In this document: in pieces, positions 1 through 64,000 of the stretch | How the letters are laid out: each line of letters begins with the position of its first letter | Numbering within the stretch: the stretch's first letter is position 1 | Origin: Clostridia bacterium | Lineage (GTDB): Bacteria; Bacillota_A; Clostridia; Oscillospirales; CAG-272 | Direction: 5' to 3' | DNA length: 64,000 nt | Assembly: GCA_017632155.1 (NCBI GenBank) | Contig: JAGBRZ010000190.1 | Location: 45,984 to 109,983, forward strand | Made by a program: the position numbers and the translations under genes | The notes under the pieces: generated by a model | Database searches by the model: none | The model's input: only the letters and a program-made list of their open reading frames with translations | Told to the model about the DNA's origin: nothing

Positions 1-565
1 CATTTAAGGCCAGAAAGAAACATTGCACACAATAATCTTTCATATCGTGCTTTATGTCATACTTCTCACAACCCATAATGTAACGCACAGGATTGCCTTG
101 CATTTTATCTTTGATAACTGCGGCAACTTGTTTATGTCCTGATTTGTCAATTACAAAGCCATCGTTTGTTAAAATACAGTTCATGAGCACTGTATATTGT
201 TTACGATCTTCGTTAGGAATACGAGTAAATAACTCTATGAAGTGATAATAGTCTTCTTCGTATTTCTTGCTTTGAAGGTACCTTGATTGTCTGTGTGTAC
301 CTCCAGACATGTTGTTCAAATGATATTTTGACCAAAACTCCAACAAAGACCGTTGGCCTTGTGTACGTGGTTTAATGTGCGTATCACATTGCCCACACCC
401 GCCACATCCTTCACCGCATACGGACACTTCGTATAGTTGTGTAAACGGCTGTAACGTGGTTCTATCAACGCATTCATGTTTTTTATTGCGTATCTCTATT
501 TCGACACACCAACTATTCTTATTGGCATCACGAAATCTTATTGATTGTTTATATTTATTGCTCAT
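1..565 (-). CDS. hypothetical phage protein, cut by the left window edge
   Basis: A leftward frame opens at the ATG at 565-563 and stays open for 188 codons to the edge, so its C-terminus is missing. The product starts MSNKYKQSIRFRDANKNSW and has a glycine/cysteine-rich stretch near residues 50-60 (GEGCGGCGQCD) that could bind a metal. I do not recognise a family. It is the last gene seen of the leftward early operon and starts 5 nt after the stop of the next gene upstream, which supports co-transcription. An overlapping rightward frame (375-842) looks like a shadow. Confidence 0.7.
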   Translation of the reverse strand, partial: MSNKYKQSIRFRDANKNSWCVEIEIRNKKHECVDRTTLQPFTQLYEVSVCGEGCGGCGQCDTHIKPRTQGQRSLLEFWSKYHLNNMSGGTHRQSRYLQSKKYEEDYYHFIELFTRIPNEDRKQYTVLMNCILTNDGFVIDKSGHKQVAAVIKDKMQGNPVRYIMGCEKYDIKHDMKDYCVQCFFLALN

Positions 566-570
566 AATTG

Positions 571-831
571 TCAAGTCATTAAAGAGTAGAAAGCTAAATT
601 TGCATAAGTATTCTTGTGTACAAAAGTCTTCATGTAGTCTCGAACTATTTCATCATGACTCCATTCGTCACTATATCTTGCAGATACTTTACCATTTATC
701 ACAACGCTCCACGCACTCTTATCATGGTCATATAATATCTGCATTCCACATAACTTATATGCTAAATCAGTTAATGAATCCGCAGGATATGGTAAGCCAT
801 TATATATGGCCAAATATTTTGGATGTGCCAT
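571..831 (-). CDS. small hypothetical protein
   Basis: An 86-residue frame, MAHPKYLAIYNGLPYPADSL..., in the compact leftward operon, 2 nt from its upstream neighbour. No signal peptide, membrane segment or known motif is visible. The sequence has ordinary globular composition with aromatic residues (YDHDKSAWSVV). Spacing and direction make it a real gene, but no function can be given. Confidence 0.6.
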   Translation of the reverse strand: MAHPKYLAIYNGLPYPADSLTDLAYKLCGMQILYDHDKSAWSVVINGKVSARYSDEWSHDEIVRDYMKTFVHKNTYANLAFYSLMT

Positions 832-833
832 AT

Positions 834-1253
834 TTATGTTAATTGATTTACAATTTCTTGTATAAATTGATATGAGACAGGGATATTCTCTGTTACTCGA
901 TTATGCCATGCGTTACCACGTTTGAATATAAATCTGACAGGCTGACCAGGTTTTGTTTCCTTCAACTTTCTCTGCAACGCACTTTTCCATTCAACGGCAG
1001 GCTTTGATTGTAGAAACCTTTTCACGATTGCAATAGACTGCTTCCAGTCATAATAACGAGGTTCCCAAGGCTGTCCAATCATGTCTGAAAATCGGATAGT
1101 AAATATATGTTCACTGATACGATTAAGTTTCTGGGAGGCGGCAACACGTTGCATTGCAGTATTGATTATTGTCTCAATTGCTATTTCAAGTTCCCGCTTT
1201 TGCTTTTCTAAAGTCTCCAGTTCTTTTTGTATGTCATTTAGCGATTTTTCCAT
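834..1253 (-). CDS. hypothetical protein with N-terminal coiled coil
   Basis: 139 residues. Residues 1-45 are a strongly charged heptad-like helix (LNDIQKELETLEKQKRELE), predicted coiled coil. The rest is basic with tryptophans (WEPRYYDWKQS, RGNAWHNRV). No enzyme motif is seen. It is packed between two leftward genes with 1-2 nt gaps, so it is translated as part of the early operon. Oligomerisation through the coiled coil is inference. Confidence 0.6.
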   Translation of the reverse strand: MEKSLNDIQKELETLEKQKRELEIAIETIINTAMQRVAASQKLNRISEHIFTIRFSDMIGQPWEPRYYDWKQSIAIVKRFLQSKPAVEWKSALQRKLKETKPGQPVRFIFKRGNAWHNRVTENIPVSYQFIQEIVNQLT

Positions 1254-1254
1254 A

Positions 1255-1566
1255 TTAGCATTGTTGAAAAGTTCGTACTAATGCTCCAAATGAATCAAAC
1301 TGCACACCTAATGTATCATGAGATTGTTTGGAGCCACATTCACATTTTCCTACCGGTGAGCCTGAGCCACATTCACATAAATCAATTCCCCAACGGTTTA
1401 CACAATGGTCGCAACAATATGAATCTGGCAATTGCTCTGCATCAGAAATGTCTAATTGAAGATTCTCAAAAGTCTCCATAAACATGCTGTTGGAAGCGTT
1501 GTTTTCAAACCATACGGTAATTGCTCCACACGCACATTTCTGATAATGTGTTATTTGTTCAGCCAT
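1255..1566 (-). CDS. cysteine-rich zinc-ribbon-like small protein
   Basis: About 103 residues, using the internal ATG at 1566 (MAEQITHYQKCACG) because the earlier ATG at 1584 would overlap the upstream gene further. It contains several CxC and CxxC pairs (CACG, CCDHC, CECG, CECG), consistent with one or two structural zinc sites. Such small zinc proteins are common in phage early regions. No specific function is recognised. Confidence 0.6.
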   Translation of the reverse strand: MAEQITHYQKCACGAITVWFENNASNSMFMETFENLQLDISDAEQLPDSYCCDHCVNRWGIDLCECGSGSPVGKCECGSKQSHDTLGVQFDSFGALVRTFQQC

Positions 1567-2141
1567 AAGTTCAAAGATTGACAAGCGTTACACAAAATGT
1601 CATATAATTCATCGTATGTGAAGAGGTCTGAAGCATCCACAAACTCTTGATCTTTGTCAATGTATGTGATTTCGATCAAATCCTTTTCTTTCAGCGACAA
1701 TGCTTTAATGATAACAGGACGCTCACAATCGTTCCCAACTTCATCACTGCCGCGAATAATAGAGTGGCAATCAGTTAATTCGATACGACCACCATATTCT
1801 TTAATCAACTGTTTAAGCAATGCTTGAAGATTGCCGTAATTGTGCTTATGCCACCATTCTACAGACTGTCTTGTAGTCTTCGTCTTTTTGTCGGCAAACG
1901 TAATATCGAAACGAAGCAAGTTATGAAGTTCAGACTCCACAATCTCTCGAATGAACTTCGCTAAATGGTGTATTTGTTCATCGCTGGACGTACCCCAGAC
2001 ATTAGCAGCAGCTTGTACTGCGTTTTGTACTGACAATGAAATTTGAGTCCAATCATCAAACTCTCTCTTGTCATTCAAGATATTCCAAAGACGCTTGTTA
2101 GCATCTTCTATATATTTCGGGTCATACTTCTTCTTGTTCAT
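1551..2141 (-). CDS. hypothetical early protein
   Basis: 196 residues starting MNKKKYDPKYIEDANKRLW, mostly alpha-helical by composition, with no membrane segment. It overlaps the start of the downstream zinc protein by 16 nt, suggesting translational coupling. It follows a 174-nt intergenic region that holds a large structured hairpin (2202-2264), so it may be led by that RNA structure. No family recognised. Confidence 0.65.
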   Translation of the reverse strand: MNKKKYDPKYIEDANKRLWNILNDKREFDDWTQISLSVQNAVQAAANVWGTSSDEQIHHLAKFIREIVESELHNLLRFDITFADKKTKTTRQSVEWWHKHNYGNLQALLKQLIKEYGGRIELTDCHSIIRGSDEVGNDCERPVIIKALSLKEKDLIEITYIDKDQEFVDASDLFTYDELYDILCNACQSLNLWLNK

Positions 2142-2201
2142 AATGATAATATTTAGTGTGATTATTGATTAGGGGGATAACTTTACTGTGATGATTTATA
2201 G

Positions 2202-2264
2202 CCTCCTTCCGTGAAGGGACCAGGCCAGGTAATAACCTGGCATCGGTCCCTTCTACAATGGAGG
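2202..2264 (-). ncRNA. orphan three-tier hairpin resembling the RT-array units
   Basis: Nested inverted repeats: outer CCTCC 2202-2206 with GGAGG 2260-2264, then six unpaired bases on each side, a perfect 9-bp middle stem GAAGGGACC 2213-2221 with GGTCCCTTC 2245-2253, and a 7-bp inner stem GCCAGGT 2224-2230 with ACCTGGC 2235-2241 around an AATA loop. This is the same tier plan as the eight units at 3950-5240, but without their spacer motif. No T-run follows the stem, so it is not a typical terminator. Strand is inferred from the flanking genes. Confidence 0.6.
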
Positions 2265-2315
2265 GTATATAAATATTATCAATCCATCACACAAATACCT
2301 CCCAAGTATTTGAGG

Positions 2316-3398
2316 TTACTTACGCTTTCTCCATGACTTAATTTTAGCACGGATGTCGATACTGTTGTCTTCCAGACATTTCTTCAGAACCGCCAACATT
2401 CTCCAGCCATCACCGTTGCAATACATAGTTGCTTTGGCCTTGATGAACTGTAAAGACAATTCCTTATCCAACTTCTTTCCGGCATCATCAATGATGTTGC
2501 AATTGTGGAAACGAATCATATTCTGGAGTGTAAAGTAGGCACCAGAACCCTTGTAAGCGTCAATCCACTCACAGCACTGAGGAGTGTCCCAATCCAACTT
2601 CAAACGCTTGTCGTTGAAATTCTTTGTAGCCACATACAACTGCTCAATTGTCTTCGCATTACGGATTTGTCCAAGACCCATCCAGAACTTGTTGTAGAGC
2701 TTACTACGCATGTCAGATACGAAGATATGCTTACCGCCAATTGTCTTGTATGGCACACCTTTACATCTCTTCTCAGGTTTACGGTCTACAAACTTCTGCA
2801 ACTCACTGATATAGTGCTTTGCCATCTGCATTACTACCGCCTGATTGAACCAACGATGGCGGTCCTCAAAGTTCTCACGGTCATTGTGCTTTGCCATCTT
2901 GACCTGAGCGTGCAACTCGTTCAATAACATCTTCCAGGTGTACTCGTAACCAAGACGATGAATCATAGCAGTTACGCCATAACGCTGATGTGTCTTATAG
3001 TCTTCAGCAGCCATCATGTAGAACATCTGCGCCATCACCCAACGTCTGAACAACTTTCGGTTAGGTATAGTACCATTCGTCAAAATGTACTGGAAGATAG
3101 GATCGTTATCGTCCAAGATAGAGAGTTTGCCATCCTTGTTGCAAGCGATACACTCACCGCCATTTGCACCCTGCATAGCAAATAGATTACTTACGTCAAC
3201 ACCAGCAGCTCGCAATGCCTCGATACGTTCCTGTGCGCTACGCTTTTGCTTGTCAGCAGCAGGAGCATATACAGTACCCAGACCAGCGTCCTTACCAATG
3301 ATTACACCGACAGCAATAGATGACTGTGCGGGGATTGCCAACTCTGTGCCGCAGTTAGGGCACAACACCTTTGTCTCGTTTGACTTCTTTTTAGCCAT
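2316..3398 (-). CDS. hypothetical protein with N-terminal zinc ribbon
   Basis: 360 residues. Residues 12-20 have CPNCG and a second pair CIAC lies near residue 82; these could form a split zinc ribbon. The remainder is helical and basic (FRRWVMAQMFYMMAAEDYKTHQRYGV; HRWFNQAVVMQMAKHY), ending in RAKIKSWRKRK. The basic charge and zinc pairs suggest nucleic-acid binding, which is inference. It lies between the 152-residue gene and the orphan hairpin in the leftward operon. Confidence 0.65.
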   Translation of the reverse strand: MAKKKSNETKVLCPNCGTELAIPAQSSIAVGVIIGKDAGLGTVYAPAADKQKRSAQERIEALRAAGVDVSNLFAMQGANGGECIACNKDGKLSILDDNDPIFQYILTNGTIPNRKLFRRWVMAQMFYMMAAEDYKTHQRYGVTAMIHRLGYEYTWKMLLNELHAQVKMAKHNDRENFEDRHRWFNQAVVMQMAKHYISELQKFVDRKPEKRCKGVPYKTIGGKHIFVSDMRSKLYNKFWMGLGQIRNAKTIEQLYVATKNFNDKRLKLDWDTPQCCEWIDAYKGSGAYFTLQNMIRFHNCNIIDDAGKKLDKELSLQFIKAKATMYCNGDGWRMLAVLKKCLEDNSIDIRAKIKSWRKRK

Positions 3399-3431
3399 AA
3401 TTGATAGAATTAAAAAGTTATTGAAAAACAG

Positions 3432-3890
3432 TTATTTATTTGTAGGCTCCACCCAATCTTTGAGTATCACCAAGTCTTTGTCATTACCACTTTGCCAAAA
3501 CCAATTACCCATTGTTTCAGCATTCCACTGGAAGCCAAGAATGATTTGGCATAAGAAATACAATTCCAGTTCGATTTGCGCTTTGTCTCTTCGTTCACCA
3601 AACATCATATCGTCATCGCTCAAATCAAGCTCTGACAAGGTTCTGAAGTATTGTCGCGCTTTACTTTCACTACGCTCTGACGGGACAGAGTGCTTGTATC
3701 GTTGGTATAACATTTCCACCTCCGACAAACATTCTCTCTCATCCGCTTTCGCTACTCCCAGTTCACCTTCATACACACCGTTTTCGATGATGTACTTACC
3801 GTCAATCTTCAGACTTCTCTCTTGAAAATTGACCTTGAATTTCGCACCGTTCTCAACGGCAGAAATCGCATTTTGATAGATGTTACTCAT
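3432..3890 (-). CDS. hypothetical protein downstream of the hairpin array
   Basis: 152 residues, MSNIYQNAISAVENGAKFKVNFQ..., acidic, with no signal or membrane segment. The start is the first ATG after the array: the last array hairpin ends about 60 nt upstream. A transcript running from the RT through the array would reach this gene, so it could be part of the same system or just the next early gene. No family recognised. Confidence 0.65.
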   Translation of the reverse strand: MSNIYQNAISAVENGAKFKVNFQERSLKIDGKYIIENGVYEGELGVAKADERECLSEVEMLYQRYKHSVPSERSESKARQYFRTLSELDLSDDDMMFGERRDKAQIELELYFLCQIILGFQWNAETMGNWFWQSGNDKDLVILKDWVEPTNK

Positions 3891-3949
3891 ACTTAAAATG
3901 TTATTAAATAATTCACACTCAAATCATTGACGCATTGCTTTACATACTT

Positions 3950-4020
3950 GATATATACAGTATGTCCTGGATCCTGAAGTCCATGTTAATTACTTCAGGA
4001 TCCAGGTATAATACTGTATC
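3950..4020 (-). ncRNA. array unit 1 hairpin
   Basis: Outer 9-bp stem ATACAGTAT 3955-3963 with ATACTGTAT 4011-4019. Perfect 15-bp middle stem CCTGGATCCTGAAGT 3966-3980 with 3992-4006. The loop of 11 nt has no inner hairpin. This is the shortest unit and the last on the RT strand. Confidence 0.75.
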
Positions 4021-4100
4021 TTAAATGTTGATTGCTTGTGTAAGAATTGGTTGCGTTACCATGAAGTCTCAATTAGAATGACACATGACTGTAGTTATTC

Positions 4101-4187
4101 GATGTATGCAGCTTTGTTACAGTGGGCACCTGTAGAACCAGCTCGATAGGCTGGTGAATGCGTGGTGCCCTTGTAATCTGAAGCTGC
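4101..4187 (-). ncRNA. array unit 2 hairpin
   Basis: Outer GCAGCTT 4108-4114 with AAGCTGC 4181-4187; TTACA 4117-4121 with TGTAA 4172-4176; middle GGGCACC 4124-4130 with GGTGCCC 4164-4170; inner ACCAG 4137-4141 with CTGGT 4151-4155. Confidence 0.75.
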
Positions 4188-4270
4188 ACAATGAAGCCTC
4201 TAATCTTGACTTCTCACTTTGTGTTAAGTTCTGCAATACTCATAGAAATGGCACGTTCCTATAATCGTAT

Positions 4271-4362
4271 GATATATGCCGCGTTAAGAAGCATGTAGCC
4301 GGCGTGCATCTCGGTAATAACGGAGACTGCACGCCGGCAGCGGGCTTATTTAGCAACGCGGC
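4271..4362 (-). ncRNA. array unit 3 hairpin
   Basis: Outer GCCGCGTT 4278-4285 with AACGCGGC 4355-4362; middle 10-bp GCCGGCGTGC 4298-4307 with 4329-4338; short inner pairing TCT/AGA around a TAATAA loop. The stems are GC-rich, unlike the AT-rich units 1 and 5. Confidence 0.75.
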
Positions 4363-4447
4363 CTATTAAATCAGGGTTTCTCCTTGTATTGCAATACGTG
4401 CTTTTTTCGGCAGATCTCAAAATACCGGTATATCTCTGTAGTGTCTT

Positions 4448-4536
4448 GATATTGCCCGTGCTTGGACGCGATCTCATCCACATGAAATCACCTGATAAGG
4501 TGATGATAGGATGAGATCGCGTCATTATGACACGGG
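4448..4536 (-). ncRNA. array unit 4 hairpin
   Basis: Outer CCCGTG 4455-4460 with CACGGG 4531-4536; perfect 15-bp middle stem GACGCGATCTCATCC 4465-4479 with 4509-4523; inner ATCACCT 4487-4493 with AGGTGAT 4498-4504. Confidence 0.75.
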
Positions 4537-4625
4537 GTTATTGAAGATGTATTACTTGAACTGCCATTCTATACTGATTATTTTTTACGGTTCTCTATGC
4601 GGTTGGCATATTACTGTATCGCTTT

Positions 4626-4713
4626 GATATAATTCAGAATATGTTGATTAACAGCATCTTATTCCAGTAGATAAACTGGATTCAGATGCTGTGAATCGAC
4701 TTACATTCTGAAT
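4626..4713 (-). ncRNA. array unit 5 hairpin
   Basis: Outer ATTCAGAAT 4632-4640 with ATTCTGAAT 4705-4713; middle ACAGCATCT 4651-4659 with AGATGCTGT 4684-4692; inner CCAG 4664-4667 with CTGG 4676-4679. Confidence 0.75.
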
Positions 4714-4797
4714 ATTAAACTTTCCACATCTTGAACCATACGTTTATGCTAACTTTTTGTAATTCTCAGGAATGCTGGCATATCACTATACGAATTA

Positions 4798-4880
4798 GAT
4801 ATTAGTCGTAAGAGATGACGTGCGCCATCACGAGATGGAACATCTGATAGGATGTGGAAATCTCGTGCCATGAAACGTCA
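4798..4880 (-). ncRNA. array unit 6 hairpin
   Basis: Outer TGACGT 4816-4821 with ACGTCA 4875-4880; middle CACGAGAT 4829-4836 with ATCTCGTG 4860-4867; inner ACATC 4840-4844 with GATGT 4851-4855. Confidence 0.75.
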
Positions 4881-4979
4881 TATTCAGACGGCAAATTGAA
4901 GTTCATTCTCTTGAATCACGCTTTTATGCTAAGTGTTTGTTCGGTTCTCATAATAACTGGCACATTCCTTTATTGTGTT

Positions 4980-5065
4980 GATATTTCCAGCGTATAGCAG
5001 CTATAATCGAGTCCGAAGGCGTATCGTTAGAGGGCCTTCAGACTCGCAGTAGAGCTGCTTAAACG
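4980..5065 (-). ncRNA. array unit 7 hairpin
   Basis: Outer AGCAGCT 4996-5002 with AGCTGCT 5053-5059, extended by CGT 4991-4993 with ACG 5063-5065; middle CGAGTC 5008-5013 with GACTCG 5041-5046; inner GAAGGC 5015-5020 with GCCTTC 5034-5039. Confidence 0.75.
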
Positions 5066-5149
5066 CGGGATATTTAATCCTTATTCCTTGAACCTACACA
5101 ATGTGCTTTGTGTGAATGTCATACGAATGGTATGAAACTTTACTCTTTC

Positions 5150-5240
5150 GATATGGACAGGTTATGCCAGAATCTTGGAACCTTGAATCCGGTTGATATA
5201 CCGGATGAATGGTTCCTGGACTCTGGTTAATAGACCTGTC
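5150..5240 (-). ncRNA. array unit 8 hairpin, nearest the RT gene
   Basis: Outer GACAGGT 5156-5162 with ACCTGTC 5234-5240; CCAG 5167-5170 with CTGG 5223-5226; middle GGAACC 5177-5182 with GGTTCC 5211-5216; inner TCCGGT 5188-5193 with ACCGGA 5200-5205. It would be the first unit transcribed if the array is read with the RT. Confidence 0.75.
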
Positions 5241-5288
5241 GAATAAATGCTCGTATCTTCATTCACAATTGCATACTCAATTTACACT

Positions 5289-6551
5289 TTATAGAGACAA
5301 GACCAGTGTGTTATATACTTCACGACTTGTCAGTAGAGCATTCCTCATACATCCAATCGTTAAGTACCCAGCGATCTTGTTTGTTTTAGTGCGGTTTGCA
5401 GATACATTCTTGCCTCGTCCTCGTACAACACAGCCATCAGGTTTGTACTTTACATAACCGAGACCGCCAACCTTACGCTTTCCTGTCTCAACAGCTCTCA
5501 AACAATCCATAACAAACTTATTCAGTTCGTCAATGTCCCGTTTGACATTGCACACTGGAAGGATTGATGATGCCCAGCTAAATTCGCCGTTACCCTTATA
5601 CAGATAACGGTTAACCGAATGGACCGCCTTTTCTAACGATATGTTAGGTTTCTTAATAGTACGTGCCTCAATCTCTTTCTGGAATGTTTTGATACGACTG
5701 GAAGATAGCGAAATATCCTTGCCTTTGATGCTGAACCCAAGAAATTTGAACCATTGGCTGTTAGACAAGTATTCCACTTTTGACGGATTGAGTTGCATTT
5801 CCATTTCACTGAGTCTGCACTCCAGACGTTCCATCGCCCACTGATAATCGGAGCCAACGTACAACATGTCATCAGAATATCTTACGTAGTAGCCCGACAT
5901 ACTGGAAAGTTCCTCATCCAGTTTGTAAAGAAGCACATCAGCCAACCAGCTTGCAACAGCGCATCCTTGTTTGAGGGACTGGTAATGAGAGCATAGTTGG
6001 TTGTCTTCATTGAAATACAAATCGCAGTGATAATACTTTCTCAGCACATGAATAAGAGCAGAGTAACCATACTTCTTCTCTACGTAATCAAATGCCTCGT
6101 CAATATACTTGATTGGCACGCTGTCAAAATACTTGCTCAGGTCCGCTTTCCACCCCAAAATTTCTGAAGTGTTCGCGCTTACGATGGTATTGCTCACTTC
6201 CAGCACTATCTTGCCACATCCGATGCCTGTCTGATACGATTTACATTGCTTGTGTACCATTTCTGGACACAACTCAAACAACAGGTCATTGGCAATACTT
6301 AACACAATACGATCTATCGGCTCGTTCACATAAACAGTACGAAAATCACCGTTGTCCTTTGGTATCTTCGCCGTATGAGGGGGTGAAATTTCATACGTAC
6401 CGTTATACATAGCGCGATACATCTGGATGCGTGTTTCTTCGCTTGTCAACAGAATCAATTGATCCTTACGAATATCCTTGACTACGCCTTTCTCAATTGC
6501 TTTCGTCCAGCGTTCAATCTCAAAGAATTTTTGTAGAATTATATCTGCCAT
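5289..6551 (-). CDS. reverse transcriptase associated with the hairpin array
   Basis: 420 residues. RT palm motifs are visible: motif A ADLSKYFDS near 136-144 (Asp137 a candidate catalytic residue), motif B LKQGCAVASWLAD at 193-205, the catalytic YSDD box at 225-228 (VRYSDDMLYVG), and FKFLGF at 269-273. These support RNA-templated DNA synthesis. It lacks the DGR-type SQ motif seen in the RT at 53-54.4 kb. It has no maturase or HNH domain, so a group II intron protein is unlikely. The C-terminal 120 residues are basic (GKRKVGGLGYVKYKPDG) and may be a thumb or RNA-binding extension. The stop lies 48 nt before the first array hairpin, and a 123-residue gene ends 2 nt upstream of its ATG. Exact RT family not recognised. 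Confidence 0.9.
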   Translation of the reverse strand: MADIILQKFFEIERWTKAIEKGVVKDIRKDQLILLTSEETRIQMYRAMYNGTYEISPPHTAKIPKDNGDFRTVYVNEPIDRIVLSIANDLLFELCPEMVHKQCKSYQTGIGCGKIVLEVSNTIVSANTSEILGWKADLSKYFDSVPIKYIDEAFDYVEKKYGYSALIHVLRKYYHCDLYFNEDNQLCSHYQSLKQGCAVASWLADVLLYKLDEELSSMSGYYVRYSDDMLYVGSDYQWAMERLECRLSEMEMQLNPSKVEYLSNSQWFKFLGFSIKGKDISLSSSRIKTFQKEIEARTIKKPNISLEKAVHSVNRYLYKGNGEFSWASSILPVCNVKRDIDELNKFVMDCLRAVETGKRKVGGLGYVKYKPDGCVVRGRGKNVSANRTKTNKIAGYLTIGCMRNALLTSREVYNTLVLSL

Positions 6552-6553
6552 AG

Positions 6554-6925
6554 TTATTCATTTGTGACATTAAACATTTGTTTCATCGTGTGTCGCAAAG
6601 CATCTTCAAACCCATCGCTAACTTGCCAATATCCCAGCAATTCATCAGCAATCATTTCAAGTTGCTCATTGGTTGGCATATTGCCATCATAACCGTATTC
6701 TTCCAGTAAGTTGCGACTAATGATGATTTTTACAACCTCTTCTACTTTCGGAGCCTGGTCTTTCGCTTCTGGTGTAATGTGTGACTTATTCGATAATGCT
6801 TCTTTTGCTTCATTCAGCAAATCAACCGCATCAGACAAGAAGTTGATATTATCATCGTAATCAAACTCCTCCAACGAGTCATAATCATTCAAAAACTCGT
6901 CTATTTTGTTTATCAATTCTTTCAT
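6554..6925 (-). CDS. acidic hypothetical protein upstream of the RT
   Basis: 123 residues, very acidic in the first half (DYDSLEEFDYDDNINFLSD), helical, with no known motif. Its stop is 2 nt from the RT start, so the two are probably co-translated. It could be an RT partner or an unrelated early protein; the sequence alone does not decide. Confidence 0.65.
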   Translation of the reverse strand: MKELINKIDEFLNDYDSLEEFDYDDNINFLSDAVDLLNEAKEALSNKSHITPEAKDQAPKVEEVVKIIISRNLLEEYGYDGNMPTNEQLEMIADELLGYWQVSDGFEDALRHTMKQMFNVTNE

Positions 6926-6928
6926 AAT

Positions 6929-7103
6929 TTATTCGCTTAAACCACAAATTTCATAATCCGTTACTTTACACTCGTGCTCATCATCTAAACTAATACCGTT
7001 TAGAGATAAGTCTTGCGCTATTTCCATATCGGAAACATCGCTATATTCATTTGGACAGTCTAAGTCCACACGAACAATTAAATAAATGCTTCTTGATTGC
7101 ATG
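6929..7103 (-). pseudogene. small gene broken by a one-base shift
   Basis: An ATG at 7103 opens MQSRSIY, and a coding-like frame continues as LIVRVDLDCPNEYSDVSD... through to a stop at 6929, but the two parts are one base out of frame. The break is at a run of four A on the plus strand (7080-7083). With three A, a 57-residue acidic protein would be intact. This is either a real frameshift mutation, a homopolymer sequencing error, or initiation at a non-ATG codon inside the second frame. It fills the gap between neighbouring early genes exactly. Confidence 0.5.
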
Positions 7104-7113
7104 TTAAGTTTAA

Positions 7114-8112
7114 TTAATCAATCCAAAAAGTTCCACAATGAGGACAATGATGGCCGCATGGAATATTGTTGTCATAGTACACATCCCTATGACGGCTCAT
7201 ATCCATATCGCCGGCAGTACATCCTCCAGCTTTGAAAACTGCATCAAGTTCAGCTTCACGCTTTCTCAATTCTGCTGCTGGGGATTTCTTCATGGTACGC
7301 TTTTTCTTCAGAGGCTCGACTGACAACTCAGGTTTTACACATTTGTCCAACCAGTCTCCGCACATACCGAAACATTGCTCCAAACTGTATTTATCAGTAT
7401 CGGAAACAGATAGATTGTCACGTAAAAACGGGAACACACAATCTATGTTCATGTATTCAAAATCACCTGCCCCATTAGTGGGGTCATATACTGCCAATGC
7501 AACTCGACCCTTAAAGCGAATCTGCTGGAAATCTTGTTTATTGTCTGCGCTTTGGTATTCGTCTCCAGAAATCAATGACTCAATATCACCATTGAAATAA
7601 ATGCGTAATGAACCACCACAACTTGCATTGCACAAAATGTTATAGATTTGTTGAGCTTCTGGAGTGTCTTTCTTGATGCCGAGCTTACGGCGCACTTTAT
7701 ATGCACAAGAAGCAATTGATTCATTGCGCCAAGGAGTACACATAAATGCCTCATGCCATCCACAATCAAGTTCTACGCCCAGATCATAAAAACATGCGAT
7801 TCTACCAGTGTTTCTCAACAAATCTTCTACAGGTGTTGACTTGTCGTTATCATAGAGCCAATCACGAATATCATCAAGATGCTCGTCAAATAAATGCTCA
7901 ACGCCATCTTTACGCATTTTCTCTTTGATTTTATCCAGATAATATTCTTCTGGGAAATCCCACCAATCGAATACGCTTTCAGTTAACGGGTACAGCGAAT
8001 TTTTAGTCAAACACGACTGCAAAGTTTTTGTTTCGTTATTCAAATTGCTGTTATAATCCACGTAATACAAGCACACGTATTCGGGCATATATTTTTTCAC
8101 TTGTTCGTTCAT
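7114..8112 (-). CDS. hypothetical protein with C-terminal zinc motif
   Basis: 332 residues, acidic and rich in tryptophan and tyrosine in the first half (CLYYVDYNS; FDWWDFPEEYYL). The last residues read CGHHCPHCGTFWID, a plausible single zinc site. A basic linker (EPLKKKRTMKKSPAAELRKREAELD) precedes it. No family recognised. It is part of the leftward early operon, 10 nt downstream of the next gene. Confidence 0.65.
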   Translation of the reverse strand: MNEQVKKYMPEYVCLYYVDYNSNLNNETKTLQSCLTKNSLYPLTESVFDWWDFPEEYYLDKIKEKMRKDGVEHLFDEHLDDIRDWLYDNDKSTPVEDLLRNTGRIACFYDLGVELDCGWHEAFMCTPWRNESIASCAYKVRRKLGIKKDTPEAQQIYNILCNASCGGSLRIYFNGDIESLISGDEYQSADNKQDFQQIRFKGRVALAVYDPTNGAGDFEYMNIDCVFPFLRDNLSVSDTDKYSLEQCFGMCGDWLDKCVKPELSVEPLKKKRTMKKSPAAELRKREAELDAVFKAGGCTAGDMDMSRHRDVYYDNNIPCGHHCPHCGTFWID

Positions 8113-8122
8113 AACATCACTT

Positions 8123-8398
8123 TTAATCTTTGTAATACACTAATTTCCTTTGCAGAATGCCGCTTGCTTCAATAGCTTGAATATGGAATAAAAACTTATT
8201 ACATACATCAGATAAATTGTCAGATACTTCCAATGCCACAGCAAGATACTGGTCAGTTGCTTCATTAACAATGACAGTGCAACTATGCTCAGGATTTTTC
8301 ATTTGAATTGGATAACGCCCAACCTTTACGTGAGCATAACTCATAATACCGCTTAGTCCAGCAGGTATTTTCATTTCTGGTGTCGTTATAGTAGCCAT
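8123..8398 (-). CDS. small hypothetical protein
   Basis: 91 residues, MATITTPEMKIPAGLSGIMSYAHVKVG..., predicted soluble alpha/beta. It overlaps its upstream neighbour by 13 nt, indicating translational coupling. No motif recognised. Confidence 0.6.
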   Translation of the reverse strand: MATITTPEMKIPAGLSGIMSYAHVKVGRYPIQMKNPEHSCTVIVNEATDQYLAVALEVSDNLSDVCNKFLFHIQAIEASGILQRKLVYYKD

Positions 8399-8802
8399 AC
8401 TTTTCGGTCTCCTTTACACTCTAAAAAATGGTTTACATCTTCGTATTTATAACACTCGTATTTCTTAGTGCTCCGATTATATTCAGAACGCACCCAGATA
8501 GGCGCATTTTCATCGTCCTTGAAACGAAAATAATCGCCCTTTTTAATCTCCTGAATTGTCACTTGATTGTTTACAATTTCTGATTGATTAACTAAATTGA
8601 TCTTTATGTTCGCAGTTAAGTTGAAAGGATTAAACTGAGTGAAAGGCACAACTAACTTCGCATAAGTAGGCAAACTATCAATGGTGTTGCTTACAACAGC
8701 AATTGCTGAATATTGAACTGTGTTATCAATACAATATCCAAAATACCAAGGTCCTTGAGGATTGCCATATACAGAATACATTACAGGAATGGGTGTTTTC
8801 AT
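8386..8802 (-). CDS. hypothetical protein
   Basis: 138 residues, beta-rich by composition (YSVYGNPQGPWYFGYCID; EIKKGDYFRFKDDENAPIWVRSEY). The second half looks like a small OB or SH3-like fold, which is only an impression. Its stop overlaps the next gene and its start abuts the upstream stop. No known family. Confidence 0.6.
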   Translation of the reverse strand: MKTPIPVMYSVYGNPQGPWYFGYCIDNTVQYSAIAVVSNTIDSLPTYAKLVVPFTQFNPFNLTANIKINLVNQSEIVNNQVTIQEIKKGDYFRFKDDENAPIWVRSEYNRSTKKYECYKYEDVNHFLECKGDRKVWLL

Positions 8803-9060
8803 CTAATCGCGTATTTGAAGTTGAAAATCATTTCTGTCACAATTATACACCATAACAGCCGCACCATTAGGAGCATTCTTGCCGGCGTGATAGCACTTAA
8901 CACCCATTTCTCTTAACTGGGTGAATGCGTTGAAAGAGTCTGTTTCATTATTGAAACGTATGTCGAGATTGCTGTGCTTCATATCCTCAGACATGCTCAC
9001 AACAAAGGCTTTGACTGCCAAGCACAATGAATTAACACGTGTTGAAATTTGTACATTCAT
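8803..9060 (-). CDS. small hypothetical protein
   Basis: 85 residues, MNVQISTRVNSLCLAVKAFV..., ending VYNCDRNDFQLQIRD, immediately upstream of the next gene with no gap. No motif. It follows a 105-nt gap with a leftward terminator, so it may start a new leftward transcript, although no clear promoter is visible. Confidence 0.55.
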   Translation of the reverse strand: MNVQISTRVNSLCLAVKAFVVSMSEDMKHSNLDIRFNNETDSFNAFTQLREMGVKCYHAGKNAPNGAAVMVYNCDRNDFQLQIRD

Positions 9061-9135
9061 AATCTATCGCTTTGTGAAGAATAGAAAGTCGAGGTGTCCA
9101 ATGTTGTCCACTTAATGAAAAATTTTCAAGAAAAA

Positions 9136-9172
9136 GCGTGGCAAAAATTTTCATTTGCTCACGCTTTAATCA
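9136..9172 (-). terminator. leftward rho-independent terminator
   Basis: On the minus strand AAAGCGTG and CACGCTTT form the stem across an AT-rich loop, followed by TTTTTC. It overlaps the stop codon of the 63-residue gene. Confidence 0.55.
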
Positions 9173-9357
9173 TCTTCTTCCTCATCATCAGACTCTTGAA
9201 GACCTAAATCATCCTCAATCATACCTTCATCGACCAAGTGATGATAAAAGCCTTCGTTCAATAAATCGTTACCGTGATAGTCAGTGAAAGCACGCGCTAC
9301 GTCCTCTCCAGACATTTCACACAATTTGTCCCAAATATGATGTTGTACTCTATCCAT
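9166..9357 (-). CDS. small acidic hypothetical protein
   Basis: 63 residues ending in an acidic tail (LGLQESDDEEEDD). Its stop lies inside a terminator hairpin and its start is 2 nt from the upstream stop. Acidic tails like this occur in DNA-mimic and regulatory phage proteins, but no specific role can be claimed. Confidence 0.6.
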   Translation of the reverse strand: MDRVQHHIWDKLCEMSGEDVARAFTDYHGNDLLNEGFYHHLVDEGMIEDDLGLQESDDEEEDD

Positions 9358-9359
9358 TA

Positions 9360-9620
9360 TTACTCCGTTTCTATTGATGTTTCTAACTCAGTTCTTATAA
9401 TCTCGCAAAACTCCTGAAGATGTTTTTCCACAACTTCTTTACGTACTTCCGCATCCAATACCTCACCTTTGGGTACAACCGGATTATGCTTAGTGCGTAC
9501 AATGTCAACCAATGCCATAGCACTCGCAAAAACATCAGAATGTTTCTCACGCTTCCAAAATGCAAGACATTGTTTATGGTGTTCTTCAAGAATGACTGCT
9601 TGTTGTTCCTTAGTAAGCAT
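9360..9620 (-). CDS. small hypothetical protein
   Basis: 86 residues, MLTKEQQAVILEEHHKQCLAF..., strongly helical and charged, with no known motif. It was chosen over an overlapping 94-residue frame (9395-9679) because its composition is protein-like and it abuts both neighbours. Confidence 0.6.
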   Translation of the reverse strand: MLTKEQQAVILEEHHKQCLAFWKREKHSDVFASAMALVDIVRTKHNPVVPKGEVLDAEVRKEVVEKHLQEFCEIIRTELETSIETE

Positions 9621-9629
9621 AATATGACA

Positions 9630-9932
9630 TTAAGTGTGAATACTCCAACCGTATGACCTACTAAGCTGCACGCTACCATTTTGCTGATAGCCCTCTCCTG
9701 GAAACCCGTGAAATATCATACCGCCGTTCATGGATCTGCTGCCATCTTCTCGGATTACCTCAAAGTAAAAACTATGCTCTGCATGGTCAGAATAGACGTT
9801 TACTTCAGCCACACCTTCCCAGGAATAAAATCCCATTAAGCGCATTATGCACTCTGCAAAAGTCTTGTCATAATGCTCACGTGATGCAGTAAGAGCCTTG
9901 CACCACTTTTCTTTACAATGAATTTTCAGCAT
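9630..9932 (-). CDS. hypothetical protein
   Basis: About 100 residues from the ATG at 9932 (MLKIHCKEKWCKALTAS). The earlier ATG at 9980 would overlap the upstream gene by 68 nt. The C-terminal half is beta-rich with glycines (GGMIFHGFPGEGYQQNG). No family recognised. Confidence 0.55.
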   Translation of the reverse strand: MLKIHCKEKWCKALTASREHYDKTFAECIMRLMGFYSWEGVAEVNVYSDHAEHSFYFEVIREDGSRSMNGGMIFHGFPGEGYQQNGSVQLSRSYGWSIHT

Positions 9933-10146
9933 AGTTCGTGTTATGAATTTTGTCCAACTTTTTTTGCATACACACAGCATGGTTTCTCCACCATATCTTA
10001 TATATGGGGGTTTCCAGATTGAAGTAACGCTTTACGATAAAGCGATCCACCCACAAGCAGAAACGGATTGACTTCTTGATACACCATACCAACAGGTTGC
10101 CTAACTGAGTCAATATATACATAGCAAATGCTTTACACTCTTTCAT
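9913..10146 (-). CDS. small basic protein with hydrophobic N-terminus
   Basis: 77 residues. Residues 5-30 (AFAMYILTQLGNLLVWCIKKS) may insert in or lie on the membrane, followed by a basic aromatic segment (FCLWVDRFIVKRYF). It overlaps the next gene by 20 nt. Function unknown. Confidence 0.55.
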   Translation of the reverse strand: MKECKAFAMYILTQLGNLLVWCIKKSIRFCLWVDRFIVKRYFNLETPIYKIWWRNHAVCMQKKLDKIHNTNYAENSL

Positions 10147-10173
10147 TTTATTCCGATTTAATAGTTATACAAT

Positions 10174-10452
10174 TTACAGCCCCAAATCCTGCTCTTCTTC
10201 CACGCTTCCTACGTAGCAATCGAGCCAATAGTTTTCCTGTTCCACAGATGGGCGGTCTGGGTTCACGTTATATTTGGCACAGTACACCTGCCAGCTACGT
10301 GAATGCTCATTGCTTGTAGCACAGGCGCACATCATTACACACACAATCAACATCGCCAAAATCTTCGGCAATGCGTATTTCAAAACTCCCGCTTTGCAAG
10401 ATGCAACTCGGATATATTTTGTACCTCTTACGTCTATTATTCTTTTTCGCAT
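10174..10452 (-). CDS. putative small lipoprotein
   Basis: About 92 residues from the ATG at 10452 (MRKRIIDVRGTKYIR), 4 nt after the upstream stop; the ORF start at 10503 would overlap it. A hydrophobic segment LPKILAMLIVCVMMCACATS resembles a signal peptide with a lipobox-like cysteine, followed by a polar acidic domain. Envelope localisation is inferred, and a role such as superinfection exclusion is only a possibility. Confidence 0.55.
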   Translation of the reverse strand: MRKRIIDVRGTKYIRVASCKAGVLKYALPKILAMLIVCVMMCACATSNEHSRSWQVYCAKYNVNPDRPSVEQENYWLDCYVGSVEEEQDLGL

Positions 10453-10456
10453 AACA

Positions 10457-10732
10457 TTAATCTTTTTTGATTCTACGATTACGGTCATACACAGCACAAG
10501 CACGCTTCACCAAAAGGTCTCGGTTACTCTCGCTTAGTTCTGCGTAAAATCTTTCTGCGGCTCCCCAAATACCGTGTTTGTTGCAGATACCGCCCCATTT
10601 CTCCCAAAAGTGTCTCCACCCACACATCGAATGAGCAAAAGCTGCTTGACACTCTTCCTCACACCAGGCATTCCACATGTAGAAGAAATAGCTGGAAACA
10701 TCGTTCTTTTCCATACGCTTACTCATCTCCAA
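10457..10732 (-). CDS. small hypothetical protein
   Basis: 91 residues, cysteine- and tryptophan-rich (MWNAWCEEECQAAFAHSMCGWRHFWEKW), soluble, basic at the C-terminus (DRNRRIKKD). Several closely spaced Met codons make the start uncertain: 10732 overlaps the upstream gene by 14 nt and 10714 would not. No family recognised. Confidence 0.55.
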   Translation of the reverse strand: MEMSKRMEKNDVSSYFFYMWNAWCEEECQAAFAHSMCGWRHFWEKWGGICNKHGIWGAAERFYAELSESNRDLLVKRACAVYDRNRRIKKD

Positions 10733-11225
10733 GTCTGATTAACAATCCTTGCATATCAGCCACATTGCCGTCCTCCACATGATACCCCAGGGACTTGAAG
10801 AATATCCTGAAATAGTTGTGGTCACGATAACCAAAATACACCTGGGATTTCATCAACCACTCAGGCGCATTAAATTGAGTTTTGAATAGCGTTTTGTCTC
10901 CTTTTGAGAACGTAATTGACACAGAAGCCTCCCGAAATGGCGTATCACTTTTCGCGTTTAACGATACACGAGATTTTATCTCCACATCCTTATCGTCCCA
11001 AAATGGGGCTAAATGAGTGAACTCCGCTTCAGTCAAGATTTTCTCCCAGAAAGGATCGTTGGGTTTGAGCTTACGGAAATATGAGTTCCAATTCTCCAAA
11101 ACTACCGGTTCCTGACCGCGTTTTATGCAGTCAATTACCGTCTTCAGTATATGCTGGAAGCGTGGCTCTTTGTTGAGCGTTTCAAAAATTGCACACTTCA
11201 CATCTTTGCTTTTTAATGATTTCAT
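10719..11225 (-). CDS. hypothetical protein
   Basis: 168 residues, MKSLKSKDVKCAIFETLNKEP..., mixed alpha/beta with a beta-rich centre (SRVSLNAKSDTPFREASVSITF). No catalytic motif is recognised. It begins just downstream of a terminator hairpin, so it depends on read-through or an unseen promoter. Confidence 0.6.
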   Translation of the reverse strand: MKSLKSKDVKCAIFETLNKEPRFQHILKTVIDCIKRGQEPVVLENWNSYFRKLKPNDPFWEKILTEAEFTHLAPFWDDKDVEIKSRVSLNAKSDTPFREASVSITFSKGDKTLFKTQFNAPEWLMKSQVYFGYRDHNYFRIFFKSLGYHVEDGNVADMQGLLIRLGDE

Positions 11226-11244
11226 AACGAATGGGTATAAAAAT

Positions 11245-11274
11245 AGCCGTAACCAGATTGCTCCGATTACGGCT
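11245..11274 (-). terminator. leftward rho-independent terminator
   Basis: AGCCGTAA at 11245-11252 pairs with TTACGGCT at 11267-11274. On the minus strand ATTTTTAT follows. It lies directly after the 218-residue gene. Confidence 0.6.
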
Positions 11275-11298
11275 CACGTTTCGATTTTTATTTTAACT

Positions 11299-11925
11299 TC
11301 ACAACACTTGCCAGATTTTCTCTGCCTCGTTAACTACTTTGCGCAGTTTTCTCTCGTACTCTTCCTGACGTTGCATAGCACGCATCTCGTCAAACGCAAG
11401 ATTATAGCCACGCTTACTCATCTTTTTGTATCGTTCCGAAAGAGCTGCATCGCTAAACATACGCTCGCGCTTCTCGTTGACACGTATTCTGTGCATTTCA
11501 CGTCTGGAAATCTGCTCATCATACTCGCATTTAACGGTTGTGTCCGCTGTGAGTTGTGCATACACCACCTTCCAGTTCTCCCAATCCACCTGTTTTGCCC
11601 TGCCTTTGACAATCCAACACACCGACACACCCTCTTTCAGCATCTCGCCCAAATGATGAGCGAAAACACGTGTCCGCATTACCGGCATAATGGTCGCTTT
11701 TCGGTTCTTGATACACACCATAACATCGGCAGAAGATGAGTGCTCCTCGTGCAAGTCCCTCCAGAAGCCTGCGGAATACACGCAAGAGCGTTGAGCCGCA
11801 AATGCGTAAAGAAATTCGTGGATAAGCGACAATTCAGGAGCGTGTTTGTCCGCGTCTGATTGCGTGTTGGCAACGTCATACATTGCCGTAAATTGGGCAG
11901 AAGATAATATATCGGCTATTTTCAT
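11299..11925 (-). CDS. hypothetical protein
   Basis: About 208 residues from the ATG at 11925 (MKIADILSSAQF). The longer frame from 11970 adds a poorly coding-like leader. The centre has beta-type segments (SADVMVCIKNRKATIMPVMRTRVFAHHLGEML) and a long charged C-terminal helix (RQEEYERKLRKVVNEAEKIW). A nuclease-like fold is conceivable but I see no convincing active site. It ends at a terminator. Confidence 0.6.
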   Translation of the reverse strand: MKIADILSSAQFTAMYDVANTQSDADKHAPELSLIHEFLYAFAAQRSCVYSAGFWRDLHEEHSSSADVMVCIKNRKATIMPVMRTRVFAHHLGEMLKEGVSVCWIVKGRAKQVDWENWKVVYAQLTADTTVKCEYDEQISRREMHRIRVNEKRERMFSDAALSERYKKMSKRGYNLAFDEMRAMQRQEEYERKLRKVVNEAEKIWQVL

Positions 11926-12009
11926 TTTTGAGCATTTTTGAGGGTTCGGGAAAATGTGGAGAAAACTCACGCATTAGCGACAAGATGCAATTATACGCAC
12001 GCACCTATT

Positions 12010-12075
12010 TATGTGGACGCACATATTACACATACAAGCGTGTGGACACGTAACATAATGTGCGCCCACACGTTA
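12010..12075. repeat. outlying copies of the TGGAC/CCCAC repeat
   Basis: The 208-nt gap between 11926 and 12133 holds motifs GTGGACGCACAT, GTGTGGACACGT and GCGCCCACACG, matching the large array at 13298-14340. They suggest the repeat-bound factor also acts here, or that the array has spread. Confidence 0.45.
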
Positions 12076-12084
12076 TATAAGCAA

Positions 12085-12112
12085 ACCGCCCAACCTGTGT
12101 AGGCTGGGCGGT
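12085..12112 (-). terminator. leftward rho-independent terminator
   Basis: An 11-position arm pair ACCGCCCAACC 12085-12095 with GGCTGGGCGGT 12102-12112 (one wobble or mismatch). On the minus strand a short T-rich run follows. It ends the 207-residue gene. Confidence 0.6.
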
Positions 12113-12133
12113 GTCGCTATGCAGATGTGTATG

Positions 12134-12757
12134 TTATGCGGCGTTTTTATCCTCGCTCTTGGTTGCAGGTTTCGCCTCTGTGTAGGCAGCGTTGAAGATG
12201 CTCTTTGCCTGACCTACGATGTCCTTGAACATTGTCGCTTGCTTGGTAATAGCCTCAGCGGTCTTGAAGAGCAACACACGCAAGGTGTCTCCGGTTGCAG
12301 AGTAGATGGGTTGCTTTTCGCTAACACGCAGAGCCGTATTGCGGAGATACAAGCCCTCATCGAGTACGAGTGCCTTGTTGAGCACACCCTCGCTATTGCT
12401 CTTGTACACGACATTGCCTTTGAGCCACTTGGTAAACGCACTCTTGGCGGTCAACTTGGTTTCAACGGTCTGACTGCCTACCACACACACCTTGAAGTCG
12501 CTTGCAAAACCGCCTCTTGTACGTGCATCTGCCAGCATAATTGCGAGTACAGGAAGCACGAGGTCTGTGTTCTTGGTGCTTTTTACACCCTCAACAGCCA
12601 TAAACTCAGTTACGCTTTTGAGTTCGCCGTCAATACGCATCTTGCGCTCATTGAGCAACACGGCTGCATTTGCGGGTATCACGTCATAACCCTGAACACC
12701 GAAAGTTACGTTGAACTTTGTTGCTACACTCTGATTGTTGCTATTTGTTTTAGCCAT
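12134..12757 (-). CDS. hypothetical protein with long structured leader
   Basis: 207 residues, MAKTNSNNQSVATKFNVTFG..., ending KPATKSEDKNAA. It has low aromatic content, no membrane segment and no recognised domain. It has its own promoter (13159-13190), a leader of about 390 nt and a terminator, so it forms a separate transcription unit beside the 21-bp repeat array. Base composition is more GC-rich than in most neighbours, which suggests separate origin. The overlapping rightward frame 12119-12781 is a shadow. Confidence 0.65.
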   Translation of the reverse strand: MAKTNSNNQSVATKFNVTFGVQGYDVIPANAAVLLNERKMRIDGELKSVTEFMAVEGVKSTKNTDLVLPVLAIMLADARTRGGFASDFKVCVVGSQTVETKLTAKSAFTKWLKGNVVYKSNSEGVLNKALVLDEGLYLRNTALRVSEKQPIYSATGDTLRVLLFKTAEAITKQATMFKDIVGQAKSIFNAAYTEAKPATKSEDKNAA

Positions 12758-13158
12758 AATTCTGTCGGCTCACGCCCTTAACGTGTCTGTTACACTCACA
12801 CACCGCCTTCCGTATGTGAGCAAGTTAAACGAAATTTTTACTCACTTGACTCCTACTTTTTGGGCATACTTATAGCTTATGTAAGCAAACCCATTTTTCT
12901 CGCCTTGTCACGAGCATACACTATGTGTGTATGGGGTAGTTAAGTGTCAATCCTTTGTTGCTTTGTTGGCATCGTTTTGTGTATGTCAGACATACACGCC
13001 ACTTATCCGTGTTGCTCGTATAACACACACTCATAAAGTGCGTCAGACGCAAGTGTGCATTTGTACTTGTCAAACAACTCCGTATGTCAAAGAGCGAGCA
13101 CCACATCGGTGCATTTTCATCGTTTTGTCATTCGCCAACGACAGAACTGAAAACATTG
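12758..13158 (-). promoter_or_regulatory. long 5' leader with inverted repeats
   Basis: About 400 nt without a gene between the promoter and the 207-residue gene. It contains a perfect inverted repeat GTGTATGTC-A-GACATACAC at 12979-12997 and a CATACAC/GTGTATG hairpin at 12914-12932. These share the sequence GTGTATG, so they may be related operator-like sites or RNA structures. No known riboswitch is recognised. Confidence 0.45.
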
Positions 13159-13190
13159 CAAAGGTATTCCGCAACAAATTGATACACAAC
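13159..13190 (-). promoter_or_regulatory. Bacteroidetes-type promoter, leftward
   Basis: On the minus strand the -7 box reads TACCTTTG (13166-13159) with a TTG at 13189-13187, spacing 20 nt. It would drive the 207-residue gene. Confidence 0.55.
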
Positions 13191-13213
13191 GAATTAGCGA
13201 AAAAATTTTTATT

Positions 13214-13241
13214 AAAAAAACTTTCTCCCAAAGGGAGAAGG
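13214..13241 (-). terminator. terminator bordering the repeat array
   Basis: CTTTCTCCC-AAA-GGGAGAAGG hairpin at about 13221-13241 with an A-run at 13214-13220, i.e. a U-run on the minus strand. It would end a leftward transcript crossing the repeat array. Confidence 0.65.
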
Positions 13242-13297
13242 CTCGGCTTAATACTAATGGGCAGGCTTGGGCGGGCGTAATTGTAACACGCCATCGA

Positions 13298-14340
13298 GTG
13301 TCCACATGGACCGGTATGTGGACAGGTAACGTGGATGCCTATTATGCGCTCGTCCACAGCGTCCACACTGGGCACCCACGTCTCGTCCAGACACCTCCAC
13401 ACTGGACACACGTGGATAGCCACATGCTCCCACACACTCCCACGATTTTGGACACCCACACAACATGTCGTGGACACCCACACGCTTGTTATATGGGTGC
13501 CCACGTTGTTTCGCACGGACTCCCACGTTTCAAGCACCTGGATGCCCACACGATGTTCAACGTGGAGCCACGTGTTGTTGCTTCGTGGACCTCCACAAAC
13601 GTGCGGTGGAACTCCACGCTTTAGGAGGGTGGACTCGGCTGGACTGCCACACCATTTGCGGTGGACTGCCACGATATTGATTGGGTGCCCACGAAGTCTT
13701 ACGGACACCCACGAGGTCTTTGGGTGTCCACAATGTTTCGTGGAAAGCCACGCGACAAATTGGGTGCCCACATTTTTGCGTGGAGGTCCAAGGCAATGCT
13801 GAATTGGGTGTCCACGTGTTGTATTGTGGGCGGTCAGGTGTTTTGGCTGGATGCCCACACGATGAGATTGGGCACTCACGAGGTTTTGTGGGCACCCAGA
13901 TATTTGCGTGGACTGTCACGTGTTTGGCTTGGGCACCCATTTGTTGCGTATGGACACCCAAGGCTTACGGTTGGACACCCATAGTTGTGCGTTGGATGTC
14001 CACGTGTTGTTGCTGGGTGTCCACGAATATGCGTTGGGTAGCCACGTGCAGATTGTGTACGCCCAGGTTCATGGGTGGAAAGCCACGCGACTATTGTGCG
14101 CACCCATTACGGCTACGTGTGGACCCCCAAAAAATCGGCAACTTTCACGCATTGGAAGTCCACACCCGTCCACCAAGTTCCACGCACTCCCACAACAGCC
14201 CACGAGAGAGTGCTGCGTGGTGCCACGTGTGTTGTGTGCAAGCCCACGTGTTTTGCGTGCGTGCCCATCTGTGCCCAGCGTGTTGTGTGGAGGCGCGTAT
14301 TTTTGCGCGTGTACGCCCACCTGCGTAATTATGTGCGCCC
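13298..14340. repeat. 1-kb array of degenerate ~21-bp TGGnnnnCCAC repeats
   Basis: About 45-50 copies of a near-palindromic core such as TGGGTGTCCACG, TGGACACCCAC, TGGATGCCCACA or TGGAAAGCCACG follow each other every 20-22 bp, with exact 21-bp spacing over several successive units at 13914-14060. The half-sites TGG and CCA are kept; the centre and the 9-10-bp spacer vary. Reading frames are open on both strands simply because stops are rare, and the protein-level repeats are out of phase. This argues for a DNA- or RNA-level role such as clustered protein binding on one helix face. It is bounded by two leftward terminators. Confidence 0.8.
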
Positions 14341-14354
14341 ACGTAATAGGGCAA

Positions 14355-14383
14355 CAAAAAATCCCCTCCCCAAAGGGGAGAGG
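14355..14383 (-). terminator. leftward rho-independent terminator
   Basis: CTCCCC-AAA-GGGGAG hairpin at about 14363-14383, followed on the minus strand by a T-run (plus-strand A-run 14355-14360). It ends the 181-residue gene. Confidence 0.7.
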
Positions 14384-14413
14384 ACTTTCGGAGCGAGGTG
14401 TTAACCCTATGGG

Positions 14414-14959
14414 TTAGTTGGCTTTTTTCGCTGACTTTTTGGGTTTCGCCTTTTGCTCCTTTGGAGCAACCTCAGCGGTTGGCTTGCTTGTTTGAACTCC
14501 GTTCAAAACCGCCTCGGCAAAGGTCTTCGCTTGCTTTGGCTCGGCTTTGCCGAGAATGCTACGTGCCTTGCTCTCGTCTGCACCGCCCAACTTGGTCTTC
14601 AGCAAGATAGCAATAGCTATCTTGGTTCGCTCCTCAACGGTCTGCAAACCTACGGTTTGAGCGAAGAACTTGTTGGCTTTCTTGCTCACGAAGCCCCCAA
14701 TCAAAGATTGGGCATAACCTCGGCAATGGGGTGCATCTTTGGTGGTGCCAAAGGCAAAGCCTTTGCGAGAGTCTTCGGGCAGGTCTTCGCCCTTCGTGTA
14801 TGCTACCACGAGGCTGACTGTGTGATTGAAAATCACACCCCACTGTTCACGAGTCTCTAAAACCCTTTGGGTTTTAACCGGCTTCTGCTCGGTTGCGAGG
14901 GTTGATGACTTGCTAACTACGTTAGCACTTGTTGCGTTGATGTTGCTTGAAGTTTTCAT
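14414..14959 (-). CDS. hypothetical protein encoded in palindrome-rich DNA
   Basis: 181 residues, MKTSSNINATSANVVSKSST..., with a low-complexity lysine/alanine C-terminus (EQKAKPKKSAKKAN). The middle part (REQWGVIFNHTVSLVVAYTKGEDLP) looks globular. No family recognised. Its DNA carries about nine short perfect palindromes with 3-5 nt loops, e.g. TTGCTCC-TTT-GGAGCAA at 14453-14469 and AAAACCC-TTT-GGGTTTT at 14859-14875. It has its own promoter and terminator and, with the 207-residue gene, brackets the repeat array. Confidence 0.6.
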   Translation of the reverse strand: MKTSSNINATSANVVSKSSTLATEQKPVKTQRVLETREQWGVIFNHTVSLVVAYTKGEDLPEDSRKGFAFGTTKDAPHCRGYAQSLIGGFVSKKANKFFAQTVGLQTVEERTKIAIAILLKTKLGGADESKARSILGKAEPKQAKTFAEAVLNGVQTSKPTAEVAPKEQKAKPKKSAKKAN

Positions 14960-15015
14960 AAAAATCGAAGATTTTTACCCTGACAGACGGGTCGTCTTTG
15001 TCGGAATTGACGCTG

Positions 15016-15023
15016 CAAAGTTA
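15016..15023 (-). promoter_or_regulatory. candidate -7 box, leftward
   Basis: The minus strand reads TAACTTTG followed by CAGCG, a good Bacteroidetes -7 box about 60 nt before the 181-residue gene. The -33 element is not clear, so this is a moderate call. Confidence 0.45.
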
Positions 15024-15119
15024 CGGCTGAAACGGTGGGTGCTACGTGCCTGTCTCTTCGCCTGTTTCCACGAGCATTATGCGCAGGAGAAAGAGCGCGG
15101 CAGAGTCTTGCAGCGTCCA

Positions 15120-15290
15120 ACGGGAGTTTCCCTGCGTGTGTGGCTGTGCATCACGTGCCCAGACCTGCTCGCGCCCACTTGTCGGCGTGGACTTCACGTG
15201 TGGGCAAAGCCTCGTGTGTCAAGTCTGCGAGCGTGCCCAGACCTGCGTGGACGGGAGTCTATGTGTGCGTGCCCAGACACCCATCCACAC
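15120..15290. repeat. GTGCCCAGAC repeats in a gene-free stretch
   Basis: Motifs GTGCCCAGACC (two copies) and GTGCCCAGACAC, with CGTGGACTTCACG and CGTGGACGGG between them. They resemble the half-sites of the large array. The stretch 14977-15340 has open rightward frames in more than one phase, which I read as the effect of GC-rich repeats rather than genes. Confidence 0.45.
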
Positions 15291-15340
15291 GCCTGTATTT
15301 CTAACCGCGAGAAAAATTGCCGTTTGGTATTGAAAAAGTG

Positions 15341-15413
15341 CTAAATCATTGATTTTCAGCCGTTTGAGTTTCACTAACTACAAAAGTGAAACTGCTAAAT
15401 GATTGATTTTCAG
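15341..15413. repeat. direct repeat flanking a hairpin
   Basis: CTAAATCATTGATTTTCAGC at about 15341-15360 recurs as CTAAATGATTGATTTTCAGC at about 15392-15411, one mismatch. Between them AGTTTCACT and AGTGAAACT form a stem. It lies in the gene-free region 15345-15830. Confidence 0.6.
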
Positions 15414-15477
15414 CGAGTTACGGAAATTAAAATGGAAGGGTGGGTGTGCCTTGTGGTGCGGATGCCATATATAATTT

Positions 15478-15790
15478 CGGCCCCCAAAATTTAAGTCTCA
15501 TTTTTGGGCTAATTTATATACATTATTAATATCTGGGAGAAACGTGTGTTTTGATGATTCCCAGCACCTCACCACCAGTCCCCAAAATGCGTTATACAGA
15601 CCCAAACCTGAAACATGCCGTTTTTGCCACGTTACAGCCTCGCTACGGGGTTTTTATATACAAGCTGAGGGATTGTGCCATCAAGTAAAAATAATGCGTT
15701 AAAATCAATTCTACGGCGTTTTTACAAATTCGGTATATCAAAATCCCAAAATTTTTCCGGCCCTCCAATTTTTTAGTCTCATTTTCTGGA
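15478..15790. repeat. imperfect direct repeat, two copies about 280 nt apart
   Basis: CGGCCCCCAAAATTTAAG then TCTCATTTTTGGG at 15478-15508 resembles CGGCCCTCCAATTTTTTAG then TCTCATTTTCTGG at about 15757-15788. The segment between them shows no gene. The second copy sits just upstream of the promoter of the rightward gene, so these may be operator sites. Confidence 0.45.
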
Positions 15791-15813
15791 AGAATAGGAA
15801 AATTTCAATGCCA

Positions 15814-15846
15814 TTTGCACAATCTCAAAAAATATGCTTATCTTTG
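15814..15846 (+). promoter_or_regulatory. Bacteroidetes-type promoter, rightward
   Basis: TTTG at 15814-15817 and TATCTTTG at 15839-15846, spacing 21 nt. It fixes the start of the next gene at the ATG at 15879, because an in-frame ATG at 15834 lies upstream of the expected transcription start. Confidence 0.7.
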
Positions 15847-15878
15847 CCCCATCAATTGACAACGTATATCTTCAAGTT

Positions 15879-16790
15879 ATGAAATCGGAATCTCAAATTC
15901 AAAACTTTCTCAGCACTCAAACCTTCAAATCTGAAGCAGACTGGGAAATGATTGCTATCTTCTCTAAACAGCGTAAATGTTCTCTTTCAATATCTCCAAC
16001 CTATTCCGATACAGGTATTGATATTGCTACATTCACTACATGGTTCAATAATGGCTTTGCATCTGGAGAGGTTGCCGAATATGACGGTAACTGTGTTATT
16101 CTTGGCCATTGTGATTTGAACGAGGCCCATATAGAGGCTACAAAGACCGCAGATGGCTTCGATTTGTCCAGAACGGTCATTTCTATATCCAAACTATCCA
16201 AAGTGTCTGAGGAATGCTCTAAAGAAGTTGTGAGGTGTTTATCTGAACAAGGATTACAATATGACCGTAACAGGGAACTAATCATCAAGAAATATATGCC
16301 GTCCATCAACGAGCGCATCGAGTTCTATAATGATTCTATACGTGGCCTTGGTGTAGTAAGGGAGATACGCCCAGCCGATAACTTTGTCGAACTGTATTGC
16401 TACTACATCTACACAAATGGTCAAATAGGTTACTCAATGCACGAACCAAACATCTGTACAGTTCATGAATTTAATTTCCTGCCTATGACAATCAGCAGCC
16501 AGAGACGAATGAATCGTGAACTGGAGAAATACGGTAAGGTGTGGTATGATAAGCTGCATCGTATCGAGCCGCTAACCGTCAAGGCCGAGAAAGGTGGCAA
16601 ATACTGGTACATCAACGATAAGATGAGTGTTGTCCAGGAAACAGAAAAGGGAACACCTACTTCCCAGTTCCGTTACATAGCTGGAAATTATTTTACCTCA
16701 CGTGAAGAGGCACATGACTATATGGGGAAATTCGCAGAGTTGTTGAAAAACCGTCTTGCACAACCAGAAAAAGAAACAGAGGGCCGTTAA
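15879..16790 (+). CDS. hypothetical protein, lone rightward gene in the early half
   Basis: 303 residues beginning MKSESQIQNFLSTQTFKSEAD, with no membrane segment. Visible segments include SINERIEFYNDSIRGLGVV and a C-terminal part with many aromatics (GGKYWYINDKMSVVQ). No family recognised. It has its own promoter and runs against the leftward genes on both sides, so it is under separate control; a regulatory role is possible but unproven. Its stop overlaps the stop region of the converging 61-residue gene. Confidence 0.7.
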   Translation: MKSESQIQNFLSTQTFKSEADWEMIAIFSKQRKCSLSISPTYSDTGIDIATFTTWFNNGFASGEVAEYDGNCVILGHCDLNEAHIEATKTADGFDLSRTVISISKLSKVSEECSKEVVRCLSEQGLQYDRNRELIIKKYMPSINERIEFYNDSIRGLGVVREIRPADNFVELYCYYIYTNGQIGYSMHEPNICTVHEFNFLPMTISSQRRMNRELEKYGKVWYDKLHRIEPLTVKAEKGGKYWYINDKMSVVQETEKGTPTSQFRYIAGNYFTSREEAHDYMGKFAELLKNRLAQPEKETEGR

Positions 16791-16972
16791 GCTCTCTGTT
16801 TTCTTTTGTAGAACCGACTGTACCATTTTTCAGGCGGTTTCTGCTTTTTCTTCTTAGGCTTTTCTTTTATAAGCCTGTAATATGTATTCTTGGGCCTTGT
16901 ATCAATTTCGCTCAAATATTCTATCATCGCGTAATAATATGCCAGTGACCCGATATTATCGTTGCTAATCAT
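16787..16972 (-). CDS. small basic protein
   Basis: 61 residues with a lysine-rich stretch IKEKPKKKKQKPPEKWYSRF near the C-terminus. The charge suggests nucleic-acid binding. It is translationally coupled to the upstream gene by a 4-nt overlap and is the last gene of the leftward replication block. Confidence 0.55.
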   Translation of the reverse strand: MISNDNIGSLAYYYAMIEYLSEIDTRPKNTYYRLIKEKPKKKKQKPPEKWYSRFYKRKQRA

Positions 16973-17160
16973 TTCCAGTCAAAGTATATTGAATTAAGAT
17001 GATTACAACATGGACACCGCCATTTATGCTCAATATACTCACATACGCAATCATCTGTTGACTCTATATCATCATAGCTTTCAATCTCCACTACACTCCC
17101 ACAATGTTCGCATGTTTCTGTGCGTGGATATTTATCACAATTGTTTTTAATCACTTTCAT
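16969..17160 (-). CDS. small zinc-ribbon protein
   Basis: 63 residues with two knuckles, CEHCG at 17-21 and CPCC near 50, a typical four-cysteine zinc ribbon. It overlaps both neighbours by a few nt. Role unknown. Confidence 0.65.
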   Translation of the reverse strand: MKVIKNNCDKYPRTETCEHCGSVVEIESYDDIESTDDCVCEYIEHKWRCPCCNHLNSIYFDWK

Positions 17161-17458
17161 AATCTTCCTTGTTAAGTTGAACCTCGCTACCCATTTCGCT
17201 TAATATCCCATTGAACTCTTCCACTGTATCATTGATTGGCCTAAAGCGATTGATAATTTCCTGGAAGGGTTGTATGTAGTTGTTGATAATATCGTGCGCT
17301 TCTACTACTGCCTCTTCATGACTTCTGCCGTATCGTTTCATCTGTACCTGTTCCACATACTCGTCAAAAGTCATGTTCCAATGTGTGACCGTATCAACAA
17401 CCGAACTGAACCTGCAATAGAGGCCATTCGGTTGTTGTGCTACAAACGCTCCCATCAC
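17147..17458 (-). CDS. hypothetical protein
   Basis: 103 residues, acidic, helical, with no motif. Its ATG overlaps the stop of the replication initiator-like gene by 4 nt and its end overlaps the zinc-ribbon gene, showing a tightly coupled operon. Confidence 0.6.
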   Translation of the reverse strand: MMGAFVAQQPNGLYCRFSSVVDTVTHWNMTFDEYVEQVQMKRYGRSHEEAVVEAHDIINNYIQPFQEIINRFRPINDTVEEFNGILSEMGSEVQLNKEDYESD

Positions 17459-19350
17459 TCATGATTTATTTCAAATTCATCAACTATGCTGGGAAGTGTA
17501 TGTAGGCGGTTCCACTTCCTTATTTTGTCAGCACTGAACATTCGTTGCCTTAAATTCAAGCTGCCGGTGCCATCAGGTTTGTCTTTTGAAAGAACGCTGA
17601 GGAAATCTGATTCTGTTACACCCTTGTCCTTAGCATCTACATAAAAGGCCGCTAAAGTGGTTCTGTTGATGAAGGTATGCTTTGGCTCGTCAACCTCTCC
17701 CTGTTCTCCAATCTTGAAGTTTTCATTGAGGAAGTTGTAAATGACCAATTCAACCGGGGTTAACTGGGAGTAACGTGCGTCATCGTCTCCTATCAGGATT
17801 ATTTTCTGCATGTAGCTCATATCATCACCTCTATTGTCTCTTTTCACTGACCTTGGAGGCAACTGTTCTACCTGTTCCCCATAAATGTTCCTGACACGTT
17901 TGGTTGATATGACGTAGTTATCTCCATCCAGTATTGTGACCAGTTCCCAATCTATGATGTTGCTGAAGTCATCAGGATTGTCTATTGTTGCCGTAACTGG
18001 AAAATCCTCTCCGTTGACTGTAACACTACCTGCTTCAATAATTGCTTGTGTCTGATCAAAGGCTGGAAGCAAAATGTCTTTCATGAGACGTTCTCTTGCT
18101 ATGCTTACATTTTCCAAGTTGGTGTTAGCTGGTATAACTTCTTTTCCGTTTTCGTCAAGTATTGCTTCCTGGTCAAAACATTCATGCGCGATTTCCCAAA
18201 CTTGATTTATATAAATCTTATCTGGACGATCAAGACAATTGCGAATGTCGGAAATGTATTCTTCAACTTCGTTAACTGGGAAGAAGGGGAACAACTGTTT
18301 TCTTTTGGTTTGTTGATAACCTGAGAGTGATTGTTCCAAACTTGTTTTATCAAGTTCAAAAATATCTTTTTCTTTTTCTTTGGGAGGAATAACTTCGTTA
18401 TTCCGACTTTCTTCTTTATTTATATTTATTTCTTTATTTACTGTTATGTATTTTTGCATAACCCCTTGTGTATTTTTACATAACCCCTTGTGTATTTTTA
18501 CATAACCCCAGTGGTGCAAAAAGAAGGTAAATTCTGCTCCTAAAACTGCATTTATTGGATCATAGTAAGTAGTGTGGTCAAAAAGTACAGAAACGAGGTT
18601 TCCGAACTCTTCTTCGGCCAAAAAATCGAGAAAATAATCCCTAAATTCCTCAATAAATTCCAGTTTTGAGTAGTTTTCGAGGACTTCTGTACGAATTTCA
18701 TCCAGAATACTTATGTATTTTTGCATAACCTTGTGCATTTTTACATAAGGTTCTGCATTTTTACATAAGGTTGTGTATTTTTGCAGAGGTTGTGTATTTT
18801 TACATAACTCATCATCTTCAGAGTTGTGTATTTTTACACAAGTTGTGTATTTTTGCATAACTTCTGGTTGTGTATTTTTACACAAGTTATGTATTTTTAC
18901 ATAACCTCCCTCCTGCATCAATAATTGTTCGTTGCCATTAGTACACTCATTATAGCCAAACTTATGTAAATTTACATAATCCCCAGCCTGCAACAATTCA
19001 ATAAACTGTTTCTTGTCTGTAGTTTTGGTTAATGCTTGGAAAGCCTGGATAAGCGCGATATATTTATTGATATTTATGACACACGTCTTATTATTCATGG
19101 TGATTAGTTGCATGGTCTGCAACTCACCGAGACTCTTTACAACTGTGCGCCAATTGACATTTCTCTTCTGGGCAATGTCATTTGCACTTACCACAAACTC
19201 TGTCTTCTTCCCAGTTTTTAATCGGCAAAGATATTCATCAAGCAGGTACATGAATACGGCCTGGTTCACTACAGAGCCGACCATTTGAGGAAAGCATCTG
19301 TAGTGATGGCTGTACGGTATAACCTGTTTGTCATTTACTTCAACATTCAT
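17455..19350 (-). CDS. replication initiator-like protein carrying iterons in its gene
   Basis: 631 residues. Residues 45-85 look like a winged-helix DNA-binding domain (SANDIAQKRNVNWRTVVKSLGELQ), as in plasmid and phage initiators. Two stretches, about 130-213 and 280-302, are made by a repeated DNA element read in all three frames, giving YVKIHN, LCKNTQP and VMQKYTT peptides. The C-terminal part (about 330-631) is helical and may recruit the host replication machinery. In phage lambda the origin lies within the initiator gene O; the same arrangement is inferred here. The gene is followed by small genes and preceded by ligase and dUTPase genes in the same block. Confidence 0.7.
   Translation of the reverse strand: MNVEVNDKQVIPYSHHYRCFPQMVGSVVNQAVFMYLLDEYLCRLKTGKKTEFVVSANDIAQKRNVNWRTVVKSLGELQTMQLITMNNKTCVININKYIALIQAFQALTKTTDKKQFIELLQAGDYVNLHKFGYNECTNGNEQLLMQEGGYVKIHNLCKNTQPEVMQKYTTCVKIHNSEDDELCKNTQPLQKYTTLCKNAEPYVKMHKVMQKYISILDEIRTEVLENYSKLEFIEEFRDYFLDFLAEEEFGNLVSVLFDHTTYYDPINAVLGAEFTFFLHHWGYVKIHKGLCKNTQGVMQKYITVNKEININKEESRNNEVIPPKEKEKDIFELDKTSLEQSLSGYQQTKRKQLFPFFPVNEVEEYISDIRNCLDRPDKIYINQVWEIAHECFDQEAILDENGKEVIPANTNLENVSIARERLMKDILLPAFDQTQAIIEAGSVTVNGEDFPVTATIDNPDDFSNIIDWELVTILDGDNYVISTKRVRNIYGEQVEQLPPRSVKRDNRGDDMSYMQKIILIGDDDARYSQLTPVELVIYNFLNENFKIGEQGEVDEPKHTFINRTTLAAFYVDAKDKGVTESDFLSVLSKDKPDGTGSLNLRQRMFSADKIRKWNRLHTLPSIVDEFEINHE
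18444..18980 (-). repeat. iteron-like repeats, candidate replication origin
   Basis: About 13 copies of TTRTGTATTTTTRCATAAC (plus strand). Three lie at 18444-18509, about nine at 18711-18906 in near-perfect 19-20-bp tandem, and a variant TTATGTAAATTTACATAAT near 18962-18980. The core is a partial palindrome (TTATGTA/TACATAA). Since the repeats occur in three different frames of one protein, the selection must be on DNA. The clustered repeats inside an initiator-like gene point to an origin. Confidence 0.75.
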
Positions 19351-19808
19351 ACCTCTGTTGGGGTTAATGGTTTTACAATGTCGGCCATTGTTGCTTGGGC
19401 CGTTTCAACATATTCTTGTGCTTCTTCCAGTGAATCCAATACAGACCACTCGCTGTTGTATGACAAGTTGTAGCCTGCATGTTGCAAAAGGTTTGGTGCA
19501 AACATATTGATGAATGCAACAAGCAACGCTCCGGCACAAGGTGGGGCCTCCATTGAAATGCCATGTGAATTGTCTTCACCGAATATGATCCATTCATTTG
19601 ACAACGCCATTACCACGTCTGTGATTTCGACACGTGCAATATAACTTGTCTTGAAGTGTACTTCAAAACGGACACGACCTGTTTCTTGCTTGAACTCCTT
19701 CAGGTCAAAAGAAAAGAGGTGGAATAAGAATCTGAGTTCACCTTCTGTACAGTTCAAAATTGATTTACGCAATGCTTCCTGCATTTGCTCTTTTGTTAGC
19801 TTGTTCAT
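19347..19808 (-). CDS. hypothetical protein
   Basis: 153 residues, MNKLTKEQMQEALRKSILNCTEGELRF..., soluble, with a hydrophobic stretch CAGALLVAFINMFAPNLL that is probably a buried helix. It overlaps the initiator-like gene by 4 nt and the zinc-ribbon gene upstream by 44 nt. No family recognised. Confidence 0.6.
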   Translation of the reverse strand: MNKLTKEQMQEALRKSILNCTEGELRFLFHLFSFDLKEFKQETGRVRFEVHFKTSYIARVEITDVVMALSNEWIIFGEDNSHGISMEAPPCAGALLVAFINMFAPNLLQHAGYNLSYNSEWSVLDSLEEAQEYVETAQATMADIVKPLTPTEV

Positions 19809-20025
19809 TGAGTCTCTTATTAAATTCGTTCTTTAATTCTTCATCAGTGTTGGCGTTATATCCACACCATGTACATACTCCCGCTGCAACATTCATTAAG
19901 TAGTTTTCTCTGTTACACTTTGGGCACCTGATTAAATGACACTGATCACGACCAGGATAATAGTCAATACCTCCAATTGAGATGTAATTTTCTTTTTCCA
20001 TGTTCTGCTTCTTATTCGTTTCCAA
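19765..20025 (-). CDS. small zinc-ribbon protein
   Basis: 86 residues with CPKC near 35-38 and CTWCG near 51-55, a four-cysteine zinc ribbon, then a charged helix (DEELKNEFNKRLNEQANKRAN). A second Met at 20001 may be the real start. It overlaps both neighbours. Confidence 0.65.
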   Translation of the reverse strand: METNKKQNMEKENYISIGGIDYYPGRDQCHLIRCPKCNRENYLMNVAAGVCTWCGYNANTDEELKNEFNKRLNEQANKRANAGSIA

Positions 20026-20267
20026 TATATTATTCTTTTATATCCTGTGTGTAAGATGGCCATTTTAGAGTGCCACATTGAGAGATACTTGTGTATATGG
20101 TGTTTTGTACCTTTTCTGATTACAGGTTGTTTGTATGGTGCGTCATCCACCATAGCATCCATTACGTCCGTTATAGTGACTTGTTCTGGAAGGCGATAAT
20201 CAACCGCCAGACACTGTATTGTTGGTTGCTTAATGAGCAGGATCAATACTGTTAATTCTGTTATCAT
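19932..20267 (-). CDS. possible small protein, C-terminus doubtful
   Basis: The ATG at 20267 overlaps the upstream stop as ATGA, supporting initiation. The first 75 residues (ITELTVLILLIKQPTIQCLAV...) look coding. The last 30 residues run over the zinc-ribbon gene in another frame and look like a shadow (WKKKITSQLEVLTIILVV). Either a long overlap is real or a frameshift has displaced the stop. Confidence 0.4.
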   Translation of the reverse strand: MITELTVLILLIKQPTIQCLAVDYRLPEQVTITDVMDAMVDDAPYKQPVIRKGTKHHIHKYLSMWHSKMAILHTGYKRIIYWKRIRSRTWKKKITSQLEVLTIILVVISVI

Positions 20268-20458
20268 AGGGCAGTAGTCATAAATTGGTTAGGGCTATTT
20301 TTGTCATCACATAGGCTACCATTGCCATTTTTTACTGATTGTTCACACTTGTTCTTTAGAGGGCAATCACTACACATCAATGCTTTTGAAATTACCATCG
20401 CGCCAATACTAATGGCCGCAACTGCTATCGCTAATAAGCCAACTCCTAAGATTTCCAT
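20264..20458 (-). CDS. small membrane protein with cysteine motif
   Basis: 64 residues. Residues 5-27 (GVGLLAIAVAAISIGAMVIS) form one transmembrane helix, followed by CSDCPLKNKCEQS, possibly a metal or disulfide motif. Start next to the upstream membrane protein gene. Function unknown. Confidence 0.55.
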   Translation of the reverse strand: MEILGVGLLAIAVAAISIGAMVISKALMCSDCPLKNKCEQSVKNGNGSLCDDKNSPNQFMTTAL

Positions 20459-20459
20459 A

Positions 20460-20768
20460 TTACTTATTTATTTTAGTTTTGATTAATTTTTCAACCTCTT
20501 CTATAGCCTGCTTCCAGTGTTCAGCAGACTCGTAATTTTCTACTGCCACGCTTTGTTGCATCCATGTGTGCATCAAGGCTCGTACTGCGATTAGGACATA
20601 CTGGAGACTCACACTATTGAACTCATGATGATTAATTGAATACAAACTTTCGCCGTGTGGTAATTCATACACGTCTTGTATGGCCTTTTCTAATCTGCGC
20701 ATTTTATATGCGATATAGCATAGTGTGATGGCCATTACCACTAATGCAATCGAAATTAAACTATTCAT
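20460..20768 (-). CDS. small membrane-anchored protein
   Basis: 102 residues with an N-terminal transmembrane helix (ISIALVVMAITLCYIAYKM) and a helical cytoplasmic-type domain (EHWKQAIEEVEKLIKTKINK). Together with the next small membrane protein it may form a membrane-acting pair. No family recognised. Confidence 0.55.
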   Translation of the reverse strand: MNSLISIALVVMAITLCYIAYKMRRLEKAIQDVYELPHGESLYSINHHEFNSVSLQYVLIAVRALMHTWMQQSVAVENYESAEHWKQAIEEVEKLIKTKINK

Positions 20769-21330
20769 ACACTTTGGTTTTGTCTAAAAATGATTCACAA
20801 CATTCGTCTCCTATTTTATGGGATGTCGGTATTTCATTCCAGGGACCATTTGCTTCCAAACTCATGTCATACCAGTAGCAATGGTATCTATCCCAGCATC
20901 CTTTTGCTTGACATTGGAAGCTCGGCTGGTTCTTCATTTTGTAATATGCTGTTCTTGTGATAAATTTTGCTGTGTCTGGAAGTGATTCTCGAAAGCGTTG
21001 CGGAATTTCTCCTTGATACCACACATTATTAGAGCGTAATACACCACCGTCATTTAGCATGATGTAAAACACTCTACCGCCATGTCCGGCAAACAACAAT
21101 GGTTTATCCGACCAAGGCTCAAAAACCCAGTGCTCGCCATTTATAATTTGGCGATTTAGGGTTGGATGATCAATCTTATTTTTCCAGAATGCGCACGAGA
21201 AACACAGCTGCTCATTGTTCATCATCTGTATCAATGGCAACTTCTTGTCATAGTCCTCTAAGTGAATCTGAGAACCGCAATATTTACATAGAAAATGTGA
21301 ATGCGTGCATTCCCTTGCTTGTTGTGACAT
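20761..21330 (-). CDS. hypothetical protein with zinc-binding cysteines
   Basis: 189 residues. Pairs CKYCG (15-19) and CFSC (about 43-46) form a likely zinc site, and CQAKGCWDRYHC lies near 142-152. The rest is rich in tryptophan and glycine. It overlaps the membrane-protein gene by 8 nt. No specific family recognised. Confidence 0.6.
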   Translation of the reverse strand: MSQQARECTHSHFLCKYCGSQIHLEDYDKKLPLIQMMNNEQLCFSCAFWKNKIDHPTLNRQIINGEHWVFEPWSDKPLLFAGHGGRVFYIMLNDGGVLRSNNVWYQGEIPQRFRESLPDTAKFITRTAYYKMKNQPSFQCQAKGCWDRYHCYWYDMSLEANGPWNEIPTSHKIGDECCESFLDKTKVYE

Positions 21331-21362
21331 AAAAAATGTGTTAGGCTAAAATAGCCGTAAAC

Positions 21363-21398
21363 GAAAAAGAAGATGCAAGGGCGTGTATGAGCACGCTT
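21363..21398 (-). terminator. leftward terminator after the recombinase
   Basis: GCGTG 21381-21385 pairs with CACGC 21392-21396. On the minus strand a T-rich run (plus A-run 21363-21371) follows after a short gap. A second small stem, GGCTA/TAGCC, lies just beyond it. Confidence 0.45.
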
Positions 21399-21415
21399 CA
21401 ATTTGGAGTGTATTC

Positions 21416-22003
21416 TTAGAATACGATAGAGTTGAAGACGCTATTTACTTCGTCTTGTGTGATGCCGATATATGTCTTTGTTACGGCAAGATTGGAGTGG
21501 TTAAGGATCTTGTTTAACAGAATCAAACTTTCAGCACTTCGGTTGTATTTTTCATATACATATCTTCCGAATGTTTTTCTGAAGGTATGTGTGGAGAAGT
21601 TGCCAATTTTGATACGATACTTATACTTGAAGTCCTTTAGCTTTTTGTTGACGTACTGGATGGTTATTGGTTTGTTGGTAGCCTTGCTGATAAATATCAG
21701 TTCTGACTTATCAGGACTTCCCAGCAATCCATACAGTTCTTTGATTTTCTTTTGAACTGATGGGTTAAACGACAACTTCCTGGCCTTTTTGGTTTTTTGC
21801 TCTACAATGGTCTGTTCTTTTTTGCCTAATACGTCTTCCCAACGGAGAGTGAGAATGTCTGATGCGCGACAGGCCGTGCAGAAGCCTAATCTGGCATACA
21901 ACTCCCAGAGATAGTCTTCGGCATCATGAAGACCTTGAAGCAATTTTTCGTATTCGGAATATTCCAAATAATCGCTTGTTGTTAATTGATTTTTCTTTGC
22001 CAT
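21416..22003 (-). CDS. small tyrosine recombinase, catalytic domain only
   Basis: About 195 residues. Tyrosine-recombinase residues are visible: the first arginine in CTACRASDILTLRW, HTFRKTFGRYVY (HxxR) and NHSNLAVTKTYIGI with the nucleophile tyrosine. There is no room for a full core-binding or arm-binding domain. The start at 22003 (MAKKNQLTTSDYLEY) is chosen because the promoter -7 box sits at 22031-22038, downstream of the ORF's first ATG at 22033. It may resolve phage dimers or invert DNA; it is distinct from the integrase at the right edge. Confidence 0.8.
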   Translation of the reverse strand: MAKKNQLTTSDYLEYSEYEKLLQGLHDAEDYLWELYARLGFCTACRASDILTLRWEDVLGKKEQTIVEQKTKKARKLSFNPSVQKKIKELYGLLGSPDKSELIFISKATNKPITIQYVNKKLKDFKYKYRIKIGNFSTHTFRKTFGRYVYEKYNRSAESLILLNKILNHSNLAVTKTYIGITQDEVNSVFNSIVF

Positions 22004-22030
22004 ATCACATATTTGTTTCATTTCTGATTG

Positions 22031-22062
22031 CAAAGATATAAATAGAAACTGATATTACAAAA
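22031..22062 (-). promoter_or_regulatory. Bacteroidetes-type promoter, leftward
   Basis: On the minus strand TTTTG (22062-22058), 19 nt, TATCTTTG (22038-22031). A strong match that would drive the small recombinase. Confidence 0.8.
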
Positions 22063-22124
22063 GAATATCGAGAAAATCTGTGCATTTGATATAATAATTT
22101 TTCTATATCGTTGATAAACAGCAT

Positions 22125-22150
22125 TAAAAAAGGGAGGAAAAATCCTCCCT
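22125..22150 (-). terminator. leftward rho-independent terminator
   Basis: GGGAGGA 22132-22138 pairs with TCCTCCC 22143-22149, with a T-run on the minus strand (plus A-run 22125-22131). It ends the DNA ligase gene. Confidence 0.8.
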
Positions 22151-22154
22151 AAAA

Positions 22155-24116
22155 TTAGATGTCTTGCTTAAAGCTGTCGATTGTAAGAATCGGTATGCCT
22201 AAGCTACGTGCTTTTGTTATTTTACTGGATGTGCCATTTACATCTTTTACTACTAAGTGTGTTGTCTTTTTGCTTACGCCTGAAGCAATGGCTCCACCTT
22301 GCGATATAATCAATGCTTCCAAAGCTGAATCTCGTACACCTGAGAAGCACACATTCATGCCGGCATATTTGCCATTTGTGTCAATCTGTGCTTTTTTAGG
22401 TTTGATGAGTGGAACATTGATTGACTTGACAAATTGGTAGAAAGGCAATACGCCACTCTCAAATGCTTGCTGTGTTTTTGACAACTGATGGTATGCTGGA
22501 TTGGCAGGAATTAGCGGATAATATTCTAAATTGAAGAACATTTCTGCCATTTCGTCACCCATGTCATCCAATACCTTTTGAGCCTTTACTTTACCTATTC
22601 CAGTAAAGCAATCGCTGGCGTGCATAAGAGTAAATACCTCAACGCCCGACTTAATCTTTTGATTGTTGTCAAGAATGATATTTGAAATACTTTCTCCAAA
22701 GCCTTCGATATTCATCAGTTCATCAAATGTAATATCGAGCAGCTGAGGGATTGTTGTAAAGCCTGCATTGTAGATTTTACTCAATGTCTCTTCACCAACA
22801 TTCTCGGCTCCGCATGTAATGTAGAAGAATACCATTTTTGCTAACTGGATGCCTGAGCATTGTTTGTTTGTGCAACACAACTCTACATGGTTTTCATTCC
22901 ATGCTGTAGGCGCACCGCAATGAGGGCATTCTGAAAGGTTATCCCACAACGCTTGCTGCTCTCCAGTTGTTGCTGGTTCAAGAGTGCAAAGAATTTTTGG
23001 AATCACGCCACCTGAACGAGTAACGAGTATTTTTGCTCCTACGGCAATTTCATGGTCATTGACCCAAGCTGCATTATATCCTGTTGGATTCTCCATATTG
23101 CAATCACCGGTATCAACAGTTTCAATGTTGACAACTGGCTTTAATGCACCACTCTTGCTCACTTTCCAGGTAATTCCTTTTACTGTAGTCTGGAAACTGT
23201 CTGTAAAGTCTGGGTGCTTGTAGGCGATTGCATACATTGGGTTACCTGTTGATTGATGTCTACCAATGCGATCCCAAATGTCCAGGTCATTGATATATAA
23301 TACTAAGCCATCAATGTAATACTGTTCGCTGAATTGCTTGAAGTATTCATGAAGCAGTTCTTCAGATAAATCTTGTGCTTTAACCGTTCCGAATAATGGT
23401 TCTTGATTAAATGCCGCACACAGCTCCAATAGTACGTCTTTATAAGTGTCAAAATTGTCTAATGAATAAGCGTCAATACCATATCTATAGAAATCAACAT
23501 GCTTGATGAGTTCTGATGGCATGTCTCGATTGAGAAAACCTGCTGCTGTATTGCGTGGTGATTTATATTTATCGCCTGTTTCTGGAGAGTTTTTGCCAGC
23601 AAAATGAGCCTCCCACTGCTTTCTACTGAATACAAATTCGCCGAATACGCAATCCCAAAATCTTGTCTCTTTTACATTTTTAGAGTGCAGCATGTTGTAA
23701 TGTGGAGTACAGTCTTGTCCTTCGTTTTCTGCACCTCCTCTTGAAAAAGCGCGATTTTGTGTATAGCTATATAACAATGAAAGTCCGTCAAACTTTGGCG
23801 TGACAATGATTGTTTCATTATCGTTTATGGCCAATGATTTGAGCCATGCGTGAATGTCTGGAAGGCTCTTCACTTTATTGAGTGATTTCATTGGAATAGG
23901 TAACTTTACCTTCCTTCCAGCATTTACAACTCCAGGCTCTGCACTTTTGAACCATTCGTTGTCTGGATCTATGCTTTTAAGTTGTTCAACCATTGTATCG
24001 TATTCAATATCTGAAATTTCTGGTTCACCCTTACGATACAGTTCATTATGTCTTTTAAGTTCTGCAACCAACACATCTTTGGTGTGTACGGTTATTGTAT
24101 GATTGATTGTTCCCAT
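22155..24116 (-). CDS. ligA: NAD-dependent DNA ligase
   Basis: About 653 residues from the ATG at 24116 (MGTINHTITVHTKD); the longer frame from 24203 would run into the dUTPase gene. It seals nicks in DNA using NAD+. The adenylation motif KxDG is seen in TPKFDGLSLLY. A four-cysteine zinc finger follows (CPHCGAP...CCTNKQC), then helix-hairpin-helix repeats (MNIEGFGESISNII; FTGIGKVKAQKVL) and a C-terminal BRCT domain (GMNVCFSGVRDSALEALI). Domain order and length fit bacterial LigA. It serves phage replication or repair. Confidence 0.93.
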   Translation of the reverse strand: MGTINHTITVHTKDVLVAELKRHNELYRKGEPEISDIEYDTMVEQLKSIDPDNEWFKSAEPGVVNAGRKVKLPIPMKSLNKVKSLPDIHAWLKSLAINDNETIIVTPKFDGLSLLYSYTQNRAFSRGGAENEGQDCTPHYNMLHSKNVKETRFWDCVFGEFVFSRKQWEAHFAGKNSPETGDKYKSPRNTAAGFLNRDMPSELIKHVDFYRYGIDAYSLDNFDTYKDVLLELCAAFNQEPLFGTVKAQDLSEELLHEYFKQFSEQYYIDGLVLYINDLDIWDRIGRHQSTGNPMYAIAYKHPDFTDSFQTTVKGITWKVSKSGALKPVVNIETVDTGDCNMENPTGYNAAWVNDHEIAVGAKILVTRSGGVIPKILCTLEPATTGEQQALWDNLSECPHCGAPTAWNENHVELCCTNKQCSGIQLAKMVFFYITCGAENVGEETLSKIYNAGFTTIPQLLDITFDELMNIEGFGESISNIILDNNQKIKSGVEVFTLMHASDCFTGIGKVKAQKVLDDMGDEMAEMFFNLEYYPLIPANPAYHQLSKTQQAFESGVLPFYQFVKSINVPLIKPKKAQIDTNGKYAGMNVCFSGVRDSALEALIISQGGAIASGVSKKTTHLVVKDVNGTSSKITKARSLGIPILTIDSFKQDI

Positions 24117-24120
24117 AATT

Positions 24121-24154
24121 GAAAAGCGGGCGCACACCGTTTGGCAATGCGCCC
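24121..24154 (-). terminator. leftward terminator between dut and ligA
   Basis: GGGCGCA 24128-24134 pairs with TGCGCCC 24148-24154; the minus strand continues GCTTTTC. It is a weak T-run, so it may attenuate rather than stop transcription into ligA. Confidence 0.5.
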
Positions 24155-24168
24155 TTAATTTGTTGTTA

Positions 24169-24603
24169 TTACTTTTTACCGGTGTGTCCGAAGCCGCCGT
24201 CACCTCTCTCTGTTGCTTGAAGCTCTTCTACTTCTACCCAAGTCACTTGCTTGTATTTTGCAATTACCATCTGGGCGATACGATCACCATCGTTGATCGT
24301 GAAAGGTTCCTGTCCGTGATTGATGAGAATAACACCTACATCACCAGTATAGTCGGCATCAATGGTACCTGGAGAGTTAAGACATGTGATGCCATGTTTG
24401 AGAGCAAGTCCGCTACGAGGTCTGACCTGTGCCTCATATCCTTGTGGTAAACCGATATGGATTCCAGTTGGAATCAATCGTCTTTCACCGGGTTGTAATA
24501 CTATGGGTTCTTCAATGTTTGCACGCAAGTCCATGCCTGCTGATAACTTGGTTGCATACTTAGGCAACTCATGCTTTGAATTGTTTACAATCTGTACTTT
24601 CAT
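24169..24603 (-). CDS. dut: dUTP diphosphatase
   Basis: 144 residues, the usual length of trimeric dUTPases. It hydrolyses dUTP to dUMP and pyrophosphate, keeping uracil out of phage DNA. All five motifs are seen: [33 protein letters not shown], a segment around [11 protein letters not shown], and the glycine-rich C-terminus [12 protein letters not shown] that closes the active site. Confidence 0.95.
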
Positions 24604-24608
24604 AACTT

Positions 24609-24935
24609 CTAATTTTTGATTTTCTTTTTATACTTCATTCCTGTACGACTCATGTTTTTCGTTTTGTAGATTTTCCGTTCTACACCACATAACTGGTCGT
24701 ATTCCTCTAATTTGAGAACTCCCAAATCGTCAAAAGTGACTTCAATGTCATCCATAAGGTGACGGAAGTATAGACCTTGACAAGAAATGCAACGTCCTGT
24801 ACATACATAATGTATGGATTGAGAGTATGTATTAAAGGCTTTTGCTGTTGCTGATACCGATTGGAAGATAGCGATTAATCGTTTCAGCGAATTGAACACT
24901 AAGATTCTACTTGGTTTACTGCTAACTCTGCCCAT
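24609..24935 (-). CDS. hypothetical basic protein
   Basis: 108 residues, basic ([42 protein letters not shown]). The pattern of a short beta element followed by [23 protein letters not shown] resembles NUMOD-type DNA-binding modules of phage and homing nucleases, which is a tentative match. It overlaps the next gene upstream by 14 nt. Confidence 0.55.
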
Positions 24936-25374
24936 TCTCTAATATCGTTTCCAAAACATTCTTAGTAAGCCTACTTTTGGCTACTTGTACAAGATACGTA
25001 TCAGATATGCAGAAACCGTTAGTAAACAGTTCATGAATCCTATCGCACATATACGCTAAGAAATCAGGTTCGACAAAAGAGATGAAAAGGTAAGCGAAGT
25101 TACCATCAATTAAATAGTGACCTTCATGATTGAATTGACAGACTTGATCTGCTTCCATTCCATAAGCACTCATGAGTGCTTCGATAGGTGCTTCATATTT
25201 CTGGAAGAAATCTGTGACTGTTACTGAAAGTCCTTTGTTTTGAAGATATGCAGTGGCATCAAAGAATGAGATGTCATTATCAATTGAACTCCCGAAGAGC
25301 AAATCGGGAAACTCTGGAAGTGCCGGCTCTGAACAAGTTAACTGTATAGGCTTTCCAGAAATTTTAGGGAACAT
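24922..25374 (-). CDS. hypothetical protein
   Basis: 150 residues, acidic, soluble, no motif found (MFPKISGKPIQLTCSEPALPE). It shares one base with the stop of the upstream gene and overlaps the next gene, so the first three genes of this operon are coupled. Confidence 0.6.
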   Translation of the reverse strand: MFPKISGKPIQLTCSEPALPEFPDLLFGSSIDNDISFFDATAYLQNKGLSVTVTDFFQKYEAPIEALMSAYGMEADQVCQFNHEGHYLIDGNFAYLFISFVEPDFLAYMCDRIHELFTNGFCISDTYLVQVAKSRLTKNVLETILENGQS

Positions 25375-25922
25375 TAAGCTCCAATTAGTCTTACTTTTTC
25401 TTGATGTACGTCAGTTGGCCAAAGAATTGCTTCAGCTCTGTCAAATTTAGTGTCACGAATGATAAATTCGCGTGTTTCTCCTACTTTTTTGAGGTATGCG
25501 TGTACAAATTGTGCTGCCTCAATATTGGAGGTTGCTGGAACGTAAATGTTTTCATTAGATCGTTTCTCTTTTCCTGTTTTTTCGTCAACGACCATGTACA
25601 TTACTTTTACACAATACAAACCGACTTCTGTATCTACAGCCTCTTCAAAGAAATTGCAAACCAAACCAGCTGTCAATTCAGTGTCCTGTGTAAGCACATT
25701 GTTGTACACCAGCTCTGTAATTTTGGTTTTTAGAATTTCGATGCTAATGCTGCCAAACTGTGTTCGGTTCTGGTTTTCAGCAAGTGCATACGCCACTTTC
25801 TCTGCTTCCGAATAGCTGGAAGCATACACTAACTCTTCGGTTTTGGTTTTCGCCAAAGCACCGCCCTCTCTTTCAGAGGTCCATTCCGTTTTGATACGGT
25901 AGAAATCAAATCCTGTTTGCAT
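25374..25922 (-). CDS. hypothetical protein, first gene of the leftward operon
   Basis: 182 residues. The two halves show related phrases (YASSYSEAEKVAYALAEN and YVPATSNIEAAQFVHAYL, each followed by a short beta/charged segment), suggesting an internal duplication of a small alpha/beta domain. It lies about 40 nt after a strong promoter. Function unknown. Confidence 0.6.
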   Translation of the reverse strand: MQTGFDFYRIKTEWTSEREGGALAKTKTEELVYASSYSEAEKVAYALAENQNRTQFGSISIEILKTKITELVYNNVLTQDTELTAGLVCNFFEEAVDTEVGLYCVKVMYMVVDEKTGKEKRSNENIYVPATSNIEAAQFVHAYLKKVGETREFIIRDTKFDRAEAILWPTDVHQEKVRLIGA

Positions 25923-25963
25923 AATGCTTAAAATTAATAGTGAATGTATTTGTTATTCGAGTG

Positions 25964-25995
25964 CAAAGATATATAATATATTGAAAGTATCAAAA
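25964..25995 (-). promoter_or_regulatory. strong Bacteroidetes-type promoter, leftward
   Basis: Minus strand TTTTG (25995-25991), 19 nt, TATCTTTG (25971-25964), followed by CACTC. It would drive the 25.9-22 kb genes. The 248-nt divergent region 25923-26170 also holds the late-type CTATTC motif on the other strand. Confidence 0.8.
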
Positions 25996-26142
25996 TAAAA
26001 CCTATACTTTTAACATATTCATTTTATTGCTATACCTGATTATCAACGCTTTGCAAAAGATATTTTTATTGAGATTTTTTCTTAAATTGTAAAATCAAAA
26101 CGTAAAAGTACCATTCATACAAACGAAAACCACTCAATTCAA

Positions 26143-26160
26143 CTATTCTTCTCTAAAAAA
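26143..26160 (+). promoter_or_regulatory. CTATTC late motif, copy 1
   Basis: CTATTCTTCTCTAAAAAAG lies 23 nt before the portal start codon, at the beginning of the whole rightward late block. No TAnnTTTG box is visible on this strand. Confidence 0.5.
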
Positions 26161-26170
26161 GAGTTATACA

Positions 26171-27481
26171 ATGGCTACTGTTAACAGCGAAGAAAAGTTT
26201 AATGTGGATTTGCTGGAAAGTATATTTAGAACCAGCAAAAAGACAATTCAGGAATATGTGCGAGAGATTGAGCGATACTGTCGTTTCAAGTCTGTACAGA
26301 ATCAGGTTGTGAATGGCACTGTCTTAGATGATCGTGGCAAACTCATTGACCTGTATGATGCGTGTGTCCAACAAGACGCACACCTCTCTGCTGTATTAGA
26401 AACTCTGGAGTCACAGATTGTGGGCGAGCGATATATGCTTGCGCGTCAAAATGAGAAGGGTAAATACGTCAAAGATGTGGCTGCTACCCGTAAAATACAA
26501 GGTACCCAGTTTATCAAGATTATCAAAGGCATTGTAGAGTCAAAGTTATATGGTTTTACTGCTCTGGAGATTTTGCCTGACATAGATGAACGTACCGGCA
26601 AGCTCAAAGAAGTAAATATCATCGAAAGACGTAATGTGCTTCCAGACCAAAAACGTATTGTGCGTAGACAAGGCATCTGGTCTCCAGGTTGGGATTTTGA
26701 ATCGCCTCAATATTACAATAATTACATCTTGATTAATTCAGGAACATTGGGTCTGTTCTCAGCAACTACGCCATTGATTTTGGCTAAGAAGTTTACATTG
26801 GCAAACTACGTAAACTTCAGTCATACGTATGGCCAGCCTATCATTCATGGTAAAACAGAATCAGATAACTCCCAGGACCGTAAGCGTTTGGCTAACGATA
26901 TTGCCAGTGCAGCTCAGAATAAAGTAATTGTTACTGGCCTGAATGACGAGGTGGACATCAAGACGTTTACAATGTCTAATTCTGAGAAGGTGTTTACTGG
27001 TTTGATGGAGGTTGTAGATAAAGAGGTGTCTAACCTTATACTTGGTTCGGAATCAATGGCCGGCGCAACTCAATCTTATGTTGGTGCGACAAATGCACAT
27101 CAAGACATTTTCCGTGATCGCGTAGAAGTATATCGTGAATACATTGAAAATGTAATGAATGAAGAGATTATCCCACGCTTGGTTGCTATGGGCTATATCG
27201 AAGATGGTCTGGAGTTCAAGTATTCTAAGCGTTTGGAAATGTCTAACAAAGACCAGATTGACTTATATACATTCTTAACCGAGCGTTATGAAATTGCTGC
27301 TGATGAGATTGAAAAAGTGTTTGGTGTAACTGTTGGTAGGCAATTAAACTTGGAGTCTCCTTACGATGGAGGTGTTGGTGCAAGACTTGGTGACGATACA
27401 TATCGTATGACTGATGAGGAATACTATAAAAGATATGGAAGACATCGTGGTGCGGTAAATTTTCTAAAGGAGAGGAAGTGA
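26171..27481 (+). CDS. portal protein, Mu gp29 / DUF935 type
   Basis: 436 residues. Recognisable DUF935 features are the N-terminal SEEKFNVDLLESIFR, the segment DAHLSAVLETLESQIVGERY, and ARKFTLANYVNFSHTYGQP-like middle (LAKKFTLANYVNFSHTYGQP). Portal proteins form the dodecameric ring at one capsid vertex through which DNA enters and leaves. It starts the head module; terminase genes are not seen upstream, which is unusual. Confidence 0.85.
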   Translation: MATVNSEEKFNVDLLESIFRTSKKTIQEYVREIERYCRFKSVQNQVVNGTVLDDRGKLIDLYDACVQQDAHLSAVLETLESQIVGERYMLARQNEKGKYVKDVAATRKIQGTQFIKIIKGIVESKLYGFTALEILPDIDERTGKLKEVNIIERRNVLPDQKRIVRRQGIWSPGWDFESPQYYNNYILINSGTLGLFSATTPLILAKKFTLANYVNFSHTYGQPIIHGKTESDNSQDRKRLANDIASAAQNKVIVTGLNDEVDIKTFTMSNSEKVFTGLMEVVDKEVSNLILGSESMAGATQSYVGATNAHQDIFRDRVEVYREYIENVMNEEIIPRLVAMGYIEDGLEFKYSKRLEMSNKDQIDLYTFLTERYEIAADEIEKVFGVTVGRQLNLESPYDGGVGARLGDDTYRMTDEEYYKRYGRHRGAVNFLKERK

Positions 27482-28347
27482 TAGGCAACACTTCTCTCTC
27501 CGATGTGCTTGCTCATAAATTGCCTGTTCATGACGAAGAACGCCATCGAGAAGAGTTTTTGGCCCTCATTGCTATTTTTGAAAAATTACTGTACAGCATT
27601 CCTAATGACATGGAGTCTTGGGAGGTGATGGAAGAATTAATGGCATTAAGAGCCGATTTCGCTATTCATCATGCACTCAATGGCTTTGGTCTGGAGTATG
27701 ATACAGCGTTGGAGCTATTAAGAACTGCTGAAGATGGACTCACAGAAATAGATAAAGCAAAGCGCAATGTAGTGGTTGCAGCTATTGATAATTTGGTTGA
27801 TTTTGCGGTTGCTGAAGAATACCAAATGGCTTTGGAACTTCCAGAGATTGAAGAAGAATTGGAAGAGGAAGAACTGGAGGATATTATGGCTCTATTTGCT
27901 AAATATAATGATAGGTATGCGTTGATTGAAAATCAAGATGCTGAATACGCAATGATTATCGCCGCCCAGCTTATCGCAGTGTCTAATAATACAGTGCTTA
28001 CTTATATGACACAAGGCGATGAGCGTGTACGACCTTGGCATTTGCAGTATGAAGGATATTCAGCTCCAAAATCTTCATTCCCAGCTTGGCTGATTCCACC
28101 AATCGAACACGCATGTCGTTGCTATCTTGTAGAAGATAGTGTGACAGGACAACTACAGGATGTGCAAGGTGCCGTTATTCGTGTGCCTGAGATACCTGAG
28201 TGGTTCAATCCAACATTCAAAGAGAGCGTGGCATTAGGTGGCAGAATTTTTTCTGATGAGCATCCATATTTCCAAATACAAGACGAACATCAGCAAACAT
28301 TGCAGTCTATAGCTGATAGAATTAAATCTAAATACTGGAATGGCTAA
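27478..28347 (+). CDS. minor head protein, Mu gpF-like
   Basis: 289 residues with a GTG start overlapping the portal stop (GTGA). The C-terminal part ERVRPWHLQYEGYSAPKSSF...PIEHACRCYLV matches the Mu F/SPP1 gp7 minor head family, with conserved histidine and cysteines. The protein helps DNA ejection or head assembly. The N-terminal half is acidic and helical. Confidence 0.75.
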   Translation: MIGNTSLSDVLAHKLPVHDEERHREEFLALIAIFEKLLYSIPNDMESWEVMEELMALRADFAIHHALNGFGLEYDTALELLRTAEDGLTEIDKAKRNVVVAAIDNLVDFAVAEEYQMALELPEIEEELEEEELEDIMALFAKYNDRYALIENQDAEYAMIIAAQLIAVSNNTVLTYMTQGDERVRPWHLQYEGYSAPKSSFPAWLIPPIEHACRCYLVEDSVTGQLQDVQGAVIRVPEIPEWFNPTFKESVALGGRIFSDEHPYFQIQDEHQQTLQSIADRIKSKYWNG

Positions 28348-28843
28348 GAAGTTAAATGGCAAACAAATTTCGCCTCAACAAATGATTGCTCAATGGAGAC
28401 ATTTGCCTCATAAATTCCAAGTGAATGTATGGAGTTTTGAGATTCAGGCTGGCCGTGCAGCGGTATCCATTTTCCAGGAATCATTTGACTTAAAACGTCT
28501 CAATAGCGCAGGTTCAATGCCTTGGAGACCTCGAAGAGACAGAAAGACGCACCCTCTATTGAATGAAACGTCATCTTTGAAAAATTCAATTAAGTGGAAG
28601 CACATTTCTGAAAAATCCAATCCATCTGGTGTTCGTATATATACAGACCCCAATGGATTCAAGCACACAAAAAGGCATCGTGGCTTTTGTTATGCAGCAG
28701 TGCATAATGCTAAAAGTGGTACGTACACATACGGTAGAACGGGAGTTGCGAGTGTGCAAAGACAGTATATAGGACATTCGTCCGTATTAAAAGACAAATT
28801 GATTCAATTATCGGCAGTAATATTTACCGGATTTCCTAAATGA
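28340..28843 (+). CDS. virion morphogenesis / tail completion protein, gpG-like
   Basis: 167 residues, basic, overlapping the minor head gene by 8 nt. Position after the gpF-like gene and features such as the RPRRDRKTHPLLNETSSLKNSI segment fit the phage virion morphogenesis (Mu gpG) family, which works at head-tail joining. Assignment is moderate. Confidence 0.6.
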   Translation: MAKKLNGKQISPQQMIAQWRHLPHKFQVNVWSFEIQAGRAAVSIFQESFDLKRLNSAGSMPWRPRRDRKTHPLLNETSSLKNSIKWKHISEKSNPSGVRIYTDPNGFKHTKRHRGFCYAAVHNAKSGTYTYGRTGVASVQRQYIGHSSVLKDKLIQLSAVIFTGFPK

Positions 28844-29562
28844 TAGTAGATAAATATAAACCACTTGAACCGGAGGAAGAGAACGCCATTAAGCAAACTG
28901 TTACAGATAGCACTGTCAGTCAAGAGCAAGAACTGTATGCTACCAATGCACTTTGTGAAGTGTTTAATGCTGTCAAGAACATACTTGGGGACCTTAAATT
29001 GAATGATCAAGACCCCAATAGTCCACCATTGTTCAGAACAATCAAACTCAACAATGGTCAGTTGAGCAGATTAAAAAACAACAAGTGGAACAAAGAGTAT
29101 GCAATTGCGTTCCCTGCCGTGTTCTTACATTTTATAGATGTGCGATACTTGGTTCAGCAATCACGTGTTGGTGAAGGACGTGCCACTATGCGTATTCAAT
29201 ATGTTCTCAATCGCTTAAACAATAGTGACACCGATTTTGAACTGGAAGGTTACGCGCTGTTCCAAAAAATTAACGCTGCAATTCAAGACCGAAAGAAGGA
29301 ATTTCCAGCATTGACTGAACGGTTTCAACTAACATACTTTGACCAGCCAGAATCATTTGATGATGGCCTTCAGCCATTTTGGATTGACTATGAAGTATGG
29401 TTCTCGGAATATTCATCTTATAGATATAAGAATTATGTAGACCGCTATTTGGTCATGCCTCCGTTCACAAACCATAAAGACCAAGACCCAAACTGTAATG
29501 TTGACAATCACGAAGACCATAAAGACCCAGCTATTGAGGACGTTGCAGGCTTCAGTGATTAA
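28840..29562 (+). CDS. hypothetical structural protein
   Basis: 240 residues in the head module, sharing 4 nt with the previous gene. The end is rich in aspartate, asparagine and histidine (NHKDQDPNCNVDNHEDHKD), a possible metal-binding tail. Position suggests a head-tail connector or completion protein. No family recognised from the sequence. Confidence 0.55.
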   Translation: MIVDKYKPLEPEEENAIKQTVTDSTVSQEQELYATNALCEVFNAVKNILGDLKLNDQDPNSPPLFRTIKLNNGQLSRLKNNKWNKEYAIAFPAVFLHFIDVRYLVQQSRVGEGRATMRIQYVLNRLNNSDTDFELEGYALFQKINAAIQDRKKEFPALTERFQLTYFDQPESFDDGLQPFWIDYEVWFSEYSSYRYKNYVDRYLVMPPFTNHKDQDPNCNVDNHEDHKDPAIEDVAGFSD

Positions 29563-29602
29563 ATAATCATGTGACTTTTCCAACTTTTTATTTCCACAAA
29601 TT

Positions 29603-29620
29603 CTATTCTTCAGAAAATCA
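29603..29620 (+). promoter_or_regulatory. CTATTC late motif, copy 2
   Basis: CTATTCTTCAGAAAATC lies 21 nt before the prohead protease start codon, in a 66-nt gap. Confidence 0.45.
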
Positions 29621-29628
29621 AAGAAAAA

Positions 29629-30891
29629 ATGGACGTAAACAAATTGAAATATGTTGTAGGTAAGGCAGATAAGGATGCTCCTGCTATTATTCGTTTTTTT
29701 GGCCCTGTAGATAGTTACTCCACTCAATGCTTCAATGAGGAGTTTCTGTGGTTGCAGAATTGCGTACAGCCTTCTAAGATTGTGGTGCTTATCAATTCTG
29801 ATGGTGGTTCCGTCATGTATGGCATGAGCACATTCTCTATCATCCAGTCTTGTCCGATTGAGGTTGATTGCGTGATTGAAGGTATTGCCGCTTCTATGGG
29901 TAGCATTATCTGGGCCGCTGGAGACCATTTGTATATGCACGACTATTCAATTCTCATGATTCACAATCCTTTTATATATGATAAGGATTCCGATAATGAA
30001 ACTGTAAAGAATATGGTCAATGCCTTCAGAGGTCAATTAGAGACCATATATCAGAAGTGTTTCGGCCTTTCAAAAGAAAAGGTAAGAAGTATCATGGATG
30101 GCGAAGGGGATGCAGATGGTACTTATTTCAGCGCGAAGGAAGCTGTGAAAGCAGGAATCTTACCCGCAGATAACATTTTGAAAACATCAAAACAGGTGTG
30201 TGATAAAGTTAAGAATCAAATTGAAGGTGTGACAAGCGCAACTTCTTTACGTGACATCATGGCTTCTATGGCAGAAGAACTTGATGAAAATAAACTTCTG
30301 GAGAAGTTAGTTGCTATTCATAATCAAAATGAACAAAATTTTCAAGAACAAAAAGTAATGGAAAACAAAGAAAATGTAAGTTTTGGTGCTGTATGCGCAC
30401 AGCTTGGTTTTTCTAACGATGTTCCAGTAGCGAATGTTTCCAACCGTATTACTGATCTGCTTAAAGCTGAGACAGACTTGAAGGATGTAAAGTCACAGTT
30501 GAGCGAGCTGCAAATCAAGTACCAAGGCAAAGAGGCTGAAGTGAAGAACATGGGCGATGAACTTGCTGAAGTGAAGGCTTCTTTACAGAAGTATCAGGAT
30601 GCTGAGAAGGCTGCTTTGGAGGCTGAGATTGAGAATACAGTACAGGCGGCTATTGAGGCCGGTAAAATTGATGAGTCTGCTAAGGAGTCATGGATTGCAA
30701 TGGCAAACACCAATTTTGAAATGGTGAAGGCTACATTGGCTTCAATTCCTGGTCGTGACAAGATTAGCAAGGAGATTGCAAATGACCCTGAGAACATTAG
30801 CCATGTTCAGGATGCAATGAAGACAGCAGAGGAAAAGATGGCTGAACAAGTCGAGTCTGTTGTTGGCAAAGTTGAATTTAAGAAATTCTAA
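29629..30891 (+). CDS. ClpP-like prohead protease fused to scaffold
   Basis: 420 residues. The first 200 show a ClpP-type fold: nucleophile Ser89 in GIAASMGS and the histidine of LMIHNPF near residue 112. From about 235 on there is a coiled-coil scaffold (LKDVKSQLSELQIKYQGKEAEVKNMGDELAEV). Such fusions cleave themselves and the scaffold while the capsid matures. The major capsid gene follows 13 nt later, as expected. Confidence 0.88.
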   Translation: MDVNKLKYVVGKADKDAPAIIRFFGPVDSYSTQCFNEEFLWLQNCVQPSKIVVLINSDGGSVMYGMSTFSIIQSCPIEVDCVIEGIAASMGSIIWAAGDHLYMHDYSILMIHNPFIYDKDSDNETVKNMVNAFRGQLETIYQKCFGLSKEKVRSIMDGEGDADGTYFSAKEAVKAGILPADNILKTSKQVCDKVKNQIEGVTSATSLRDIMASMAEELDENKLLEKLVAIHNQNEQNFQEQKVMENKENVSFGAVCAQLGFSNDVPVANVSNRITDLLKAETDLKDVKSQLSELQIKYQGKEAEVKNMGDELAEVKASLQKYQDAEKAALEAEIENTVQAAIEAGKIDESAKESWIAMANTNFEMVKATLASIPGRDKISKEIANDPENISHVQDAMKTAEEKMAEQVESVVGKVEFKKF

Positions 30892-30904
30892 AAAGTAAAA
30901 ATAA

Positions 30905-31963
30905 ATGGCAGGAACTATTAATTATGCAGGTAATACCTACGCAGGCGAAGTCTTAGAGGACTTGCTGGTATATACCGCGCAAGGCAATGACACCTTCCGT
31001 GAGGGTCTTGTACACATCAAGCCTGGCGTACAAAAGAAGTTCACGCTTCCTCATGTATCGCTTGGTAAGATTATCCAGGATAATAAGCCTACCCCTACTT
31101 CTACTGAGGGTGGTGTAGGTGCTGATGGCATGAACCAGTACACTCATTCAGAGCGTTACTTGGAGCCACAGGACTTCATGGTATATCTTGAGTTTAATCC
31201 TCGTGATTTTGAGGAGTATTGGAAGCCTTTCCAACCAGAGGGCGAGCTTATTTTCCGTGAACTCGATCCAAAGGTACAGGCAACTATGCTTCACCTCTTA
31301 ATTGACCGTAAGGATGAGTATCTTGGTGACTGTATCTGGTGTAGTAAGAGGGGTGGTAATGACGGTAACATCGTTGCCCCTGAAAACAGCACTGTAATTG
31401 GTGGCGATTCTGCGGCTGGCCCAATGAAGTATTTCGATGGTGCTATTGCTCGTGTAATCACTAACATCAATAGCGCAGACGCTAACGAGAAGGCAAGCGG
31501 TCAGGTTGTGGTAGCTGGTGACACTACTCTTACTACTGGTGAGCAAGTAGAGCAGGCTCTTTACGCTATGTGGCTTGCATGTCCTAAGAACTTGCGTAAG
31601 TCAAATGCCCTGAAGTTCGTTATGGGCTGGGAGGCATGGGACCTTTACGACCAGTACCTTTCTGCTAAGGACGTGAAGTATTCTGAGAATGCAGATGTCA
31701 ACAAGTATCGCTTCAAGGGTAAGAAGATCGTGGTTATCAACGGTATTCCTGAGCACACAATCTTCCTCGGTAAGTTCACTACCGGTATGGATTCTTGCTT
31801 GTGGATGGGCGTTGACTACGCTACTGACCAGGAGTCTGTAAAGGTTGAGCGTTTGCAGGCTAACTCAGAGTTGTACTTCTTCCAGATGCGTATGAAGGTC
31901 GATGTTAACATCGTACTTCCTTCAGAAATCGTTGTTTGGACAGCGTACAAGGCTAAGGCTTAA
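30905..31963 (+). CDS. major capsid protein
   Basis: 352 residues directly after the protease/scaffold gene. The N-terminal region MAGTINYAGNTYAGEVLEDLLVYT and the long beta-rich centre are typical of this Bacteroidetes phage capsid type. Assignment rests on position, length and strong terminator directly after the gene, which fits a highly expressed protein. It is expected to form the icosahedral shell. Confidence 0.8.
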   Translation: MAGTINYAGNTYAGEVLEDLLVYTAQGNDTFREGLVHIKPGVQKKFTLPHVSLGKIIQDNKPTPTSTEGGVGADGMNQYTHSERYLEPQDFMVYLEFNPRDFEEYWKPFQPEGELIFRELDPKVQATMLHLLIDRKDEYLGDCIWCSKRGGNDGNIVAPENSTVIGGDSAAGPMKYFDGAIARVITNINSADANEKASGQVVVAGDTTLTTGEQVEQALYAMWLACPKNLRKSNALKFVMGWEAWDLYDQYLSAKDVKYSENADVNKYRFKGKKIVVINGIPEHTIFLGKFTTGMDSCLWMGVDYATDQESVKVERLQANSELYFFQMRMKVDVNIVLPSEIVVWTAYKAKA

Positions 31964-31991
31964 TTGAAATCAGTATATCTTATATAAACCT

Positions 31992-32026
31992 GGGGAGTGG
32001 AGGAACAGGCTCCATTCCCCTTTTTT
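31992..32026 (+). terminator. rho-independent terminator after the capsid gene
   Basis: GGGGAGTGGAG 31992-32002 pairs with CTCCATTCCCC 32010-32020, followed by TTTTTT. Confidence 0.85.
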
Positions 32027-32039
32027 AATTTAACAAATT

Positions 32040-32411
32040 ATGGCGAAGAAGAAAGCAGAGGTTCCCGCAGCGGAAACAGCAGTAGTTGAGTCTCCTGAGA
32101 ATGTAGAAACTGTGGTAGAAACTACACAAGAAACAACTGAAGAGGCTGTAGAGCAGCCTACAGACGAGAATAGTGAAGAAGTCACTGAAGTTAAGGATGA
32201 AGAGCCTGTAGCGAAAGCAACAAAGCAAAAGAAAGCCGCAGCTGCTGAACCTGAGATTCCTGCAAATGTGCAGCGTATTCTGAAAGCGTTCAACAATATG
32301 CCTGAGCTGTATGTAACCAGCACTGGCCGCGTGTTCTCCCCAGGTGCTAAACCTTCATTGCGTGGTAACGCTATTCTTTACAAAAATCCTTTTTATAATT
32401 CTAAATCATAA
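32040..32411 (+). CDS. hypothetical structural protein
   Basis: 123 residues. The first 75 are low complexity (glutamate, threonine, alanine, lysine); the rest is a short globular tail (NVQRILKAFNNMPELYVTSTGRVFSPG). It lies between capsid and sheath genes, so a head-tail joining role is likely but not shown. Confidence 0.6.
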   Translation: MAKKKAEVPAAETAVVESPENVETVVETTQETTEEAVEQPTDENSEEVTEVKDEEPVAKATKQKKAAAAEPEIPANVQRILKAFNNMPELYVTSTGRVFSPGAKPSLRGNAILYKNPFYNSKS

Positions 32412-32417
32412 AACATA

Positions 32418-33746
32418 ATGGCATTAGGTGGTGTATATATGACTGATACCGATGGCAATATTGGAAAGGACATTTCCAACTTGACCGAGAAGGTATGCGG
32501 TTTATTATTTGACATTTCAGGTCAGCCAGATTTCTGGACTAAAGGTCCTGGTGCTACATTAGCAGAATCATTAAAGGACACCGTAATTGAGTTTAACAGT
32601 CTTGAAGATGCTGTTGAAGCAGGTATCACTGCATACACTGGTGAGATGGATGAGGATGGCGTAAGCAAGGATTTCTTGCATGGTATTCCTTATTACCATA
32701 TCAAGCACTTCTTCACATTGGCTGGCGGCTCTGGTCGTTTGTTCGTAATGTTTGCTGATTGTTCACAGAACTGGGATGCGTTGATTGATATGCAGAAGGC
32801 TTCTTTAGGTATCATCAACCAGTTTGGCGTTTGGACTGAGCAGAACTTGTGGAAGAAGATGGACGAAGCAGCAACTCAATATAGCATAGCACTCGTAGGT
32901 GACTTGCAGTCTGTTGCTGAAAACATGGCCAACAACTACAATGCTCCAGCAAGCATCTTGCTTTGTGCTAATTCAGCAAAGGTGAAGACTGCAACTGGCG
33001 AGGACAGCACTGTAGTGTGGAGCGAAATTCCTACTTGTGTGATTGACGCGCGTTACGTATCTGTACTCTTGGGTCAAGGCTTGGACAGTGAGGTAACAAG
33101 TATGCAAATTGCATTGGAATCTAAGACTCCAATTGGTACCGTTGGTGCAGCTCTTGGCTGCTTGACACAGGCAAGCGTGGCAGAATCAATCGGTTGGGTA
33201 CAGCACTTCGACCTCATCAGTTACTTCCCAGATGTTGAGTTTGGCTTCGGTAATGCAGAGGTGGTTGATAGCAAGTTGACCAATTCAACTAAGTATTCAT
33301 CATTGTCTCAGATCCAGCTTGACACTCTTGAAGAGTTAGGTTATGTATTCCTTGTTAAGTATTCTGGCCTTGAAGGTCACGTGTATTTCTCTGGAGACAC
33401 AACCTGTTCAAATGGTGACTATCGCACTATTTCACGCAACCGTGTAATCAATAAGTCACGTAGATCTGTGCGTACTGCATTACTTCCTTACGTGAACTCT
33501 CCTATCAAAGTTGATCCAGCAACCGGCAACCTGTCTGCTGCACAGATTGCAGTATTCACAAATCTTATCACTAAGATTTTGAATGCGATGGTAGCTGCTG
33601 AGGAAATTAGCGGTATCGGTGCTGTAACCATTCCAGCTAATCAGAACATTTTGCAAAATGACACACTGATTATTCAGTACACTATGGTTCCTATCGGAAC
33701 TGCAAAAGCTATTAAGGTTACTGAAGGTCTTGTATTAAAGCAATAA
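32418..33746 (+). CDS. contractile tail sheath protein
   Basis: 442 residues, resembling the DUF2586-type sheath of Bacteroides phages: an N-terminal MALGGVYMTDTDGNIGKDIS, then a C-terminal region with RVINKSRRSVRTALLPYVNSP typical of sheath subunit contact domains. It precedes the tail tube gene, the usual order. The sheath makes the tail contractile, so the phage is a myovirus. Confidence 0.82.
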   Translation: MALGGVYMTDTDGNIGKDISNLTEKVCGLLFDISGQPDFWTKGPGATLAESLKDTVIEFNSLEDAVEAGITAYTGEMDEDGVSKDFLHGIPYYHIKHFFTLAGGSGRLFVMFADCSQNWDALIDMQKASLGIINQFGVWTEQNLWKKMDEAATQYSIALVGDLQSVAENMANNYNAPASILLCANSAKVKTATGEDSTVVWSEIPTCVIDARYVSVLLGQGLDSEVTSMQIALESKTPIGTVGAALGCLTQASVAESIGWVQHFDLISYFPDVEFGFGNAEVVDSKLTNSTKYSSLSQIQLDTLEELGYVFLVKYSGLEGHVYFSGDTTCSNGDYRTISRNRVINKSRRSVRTALLPYVNSPIKVDPATGNLSAAQIAVFTNLITKILNAMVAAEEISGIGAVTIPANQNILQNDTLIIQYTMVPIGTAKAIKVTEGLVLKQ

Positions 33747-33751
33747 GGTAA

Positions 33752-34216
33752 ATGGCAACAATAGTAAATAACGTAGCCTATTCTTGGGCAATGATTGAGT
33801 TGACTTCACCTGCCTTGACTGGTTCAAACAATGCTAACCCAACCATCTTACAGGGTGTGTCTGGCATCAAGTGGAACATCAAGCGCAATGTAAAGACCAA
33901 CTACGGTCTGGGTGGTGAGCCTGTCAATAGAGGTTTTGGAAACCGTGAATATACGGCTTCAATCACTATGGACTACAACACTCAGGTGCAATTGCGAGCA
34001 TTGAAGGGTTCTTTGATGGCCCTCGGCGAGTTTGATTTGGTGATTTCGTTTGCGAATGAGCTTGGTACTGATGACTGGACTACTGAAACCGTAACATTGG
34101 AGGGTTGTCTCTTCACAGAGGACGGTATGGAAGCAAGTCAGGACGATACCAACATCACTAAGGAATTTGATCTGAATCCGTTCAAGATTACTCCAAGCAC
34201 TGCTGCTGCTCAATAA
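33752..34216 (+). CDS. tail tube protein
   Basis: 154 residues, beta-rich, starting MATIVNNVAYSWAMIELTSP. Length, position right after the sheath gene and the mention-worthy segment GLGGEPVNRGFGNREYTASITMD fit a myovirus tail tube subunit, which stacks in hexameric rings. It ends just before a terminator. Confidence 0.8.
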   Translation: MATIVNNVAYSWAMIELTSPALTGSNNANPTILQGVSGIKWNIKRNVKTNYGLGGEPVNRGFGNREYTASITMDYNTQVQLRALKGSLMALGEFDLVISFANELGTDDWTTETVTLEGCLFTEDGMEASQDDTNITKEFDLNPFKITPSTAAAQ

Positions 34217-34248
34217 TCGTTCCATAATTGTTAGATAAAGTTTATCGT

Positions 34249-34283
34249 GATGGGTAGGTATGAAAATATCTACCCATTTTTCA
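34249..34283 (+). terminator. rho-independent terminator after the tail tube gene
   Basis: GGGTAGGTAT and ATATCTACCC form a stem around GAAA, followed by ATTTTTC. Confidence 0.75.
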
Positions 34284-34304
34284 AACCATCCATTGTTACT
34301 TATC

Positions 34305-34322
34305 CTATTCATTATAAAACAT
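34305..34322 (+). promoter_or_regulatory. CTATTC late motif, copy 3
   Basis: CTATTCATTATAAAACATTC begins 40 nt before the tail assembly chaperone start and just after a terminator. Confidence 0.5.
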
Positions 34323-34344
34323 TCACAATTTTATCGAGAACAAT

Positions 34345-34740
34345 ATGGAAAAAGACGAAGCATTGGATGTAAATCAGGTGGAGATTACTCCTGAAGTACA
34401 GAAAGAAATTGAAAAGACTGTAGCAGAGTTGAAGAAAAACGACTCAAAGCTCCGCGTAGTGTACCCGATCTGTGTAGAGGGTGGCGATTATGACGATAAG
34501 GAATTGTACATCGGCTACTTCCGTCAGCCTACCTTCCAGGCATTCAGTAAGTACCTTGCAGCATCTCAGACCAACCAGGCTGTAGCAATGCGCAACTTGG
34601 CTAAGGACTGTTTCTTGGGTGGTGACAAGGATCTTGTGGACGATGATTCACTCTTCCTCTTCGGTTTGATGGGTCAGCTGACCAAGATTATCGAAATGCG
34701 TCATGGTAAATTGGTAAATTTATCAAAGCCTGGGAAGTAA
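34345..34740 (+). CDS. tail assembly chaperone, short form (gpG-like)
   Basis: 131 residues, acidic and helical. Located between the tail tube and the tape measure, as tail chaperones always are. Near its end the slippery heptamer A AAT TTA at 34716-34722 is in the zero frame; a -1 shift there joins it to a downstream 63-residue frame. The chaperone coats the tape measure protein while the tail tube polymerises. Confidence 0.75.
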   Translation: MEKDEALDVNQVEITPEVQKEIEKTVAELKKNDSKLRVVYPICVEGGDYDDKELYIGYFRQPTFQAFSKYLAASQTNQAVAMRNLAKDCFLGGDKDLVDDDSLFLFGLMGQLTKIIEMRHGKLVNLSKPGK

Positions 34741-34913
34741 AAGATAACGATTATCTAAGGCATAAAATCATCTTAGTAAGACATTACTTTCCAGGAACAG
34801 ATGTTGACAGTTTAAGTGATGAAGAATTTGCGATAATTGCGAATGACGCAGAATGGTTGGATGCCCACCAACTACGTACTCAACAAGCAAACACACTTGG
34901 GCTTCTTTCATAA
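34345..34913 (+). CDS. tail assembly chaperone, frameshifted long form (gpGT-like)
   Basis: A -1 slip at 34716-34722 replaces the last six codons by FIKAWEVKDNDYLRHKIILV... and runs to a TAA at 34911-34913, giving about 189 residues. The extension has coding-like composition and no other start, so it is likely made only by frameshifting. This is the known G/GT arrangement of lambda-like and many myovirus tails. Coordinates ignore the one-base shift. Confidence 0.7.
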
Positions 34914-34924
34914 CATCTCCTTTC

Positions 34925-34961
34925 GTCCCTATTGTCATGTTCTTGGCAATAGGGACTTTTT
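34925..34961 (+). terminator. rho-independent terminator before the tape measure gene
   Basis: GTCCCTATTG 34925-34934 pairs with CAATAGGGAC 34947-34956, followed by TTTTTA. Confidence 0.85.
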
Positions 34962-34986
34962 ATTAACCAAAATGTTCTCGTAGGCT

Positions 34987-35004
34987 CTATTCTTCAAAAA
35001 CATA
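34987..35004 (+). promoter_or_regulatory. CTATTC late motif, copy 4
   Basis: CTATTCTTCAAAAACATAA starts 30 nt before the tape measure start codon, after a strong terminator, so transcription should begin anew here. Confidence 0.5.
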
Positions 35005-35016
35005 ATTCAAATAACA

Positions 35017-38000
35017 ATGGCAGAAAATTATGTAGTTAATTATGACATAAATGTTCGGTCACAGGCTGCAATTCAGGCACTCAATAGCTTCCAGCAAGCA
35101 ACTAATAAGTTGCAGCAAGCTGGGAAGCAGTTGACTGCATTCCAGAAAAAGATTGAGGCTGTTACGAATAAGCTGAATCAGATGTCTCGCAAGGCACCTG
35201 TACTGGACATTGCTACGTCTAAAGTAAACAAAAAACTTGACGCTACGATTGCCAAACTGGAGAAGATTCATCGTTTGGCAAAGAAGACTGCTGCATTGAA
35301 TGTCACTACTGGGCCAGCACCTGCTGGAAACAGTCGCACAAGCGGTAGCCGTAGTAGTGGTACTACTGTAGCACGTCCTAAGCCCGCGCCAGCTGTTATA
35401 CCAAGTCCTAAGAGGAGCCTCAACAGTTATCAAGCATTGGGTCATACAATGATTGATACTGGTGGTATTGGTGCATTGGATTTTGTTAAAGGTATGGGTA
35501 TCGCGTATGGTATTACAGGTTTAGGATCTTTGATTGGAACAACAATTAAAGAGGCCACTGAATACGACAATTTGATGGCTACTGCACGCAACATTTTGGG
35601 AACTCACGATAGAGACAAAGATACATTTGCTCAGCGTTTCTCTCAGATGGAGCACATTGTACGTGATGTCGGTGTCAAGACAAAATTTACTGCGCCACAG
35701 GTAGCAGATGCTGCTAAGTTCTTGGCGATGGCTGGTTTTGATGTAGAAGCAATTAACAAATCAATTGCTCCTATTGCAGATATTGCGTTGGTCGGCGATA
35801 CCGATTTGGGTGAAACCGCAGACGTTGTAACTAACATTATGACAGGATATGGAATCGACCCCAGTCAGGTTAGAAGAGCTGCTGACATTATGACCATGAC
35901 CTTCACAAAGTCAAATACCACATTGCTTGAAATTGCAGAAGCATATAAGTATTCTGCGAGCCTTTTGTCTGCTGGTGGTGTGTCATTTGAAGAGGCAACA
36001 GCCGCTATGGGTATCTTGGGTGATGCTGGTATTAAGGGTTCACAAGCCGGTACAACTTTGCGTACTATTATGGCAAATATTGTGAATCCAACAAAGAAAC
36101 AGTTAACTAACTGGGAACGTATTGGTGTATCGCGTACAGATGAGAATGGTAGAGTGCGCCCATTGACTGAAATCTTCCAGGATTTGAAGAATGCGGATTT
36201 GTACGTTGATGATTTCTACAAACTGTTCCATAAAACTGCTGCTCAGGGTGCCGTGTCACTTGCTCAGAATGTGGATAAGTGGAATGAGATTGTGTCCGTC
36301 AATTTCCTTTCAGATGGTATTGTAGGCAAACTTGCAGACGAAAAGAAAAATACCATTCAAGGTTTATGGTATCAGATGACATCAGCATTTACTGAAACAG
36401 GTATGCAGGTGTTTGAAGAAATGAATAGCCCAATCCGTGAACTCATCACAAGTGTTACGAGTTGGTTGAAGACCGATGATGCAAAGAAGGCATTGCGTGA
36501 AATGGCAACCCTTACAATGGAGATTGTGACGTTCTTGAAAGACTTCGCATTAACTATTCTGGATATTTATCAGCGTTTTAGTGGCTTCATTAAGTTGTGG
36601 TTGGTATGGCAAGTAAAATTGTCATCTATCCTTGTTCCTTTGCGTATATTCAAATCATTGTTTGATTTTGGTACATGGATTGGTCGTTCAATTCAATATA
36701 TTGGTAGCTTATCTATGCAGTTTGGCATGTTGTCAAAGAATATCCAATCTGCAAATGCAGCTCAACGAGTATTCGGTTCTAACGCATTATTGAATATTGT
36801 TGCACGCTCACGTGGTTACTCTCCAGCTGTTGTAGAACGATTTAATAGGATGTACCCTGGTCGTGGCAGTATCGGTTCTTATGTTGCAGGTGGTGCCGGT
36901 ATTGCAGGTGCAGTAGGTGGTGCATATCTTGGTTCTATGTTAGGAGAAGAAGGTAGCGGTCTTAGTGCATTGGGAACAATTGGTGGTAGCATTCTTGGTG
37001 GCTGGGGTTCTATGAAACTTGTTGGCCTACTTCCTAAATTGTGGCCATTAATTGCAAACCCTGTTGGTGCAGTAGTAGGAATAGTTGGAGCCATTGGAGC
37101 AGCAGGATATGCCTGGTATAAGTACCAGAAAGCTATAGACGAGGCTACAGCAGCAAATGAGCGATTCCTCGGCAGTACATCTAACTTGAATGGTATCAAT
37201 TATTCGGAACATGCAACGATGGCCGATAAGTATTTGGCTATTGTATATAACAAGCAGTTAGACGTTAATGATGCTATTAGTGCGCATGTTGAATTGATGA
37301 AAGAACAATTAGGGTTGATGAAGACCGCTGAGGATGAAGTCAACAAAGATCCGTTCTCAAAGACTCATAAAGCAATCTTTGATAATGCTAACAAAGCGTT
37401 TGGTTTTTGGGCATCTGAAGATGATGCACGAACTGCCGTATTTGGTTCTATTTACCGACCAGATGGCTCATTGGATGCTGAAATGATAGTAAGGTCTATG
37501 GAGAATCTGGATAGATATGGAAACGCTTTTACAACATATTCATACAACGGTGTTGGTTTTGGACGTGGTAATCAACGCACATACGAAGCAATAGCAGCAG
37601 CTCGATTGTTATATGGCTTAGGACGTGATACAAGTGAGGGTACAGAATTGTCGAAAACGATTGCTGACTTCCAAAACCGATTCTTGAAGGCATCCAGTAT
37701 TGAAGATTTTAATGCTGTTATCAGTCAGTTGAACGCATTCAAGCAGAATAAGCATGACAACATTATTCCTGGATCAGCAGGTTGGAGTATGTCAACCATT
37801 GGCAGTAACTCTTTTGCAGAGAATCAACGAGGCTATCATTATGTCACAGCGTTCAATAATACATTGGGTGAGCAGTTTGCATGGACAAATCCTCAGACAG
37901 CAGCTGCAAATTTGATGGCCACTTGGGTGAAAGTGCTTCAGTCTCATGATACAAACAAAACCATTAGTGACGAGTTGGCAAAGACATTCTTGTTGCAAAG

Positions 38001-38652
38001 TGGTATTGATATTTTCAATGCTAAAAGATATGGCGAGTTTGGTAGTGATAAATTCATGGAAAACTTTGGATTCAAGAATGGCCAATGGGGTAGCATTACT
38101 GCAAATATTGACGGAAAGGATGTTAAGCTGACTGCTGAACAGGCTCGTCAAACATTCTTATCGTTCCATGAACGTATCATTGATACTGTAAACAAACTGT
38201 CTCCAAGTATTCGTCCATATTTTGAAAGTTATATTAATAACCAAATTTGGTCTTATGGCGATCCTACCAAACAACAGACGAAAGATGGTTCAACTGTTAC
38301 GTTGGATGGTGTAAAATATACGTTCAAAAATGGTCAATGGGTTCCAGACAATGTTGTTATGTTACCGATGTCAGATGCAGACATGCAGAAAAAGTTAGTC
38401 GCACAGAACAATGGTACACCAACGCAACCAACCATTACCGGTGGAAGTAAATCTTCTGACTATAAATCGCACTACAATAACAATAGTGCAGCACCAAAAC
38501 AGGTGATAGTAAAAATTGAAAATCTGATGAATGTCGAGTCTGTTGACTTGTCTAATCCAGATAATGCAGCCGTAATTGCTGACTTGAAGGGCCAGCTTAC
38601 TCAGGCTTTAGTTGATGTAGTACACGATTTTGATGAAACATATCACGGATAA
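35017..38652 (+). CDS. tail tape measure protein
   Basis: 1211 residues, the expected length class for a tape measure. The N-terminal 110 residues are coiled coil; a TP901-type core lies near 180-480 (YDNLMATARNILG; VADAAKFLAMAGFDVEAINKS; GILGDAGIKGSQAGTTLRTIM). Hydrophobic glycine-rich segments near 620-690 (GGAGIAGAVGGAYLGS) are likely membrane-interacting. It sets tail length and helps DNA entry. Confidence 0.92.
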   Translation: MAENYVVNYDINVRSQAAIQALNSFQQATNKLQQAGKQLTAFQKKIEAVTNKLNQMSRKAPVLDIATSKVNKKLDATIAKLEKIHRLAKKTAALNVTTGPAPAGNSRTSGSRSSGTTVARPKPAPAVIPSPKRSLNSYQALGHTMIDTGGIGALDFVKGMGIAYGITGLGSLIGTTIKEATEYDNLMATARNILGTHDRDKDTFAQRFSQMEHIVRDVGVKTKFTAPQVADAAKFLAMAGFDVEAINKSIAPIADIALVGDTDLGETADVVTNIMTGYGIDPSQVRRAADIMTMTFTKSNTTLLEIAEAYKYSASLLSAGGVSFEEATAAMGILGDAGIKGSQAGTTLRTIMANIVNPTKKQLTNWERIGVSRTDENGRVRPLTEIFQDLKNADLYVDDFYKLFHKTAAQGAVSLAQNVDKWNEIVSVNFLSDGIVGKLADEKKNTIQGLWYQMTSAFTETGMQVFEEMNSPIRELITSVTSWLKTDDAKKALREMATLTMEIVTFLKDFALTILDIYQRFSGFIKLWLVWQVKLSSILVPLRIFKSLFDFGTWIGRSIQYIGSLSMQFGMLSKNIQSANAAQRVFGSNALLNIVARSRGYSPAVVERFNRMYPGRGSIGSYVAGGAGIAGAVGGAYLGSMLGEEGSGLSALGTIGGSILGGWGSMKLVGLLPKLWPLIANPVGAVVGIVGAIGAAGYAWYKYQKAIDEATAANERFLGSTSNLNGINYSEHATMADKYLAIVYNKQLDVNDAISAHVELMKEQLGLMKTAEDEVNKDPFSKTHKAIFDNANKAFGFWASEDDARTAVFGSIYRPDGSLDAEMIVRSMENLDRYGNAFTTYSYNGVGFGRGNQRTYEAIAAARLLYGLGRDTSEGTELSKTIADFQNRFLKASSIEDFNAVISQLNAFKQNKHDNIIPGSAGWSMSTIGSNSFAENQRGYHYVTAFNNTLGEQFAWTNPQTAAANLMATWVKVLQSHDTNKTISDELAKTFLLQSGIDIFNAKRYGEFGSDKFMENFGFKNGQWGSITANIDGKDVKLTAEQARQTFLSFHERIIDTVNKLSPSIRPYFESYINNQIWSYGDPTKQQTKDGSTVTLDGVKYTFKNGQWVPDNVVMLPMSDADMQKKLVAQNNGTPTQPTITGGSKSSDYKSHYNNNSAAPKQVIVKIENLMNVESVDLSNPDNAAVIADLKGQLTQALVDVVHDFDETYHG

Positions 38653-39698
38653 TGAGTTACTGGGGTGGAGCGTGGAGTTCGCTCAAATTTTCGCTTGGAA
38701 GCTCTGCTGAATCAATGATACCAAATTTAAGTTACCGTTACCTCAAAGGGGTTGACGGTAACTTAACATACAAGAACAACAGGGCATACAAATATGTAGC
38801 AGTACATGTCGCAAAACAAATGGCCGCACAGATTATCGAAGGTGAGGTTCATAAGTTATTCCCAAGATACCAAAGGTACTTAGAGAATAAGTTTCGTGAC
38901 ACTGTATTGAAGCAACAAGACAAAAACCGTTTCAAGCTAATTGAAGGGAGCCATACACAGTCTAAAGATTGGGGTACAATTAAGACATCAGAAGGCAAAA
39001 CCATTGTTGCAAAAGATAAATACGGCAATTGGATCAAAGAATCTCTTATTTTATATTATGATTCTGATACTGCTGTAGAAGTGAACGATGTGTCTTATAT
39101 ATATACAGATGATACTGGGCAGTTGTCCACTTCTGGATTAAAAGAGACCTATACCACTAAAACTGTATGTTTTATAGACTTAGCACCTCGTGTGAGTACA
39201 CAGAGCGTAAAAAATATTGTTCTAACACCAGTGCAGGGACGAGATTATACCCGTAAAGAACTTATTGCAGGAGGTGATTTGACTTTTTCTATTTCTGGTG
39301 AGATTAATTCTAATCAAGACGGTATATACCCAGAAAATGATGTGAAGAAGTTCATTCAGATTATGCAATATGGAGGTGTTGTGAAAGTAAATCACTTTAT
39401 GTTCAAACAGTTCAATATTGAGCAGGTGTTGATTAAGGATTATAGTCTTCCACCATCGGAGTACAAGAACATCCAGCCATACAGTTTTACGTGTGTTGCT
39501 GTTGAACCTGATGAAGATGTTATTGTAACTAAGGACACTATCGCAATCTTAAACGAAGAGTTGACTTTAAGCCCGATGAATAAGTGGTATAAATTTATCT
39601 TGAATAGCAAATTGGCAGAGACCGTAGCAAGAGGTGCATCAAGCACAATTTCATCATTTGCTACCACAGGTCTTGATGCTTTAGTTAAGAATATTTAA
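38652..39698 (+). CDS. tail / baseplate protein
   Basis: 348 residues, sharing one base with the tape measure stop. The second half (LTPVQGRDYTRKELIAGGDLTFSISGEINS...DVKKFIQIMQYGGVVKVNHFMF) is beta-rich, as in proteins that join tail tube and baseplate. Position between tape measure and hub fits a tail-end or peptidoglycan-binding-type baseplate component. Family is not certain. Confidence 0.65.
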   Translation: MSYWGGAWSSLKFSLGSSAESMIPNLSYRYLKGVDGNLTYKNNRAYKYVAVHVAKQMAAQIIEGEVHKLFPRYQRYLENKFRDTVLKQQDKNRFKLIEGSHTQSKDWGTIKTSEGKTIVAKDKYGNWIKESLILYYDSDTAVEVNDVSYIYTDDTGQLSTSGLKETYTTKTVCFIDLAPRVSTQSVKNIVLTPVQGRDYTRKELIAGGDLTFSISGEINSNQDGIYPENDVKKFIQIMQYGGVVKVNHFMFKQFNIEQVLIKDYSLPPSEYKNIQPYSFTCVAVEPDEDVIVTKDTIAILNEELTLSPMNKWYKFILNSKLAETVARGASSTISSFATTGLDALVKNI

Positions 39699-41122
39699 TG
39701 GCAGCAATCCAAGGTCAACCAAGTTTTCATATCCTAATTTGCTTGATTCAAATTTGGGATTTAGCGGATCCTAAAAAGCCTATGGAGGAACCTGCGTCAC
39801 CACGCCTAATTACAGAGGTGGCAGAGGTAGAAATTGAAGAGTCGTACCGAAAATTAATCGGTACGGCTTCTGTCAAATTTCCTCGTGGAACCGTTATTAA
39901 GAAAACGCTCACAGAATTAAATGGTGAAGAGTATAACTCTAATGTATCTGCAACAATTGAAGACTCTGGTGTGCTTGTTACCACCAGAACAGACTCGAAA
40001 AAAGCTGAGGTGACTGACTTTAAGGTTGGCTCACGTATTCGCATTATGTTGGGTTACACCACAGATCCAAAAATTGCAGCTTTGGCTAAAGTCAACAAAG
40101 ATGGCAAATCAATTCACAATGATTCCAGCAAGTTGGCAGAGTACAAGAAACATCTTGTAACCATGTTCGATGGCTACATAACAAAATGTAGTATTGATAC
40201 GCCAATTGAAATCAAGTGTGAAAACCTTGCAAGCGGTTTGAAAAAAATCTCATGTCCTAAAGTGCCGGCATCAAAAAACATGACCGTTAATGATTTTCTG
40301 GCATCTGATGGAAAGTACAAACTGCTTGAAAACTCTGGATTGAGTCTTCATCCAGATACCAAGTCATGTGACATTAATATTGGTAAGGTTAGTTTGACTA
40401 CTGACCTTACTGTGGCAGATGTATTGACCGAATGGGGTAAGTACAAAGTGTTTGCCTATGTCAAAGACAATAATGGTGAGCCATGCATTGCAGTAGGCCG
40501 TTCCTATTTTTCCAATGCTGGCAAAGATTCTGTGATAAGAGACGAATCTTCTGAGGTTCCAGAAATCTTATTTGATTACCATGTTGCAAACAATGGATTG
40601 ACGCTGATGAATACCGATAAAGCATTCCTTGCAGTTGAAGCTACATGCCTTGACTCGCAGGATAAGTTTTATCATATTACCATTAGACGCAATCCTAACT
40701 GGGATGATTCTAAGCCTACAAAGGACAAATGGCAAGTAATGAATGAAACCACACTGTCGAAGAAAGCTCAGAAGTTGGGTGCAACATGTTTGAGTAAGTC
40801 GAAAGATAAGGTCGATTTAAGCACTTACACTGTCATACCATATATGTCACGCAAGCTCGGCATTAGTCATGATGCGTTGCTTGAAGAAGCTATCAAGTAT
40901 TTTGAAAGCTATAACATGAATGGTATTGAAGGTACATTGACACTGTTTGGCGATTTAGCTCTCAGAACGGGTACAAAAGTTCATCTTACAGACAAACTTC
41001 ACCCACAAAAAAATGGCTATTATTTAGTAGACGAAGTGAACACAACTTTTGGAGTTGGTGGCTATCGTCAAAAAATTAAATTGCCATATTGTATTGCAAA
41101 AGATAAATCTGATAGCAAATGA
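39698..41122 (+). CDS. baseplate hub protein
   Basis: 474 residues. Segments such as LTVADVLTEWGKYKVFAYVKDNNGEPCIAVG and the C-terminal FGDLALRTGTKVHLTDKLHP..GYYLVDEVNTTFG are typical of gpD/gp27-like hubs that connect tube and spike. It is flanked by the tail-end and spike genes with single-base or 4-nt overlaps. Confidence 0.75.
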   Translation: MAAIQGQPSFHILICLIQIWDLADPKKPMEEPASPRLITEVAEVEIEESYRKLIGTASVKFPRGTVIKKTLTELNGEEYNSNVSATIEDSGVLVTTRTDSKKAEVTDFKVGSRIRIMLGYTTDPKIAALAKVNKDGKSIHNDSSKLAEYKKHLVTMFDGYITKCSIDTPIEIKCENLASGLKKISCPKVPASKNMTVNDFLASDGKYKLLENSGLSLHPDTKSCDINIGKVSLTTDLTVADVLTEWGKYKVFAYVKDNNGEPCIAVGRSYFSNAGKDSVIRDESSEVPEILFDYHVANNGLTLMNTDKAFLAVEATCLDSQDKFYHITIRRNPNWDDSKPTKDKWQVMNETTLSKKAQKLGATCLSKSKDKVDLSTYTVIPYMSRKLGISHDALLEEAIKYFESYNMNGIEGTLTLFGDLALRTGTKVHLTDKLHPQKNGYYLVDEVNTTFGVGGYRQKIKLPYCIAKDKSDSK

Positions 41123-42078
41123 CAAAGAAGAAACATCCAGATTTAAGTTCTAACCAAATCATTCGTGAGGCGATTCAAAAGATTGCCTTGCATGGTTTGG
41201 TGAACAAATCTACAGGCACTATCCGAGATACCGGGAAAACTGTAGGTTTCGTAGCAAAAATACATACAGACGGAGAATTGGCTGGAACCATTGATGTGCA
41301 AGAGTATTACAGTCTGTCAATGGAAAGTAACGATGACAAGAAAATCGGCTACCATGAAGGGGTTTATTTGAGTGCGTTACAAGACAATGCAAATGGCTTG
41401 CTGATAATCCCAAAGCTATATTCAGAAGTCGTGATTTCTATTGATCCTGAAACCAAGACTGAGTATGTTTCAATGTTTTCACACGTTGATGTCATTCAGC
41501 TTGATTCTCATGATACAATCACAGTTGGTGTAAGGGAACGCGAGGAGTTTGACGAGGGAAGCGAAGACTCACCAGATATTCAAGATTTGGAAGAGACTGG
41601 AGTGTTTTCAAAGACTACTTACCTCAAAGACTCTATTACTACTGAAGTGCAAGGTGAGGATGAAGCAAATCACACCAAGCATTTGATGGATAGTGAGAAG
41701 GTGGAAACTGTTGTTGGTGACGATAAAAGTTCCATGATGATGGATCAAGAAAAGATTCATCTGAAACACAATAAGGCAGAAACCATTCTCGATGAAGAGC
41801 AGCATACCTCCAAATTTGGTGGCTCTATGGTAAAAATTGAAGATGGTACAGTATTTCTTGGTAGCGATTCTTCTACTGATGATGCTGTGCTTGGTGTGGA
41901 ATTGGCAACCATATTATCTGAACTGGTTGGGTATCTTGGGCAAATTATGACCCCCACCATGATGGGACCACAGCCTCCAGTAAATATGGCCAGCTTTATA
42001 TCATTGAAGGCTAAAATTGATGCGTTTAAGTCTTCTCATAGTGGATTCTTAACTAAGAAAGTACAAGTTCAGAAATAA
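41119..42078 (+). CDS. baseplate spike-like protein
   Basis: 319 residues. The N-terminal part (STGTIRDTGKTVGFVAKIHTDGELAGTIDVQEY) looks like the OB domain of gpV/gp5 spikes, and residues 150-250 show short repeated charged beta segments (DEEQHTSKFGGSMVKIEDGTVFL) like the gp5-type beta-helix. It is expected to pierce the outer membrane. Confidence 0.7.
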   Translation: MTKKKHPDLSSNQIIREAIQKIALHGLVNKSTGTIRDTGKTVGFVAKIHTDGELAGTIDVQEYYSLSMESNDDKKIGYHEGVYLSALQDNANGLLIIPKLYSEVVISIDPETKTEYVSMFSHVDVIQLDSHDTITVGVREREEFDEGSEDSPDIQDLEETGVFSKTTYLKDSITTEVQGEDEANHTKHLMDSEKVETVVGDDKSSMMMDQEKIHLKHNKAETILDEEQHTSKFGGSMVKIEDGTVFLGSDSSTDDAVLGVELATILSELVGYLGQIMTPTMMGPQPPVNMASFISLKAKIDAFKSSHSGFLTKKVQVQK

Positions 42079-43850
42079 TGGCTGAAGCAAAATTAAACTT
42101 TGATGAATCGGCGTTAGATAAAACCACAGGTTTATACGACTTGTACAGCCGATTTTATGAAGGTATGCGCACCGCAAACCTTTGTGACGGCCCAGACTAT
42201 GTAACCAACCCACCACTTACTGAAAGCGGTGAGATTGATACTGCCGCAATTGAAGAAGGGCTTGCAAACCATTCTACGATTTTGATGAAAAACTCTGCTT
42301 ACATGATGGCAAATGCTATTATGTCCTCTGTTAGCGGTGGTGGCTCAGGAGGCGGTTCTTACGTAGGTTTTGTGTCACGTTCAGGTGACTCCATGACTGG
42401 TGCGTTAGGTGCATTGTACGGCTTCCAGGCTGGTAGTGGCAATAAACTTATCTTTGAAACAACGCTTGATTCTAACGATAAGCAAGCAGCCAATATTCAT
42501 GGATATTTAACAGTTAGTGAATACTTGACTGTTAGTGGCCAACTCAATATTGGTAATGACGGTCTCTTTTTCTCAAATCAGCAGAGTATATTCTACAAAG
42601 ACGATGCCTTAAATATCGCCTCTCAGGATATTCACATGACTGGTAAGGTTGCGATTGATGGCGATTTGACTGTTGGCATTATTTCAATTGGTGCCAATGG
42701 GATTTTCAATAACAATAATGAATATTATCATGCTGGCAATAGCAATAACAGTACGACTGACTGGGATATGAGAGATGCACATGTCTATGGCGATTTGACT
42801 GTAGACGGTGCGCAAAATTACAATGGCAGATTGACGGCTTTGAAAGGATTTGATCTTGGAGAAGATGGTCAGAAACTATTGTATTCTTACAAGGAGAGCG
42901 AAGAATCTGCTGCATATATCCAGTTGGCTACAGATTTAGCGTTGTGGAGTGGCTATGGTATCAAGTTTTATAACTCATACATCATCAAGGTGCGTGGCGG
43001 TAGTGACAATATCGTTTCTTTTGCTGCTCCAGGTAAGATTATGAATTTAGGTGATAGTGACGGAGAAACAAAAACCGTTCACATCGCTCTTCAGACCGCA
43101 ATCAAAAATTATAATGGAGATTACTCGATTGTGACTCAATATGGAGATGGTAATTTCCCAAATTCATTCAGTGCTGGATGTGCCAACTCAGGTCCAACTG
43201 TATTGCAAACGTATTATACCAATGCTAACGATTGCGGTTTTATATCAAAACGTAATTTACGATTAGGTTCAGCAAATGGGCCAATTATCAATACTGGAAG
43301 CCTTAGTGATGATGTGGTATTTGATTTACCATACGTACATGTCTTGGTTGAAGGTCTGCCACAAACAGAGCGTATTACATTCAATATGCGTTACATGGCC
43401 ACTACATCTTTGTTCAGAGATCAAAGTAAAGAGTGGTCGGCCAGTTTGAATTTCGATACAGATGCGGAGTTCTTTACTTTCAACAAGCATGTAGAAAGTG
43501 ACAGTTTTTCAATAATTAGTGAGAAATATAAAACTCGCTTAATTGAAAATACCCTATTCTTTGATGATGGTGCTTTCATTGAGGGCCTTACTGATGGTTT
43601 ACGCTTTACAGGAAACGCTTATTATGTTAATAATGTAAGCTCCATGAGATTTGCCAGTGGTTTTGCCGGGTATGGCTGGGCCATTGCACAAGATGAGTTG
43701 GTTGGAGGATATTCAGCAACATTCGATGAGTTGACAATTCGTAAAAAGGCACGATTTTATGAGTTGGAAGTTCAAAAACATTCAGTAACAAATGGTGCTC
43801 TATGGGTAAGTGATTCTTGCTCTGGAGACTTAGTTGAAGAGATTGTATAA
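42078..43850 (+). CDS. tail-associated structural protein
   Basis: 590 residues. Repeated short phrases such as YLTVSEYLTVSGQLNIGNDGLFF and KVAIDGDLTVGIISIGANGIFN suggest a beta-helical or fibre-like shaft. The N-terminal region with the glycine linker SGGGSGGGSYVGF probably attaches to the baseplate. Product class is inferred from position and composition. Confidence 0.65.
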   Translation: MAEAKLNFDESALDKTTGLYDLYSRFYEGMRTANLCDGPDYVTNPPLTESGEIDTAAIEEGLANHSTILMKNSAYMMANAIMSSVSGGGSGGGSYVGFVSRSGDSMTGALGALYGFQAGSGNKLIFETTLDSNDKQAANIHGYLTVSEYLTVSGQLNIGNDGLFFSNQQSIFYKDDALNIASQDIHMTGKVAIDGDLTVGIISIGANGIFNNNNEYYHAGNSNNSTTDWDMRDAHVYGDLTVDGAQNYNGRLTALKGFDLGEDGQKLLYSYKESEESAAYIQLATDLALWSGYGIKFYNSYIIKVRGGSDNIVSFAAPGKIMNLGDSDGETKTVHIALQTAIKNYNGDYSIVTQYGDGNFPNSFSAGCANSGPTVLQTYYTNANDCGFISKRNLRLGSANGPIINTGSLSDDVVFDLPYVHVLVEGLPQTERITFNMRYMATTSLFRDQSKEWSASLNFDTDAEFFTFNKHVESDSFSIISEKYKTRLIENTLFFDDGAFIEGLTDGLRFTGNAYYVNNVSSMRFASGFAGYGWAIAQDELVGGYSATFDELTIRKKARFYELEVQKHSVTNGALWVSDSCSGDLVEEIV

Positions 43851-46306
43851 TGTCTGTTTTTGATTATAAGAAGTATAAAATCTCATTGCGTCATGATTCT
43901 AAAAAGACGCAAGGATTAAAAACTGGCGATATAGTCAGAAGACAATATTTTGACGGCAAAAATCTTATCTATTCGTTGCTTTGTGTAATGGATTATGGCG
44001 TTGATGAAATTATTGACGCTAACAACCAGAAGCAAGAACAACCATATTTTATAGGCGCATTGCTGGAAGGCGATGTGCCTAAACAAAGCGAGATTTTGGA
44101 TTTTGCCAGAATCACAAACTTGTTTGACACAGACCGTTCAGGTGCGTTGTATCTGACCGCAACAGATGACCAGGCCCCATATATGGATATTATAGATGGA
44201 ATTGGTCGTAATGCAAGTTTGTGTTGGCCCGAAAATATTGCAAATACAGAGCAAATAGATTCTACTGCTCAATATGTCGTACATGGAATTGATTGCGTAT
44301 CGTGTGATTACACAAAACGCTACACAGAACATTCCAGAATTTGTCATATAAAACGAAACGGTGTTTCGAGTAGCGATTTTATTGGGTTGAAGCAAGACTT
44401 TTATCAATATGTCGCAAACCCTAATCGAGTATTGATTTCGTATAAGATAAAAGCATCGTCTGCAATGCAAGCAACAGCTTCATTGGGTTATATTGATGAT
44501 GTTCGTGTTGATGGTGTGTGTGACGTTGATATTACTACAGACTGGCAGTATAAACTTCATGCTATTACAGTAGATTGGTCTGGCCGTCACTTACGTTCTT
44601 TCAAATTGGATTTATCCAATATGGCAACTGATAGCGAAGTGTGGATAGCAGACCTGAATATCATCTTGCTTTCCAGTGTTGCTACTTTCATGGACGCAAG
44701 CCAAATGCGTATAGGTAAGTTGGATGGTGTTCATGACCCAGTATTCGGCAAATTGGATGGATATGGAGGCTATTTGCAAAAGTTCTTTGCATCTATGTCT
44801 GCACATATCTCCGGCACATTGACTGCTGGTGATGAAAATGGTTTTGGCTCTACTTTCTATGCGGGTAAAATCCATCGCAATGCGTTCATAAACTCACTCG
44901 ATGTCAATTTTATAAATGCTATTGAGGTGAGCGAGAACGTAGTAAATCCTACTGGAGTCGGTAATGTATATGCTGTTACCGAGAAGGCAGATATGATTGC
45001 TCAGAATGCTGATTGGTTGATGAAACGTATTGGGAAAGGTTACTGCTTTTCTTTCTGGGCGTATGCGAAAGCACCATGTCAATTGGAGGTCTTGCAGAAC
45101 GGACATTTGGTAGGCATTCTCCAGGTTGACAATGAAGACACGCATGGGTGGCACCGTCTTCATGTACCGTTTGAATTGATTGATGCAGAAGGTAACGATT
45201 TGCAAATATCAATCAACCCAACATTTGTAGAGCCTAATACCGATGCAATATCGGATGATAATGCTATCGTTGCACAAGATGAATTAGTGCCGGATGAGAA
45301 CATTGTGTACTTTACAGCACCACAGCTTGAATTGGGCCGAACTGTCACGCAATATCAGCCTACAGATGAAATATTGAATTTCACTGAGGATTATGGTGCA
45401 TGGTTTAATCGAGGTGGTGTTGGCGGTACGATTCAAAATCCATTACTGCAATTGAACTTTGACGGTCAAGGCAGTATCGGTACACGCAGTAACTCATTCC
45501 TTCTTCGCACTGACGGCTCTGGATATTTGGCCAACAAGAATATTTCTTGGGGTGCAAATGGAAAGGTGACGTTTGGCGATGAGGTGACATTGAATTGGAA
45601 CAACCTTGGCTCTTCATTCCAGCAAGCTGTATTGCCAAAATCAATTAAGATTATTGGTCCAGATACCTTTACATTGTTTGGAGACGAGTCTTCTTCATCC
45701 ACACAGTTTACCCCACAATCTATCACGTTGACAATGACTGAGGAAAACATTTCTTCTACAACAAGTCAACGTAAGTGGTATTATATGCGAGACGATGAGT
45801 GGGTGAAGTTCACTAACTCCAATGCAAAAACACTTACTATCCTTCCCGATGGCTCGTACTGGAATGACAAGAGTTCGTTGACTGTCAAATGTGAGGTTAC
45901 AATTGGCACAAATGTGTATATTGATACATTTACAATACGTAAGCAATACATTCTTGGCTATACAGTAAAAGTCAGTTCAACGCAAGGAGACTCGTTCAAA
46001 AATGGTCGCTGTGCTACCACATTGAAAGCCTCGGTGTATTACCAGGGCAATTTGGTTGATGAAGACTATGTGGCAGACAACTTCACCTTTGTTTGGAAAA
46101 AATACAACCTTCCAGATATTGAGCATGAAGATACAGATTGGTATAACGCTCAATACGATGGTGACGGAAATTTGATTCAAGAAGCCATTGACCGCACCAA
46201 GTCAACTATCACATTAGGGTATCGAATTAGCGGTTCTGACCTTTTCATTTGTGAATTACAAAACGGAAGCTCTGTATTCCCATACACATTCCCTGTTATC
46301 TTCTAA
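43850..46306 (+). CDS. tail fibre / baseplate-associated protein
   Basis: 818 residues, sharing one base with its upstream neighbour. Residues 140-290 look like a carbohydrate-binding jelly-roll segment, and about 555-585 contain NKNISWGANGKVTFGDEV...NWNNLGS, which also occurs in the 890-residue protein at 54.9-57.5 kb. Such shared modules are typical of tail proteins. The C-terminal 200 residues look like Ig-type beta domains. Confidence 0.65.
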   Translation: MSVFDYKKYKISLRHDSKKTQGLKTGDIVRRQYFDGKNLIYSLLCVMDYGVDEIIDANNQKQEQPYFIGALLEGDVPKQSEILDFARITNLFDTDRSGALYLTATDDQAPYMDIIDGIGRNASLCWPENIANTEQIDSTAQYVVHGIDCVSCDYTKRYTEHSRICHIKRNGVSSSDFIGLKQDFYQYVANPNRVLISYKIKASSAMQATASLGYIDDVRVDGVCDVDITTDWQYKLHAITVDWSGRHLRSFKLDLSNMATDSEVWIADLNIILLSSVATFMDASQMRIGKLDGVHDPVFGKLDGYGGYLQKFFASMSAHISGTLTAGDENGFGSTFYAGKIHRNAFINSLDVNFINAIEVSENVVNPTGVGNVYAVTEKADMIAQNADWLMKRIGKGYCFSFWAYAKAPCQLEVLQNGHLVGILQVDNEDTHGWHRLHVPFELIDAEGNDLQISINPTFVEPNTDAISDDNAIVAQDELVPDENIVYFTAPQLELGRTVTQYQPTDEILNFTEDYGAWFNRGGVGGTIQNPLLQLNFDGQGSIGTRSNSFLLRTDGSGYLANKNISWGANGKVTFGDEVTLNWNNLGSSFQQAVLPKSIKIIGPDTFTLFGDESSSSTQFTPQSITLTMTEENISSTTSQRKWYYMRDDEWVKFTNSNAKTLTILPDGSYWNDKSSLTVKCEVTIGTNVYIDTFTIRKQYILGYTVKVSSTQGDSFKNGRCATTLKASVYYQGNLVDEDYVADNFTFVWKKYNLPDIEHEDTDWYNAQYDGDGNLIQEAIDRTKSTITLGYRISGSDLFICELQNGSSVFPYTFPVIF

Positions 46307-46314
46307 ACCACATA

Positions 46315-46356
46315 TTATCATGCAGTTTGACCGAATACTGGTCGGCTGCATGATAA
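46315..46356 (+). terminator. hairpin before the DGR target gene
   Basis: TTATCATGCAG 46315-46325 pairs with CTGCATGATAA 46346-46356, with an inner GACC/GGTC stem. No T-run follows, so termination is not certain. Confidence 0.5.
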
Positions 46357-46395
46357 AATTTGAAGAATTTGGTTGACATCTGCTATGCTCTTCCA

Positions 46396-46412
46396 CTATT
46401 CGTATAAAATTC
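46396..46412 (+). promoter_or_regulatory. CTATTC late motif, copy 5
   Basis: CTATTCGTATAAAATTC lies 63 nt before the DGR target start codon, a longer distance than in other copies. Confidence 0.45.
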
Positions 46413-46458
46413 ATTTGATGAGTTCCAACTTCTCCTTAAATGTTTTAACACTCCAATT

Positions 46459-49400
46459 ATGGCAACAGACATTTCAGATCTGCTTAATAAACAGAACAAT
46501 GCCAGCCAGGAAGCAGCTACAGAAAGTATTCCAGCCAATGAGAAACTGACGGCTGATGAATTTAAGCGGTTGGTAGCGGCTGTGCAAGAAAACCAGAAAA
46601 GTGTGAAGAGTGTGAAGATGGGCAGCCAGACCTACACTCCCGACCCAGATGGAGCTGTAACATTGCCTTATACTGCTGAAGGTACTGAAGTCCTTTTGAA
46701 GACCACTGACAGCACGACAAGTTTGGTGAGTATTACAGGCTCAATCGCCCTCCATCTCTTATTTACCAGTACGACTGGTGGATATGATACGGGTAATAGC
46801 GGTACATTGTACATACAGACATACGAAAATGGCCAATGGGTTACTAAAGGCTCAATGCCCTTAGCATCAAAGAGCGCAACAGCAAGCTATGATGCTATTG
46901 ATATTACGTCATATTTAGCAACTGGCTCAAACCGTGTGCGTGTATATGTAGTCGATGAGTCATTCGGCACTCAGTCAAACTACATCATATTTGATTCAGT
47001 GGTTCTTACTGCATTGCAACTGGAAATGGCTACAGACTACCATCTTCCAGTAACCAATGACTATCTCCAGTTCTCGTATTATGTGTATGGTGCCGGTGTA
47101 TCAAAGACGTTGCACTTAAAGATTTCAGGTGATGGCGGTGTGCGAGAGATTGAGCATGACTTAGGTACTGCGACTTATACTACTGCGACTTATACTACTC
47201 CAGCTATTACTGACTCATCAACTCAAACAGTGAAGCTATTGACTCACGGTGTACATACAGTTGAGTCTTGGCTGACTTGTGTTGATGGTGATGGCAATTA
47301 CTTGGAGTCAGAGCACATTACCAACTCAATTATGGTGGTTAGAGACGCTTCTAATATGACTCCATATTTGTTGCTTCAGAATCTCAAAACAGATGTCACC
47401 AACTATGAGCAGACTAATCTTTTTGATTATGCTGTGTATAACCCATCTGGTGAGGAAATGGAATTGGCGTTTGTGCTTACAGACGATTCAGATAGCACTG
47501 AGTATTTGCGTGTCGAAGATAGCGTCCAACCTCAAACTGCATACGATTTCGTCACCACTGTAGAAATCGAGAACGATTCTGACGATGTAGTGTATGGCTA
47601 TTTGCATGTATATCGTAAAGTCAATGAGACATATCATGACTTCTTGCTTGAAAGTACAGGCTCTTCTATTGCTATCATCAATGTGGACAACAAGGAAAAG
47701 TTTAGCCCTACAAGTGGTGCTGATTTCTTCTTGAACCCAAAGATCCGTAACAATAGTGAAATTGCCCCTGACCGCATTCTGAATGCCGCAAAAGACAATG
47801 AGGAACTTCCAGGTGCTAAATTTGAAAACTTTGGTTTTGTCAATGATGGCTGGGTGACATCCAATGACGGACAACGTGTATTGCGTGTTCTTGCGGGCCA
47901 ATATTTGACTATTCCATACGAGCCGTTTGAAGCATTCAAGACAAATACCGCTTCCAGTATGACGTTGGAGTTTGACTTCATGGTACGTAACATTACCAAT
48001 GAGGTGGATCCAATCGTCCAGATTTGTTCTTTGGTTGCTGCAACTGGCCTACCACTCGGTTTGTACATGCGACCACTTGACGGTTTCTTGTTCACAAGAA
48101 GTTCGTCTATTGAAGCTGACCAGAACTTTAGCTGGGAAGAAGGAGTGCGTACTCATATTGCCATCAATATTGTTCACGCATTGCGTTCTTCAACTACAAG
48201 TACAACTACTGTAGCGTTGGTGCGAGTATTCATCAACGGAGTCATTAACCGTGAGTTCCCATTTGAACTGGGTAACGCTAACGAGTTTATCACAAGTGCC
48301 GGACATGGCGGTATTCGTATCGGTCAAGAGGATGCGGACATTGACATCTATTCAATCCGTTGCTACAAGAAAGTATTGTCAGCAGACGAGTGCATGAAAG
48401 ACTACATGAGCACACTGCCTACTTCTACCGCTAAGATTGCTTTCAGAGATGCAAATGACATTATGGAAAATGGTGTGATTAGCTACAAGAAAGCAAAGGA
48501 AAAGTATAATGTTCTTGTATGGCACGGATATGAGCCTAACCATACCAATCAAAGCGATCAGAAAGGTTGGCTGGAAATTTCCCAATTAAAACCTGATGGC
48601 ACTCCAGACAACGAGTATAGCGGTACTATCGGTAAGAAGTATGGCTTGCTTCCATGCAAAGGCCAGGGTTCAACTGCAAAAACCTATTATTGGTGGAATC
48701 CTCAGTGGGATGTCAACAAAACGGTTGACGGCAATGGTAACAAGATTAAGGATGACGGTTGGGTTGACGGCAATGGCGTTGATCATGGTATGAAGTATCA
48801 GTTGGCTGCCGATGTGCCGGCTGCTAAGAAACTCGTATTGAAAATCAACTATGCGTCTTCAATGCAAAGCCATAAGCAGGGTGCGACTGAATTGTATAAC
48901 CTGCTTCATACAGCGATTGTGGGCAAAAACTCATTGCAGCAACAAGATCCAAAGGCACGTGTTGCAGTTATTGAAAGACCGTTCTTATACTTCTTGCAGA
49001 CTCCAGATGATACCGAACCAGTCTTTCATGGTCTTGGCACTTTCGGACCTGGCAAAATGGATAAGCCGACTTGGGGTTATGATGATGAAAATCCAGCACA
49101 TGCAGACTTTGCAATGTTGGAAGGCTCTGATAACAACAAGCCACTTACTGACATGCGTGTGCCTTGGGACGAGAATGTAACCTATAATGTTGACGAAGAA
49201 TACTTTGAATACAACGGTGACGGATGCTTGGACTTTGACGCTGGTCTTGTGTACGAGGAAGATGATGAGGAAGGTCACGTAAAGGATCAGCCATTAGACA
49301 ACATCATCGAGTATTACAAAGCTGCTTTCAACTGGGCGTTCATGCACAATCCAGACATTTTGCCATATACCGATGGTAACTTAGATGTTTTCCTTGAAGA

Positions 49401-52400
49401 TACAACAGTCAATACGGTTAAGCAATACTGGATGACCCGTGCTGGCGGTGGAGCTGCAATTTATGATGTATATCGTTATGATTTCATCAATAAGACTTGG
49501 GTTCCTGCCGGATTGAATGTGGGTGGCATTTACCAAACCAAGAATTTGAGTGCGCTATATCCAAGTGCGTTGAACGGTTTGTCTGCCGGTGCGTGGGATG
49601 AGTTGAACTCTGCGTTCATTGCAGCGATTGTCGCAGACGCAAAGGCTACCATAGGAGAATATTTCAATGTAAAGTCATTGAGATTCCACTATGCGTTTGT
49701 TAATCACTTCTTAGCTGGTACTGACAACAACTCAAAGAACACATATTGGGTACTCGATCCTGTTACTCACTTGATTGAGGCTCACCAAGATGACCTTGAT
49801 ACCATTTTCAAAACCAACAACTCTGGCTACCAGATTAAGCCTTACTATATTGACCGTATGCACCCATATTCTGATGATGGTGAATTGCTGTACACAGAAG
49901 GTGGTGGTAATGTATTGTTCAATCTTATGGAGCTTATGTGGGAGCATGGTTCAACTGAAATGGCTGAAATGATGAATACTGTTCTAACCACTATGTCTGA
50001 CCTCATTACAGCTGAGGACCAGAAGAGGGGTTACGAGAAGTCTGCATGGGGCGCATTGGAGAAGTATTTCTTCTCTATCCAAAAATACTTCCCAGCGGTT
50101 GCTTATAATGAAACTGCACGTATTCGTTATGAGTACCCAACATCATTGAAGTTTGTGTCTGACCGTAGCGTTAAGCCTATCACACAGTCGTTGGGAGACC
50201 AGTTAGCTTCTGAAAGACAATATATGAAACGCCGTTTGGTATATATGTCTTCGTATGCAGCTTATGGAGAGTTCAGCTTGACTGGTGATAACGGTTTTGG
50301 TTTCAACACATATCCTCGTATTGATGGTAGCAGTCCTACTGTAGTGCTGGATGTTGTGCCTCATCAGTATTTATATCCAACAGCTCGTGTAGGTCAAACA
50401 TTGCGTAATCCTCATGTTCGTGTGGCACCAAAAGAAACCTATCATTTTGTTGTTGATGATAGCGGTGCTCTGGGTGATACTGTATGCGGTTTGAAGGGTG
50501 GTAACTATTACCGTTCATTCGGTAACTTGGGTGACTTGTCAGTGAATCCGACAAATGACTTTACTATCAACGGTGAACGACTTGTTGAAATCGTGGCAAC
50601 TCCTACTGGTAATCCTGAGTTTAGACCAAGCCGTTTGAATATCAATACACCCTTGATTACATCGTTGAACTTGAACGGTGAAAGTCTTTTGGGCGGTCAG
50701 TTGGATGCGAGTGGAAGTATTCGTTTGCTGTCGATGGACCTAAGAGGCACTAAGATTACATCTGTAATATTCCCGACAGCTAAGTTGTTGTCAGAAGTAC
50801 GACTTGGTGGTTACTTGACTGAATTAGAAGTTAAGGATTTACCCAGCTTGAACACATTGACTCTTGACGCATACACATACTTGACATCATTTGTGATTGG
50901 TGATAATGTTGGTAAGTTGGATTTGTATAATACGATTGCAGAATTGTATGATGCAAAGCACAATGAGACTGACACCAATCGTAAGCTCCGTAAACTTGAA
51001 GTACGTGATGTGAAATGGACTGATGTTACAGCTGACTTCTTGATTTGGCTGTCTAACATTGATGACGTTAAAATTACAGGCCAAATCACTATGTCTTCTG
51101 TAGAATATATGACATTTGAGCTGAAGAAAGCGTTGATTGTCAAGTTTGGCAACATCGACTCTCCAGATAATCCATTACAAATTTCGTATGTTCAGCGTGC
51201 TATCAATAGCGCACAGATTGCAGGTGATAATACGTTCAGAAGTGCTGGAACCAGACAGTTTACGTTGATTCCTAATAGTCCAAACGCCAATAACTTTACA
51301 GCGTTAGAGTGGTCTATGTCAGCTTCATCGTATGCTTCAGTTGATCCAAAGACAGGTATTGTAACTGTTAGCAAGGTAAGTGAAACTGCATTGACAGTTC
51401 AATTGACTTGTAAGATTACAACAACTGATAAGGAAATTGTGTCAACCATGCCACTGTATCTCTATGACCGTCCAGCAGCTTTAGGTGACTATGTGTTTGC
51501 TGATGGCACCTATAGTGACATGAACAATCCATTGAAGTCAGTGGTTGGTATCTGTTTCTATCTGGGTGAAACTGACAGAGCAGATGGTGTACCTGACAGA
51601 CGTATGGTTGCTCTGGAAGACATCAAGGGTTATAATAGCAGTACATCAATTCCTTGGGGACTGTTTAGTGGTGATAATACTAATGGTATTACAGGTATCA
51701 CATTTGACGGTATCAGTAACGTGTACGACATTGCAACAATTACCAACTTTAGTGCAACTGGCTTGGCTCCCGCGAAAGAAAATAACTCTTCCAACTATAT
51801 TCGTGACGATAACTATCGTGACCCTGATACTGGTGACAAATACGGCTTCGTTACAGGATTAGGTGAAAATACAGGTGCTGGAGATATTGGATTACGTGAT
51901 TTGTCTGCATCTCTGTTTGATGTAGCAGGTGCTGGAATCAATGCAGGAGAAAAGGCTCCGAGTGGTTTGCATCACACGTTAGCAATTATCGCTCATCGTA
52001 ATCAAGTGCTTGATGCAGCTGGTTTGTCTATCCCAGCAGCGCAGTTCAACGGAGGTGTCCGTATCAAGACTGAAATGGATAACCTTAAAGAGTTGATTAG
52101 CGCAATCATTGAGAACAATGGCAATGCGGCTAAATACCAGCAATACTATTGGCCGGCAGCTTCGTATTGTTATGCGTATGAGCCTGAAGTAATGAAGGGT
52201 GAAACTTTGTCACCTAAATTCCAAGCTCATAACTGGTATCTACCAGCTATCGGTGAGTTGTGCCGTCAGTATTGGTATTATCGCCAGGGTCTTGCTTCTG
52301 ACTTGAATGTCTTTGCAAAGGCAATTAACAATGGAGTAATGTCCGATTATACAGCCTCGTACCGCTGGAGTAGTTCTGAGAACGGCCAGGCTGGCGCATG

Positions 52401-52482
52401 GCTCGTCGACTTCTCCGGTGGTGGCTTCTTCACCCTCAGCAAGTCTGGCAGTAACGTAGTTAGGGCTGTGTGTGCATTTTAG
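46459..52482 (+). CDS. giant tail adhesin, target of the DGR
   Basis: 2007 residues. A LamG-like domain lies near 490-650 (SMTLEFDFMVRN...IRIGQEDADIDIYSIRCYKK). A Big_2-type Ig domain lies near 1620-1680 (LEWSMSASSYASVDPKTGIVTV). The C-terminal 120 residues are of DUF1566/C-type-lectin type (NWYLPAIGEL...YRWSSSENG...NVVRAVCAF), and the last 43 residues are the variable repeat. The protein is expected at the tail tip or fibre, binding changing host receptors. Confidence 0.9.
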   Translation: MATDISDLLNKQNNASQEAATESIPANEKLTADEFKRLVAAVQENQKSVKSVKMGSQTYTPDPDGAVTLPYTAEGTEVLLKTTDSTTSLVSITGSIALHLLFTSTTGGYDTGNSGTLYIQTYENGQWVTKGSMPLASKSATASYDAIDITSYLATGSNRVRVYVVDESFGTQSNYIIFDSVVLTALQLEMATDYHLPVTNDYLQFSYYVYGAGVSKTLHLKISGDGGVREIEHDLGTATYTTATYTTPAITDSSTQTVKLLTHGVHTVESWLTCVDGDGNYLESEHITNSIMVVRDASNMTPYLLLQNLKTDVTNYEQTNLFDYAVYNPSGEEMELAFVLTDDSDSTEYLRVEDSVQPQTAYDFVTTVEIENDSDDVVYGYLHVYRKVNETYHDFLLESTGSSIAIINVDNKEKFSPTSGADFFLNPKIRNNSEIAPDRILNAAKDNEELPGAKFENFGFVNDGWVTSNDGQRVLRVLAGQYLTIPYEPFEAFKTNTASSMTLEFDFMVRNITNEVDPIVQICSLVAATGLPLGLYMRPLDGFLFTRSSSIEADQNFSWEEGVRTHIAINIVHALRSSTTSTTTVALVRVFINGVINREFPFELGNANEFITSAGHGGIRIGQEDADIDIYSIRCYKKVLSADECMKDYMSTLPTSTAKIAFRDANDIMENGVISYKKAKEKYNVLVWHGYEPNHTNQSDQKGWLEISQLKPDGTPDNEYSGTIGKKYGLLPCKGQGSTAKTYYWWNPQWDVNKTVDGNGNKIKDDGWVDGNGVDHGMKYQLAADVPAAKKLVLKINYASSMQSHKQGATELYNLLHTAIVGKNSLQQQDPKARVAVIERPFLYFLQTPDDTEPVFHGLGTFGPGKMDKPTWGYDDENPAHADFAMLEGSDNNKPLTDMRVPWDENVTYNVDEEYFEYNGDGCLDFDAGLVYEEDDEEGHVKDQPLDNIIEYYKAAFNWAFMHNPDILPYTDGNLDVFLEDTTVNTVKQYWMTRAGGGAAIYDVYRYDFINKTWVPAGLNVGGIYQTKNLSALYPSALNGLSAGAWDELNSAFIAAIVADAKATIGEYFNVKSLRFHYAFVNHFLAGTDNNSKNTYWVLDPVTHLIEAHQDDLDTIFKTNNSGYQIKPYYIDRMHPYSDDGELLYTEGGGNVLFNLMELMWEHGSTEMAEMMNTVLTTMSDLITAEDQKRGYEKSAWGALEKYFFSIQKYFPAVAYNETARIRYEYPTSLKFVSDRSVKPITQSLGDQLASERQYMKRRLVYMSSYAAYGEFSLTGDNGFGFNTYPRIDGSSPTVVLDVVPHQYLYPTARVGQTLRNPHVRVAPKETYHFVVDDSGALGDTVCGLKGGNYYRSFGNLGDLSVNPTNDFTINGERLVEIVATPTGNPEFRPSRLNINTPLITSLNLNGESLLGGQLDASGSIRLLSMDLRGTKITSVIFPTAKLLSEVRLGGYLTELEVKDLPSLNTLTLDAYTYLTSFVIGDNVGKLDLYNTIAELYDAKHNETDTNRKLRKLEVRDVKWTDVTADFLIWLSNIDDVKITGQITMSSVEYMTFELKKALIVKFGNIDSPDNPLQISYVQRAINSAQIAGDNTFRSAGTRQFTLIPNSPNANNFTALEWSMSASSYASVDPKTGIVTVSKVSETALTVQLTCKITTTDKEIVSTMPLYLYDRPAALGDYVFADGTYSDMNNPLKSVVGICFYLGETDRADGVPDRRMVALEDIKGYNSSTSIPWGLFSGDNTNGITGITFDGISNVYDIATITNFSATGLAPAKENNSSNYIRDDNYRDPDTGDKYGFVTGLGENTGAGDIGLRDLSASLFDVAGAGINAGEKAPSGLHHTLAIIAHRNQVLDAAGLSIPAAQFNGGVRIKTEMDNLKELISAIIENNGNAAKYQQYYWPAASYCYAYEPEVMKGETLSPKFQAHNWYLPAIGELCRQYWYYRQGLASDLNVFAKAINNGVMSDYTASYRWSSSENGQAGAWLVDFSGGGFFTLSKSGSNVVRAVCAF
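52352..52479 (+). repeat. DGR variable repeat (VR)
   Basis: 128 nt aligned without gaps to the template repeat at 53076-53203 (offset 724). 23 differences; every one is an A in the template (replaced by G, C or T). No C, G or T in the template has changed. The VR covers the last codons of the adhesin gene. Confidence 0.95.
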
Positions 52483-52488
52483 TGTTTT

Positions 52489-52517
52489 TTAGGGGCGGTT
52501 CTTTCAACCGCCCCTAA
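52489..52517 (+). promoter_or_regulatory. hairpin just downstream of VR
   Basis: TTAGGGGCGGTT 52489-52500 pairs perfectly with AACCGCCCCTAA 52506-52517 around a 5-nt loop. It starts 9 nt after VR. Such DNA hairpins after VR promote retrohoming in known DGRs. It could also act as a transcription terminator, though no T-run follows. Confidence 0.8.
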
Positions 52518-52526
52518 GATAAAATT

Positions 52527-52542
52527 CTATTCATATATAAAC
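52527..52542 (+). promoter_or_regulatory. CTATTC late motif, copy 6
   Basis: CTATTCATATATAAAC lies 10 nt after the VR hairpin and 50 nt before the Avd start codon, so the avd-TR-RT cassette may have its own transcript. Confidence 0.5.
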
Positions 52543-52576
52543 AACTGATGTAAAAATTAACCTATAGCGTACAAAG

Positions 52577-52972
52577 ATGGCAAAAACAGTCTTTCAATCT
52601 TCTCTTTATCGAGCTGTCGAAAACTTGGCAATGTGGTGGATTCCCGTAGGTGGAAGAACACCCAACTCTCCTGTCCTAAGACATTATGTGCATTTGTGTT
52701 CTGGCGCAATTGATGATGCGCTGATTGCAATTCATTTAGGACTGGAAACGGACCGAGACGCTGCACAAGAGCGTTTAGACTGCATTGACACAGCGCATGT
52801 TCATTTGACAAGAGTGAAAACGATTGTAAGAATACTAAAAGAGTATTCCGATATAAATGGACACGCTCGTGTACTGTCCAACAAACAGTTCGCACATTTT
52901 TCTCTCTGTATGAATAAGATTTATACTGAGCTTGGATTATGGCGCAATGCAACATTAAAAAAGTGCAAGTGA
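52577..52972 (+). CDS. avd: DGR accessory protein Avd
   Basis: 131 residues, all helical and basic, the size of known Avd proteins. Position between VR gene and TR/RT and a heptad-rich sequence (RLDCIDTAHVHLTRVKTIVRILKEYS) support it. Avd forms a pentameric barrel of four-helix bundles that binds the RT and template RNA and is needed for mutagenic cDNA synthesis. Confidence 0.88.
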   Translation: MAKTVFQSSLYRAVENLAMWWIPVGGRTPNSPVLRHYVHLCSGAIDDALIAIHLGLETDRDAAQERLDCIDTAHVHLTRVKTIVRILKEYSDINGHARVLSNKQFAHFSLCMNKIYTELGLWRNATLKKCK

Positions 52973-52990
52973 TCCCACTGACATATACGT

Positions 52991-54436
52991 ATGAAAGTAA
53001 GCGGACTCAGTTTATTAAATGGGCGTGTCACTGGATCTCATGATTTAGTTAAGAATAAGTTAGTACACGCAGCATCAGCCTCGAACCGCTGGAGTAGTTC
53101 TGAGAACAACCAGACTAACGCATGGAACGTCAACTTCTCCAATGGTAACTTCAACAACAACAACAAGTATAACAGTAACGTAGTTAGGGCTGTGTGTGAA
53201 TTTGAAAACGAAGTCCAAGGTTGGGTAGATGCCTTTTTCGATTGTTGTAGACATAAAAAGACGAGTCATCAATGTACGCTTTATAGGTTATTTGCCGAAG
53301 AAGACATTCCAAGATTAGCGTATGAGGCAATTTCCAGAACATATACACCAACAACAAGTACATGTTTTGTAGTTACCAGACCTAAACTTAGAGAAGTTTT
53401 CGCGGCCAATTTTAGAGATAGAATTGTACAGCATTGGATATGTTTACGTTTGGAGCCTTTGTTTGAACAACGCTTCCAGGAGCAAGGCAATGTATCGTTC
53501 AATTGTCGTAAAGAATACGGTACCACAAAAGCTGTAGAGAAACTTAGCAACGATATGAAGATTGTCAGTAAGCACTACAAGTATGAGGCTTATATTGGCA
53601 AATTTGATATTCGTTCTTTCTTTATGAGCATTGACTGCCAGGTGTTAGAAGATTTATTAATACCGTTTATACGTCAGAATTATGAAGGCGATGATATTGA
53701 AACATTAATTTATCTGACACAAGCAACGATTCGTCACGCTCCTCAGAATGATTGTGAAAGACGAGGCGATTTGACATTGTGGGACAAACTGGAGAAACAT
53801 AAAAGTCTATTTTATGCTCAACCGATGACTGGTATGCCAATTGGGAATCTGACCAGTCAACTTTTTGCAAATTTCTATATGTCTTATTTTGACGAGTATA
53901 TGTTGCAAGAATGTGGAAAACGTGATTGTAGATATATTCGTTTTGTAGATGATTTTTGCATCACAGGTCCACGCAAGCAAGACATAATTGACTTGTATCA
54001 TCTTGCATCAAAATACTTGTCGGACACGCTTCACATCCAGCTCCATATTGATAAGTTCTATTTACAGGAAGTCAAGAAAGGAGTCAAATTTGTTGGCAGT
54101 GTCATCAAACGCTATCGTACATATTTGAGTAACCGTACAGTCGGTTCAATGCACAATGCGATTGCAGTATTAGACAAGATATGCAAGCGTGTATATGAGA
54201 GTGATGAGCCTGATATGATGGACTTACTACAACTTGAACGAGCTGTTAGTGGAATGAATAGCTATTTTGGATTTCTCATCCATTGCAATAGTTATGGCAT
54301 AAGACGCGGTGCTTTCAATGACTGCCAGTATTTCTGGAAGGTGTGTTATGTAAAAGGCCGTTTTCAGGTAGTCAAAATCAAACAGCAATATGAGGTTTCA
54401 ACAAAACTTATAGAAGAATATGGATTTAACGTATAA
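52991..54436 (+). CDS. DGR reverse transcriptase with TR-encoded N-terminus
   Basis: 481-codon frame. RT motifs: KFDIRSFFMSID at 204-215, the DGR-type GMPIGNLTSQLFANFY at 281-296 and RFVDDF at 317-322. Residues 29-71 are the translation of TR. No ATG lies between TR and the RT domain (about residue 80 on), so translation either runs through TR from 52991 or starts at a non-ATG codon such as the GTG near the TR end. The enzyme copies TR RNA with mistakes opposite adenine. Confidence 0.92.
   Translation: MKVSGLSLLNGRVTGSHDLVKNKLVHAASASNRWSSSENNQTNAWNVNFSNGNFNNNNKYNSNVVRAVCEFENEVQGWVDAFFDCCRHKKTSHQCTLYRLFAEEDIPRLAYEAISRTYTPTTSTCFVVTRPKLREVFAANFRDRIVQHWICLRLEPLFEQRFQEQGNVSFNCRKEYGTTKAVEKLSNDMKIVSKHYKYEAYIGKFDIRSFFMSIDCQVLEDLLIPFIRQNYEGDDIETLIYLTQATIRHAPQNDCERRGDLTLWDKLEKHKSLFYAQPMTGMPIGNLTSQLFANFYMSYFDEYMLQECGKRDCRYIRFVDDFCITGPRKQDIIDLYHLASKYLSDTLHIQLHIDKFYLQEVKKGVKFVGSVIKRYRTYLSNRTVGSMHNAIAVLDKICKRVYESDEPDMMDLLQLERAVSGMNSYFGFLIHCNSYGIRRGAFNDCQYFWKVCYVKGRFQVVKIKQQYEVSTKLIEEYGFNV
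53076..53203 (+). repeat. DGR template repeat (TR)
   Basis: 128 nt, very rich in AAC/AAT codons (runs of AAC at about 53154-53166), in the same reading frame as VR, starting CAGCCTCG and ending GTGTGTGAATTT. It lies inside the start of the RT frame and next to avd, the standard compact DGR order. Confidence 0.95.
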
Positions 54437-54779
54437 CTACACAGATTGTCCACCCCAGTTCGTTACATTTGAACGTCACCTTGGGCAGAAAGTTTACACC
54501 ATTAACTTCAATGTCGAAGAACAGGATGGTAACGAGGCACAAAACGGACAAAGGTATCGTTACAACACAGTAACCCTTCCAGTCGGCCAATTTGACCGCG
54601 CTACAGTCATTTCTACGTTGATTAGGCAGAAGTATCGAGACGATGAAATGCAAGCAATTATTAACAATTACTTGCTTGACCCGGAAGATGCGGAAGCGGT
54701 TGCAGAATTTAATATGATGCAAGAATATCGAAGGTTTGCTAAAACGATTGCGGATTCGTTTTTACAAGCCATTGATTAA
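54420..54779 (+). CDS. hypothetical protein after the DGR RT
   Basis: 119 residues, overlapping the RT stop by 17 nt. Acidic C-terminal helix (LLDPEDAEAVAEFNMMQEYRRFAK). It is probably a small tail-related protein that follows the cassette rather than a DGR part. No family recognised. Confidence 0.6.
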   Translation: MDLTYNYTDCPPQFVTFERHLGQKVYTINFNVEEQDGNEAQNGQRYRYNTVTLPVGQFDRATVISTLIRQKYRDDEMQAIINNYLLDPEDAEAVAEFNMMQEYRRFAKTIADSFLQAID

Positions 54780-54802
54780 CTCAGTTTTATACCCGTAATT
54801 TG

Positions 54803-54845
54803 ATAGGAAGCGAACAACTTTAGGGCTGCTCGCTTCCTATTCTTC
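54803..54845 (+). terminator. rho-independent terminator
   Basis: ATAGGAAGCGA 54803-54813 pairs with TCGCTTCCTAT 54830-54840, followed by TCTTCTT. Its 3' arm overlaps CTATTC copy 7. Confidence 0.65.
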
Positions 54846-54853
54846 TTAAAACA
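54837..54853 (+). promoter_or_regulatory. CTATTC late motif, copy 7
   Basis: CTATTCTTCTTAAAACA starts 24 nt before the next start codon and overlaps the terminator arm. Confidence 0.45.
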
Positions 54854-54860
54854 ATTATAT

Positions 54861-57533
54861 ATGGCAACAATAGCAAAAGGTATGATTACGTTGGTGAATG
54901 TGAACGATGCTTATACGGTATCGGCCACCCCTAACGTATGTGCTATCAAAGCGGATTTTGATGGCACTCACCCTGTTTTAGATGATGCCTATTGTGATAT
55001 TACAGTTGTTAGGGGCGATGTTAAAGTCCCATTCACAATTACTTCCATAACACCCAGCCACGCAGGAATAAAGTATGAGATTGGTGGTACAGATGCAACG
55101 AAGCGGCTGGCTCTTACTGATATTCCAGTTGACGCTTTGTCTGGCACAGTTACCGCAGAGGTTGCAACCGAGGATGAGTTCGTTGCTACCGTTATTTTCC
55201 AATATTCAGTTATGCGTGAATCAACTATGCTTGACTGGATTAAGGACTGGGAAAACAATAAAACCACAATTGGCAGCACATACCTTATTACTCCGAAACT
55301 ATTTGTTGGCAAGAAGGTAGAAGCAGAAGCTGATTTGAAGGTTTTGACTGGCGTATATATTGGACCTGACAGTGATAATGGTGCTGGTATTTACGGTTAC
55401 AAACAAGGCGAAGATATATTCCATATCAACGAAACTGGCGGTCATATTGGCGGCTGGGATATTAACAATGGAGGTATTCAAACAGCAGATGGGACATTAA
55501 AGTTACTATCTGAAGGCTCCATCATTTCCAGTGATAAGAATGGTAATGTTGTTTGGGGATTGTATAAGTCAGGAGAGGCTACTTTTGCACAAGGCAATGT
55601 AATCTTTTATGCAGATGGTAGTGCTGAATTTGCTGGAACTATCATTTCTCATAATGGTGTAATCGGAGGCTGGTATATTGGCGACCACGTATTGAAAAGC
55701 AGATCTATATGTTTTGATGCTAATCACAACTATGTGGGCGTTGCTGCTAATTCTGGTGAATCAGCTATGGATGATTGGGATGCCGACCTTCATGCCTTCT
55801 GGGTACATTCCAATGGCGGTGTCAAAATGTATTGGAATAATGCAAATGATTATGGACTTGAAGGCTATTTGCCGATGACTGGCGTAGATGGCGGTGAAGT
55901 TTCATTACATTGCACATTCAAATTAGGTAATCAGAATTTTATTGCCGGCTGGAACTTTGATGATGTAGCCATTTGGACTGGTGATAAAATGAATACTGCC
56001 CAGCAATATACAAGTGGATCTGGAAGCATTACGCTTGGTTCTATGGGTCTTCGTGGCAACAAGTGGTATATCGACTCGAATGGCGATATGTCATTTATGG
56101 GAGGTAAAATCAAATTCTCAGCTGCTGATGACGGCGGTGAGATTGTGGGTTGGAAATTGAATCCAAACCGTTTGTCAACCAATAATGTTGCGCTTGTTTC
56201 TGATGGTTCTGTGACCGGCTTGTACATGAGTGCAAGTGCCAATGCAAATTTCAATTCTCGTGCATCTGTATCATTGGAAGAGTTTATCGACTCTAACGGT
56301 GGTATCTATATCAACATTAATGATAATGGTGCAGAATTAGCAGCTTATGATTTGAATGGTAAGAAACTTTTCAAAATCAAGAGTGATGATGTAAGTAGTA
56401 TAGCTGGCTGGAACTTTGACAACACTATGCTATATACGGGTACGAAGATTGCAGATGTTACAGGCTTTACAGCTAATTCAGATTCTATTTCACTTTCTCC
56501 TTTAGGCATATTCGGATATAAATGGCGTTTGTGTGTCAATGGTGATGGAGCTGTTGCCGGTGGCAATATTAGTTGGGACCAACAAGGTAATGTCACATTT
56601 GCAGATTCCGTAAAGATTGGTTGGAACAATTTGGGTGGCACCATTATCAACTCTGAAGGTGTATTTGCGGGTAAAATCAGTGCGGACAATATTACAGCTG
56701 GCACCATTTCTACGGCAAATATTAAGAATGCTTCTGGTACGTGGTACTTAAATCAGGATGGTTCAGGTGCTTTGGCGAATGGCAATGTGTCTTGGCAATC
56801 TAATGGTGAAGTAACATTTACTGGAAAAATTATCGCAAAAAGTGGGTCGATTGGTGGTTTTGAGATTAGTAATGACCATATTGGTGTAAGTTCGAGTGCA
56901 TCTGATTCAGGCGATGCGGCATGGGCTGCATTGTCAATATATAAAGATTTCTTCAAAGTTGGTGGTGCGAAGGGGTATGTGATGTTTGGTGACGATGTGA
57001 TTCCTGCGAGTGTTGGTGGAGCATTTACTGCTGTAGGACGTATCGTTAATCAGGCACCAAATACATGGGGAAGCTATGGATTTGATCAAGCAAACTATGG
57101 ATTATTTATAGATGTCACAGGTGGTACCAAAAATTATGGTATTTCATCAAACGCCGCATTAATGGCACCAGCATTTATTAATACCAAAGCAAAAATACTC
57201 ACCTTTGTATCTGGAAGTGGATATACCTTAGACTTTTCACAGCATAATATAATTTTGATGTATTATAATGATGCCAATTATAGTGGTACAGAAGTCACTT
57301 TGCCTACTGAATCAAGTGTAGCGCGTCAATTTGGATTAAGCACATTACCCAATGATTTTGCTACAATTGTTACCTTTAGGGTCAGAGAAGGTTCAAAATA
57401 CATTACGTTGAAAGGTATTTATAATGCCAATGAAAGCTCGCAAGATTACAAAATGAATGCGGGTGATTCAGTCATGGTCTTGATTAGTAAAGTAGATGGG
57501 TTTAGATACCAAATATTAAATCATGCAAGTTAA
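54861..57533 (+). CDS. repetitive tail fibre-like protein
   Basis: 890 residues. A repeat beginning with a GGW or AGW box recurs near residues 197, 268, 362, 427, 514 and 664 (GGWDINNGG, GGWYIGDHV, AGWNFDDVA, VGWKLNPNR, AGWNFDNTM, GGFEISNDH), and an NxSWxxxGxVTF box recurs near 570 and 635. The fold is probably an extended beta-structured shaft. It shares the latter box with the 818-residue tail protein. Confidence 0.7.
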   Translation: MATIAKGMITLVNVNDAYTVSATPNVCAIKADFDGTHPVLDDAYCDITVVRGDVKVPFTITSITPSHAGIKYEIGGTDATKRLALTDIPVDALSGTVTAEVATEDEFVATVIFQYSVMRESTMLDWIKDWENNKTTIGSTYLITPKLFVGKKVEAEADLKVLTGVYIGPDSDNGAGIYGYKQGEDIFHINETGGHIGGWDINNGGIQTADGTLKLLSEGSIISSDKNGNVVWGLYKSGEATFAQGNVIFYADGSAEFAGTIISHNGVIGGWYIGDHVLKSRSICFDANHNYVGVAANSGESAMDDWDADLHAFWVHSNGGVKMYWNNANDYGLEGYLPMTGVDGGEVSLHCTFKLGNQNFIAGWNFDDVAIWTGDKMNTAQQYTSGSGSITLGSMGLRGNKWYIDSNGDMSFMGGKIKFSAADDGGEIVGWKLNPNRLSTNNVALVSDGSVTGLYMSASANANFNSRASVSLEEFIDSNGGIYININDNGAELAAYDLNGKKLFKIKSDDVSSIAGWNFDNTMLYTGTKIADVTGFTANSDSISLSPLGIFGYKWRLCVNGDGAVAGGNISWDQQGNVTFADSVKIGWNNLGGTIINSEGVFAGKISADNITAGTISTANIKNASGTWYLNQDGSGALANGNVSWQSNGEVTFTGKIIAKSGSIGGFEISNDHIGVSSSASDSGDAAWAALSIYKDFFKVGGAKGYVMFGDDVIPASVGGAFTAVGRIVNQAPNTWGSYGFDQANYGLFIDVTGGTKNYGISSNAALMAPAFINTKAKILTFVSGSGYTLDFSQHNIILMYYNDANYSGTEVTLPTESSVARQFGLSTLPNDFATIVTFRVREGSKYITLKGIYNANESSQDYKMNAGDSVMVLISKVDGFRYQILNHAS

Positions 57534-58228
57534 TGCGTAAAGACATAGAAATACATATCAATACAGGAGACATCACGTTATCTCCTCACAACAAATTCAT
57601 TCTCCGTCCATTCAATTGGGTGGAGAATGATGCTGGCTTAATACGATACATTTACGGTGAGATTACGCTTCCAGCCACATTGCCGGAATCATCCATTAAA
57701 GCAAACGGCATATACCTCACGATCCCTTATACGCCAATCTATCAAGAGTTCTATGTGCGTATTAAGCGTGAGTATGAAGATGGTTCATATACATTCTTAT
57801 ACAACCCTGTAGACGGTTCAGAATGGTTCTTGGTAAAGGCAGCTAAGTATGGTGGGAAGTTTGTGAATGTGTACGCTTCTGAATTAATCACCATTTCAGA
57901 ATCATCGTTCCATATTCGCCTCAACAAAGGTGTAGCAGAGATTTATTCCAGTGCAGAGAGCGATGTGAATATCATCAAAGCCAATCGTCAAAATGCAAAC
58001 ATGATGTTGAAGTGCATTCCGACCAACTGTTACCGATACCCGTTGACCGGCGTAGGCTTGATCCGTTGGTCTCAAAGCAACATTGACCATACAGAATTGG
58101 CAGATGTATTGAAGCGTGAATTTGAAGAAGATGGAGTGAAAGTCAACAACGCAAGTTATGACTTTGATACCAGCGATTTGTATCTTGATTTAGATACCTC
58201 AAACGTAGATAGCGATGGCAATTCATAA
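57533..58228 (+). CDS. hypothetical tail protein
   Basis: 231 residues, beta-rich N-terminal part (MRKDIEIHINTGDITLSPHNKFILRPFNWVE), sharing one base with the previous gene and overlapping the next by 14 nt. Position suggests a baseplate or tail component; no family recognised. Confidence 0.6.
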   Translation: MRKDIEIHINTGDITLSPHNKFILRPFNWVENDAGLIRYIYGEITLPATLPESSIKANGIYLTIPYTPIYQEFYVRIKREYEDGSYTFLYNPVDGSEWFLVKAAKYGGKFVNVYASELITISESSFHIRLNKGVAEIYSSAESDVNIIKANRQNANMMLKCIPTNCYRYPLTGVGLIRWSQSNIDHTELADVLKREFEEDGVKVNNASYDFDTSDLYLDLDTSNVDSDGNS

Positions 58229-59090
58229 AGTAACAGCTAACCAAAATATATGGGATGTTGCCCTTCAGTTATACGGCACGATTGAAGGTGTATTCGACTT
58301 GCTGATAAGCAACCCAGCATTAACAATGACAACGGATTTGGTGCCTGGCATGGAGCTGGAATATCACGATTACTTTGTCATCAACGAAGGCATTGTTTCC
58401 AGTCTTAAATCAAACAATCTCATTCCAGGTAACGGTCAACGCCATGTGTATTATAAGCATACAACAGAACCGCTGGTGTTTATTTGTGGCGTTCCGGCAG
58501 ACCAAGAGTTTATGGACTTTTCGGTAAGTGGCGATGGAACTATGATAATTGATTGGGGAGACAATACAGAGTTGGAATGTGTGAAACTATCACACACAAC
58601 ACGTAGACTCCAGCATTACTTCGACAATACAGTAGATGAACGCAGAGCAAGAATTTATGGCAATTTCAACATCTTATCGTTGAATGCTTCTCTGTTGAAA
58701 GGTGATTTATTCACAGTTCGCCCTGTTATTGTAGATGAATTTATTTCCAGAGCAAACGGCAATTCATTGAAAGGGCTATTCTTATTCAATGGAACTGTAA
58801 AGATAGATTTACAAACTATGGTCATTTCGGATTTATCCCCGATATATGACATGAGCTTGCAAGAGTTGAATCTCCTTCAGGTCAAATTCACAGACGTTAG
58901 CGTACTGGATAATTACTTGGTTCACATCGCGGAGAATTATGGCAACAGAAGAGACTGCACGGTGTATCTTGATACAGAACCTACTGAGGTTGGAATGAAT
59001 GCGATTCAAACCATTATCAATGAGCCTGCTTGGAATCAGGCTGGCAAATGGAAGTTTATAATTAATGATGTAGTATATACCAAAGAATAA
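58215..59090 (+). CDS. LysM-like tail protein (gpX-like N-terminus)
   Basis: 291 residues. Residues 1-55 (HKVTANQNIWDVALQLYGTIEGVFDLLISNPAL...LVPGMELEY) have the shape of a LysM or tail protein X domain, which contacts peptidoglycan or tail parts. The rest is a leucine-repeat-like beta segment (LFNGTVKIDLQTMVISDLSPIYDMSLQELNLLQVKFTDVSVLDN). Confidence 0.65.
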   Translation: MAIHKVTANQNIWDVALQLYGTIEGVFDLLISNPALTMTTDLVPGMELEYHDYFVINEGIVSSLKSNNLIPGNGQRHVYYKHTTEPLVFICGVPADQEFMDFSVSGDGTMIIDWGDNTELECVKLSHTTRRLQHYFDNTVDERRARIYGNFNILSLNASLLKGDLFTVRPVIVDEFISRANGNSLKGLFLFNGTVKIDLQTMVISDLSPIYDMSLQELNLLQVKFTDVSVLDNYLVHIAENYGNRRDCTVYLDTEPTEVGMNAIQTIINEPAWNQAGKWKFIINDVVYTKE

Positions 59091-59092
59091 CA

Positions 59093-60013
59093 ATGGCACG
59101 TACTTTAACTGAAATCTACACCGTAGCAAAGGAATGTAGAAACCAATATTTAGAGTTGACTGAGTTCCAAAACAGCTCTAAAATGTCGATTTTGGATGCG
59201 TTTACTTGGGTAACGTCATCTTGCATTTGGGCTTTTGAAAACATACTCGATGTCTTCAAGGTTGACTTAGCTAAAGACCTCCAGAACCGTATCAACGGCA
59301 GTCCTGCATATTACGCTAACGCTTTGCTAAAATATCAAAGCGGTGATGAACTGGAGATGAACGATGAAGGCACAGCGTTTTCTTATCCTACAATTGATGA
59401 GACTAAGCGTATCATCACCAGAGTTAGTTATTCTGAGCATACTGAAGAGGGATTCTTTGATAAGGAACTGGTTCTTAAAATTGCAACAGGCGCACCGGGT
59501 GCTTATGAGCGAGTTAGCGAGGAAGAGTTGCTTGCTGTTCGTGCATATTTTCACCAGATCTCTTTTGCCGGAACACATGCCACTATTGTAAGTAGAAAGG
59601 GTGATATTCTTGTGCCGAGAGTGACTGTTTATTATGATGGCGCAGTAAGTGAGGAAGAGGTGTATTCAAACATTGAAAATGCCCTTAATAACTTTATAGC
59701 TAACATTAGTTTTGATGGTGTAATTTACACCCAGAAGATCATAGACGCTATTCAAAAGGCAGATCATGTAGTTGACGTGTACGTTGACACCACTCACAGT
59801 GATTTGCAAGGTATTTTCATTGCACAATACGATGACGATAACTTGTTGATTCCTGTTGATACTGATGACAACGGCGAGGTGATTAGCTATGAACAACGAG
59901 TTGATAGATGCTTTGTCCCTAACAGCGGATTTATCAAACAGAGTTCGCGTTCTGGAGAGGAAGAGAGTATCATGACATGGAAGGAAGCAATCACATTAAA
60001 AATTGAGCAATAA
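59093..60013 (+). CDS. baseplate assembly protein, J-like
   Basis: 306 residues. The features GSPAYYANALLKYQSGDELEM and a C-terminal GVIYTQKIIDAIQKADHVVDVYVD resemble gpJ/gp6-type baseplate wedge proteins. Location in the baseplate block supports this. Moderate confidence. Confidence 0.6.
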   Translation: MARTLTEIYTVAKECRNQYLELTEFQNSSKMSILDAFTWVTSSCIWAFENILDVFKVDLAKDLQNRINGSPAYYANALLKYQSGDELEMNDEGTAFSYPTIDETKRIITRVSYSEHTEEGFFDKELVLKIATGAPGAYERVSEEELLAVRAYFHQISFAGTHATIVSRKGDILVPRVTVYYDGAVSEEEVYSNIENALNNFIANISFDGVIYTQKIIDAIQKADHVVDVYVDTTHSDLQGIFIAQYDDDNLLIPVDTDDNGEVISYEQRVDRCFVPNSGFIKQSSRSGEEESIMTWKEAITLKIEQ

Positions 60014-60543
60014 TGAGATATTATATCAATTTCGATAAAACTATCAATCAATTTGTGCCACACTATCTTGGTGGGCGCAAGTTGATTTTGCTCTTACAGT
60101 CGTGTCTTAAACCTCTGCAATCAGTTAATGAATCATTTGTTGACTGGGCCAAAGAAACGAGAATCGAGGCTGCTATGACCTCCCAGGTTTTTAAGTTTGA
60201 GTGGTTCCTAAACCGTAAATTCAAGAAGTATTTTTTGAACGGTGCAGGGAAAATATCAATCCAAAACGGAGTGAAACTGGGCGTTCCAATCTATCACCAG
60301 TCAGCAGATATAGCACAGGCAGACAATATGCTGATTTACCAGGAATCAGAAGGTACTCGCTTGGGAGAGACGTTGTACTACGCGAATGAAAAGACTGATG
60401 AGAGCAGCGTTAGCTTTACGGTCTTTACCCCTCAAATAGATGAAACTTTAATTACACGTGAGGCTTATTTGGCCATGCTGTCTTACTATGTAGACAAATA
60501 TAGACTTGCTGGAAAAACTTATAATATCAAATTTAACGCTTAA
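60013..60543 (+). CDS. hypothetical baseplate protein
   Basis: 176 residues, MRYYINFDKTINQFVPHYLGG..., sharing single bases with both neighbours. It lies between the J-like and fibre genes, as wedge or I-like proteins do. The family is not recognised from sequence. Confidence 0.6.
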   Translation: MRYYINFDKTINQFVPHYLGGRKLILLLQSCLKPLQSVNESFVDWAKETRIEAAMTSQVFKFEWFLNRKFKKYFLNGAGKISIQNGVKLGVPIYHQSADIAQADNMLIYQESEGTRLGETLYYANEKTDESSVSFTVFTPQIDETLITREAYLAMLSYYVDKYRLAGKTYNIKFNA

Positions 60544-62309
60544 TGAAAGAATTTAGCGCACAAACGGGTGGTCGATATACATACGTTGATGATATTGTAA
60601 ATTTGCAGGAGTTGTCGTTGGCATTTGCCAGCATTTTTAACAACTGTGATAACTTTATCATTAGCGGATGTGAAATATCAGGCACATCTATTTCTGAAGG
60701 CTATGTATATATCAATGGCAAAATACGCCGCTTCACAGGTGTATCAGGCATTACCACATGGCCACAATATATTTACGAAAGTAATAAAACAGAGACTGTA
60801 GCATACGCCAGCGGTTCAGACAAGGTTGGTCGTAATGTATATGGTTGTGCAATTGCTAAAACCGTCCCTTCCGCTTTAGATCCTTTGACTGGGGCCACCC
60901 CATCATTTATCAAGTTGACATCAGGAGGCGGTCTTACAATGAATGACGCACTCTTCGGTAAGTATGCGTTATTGTTAAAGTCTGCTGCTGGTCAGCAAAC
61001 TGTAAGTGACATTATTACTTTCAACAATAATGTTAATGTAAATGGTGCATTGACAACAAAGGGCCGCACATCGTTGGTGAATGGAAATGCCACTTGTCAA
61101 ATGTACTATTCAGGTGGTAACTTGGTAATTCAATCACAAGTCGCTGCTGGAGTAGTGTATCGTTTTGTTGTTACAAACGGTGTTGGCTTCCAGTTCTATA
61201 TTAACGACACTGTGGTCTATACGGTGTCAAGTTCACGACTTGCTACTCCGTTACCTATTGCAACCCCAGAATGTGTTGCCGGCAACATTGGTGTTGAAAG
61301 TAGTAACATCATCAATAAGGGTCATGCCAGTGATAGTGCTTGTATCAATATCAATATGACAGGTTACAATGGTGGTGTTGATTATTATCGCAATACTTAC
61401 ATTGGCAACGGTAAAGGTACAGCGATAATTGCGATTACAGGTAGTACAAGCGTGGTGCAAATAAATGGCCGCGTAAATATCAATTCTACAACTGTACAGG
61501 GCCTGATTCTGCAATGCGCACATAGTAAGGATAATGTAGCACTGAGAAAGACCGTTGTATGGGCTGATTCTGCTAATAATCACATTGCGTATATTGGCTA
61601 CAACCAAACTGCGAACAATATCTTTGAAATCAAGAATACGATAGCCAACATTACTATTACTGGTTTGGAGGCTGTGGATCTTGGTCCTGCTATTAAAGAG
61701 AATGGTGTATTGCTCTCTGAGAAGTATGCAACCAATACTAATCTCACCAAAGTATTGGAGACGAAAGCAAACGCTTCAGCCGTTTACACAACAACCCAAG
61801 CAGACACTAAGTTTGCAAGCAAGAATGGCGGTTTCACCCAGTTTGCGACAGCTCATACAAAGGCTCAACTTCGTGCGCAAATTGAAGCTGTGTCTGCTTC
61901 AGATATGGTAAACGTACACCCTACAAAGGCTAATCTGTTATCAGATATGGCTACCACTGAAGAGAAGAAGGCCCAAATACGTCAGAATATCGGAGCCGCT
62001 AAGGAAGGCTCATACCAGGCTAAGTTAGCAGATACTGGATGGGTGTATATTACAAGCGGTCTTTATGCACGCCAAATTGGTAATATCGTGTGTATTCAAG
62101 GTACAGTCAAAACAGCACATAGTGGTAATGTCTTTACCCTACCAAATTCAATTGATGCTCCAAAGTACGATGTCGCATTCTGTACTGCAACTGACTACAA
62201 CAGCCCTTGGACTTGTAAATTACCATCAGGCAAAAAAACTTGTTCAATTGTATATTGCAATGGAGCCTGTGGTAAGACTATATCTTTTTCAATGACTTAT
62301 ATGGTATAA
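60543..62309 (+). CDS. tail fibre protein
   Basis: 588 residues. An N-terminal attachment segment (SGTSISEGYVYINGKIRRF) is followed by a repetitive beta shaft, then a helical stretch (TNTNLTKVLETKANASAVYTTTQADTKF), and a C-terminal receptor-binding-like domain (GWVYITSGLYARQIGNIVCIQG...). The ALTKANL-like register (HTKAQLRAQIEAVSA; KANLLSDMATTEEKKAQIRQNIG) is usual in fibres. Confidence 0.75.
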   Translation: MKEFSAQTGGRYTYVDDIVNLQELSLAFASIFNNCDNFIISGCEISGTSISEGYVYINGKIRRFTGVSGITTWPQYIYESNKTETVAYASGSDKVGRNVYGCAIAKTVPSALDPLTGATPSFIKLTSGGGLTMNDALFGKYALLLKSAAGQQTVSDIITFNNNVNVNGALTTKGRTSLVNGNATCQMYYSGGNLVIQSQVAAGVVYRFVVTNGVGFQFYINDTVVYTVSSSRLATPLPIATPECVAGNIGVESSNIINKGHASDSACININMTGYNGGVDYYRNTYIGNGKGTAIIAITGSTSVVQINGRVNINSTTVQGLILQCAHSKDNVALRKTVVWADSANNHIAYIGYNQTANNIFEIKNTIANITITGLEAVDLGPAIKENGVLLSEKYATNTNLTKVLETKANASAVYTTTQADTKFASKNGGFTQFATAHTKAQLRAQIEAVSASDMVNVHPTKANLLSDMATTEEKKAQIRQNIGAAKEGSYQAKLADTGWVYITSGLYARQIGNIVCIQGTVKTAHSGNVFTLPNSIDAPKYDVAFCTATDYNSPWTCKLPSGKKTCSIVYCNGACGKTISFSMTYMV

Positions 62310-62313
62310 AGCA

Positions 62314-62493
62314 ATGAAGATTCACACTTTTGTACGAGACACTAAATTGATGAAGCAAAATGAGAGAGAAGCAGTTGCAAAACGAGAAAAGCTCTTCAAA
62401 CGCCAACAACGAGCAGCAGAAAGCGCAGAGCAAGCCGAAACGCAAGAAGCCGCGCCGAAAAGTAGGAAGAAAAAGAATAAAGAGGCAGTTTGA
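62314..62493 (+). CDS. small charged protein, short frame
   Basis: 59 residues, MKIHTFVRDTKLMKQNEREAV..., extremely rich in charged residues and glutamine (KRQQRAAESAEQAETQEAAPKSRKKKNKEAV). It starts 4 nt after the fibre stop, the expected spacing for a real gene here, but overlaps the next frame by 134 nt. One of the two overlapping starts is probably wrong. Confidence 0.45.
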   Translation: MKIHTFVRDTKLMKQNEREAVAKREKLFKRQQRAAESAEQAETQEAAPKSRKKKNKEAV

Positions 62494-62785
62494 GGAAACG
62501 CGAGTAGGGTATTTCTTGAAACTGGAAGCTCCTCTGGAATATAACTTGATTATGGAGGTTAGTGGTACGGTTAGCGCACCGTCAGCAGACTTGATAGAAG
62601 CGATTGGCTATGCGTCCATCAACCTCCTCTTCAAGAAACCAAAGTTCAGACGGGCATTGATAGAATACCGAAAGAGTGGATTATATGCAGGCACACCAAA
62701 GAAGAGTTGTGCTGGAAAAGAAATCTACTATAGTAAAGTACGCAAATGCAATATGCAACATTCAATGCGTAATAAACAAAATTGA
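62360..62785 (+). CDS. hypothetical protein with basic N-terminus
   Basis: 141 residues. The first 45 are basic and low complexity (SKPKRKKPRRKVGRKRIKRQ); the rest is globular (EETRVGYFLKLEAPLEYNLIMEVSG...LFKKPKFRRALIEYRKSGLY). The globular part is well coding-like; the basic N-terminus overlaps the 59-residue frame, so the true start is uncertain. Function unknown. Confidence 0.6.
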   Translation: MREKQLQNEKSSSNANNEQQKAQSKPKRKKPRRKVGRKRIKRQFEETRVGYFLKLEAPLEYNLIMEVSGTVSAPSADLIEAIGYASINLLFKKPKFRRALIEYRKSGLYAGTPKKSCAGKEIYYSKVRKCNMQHSMRNKQN

Positions 62786-62822
62786 GCATTGTATCTTCCA
62801 GTGTAATAATACAACAATTCCT

Positions 62823-63110
62823 ATGAAAGAAAAGTTAAAGGCATGGTTCGGATGGATGCAAGAGAGCAACCGATTTAAGCATTGTATTGCCGGTTTCCTT
62901 GCAGCCGCTATTTGTGGAATTGGCGCAGCTCTTACTGCGGGCGTAGCAGCAGAATACAAAGACTGGTGTTATGCCGGGCAAAAAGGAGGTGTGTTTGGTA
63001 TATTCAAGTCCGATAATGGGTTCGACTGGTTGGATCTGTTAGCAACAGCCATCGGTGGATTCTTGGGAGCCTTATTCCACTATTTTGCGTTTGGTCACTT
63101 GCATTTATAA
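62823..63110 (+). CDS. small membrane protein, candidate holin
   Basis: 95 residues from the ATG at 62823 (MKEKLKAWFGWMQESNRFKH). The longer frame from 62676 runs through the previous gene and is not needed. Two hydrophobic helices (GFLAAAICGIGAALTAGVAA; LLATAIGGFLGALFHYF) separated by a charged loop and an amphipathic start fit a holin-type lysis protein. A lysis enzyme is not visible beside it, so this stays a candidate. Confidence 0.6.
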   Translation: MKEKLKAWFGWMQESNRFKHCIAGFLAAAICGIGAALTAGVAAEYKDWCYAGQKGGVFGIFKSDNGFDWLDLLATAIGGFLGALFHYFAFGHLHL

Positions 63111-63126
63111 TGCAGAATACTGATTT

Positions 63127-63159
63127 GCCCCGATAGCGTAACAGTTATCGGGGCTTTTT
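63127..63159 (+). terminator. rho-independent terminator of the late block
   Basis: GCCCCGATA 63127-63135 pairs with TATCGGGGC 63146-63154, followed by TTTTTATTTT. Confidence 0.9.
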
Positions 63160-63304
63160 ATTTTAACACAATTCGCACTTCCCCCTCCAGCATTGTAACC
63201 AAGGATTGTGTACCGTATTGTACCCAATAGTGTACAGAAATACCTTGTAAACTGAATTTTTTACCAAAAAGTCGTAACCTATTCATTAAATATCACTTAA
63301 ATTG

Positions 63305-63336
63305 TTTGGTCAAAATGCAAAAATGTTATACCTTTG
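63305..63336 (+). promoter_or_regulatory. Bacteroidetes-type promoter, rightward
   Basis: TTTG at 63305-63308, 20 nt, TACCTTTG at 63329-63336, followed by CACAC. A good match. Confidence 0.75.
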
Positions 63337-63342
63337 CACACA

Positions 63343-63502
63343 GATAAACTGAGGTCTCTAACATACTGGTGTATCGAAAGTGTACATTAAGATATTCTCG
63401 GTTCCCTTACAATGTTGAGTATCAACAAGATAGTAAGATATAAAGTGTCACCCTGGTGGCACCACTTGAAAGGGAAGTTGAGAAAATCAGCTTCCCTTTT
63501 TC
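63343..63502 (+). ncRNA. short transcript between promoter and terminator
   Basis: About 160 nt from the predicted start to a T-run. It has no convincing gene: one 33-codon frame from the ATG near 63412 crosses the terminator. Internal pairing such as GGTG/CACC near 63450-63465 is possible. It lies between arm-type sites, so it could be a leader RNA, a small regulator, or an att-linked transcript. Confidence 0.4.
63469..63502 (+). terminator. rho-independent terminator
   Basis: AAGGGAAG and CTTCCCTT stem with an inner TGA/TCA extension around GAAAA, followed by TTT. Confidence 0.7.
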
Positions 63503-63688
63503 GTTATACTTAATTTGATATTTTGACAGATTTACACTATTGATATACAATGATTTACACACTGCATTGGCATCTATGTAATTCTGTTAAAGTCAAAAAG
63601 TCGAAAAAAGGGAACGACCTGGTTAGTGTACATTATGGTGTACATTGAAAAATTTCAGTATTACGGAAACCATTGGTTCATCATCTTT

Positions 63689-63706
63689 CTATTCTTAAAT
63701 ACGAAA
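63689..63706 (+). promoter_or_regulatory. CTATTC motif, copy 8
   Basis: CTATTCTTAAATACGAAAC lies 31 nt before the integrase start codon. Confidence 0.4.
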
Positions 63707-63719
63707 CAAGAAAAGAGCT

Positions 63720-64000
63720 ATGGTGAAACTAAAATTCATTGTTAAGGACGGTTCCCTGGTCCTAAGAATAAGTGAGGGAAAAGAGAGATATTACAAATCG
63801 GTCAAGCATCTTTTGACCGGCAGTCCTAATTTGGAAAGGCATTGGAACGCAGACAAAGAGCGATTCACTTGCAATGCCATTTCATACTCCGAGAACAACA
63901 AGGCACTGGAGGAGTTCAAAAGCACTTACACAAAGCTGCTATTAGAACACCCTGAACTTACAGCACGTCAAGTAGCCTCATACTTCCAGCCAATCAAACA
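63720..64000 (+). CDS. int: tyrosine integrase, N-terminal part, cut by the right edge
   Basis: 93 codons to the edge. The N-terminal arm-binding type segment MVKLKFIVKDGSLVLRISEG, then RYYKSVKHLLTGSPNLERHWN and a core-binding-type helix (NKALEEFKSTYTKLLLEHPE) match Bacteroidetes phage and conjugative-element integrases. The catalytic domain is outside the window. It sits next to probable arm sites and so most likely integrates this phage. Confidence 0.8.
   Translation, partial: MVKLKFIVKDGSLVLRISEGKERYYKSVKHLLTGSPNLERHWNADKERFTCNAISYSENNKALEEFKSTYTKLLLEHPELTARQVASYFQPIK

Follow-up and report, generated by a model that had tools for sequence, protein, structure and literature searches.

A diversified array of hairpin units accompanies UG27-group reverse transcriptases

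We analysed a 64-kb stretch of DNA (the window) in which a reverse transcriptase (RT) gene is followed by a 1.4-kb tract (3891-5288) that separates it from the next gene on the same strand (3432-3890). The tract holds eight units, each made of a stable hairpin and a linker that opens with a short conserved box. The features are listed below in the direction of the RT gene, with the supporting matches in brackets (z, hairpin stability against dinucleotide shuffles).

5289..6551, minus: UG27-group reverse transcriptase, 420 aa, YSDD (PADLOC RT_UG27, Pfam RVT_1)
3891..5288, minus: array tract, eight ncRNA-like units, on the RT strand (spacing, linker profile, folds)
5156..5240, minus: hairpin unit 1 (z -9.42)
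5087..5154, minus: box and putative pseudoknot linker unit 1 (profile E 3.8e-7)
4986..5070, minus: hairpin unit 2, stem GAGTCTGAAGG also in other phages (z -7.26)
4910..4984, minus: box and putative pseudoknot linker unit 2 (profile E 3.8e-12)
4807..4890, minus: hairpin unit 3, the weakest (z -3.58)
4730..4802, minus: box and putative pseudoknot linker unit 3 (profile E 1.3e-8)
4632..4713, minus: hairpin unit 4 (z -8.96)
4555..4630, minus: box and linker unit 4 (profile E 5.7e-7)
4456..4536, minus: hairpin unit 5, interior block-replaced relative to locus L001 (z -8.36)
4398..4452, minus: box and linker unit 5 (profile E 2.7e-6, model 1-57)
4278..4362, minus: hairpin unit 6 (z -7.79)
4205..4275, minus: box and putative pseudoknot linker unit 6 (profile E 1.8e-10)
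4105..4190, minus: hairpin unit 7 (z -6.93)
4049..4105, minus: box and linker unit 7 (profile E 2.4e-6, model 1-61)
3955..4019, minus: hairpin unit 8, the last, at short spacing, 151 nt (z -8.08)
3914..3954, minus: terminal truncated box unit 8, adjoining the next gene (profile E 3.9e-5, model 1-41)
3432..3890, minus: RTas346, 152 aa (PADLOC 3.1e-69; AF2 pLDDT 92.7)
2316..3398, minus: RTas337, 360 aa, N-terminal CPxCG motif (PADLOC 3.4e-140; AF2 pLDDT 81.2)

The RT is a UG27-group enzyme. PADLOC RT_UG27 matched residues 1-420 of 420 at 745 bits and Pfam RVT_1 matched at E 4.6e-19, bearing out the YSDD RT gene of the initial annotation; YSDD was kept in 26/26 checked relatives, and the YxDD active-site motif was intact in 26/26. 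The next PADLOC profiles were UG26 (115 bits) and UG17 (DRT10; 82 bits); Drt9 reached 75.6 bits, below a general RT profile, and the best retron profile among the 25 matches listed reached 48.8 bits. UG26, the nearest RT group to UG27, is uncharacterised. NAxxH and VTG are retron RT motifs; with exact duplicate tracts removed and the fused RT-RTas346 subtype left out, as in the RT tree, we found NAxxH in 0/80 RTs and VTG in 7/80. The RT and both partner proteins of the window matched UG27-associated PADLOC profiles, which cover proteins only, almost end to end; the two partner families comprise 1450 and 704 protein clusters. The UG27 group with RTas346 and RTas337 reportedly goes back to a paper by Mestre from 2022 in NAR. 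Neither partner model had a PDB fold match at E<=0.001. By eye, and from names given to relatives, the CPxCG motif of RTas337 looks zinc-ribbon-like.

Successive units in the window are spaced 170, 182, 172, 178, 177, 170, and 151 nt apart, in agreement with the eight units at 151-182 nt first annotated. Each hairpin was more stable than all 200 of its dinucleotide shuffles (z -3.6 to -9.4). The same three-tier hairpin had been ascribed to every unit; in our reading of the folds, most units do have lower, middle, and apical tiers, but unit 8 is two-tiered and unit 3 is weakest. Because any transcript would have the orientation of the RT gene, the shared spacer blocks, correctly recognized but given in the opposite orientation, read ATATC, ATGTGCCA, and TGAGA, and the supposed GATAT box before each hairpin is an ATATC box after it. 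A linker profile seeded with seven window linkers and trained on all arrays gave 8 matches across the 64-kb window, all within the tract on the RT strand, which, given this seeding and training, show specificity rather than discovery. At gathering thresholds, no Rfam family matched the window.

Across arrays, a stable hairpin precedes a rigid box (AYATC-N7-TANAG-N2-RTGTGYC), which is followed in each unit by a small covarying hairpin. We compared 102 linkers, which remained from 133 distinct sequences (of 162) after dropping relatives within 15%. The spacer between the boxes was N7 in 88 linkers and N8 in 9, other tested lengths giving 0. The small hairpin has a 4-bp stem around the loop AGCACA, with 82% of cells paired versus 43% in permuted linkers (maximum of 1000 permutations, 50.5%), and by corrected mutual information its three inner pairs ranked first to third among 2016 column pairs. 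To judge from the sequences, its loop can likely pair with the box as a pseudoknot. Because it is the linker that is both conserved and structured, a scaffold role is likely, which sustains part of the earlier idea of an RT-binding scaffold in the spacer; that the RT binds there we infer. Pairing of N7 with the rest of the linker (75/500 permutations reached the observed value) or with the hairpin 3′ end (53/500) was not supported. No A-B-A′ repeat was detected: in three direct-repeat tests at the box, the observed value was reached by 34, 304, and 222 of 500 permutations. The linker consensus has no U-rich tract.

Surveys of other loci confirmed that the hairpin array is a feature of the UG27 RT family, as the initial annotation would predict. 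An IMG/VR scan with the box motif, a strict one that leaves most UG27 contigs undetected, returned 18 contigs, 18/18 carrying a UG27 RT; ten loci of UG26 had neither box nor partner gene. From the partner side, RTas337 was present in 51/51 RTas346 loci, and an RT lay upstream within 4.5 kb in 48/51; the contig end cuts two more, and L272 has neither RT nor linker-profile match within its fetched 9.4 kb. We also assembled 99 distinct loci from 146 fetched sequences, many contigs having been fetched twice. RTas346 was downstream of the RT or fused to it in 97/99, and RTas337 was downstream in 95/99 (L092 and L120 stop at the contig end, L140 has RTas337 upstream, and L024 is the other exception). 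The order RT, tract of 190-1632 nt, RTas346 was found in 81/99 loci (tracts of 150-2000 nt accepted); in 15 the gap was <150 nt, in L101 it was 2968 nt, and L024 and L120 were without a downstream RTas346.

Tract lengths fell into classes (190, 194, 199 / 354, 379 / 515-541 / 624-658 / 706-759 / 851-905 / 1026-1054 / ... / 1331-1466 / 1632 nt) with steps of mostly ∼170 nt, indicating one to about nine units; L029, L030, and L108 carry one-unit arrays. A loose box expression proved too noisy for counting units, matching 40 times in 96 kb of RT-gene sequence, and unit numbers therefore rest on tract lengths and the profile. The profile matched 198 times in RT-RTas346 tracts of the 99 loci and twice elsewhere (L086 and L139, both after RTas337), with no opposite-strand match in 1.21 Mb; it was silent in 23/81 tracts.

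The stems of the units had been described as unrelated in sequence. Units within an array do differ, but same-position units can share a stem across phages: the unit-2 stem GAGTCTGAAGGC/GCCTTCGGACTC occurs in 6 IMG/VR contigs, all UG27-bearing. Near-identical arrays can also be told apart by one hairpin whose interior has been replaced, as seen between arrays 98-99.8% identical elsewhere (window/L001, L017/L018, and L058/L113). Among 21 array pairs, picked as close pairs and not independent, with the fused subtype left out, 9 had low-identity blocks, 11 had none, and L060/L130 differed in poly-T length only; blocks were inspected by eye in 8/9 pairs, including L003/L006 and L015/L034, with L020/L021 left out. 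We searched the fetched loci for donors of ten exchanged hairpin versions and found unit 4 of L003 in L114 (95%) and unit 4 of L006 in L142 (93%); the remaining eight matched only themselves or short chance sequences. An exact IMG/VR search with the window unit-5 arm gave no match. RT alleles only 77-78% identical in DNA lie beside arrays 97.6-98.1% identical (window/L001 and L009/L121), so RT-array specificity is not strict.

Base pairing is maintained as sequences change, with 56 two-sided Watson-Crick changes in hairpins versus 13-18 with slid partners. G.U made up 3.7% of predicted hairpin pairs versus 11.8% in RNase P, 15.5% in 5S, and 11.7% in shuffled hairpins, which also fits hairpins required to pair as DNA. 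Of 187 1x1 stem mismatches, 28 were G.T and 21 A.C. Hairpin substitutions toward G.U and A.C numbered 157/212; the control families disagree (ratio 1.51 in RNase P, 0.70 in 5S), and we therefore set this ratio aside as evidence. The RT strand gave the less stable fold in 113/146 hairpins, with one tie; folding energy was dropped as a guide to strand because composition-shuffled hairpins shift similarly. Hairpins matched flanking phage DNA at a median of 26.3 bits, the same as shuffles. The 4/146 that exceeded the best shuffle comprised three at one place in L093, among hairpins after RTas337, and a 17-nt match in L033. The window tract had no match in 72,556 plasmid records.

Our literature search found no description of a UG27-linked hairpin array. 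In the excerpts of published accounts available to us, RT-plus-ncRNA systems use one RNA, the DRT9 and DRT2 ncRNAs lie upstream of the RT (PMC12483538), DRT10 needs an A-B-A′ template repeat preceded by a stable stem-loop that sets the 5′ template boundary through its stability rather than a given sequence, and SLATT is named as neighbor of both DRT9 and DRT10. The DRT9 ncRNA has a conserved U-rich template. UG27 loci resemble DRT9 (UG28) and DRT10 (UG17) in their related RT profiles and stem-loop ncRNA-like units. They differ in that the tract lies downstream of the RT, in its copy number (one to about nine, the copies being non-identical, each with a likely pseudoknot), and in having RTas346 and RTas337, not SLATT, as neighbors; the stem-loop order of DRT10 is present, whereas its A-B-A′ signal and, in the linker consensus, the U-rich template of DRT9 were not seen. 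Diversity-generating retroelements (DGRs) are likewise phage-borne RTs beside variable sequence, but the UG27 array is non-coding, and positions 3000-7000 held no template/variable repeat pair (longest direct repeat, 32 nt at 81%).

We tentatively propose, with a probability of about 0.4, that the units are a dedicated ncRNA of the UG27 RT, tandemly multiplied within a phage-borne, DRT-like module. RT, array, RTas346, and RTas337 would be read in one direction, and the array RNA would fold into eight modules, each with a long hairpin, the single-stranded rigid box (AYATC-N7-TANAG), and the pseudoknot, the last two forming the scaffold that the RT may bind. By analogy with the related DRT10, the hairpin would set the 5′ template boundary; it would need stability, not a given sequence, so drift or exchange could alter the stem. 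The copied template would be the variable N7 between the invariant boxes, a short segment after the hairpin, so that eight units would yield eight short cDNAs. The carriers are probably phages of Bacteroidales and the module most likely directed against rival phages, with RTas346 and RTas337 acting as possible effectors or cofactors. Counting against this proposal are the undetected A-B-A′ repeat, the downstream position of the array, the rarity of G.U, the loose RT-array pairing, and the silence of the profile in 23/81 tracts.

It is somewhat unlikely, though worth serious weight, that the hairpin itself is copied as in retrons, each unit giving one hairpin cDNA with synthesis started by box and pseudoknot. 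The part replaced in exchanged units is indeed the hairpin interior, rare G.U is expected if RNA and cDNA both must fold, and the G.T and A.C mismatches point the same way. Retrons also pair an RT with an adjacent structured RNA whose hairpin varies, but the window RT has many units and reaches 48.8 bits with the best retron profile among those listed, and UG27 RTs are without the retron motifs. The initial annotation's bank of products is this same idea; a free bank sits poorly with one-unit arrays, with same-position units common to several phages, and with flank matches at shuffle level. Those shared stems, together with the common plan, box, and spacing of the window units, the varying unit number, and the compensatory drift, would suit units that all do the same job, for example by offering the RT several binding sites along one RNA, where recombinational loss of identical tandem copies would favor drift under a fixed fold. 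We consider this unlikely, as whole interiors are replaced between otherwise near-identical arrays, which is not slow drift.

Exchange unit by unit, few G.U pairs, and structure kept while sequence varies would also be expected if the array acted as DNA, with single-stranded folds or cruciforms serving as attC-like sites of recombination, replication, or packaging and the RT acting elsewhere. The linkage to UG27 RTs, the joint absence of RT and array from the fetched part of L272, and the lack of a recombinase among the module genes in the window make this quite improbable. Scarcely more credible is an array that rewrites itself, the RT copying hairpins and the products being written back into single units as new interior blocks; arms would stay Watson-Crick matched because one templated the other, giving the phage a repertoire of hairpin nucleic acids that is diversified and can be renewed. 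Least credible by far is a CRISPR-like memory of hairpins acquired from invaders. Variable units do alternate regularly with conserved linkers, as in guide arrays, but here the conserved part is itself a structured motif, the variable part is self-complementary, same-position units are common to different phages, and neither the phage flanks (three of the four exceptions being the L093 hairpins) nor the plasmid records offered a convincing source.

UG27, which we met only as a protein profile, appears to come with a dedicated RNA family on one plan, individually diversified and with single-hairpin replacement visible, and its loci add two partner families that matched no known fold. In such phages of gut bacteria, a single enzyme may thereby draw on many small RNAs, possibly to counter rival phages. 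Why an RT should need many RNAs can be tested clearly in these arrays; natural versions range from one unit to nine, and in one subtype RT and RTas346 are fused. RT and RTas346 touch in 15/99 loci and are fused in 13 of these 15; among touching or fused loci, the 2.5 kb after RTas337 contains hairpins of at least 10 bp in 14/14 readable that far.

The window comes from a contractile-tailed phage and encodes a Mu-type portal (Pfam, 3.1e-48), a head protease, a tail sheath and a tape measure whose best match in phage records is that of Bacteroides phage BS-TP1 (50% covered, 46.5% identity). Four elements follow one another in reading order:

5289-6551, minus strand: RT, a reverse transcriptase of 420 aa
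3891-5288, minus strand: a 1.4-kb tract 3′ of RT
3432-3890, minus strand: partner gene RTas346
2316-3398, minus strand: partner gene RTas337

The PADLOC profile for UG27 spans the RT end to end with 745 bits; the next profiles were UG26 (115 bits), UG17 (82), a general RT profile (79.7) and Drt9 (75.6). Because of the linkage to UG27, a common plan and a shared box, we consider that the array in the tract most likely consists of tandem copies of an ncRNA dedicated to the RT, with a probability of about 0.8.

On the RT strand, a unit runs from a long hairpin through the box to a second, small hairpin. The long hairpins (segments of 80-97 nt) had z scores of -3.6 to -9.4, and 0 of 200 shuffles were as stable. 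The box reads AYATC-N7-TANAG-N2-RTGTGYC, with its spacer being N7 in 88 of 102 linkers (box plus second hairpin) and N8 in 9; the 88 N7 stretches comprise 79 different sequences. The second hairpin has 4 bp around the loop AGCACA. When its stem was located through the loop motif alone and pairing was then scored, 82% of cells were paired vs. 43% with partners re-dealt (maximum of 1000, 50.5%). All four pairs were formed in 56 of the 102 linkers, with 26 different stem words among them, and the three inner pairs were the top three of 2016 column pairs by corrected mutual information. Since the box carries a complement of the loop, TGTGC, the two likely form an H-type pseudoknot, the second helix of which varies too little for proof by covariation. 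Across the 64-kb window the linker profile gave 8 matches, each of them inside the tract and on the RT strand; an Rfam search of the window gave no match.

Protein searches returned 34, 80 (the best 80 of 115) and 30 overlapping loci, to which two phage records were added; the survey set, window included, held 146 sequences, representing 99 distinct loci. The order RT, tract (190-1632 nt), RTas346 was found in 81 of the 99, with tract lengths that mostly differ by increments of about 170 nt. Linker-profile matches at E≤0.001 occurred in 58 of these tracts. An earlier count on 77 of the 81 gave matches at E≤0.01 in 63 and a Watson-Crick stem of at least 9 bp in 76; the only tract with neither (L030, 190 nt) still folds into a hairpin. 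Tracts contained 71 stems of at least 12 bp in 73 kb, a density of 0.97 per kb, whereas neighboring genes contained 4 in 212 kb, a density of 0.019 per kb.

Fifteen more loci have an RT that touches RTas346. Thirteen of these form a fusion subtype with one ORF of 529-554 aa and a shortened RTas346 part (L025, L033, L073, L077, L080, L081, L083, L086, L092, L093, L096, L136 and L137), and in L106 and L111 the two abut as separate genes. Hairpins of at least 10 bp lay within 2.5 kb 3′ of RTas337 in all 14 touching loci that continue (12 of 12 fused; L092 ends first), and some also lay 5′ of it. A unit with the full box is readable at this 3′ position in L093, and the two profile matches outside RT-RTas346 tracts (L086 and L139) were both 3′ of RTas337.

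The initial annotation had called for a search for RT-linked arrays in other phages, and such arrays do co-occur with UG27. An IMG/VR search with the box plus TGAG, a strict motif that recovers a minority of UG27 contigs, yielded 18 contigs, all 18 already known as UG27 RT carriers. Among 51 RTas346 loci, RTas337 was present in all and an RT lay upstream within 4.5 kb in 48; in L280 and L286 the contig ends too early for the RT to be seen. L272, with RTas346 and RTas337 at 4495-6060, showed no RT ORF or profile match in the fetched 9.4 kb and is possibly a natural case of the partner genes alone. Ten loci of UG26, the nearest RT group, had no linker-profile match and no partner gene in flanks of up to 1.5 kb, and none had a row of hairpins after the RT; single stems of at least 11 bp were found in 4 of the 10, including three in L187, one of them 18 bp at the RT 3′ end. 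A set of 393 Bacteroidales genomes chosen around one UG27 carrier included 128 with some UG27-profile match; only 3, the center genome included, exceeded 700 bits.

Unit number varies with descent, because low counts fall on early branches of the RT tree (FastTree, rooted with UG26, fused subtype left out) and higher counts mostly on later ones: one to four units in L108, L029, L030, L099, L102, L103 and others, and five to nine mostly later. The deepest UG27 branch, L111, carries its row of hairpins 3′ of RTas337 (8877-9755) rather than between RT and RTas346. As this branch has several hairpins, a single unit need not be the ancestral state.

Differences between near-identical arrays can concentrate in single hairpins. 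The window and L001 share 99.2% identity except in one block, where it falls to a minimum of 56%; this block covers the interior of hairpin 5 and leaves the lower stem unaltered. L017 and L018 are 99.8% identical outside one block (52%), with scattered changes extending some tens of nucleotides to either side; their RT, RTas346 and RTas337 are 100%, 100% and 99.8% identical. L058 and L113 (98.4% outside) differ by replacement of one hairpin tip. Across 21 close array pairs of our selection, 9 had low-identity blocks, 11 had none and 1 had a poly-T difference alone. Because alleles recur (unit 4 of L003 in L114, 95%; unit 4 of L006 in L142, 93%), recombination between phages accounts for at least part of the replacement. 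The RT is exchanged separately from the array, with tract and RT DNA identities of 98.1% vs. 77.7% (window and L001) and 97.6% vs. 77.2% (L009 and L121), which place a recombination border near the RT/array junction in both pairs. In the converse case, L013 and L126, the tract is 98.7% identical and RT, RTas346 and RTas337 are 88.3%, 89.7% and 81.2% identical.

Among the replaced hairpins, the versions that we folded gave stems on either side of each comparison. Hairpin pairs covary, as two-sided Watson-Crick changes numbered 56 vs. 13-18 with partners slid. How the RT would use the units is a more tentative matter. DRT9 and DRT10 are described as copying a short template repeatedly. The unit shows the same order as that scheme, namely a stable hairpin, a short variable N7 between invariant boxes, and a pseudoknot; we therefore chose a model in which the hairpin would act as template boundary and N7 as template, a chain that we regard as possible but somewhat doubtful. 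An A-B-A′ repeat was searched for in the units and not found, which counts against it. Its strongest rival, copying of the hairpin itself, fits the scarcity of G.U pairs (3.7% vs. 11.7-15.5% in controls), but in the corresponding substitution test the control families disagreed. We infer a role against rival phages just from the RT group and the phage location.

Among the open-access papers searched, none was found to describe UG27 RTs or arrays of RT-linked RNAs in its title, search entry or opening of the abstract. Those containing the letters “UG27” concern other subjects, and a cold-seep virus paper mentions “UG26” and “UG28” (PMC10504277). RT and partner genes are already catalogued; within the searches made, the tandem diversified RNA is not.

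Several further features were observed. In the isolated phage BS-TP1 (79351-81963), the array is an unannotated gap after an RT annotated as “tail protein.” L140 has two hairpins with 34-bp Watson-Crick stems (9638-9734 and 11905-12000) near a divergent UG27 RT, with RTas337 upstream. About 1 kb of the window (13290-14340) carries short, closely spaced near-palindromes that resemble TGGGTGTCCACA, occur in either orientation and often lie 18-45 nt from one another. When 2 mismatches are allowed, the window has 23 matches, and the stretch 13290-14165 accounts for 20 of these (4.5 expected; 0 of 100 shuffles reach 23). A stricter pair pattern gave none in the three related phage records searched. 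Iteron-like tandem repeats of ∼19-22 bp, of the type ATTTTTACATAAGGTTGTGC, occupy 18412-18907 within a 631-aa minus-strand ORF (17455-19350) that weakly matches a phage replication initiation family (E 0.00095).
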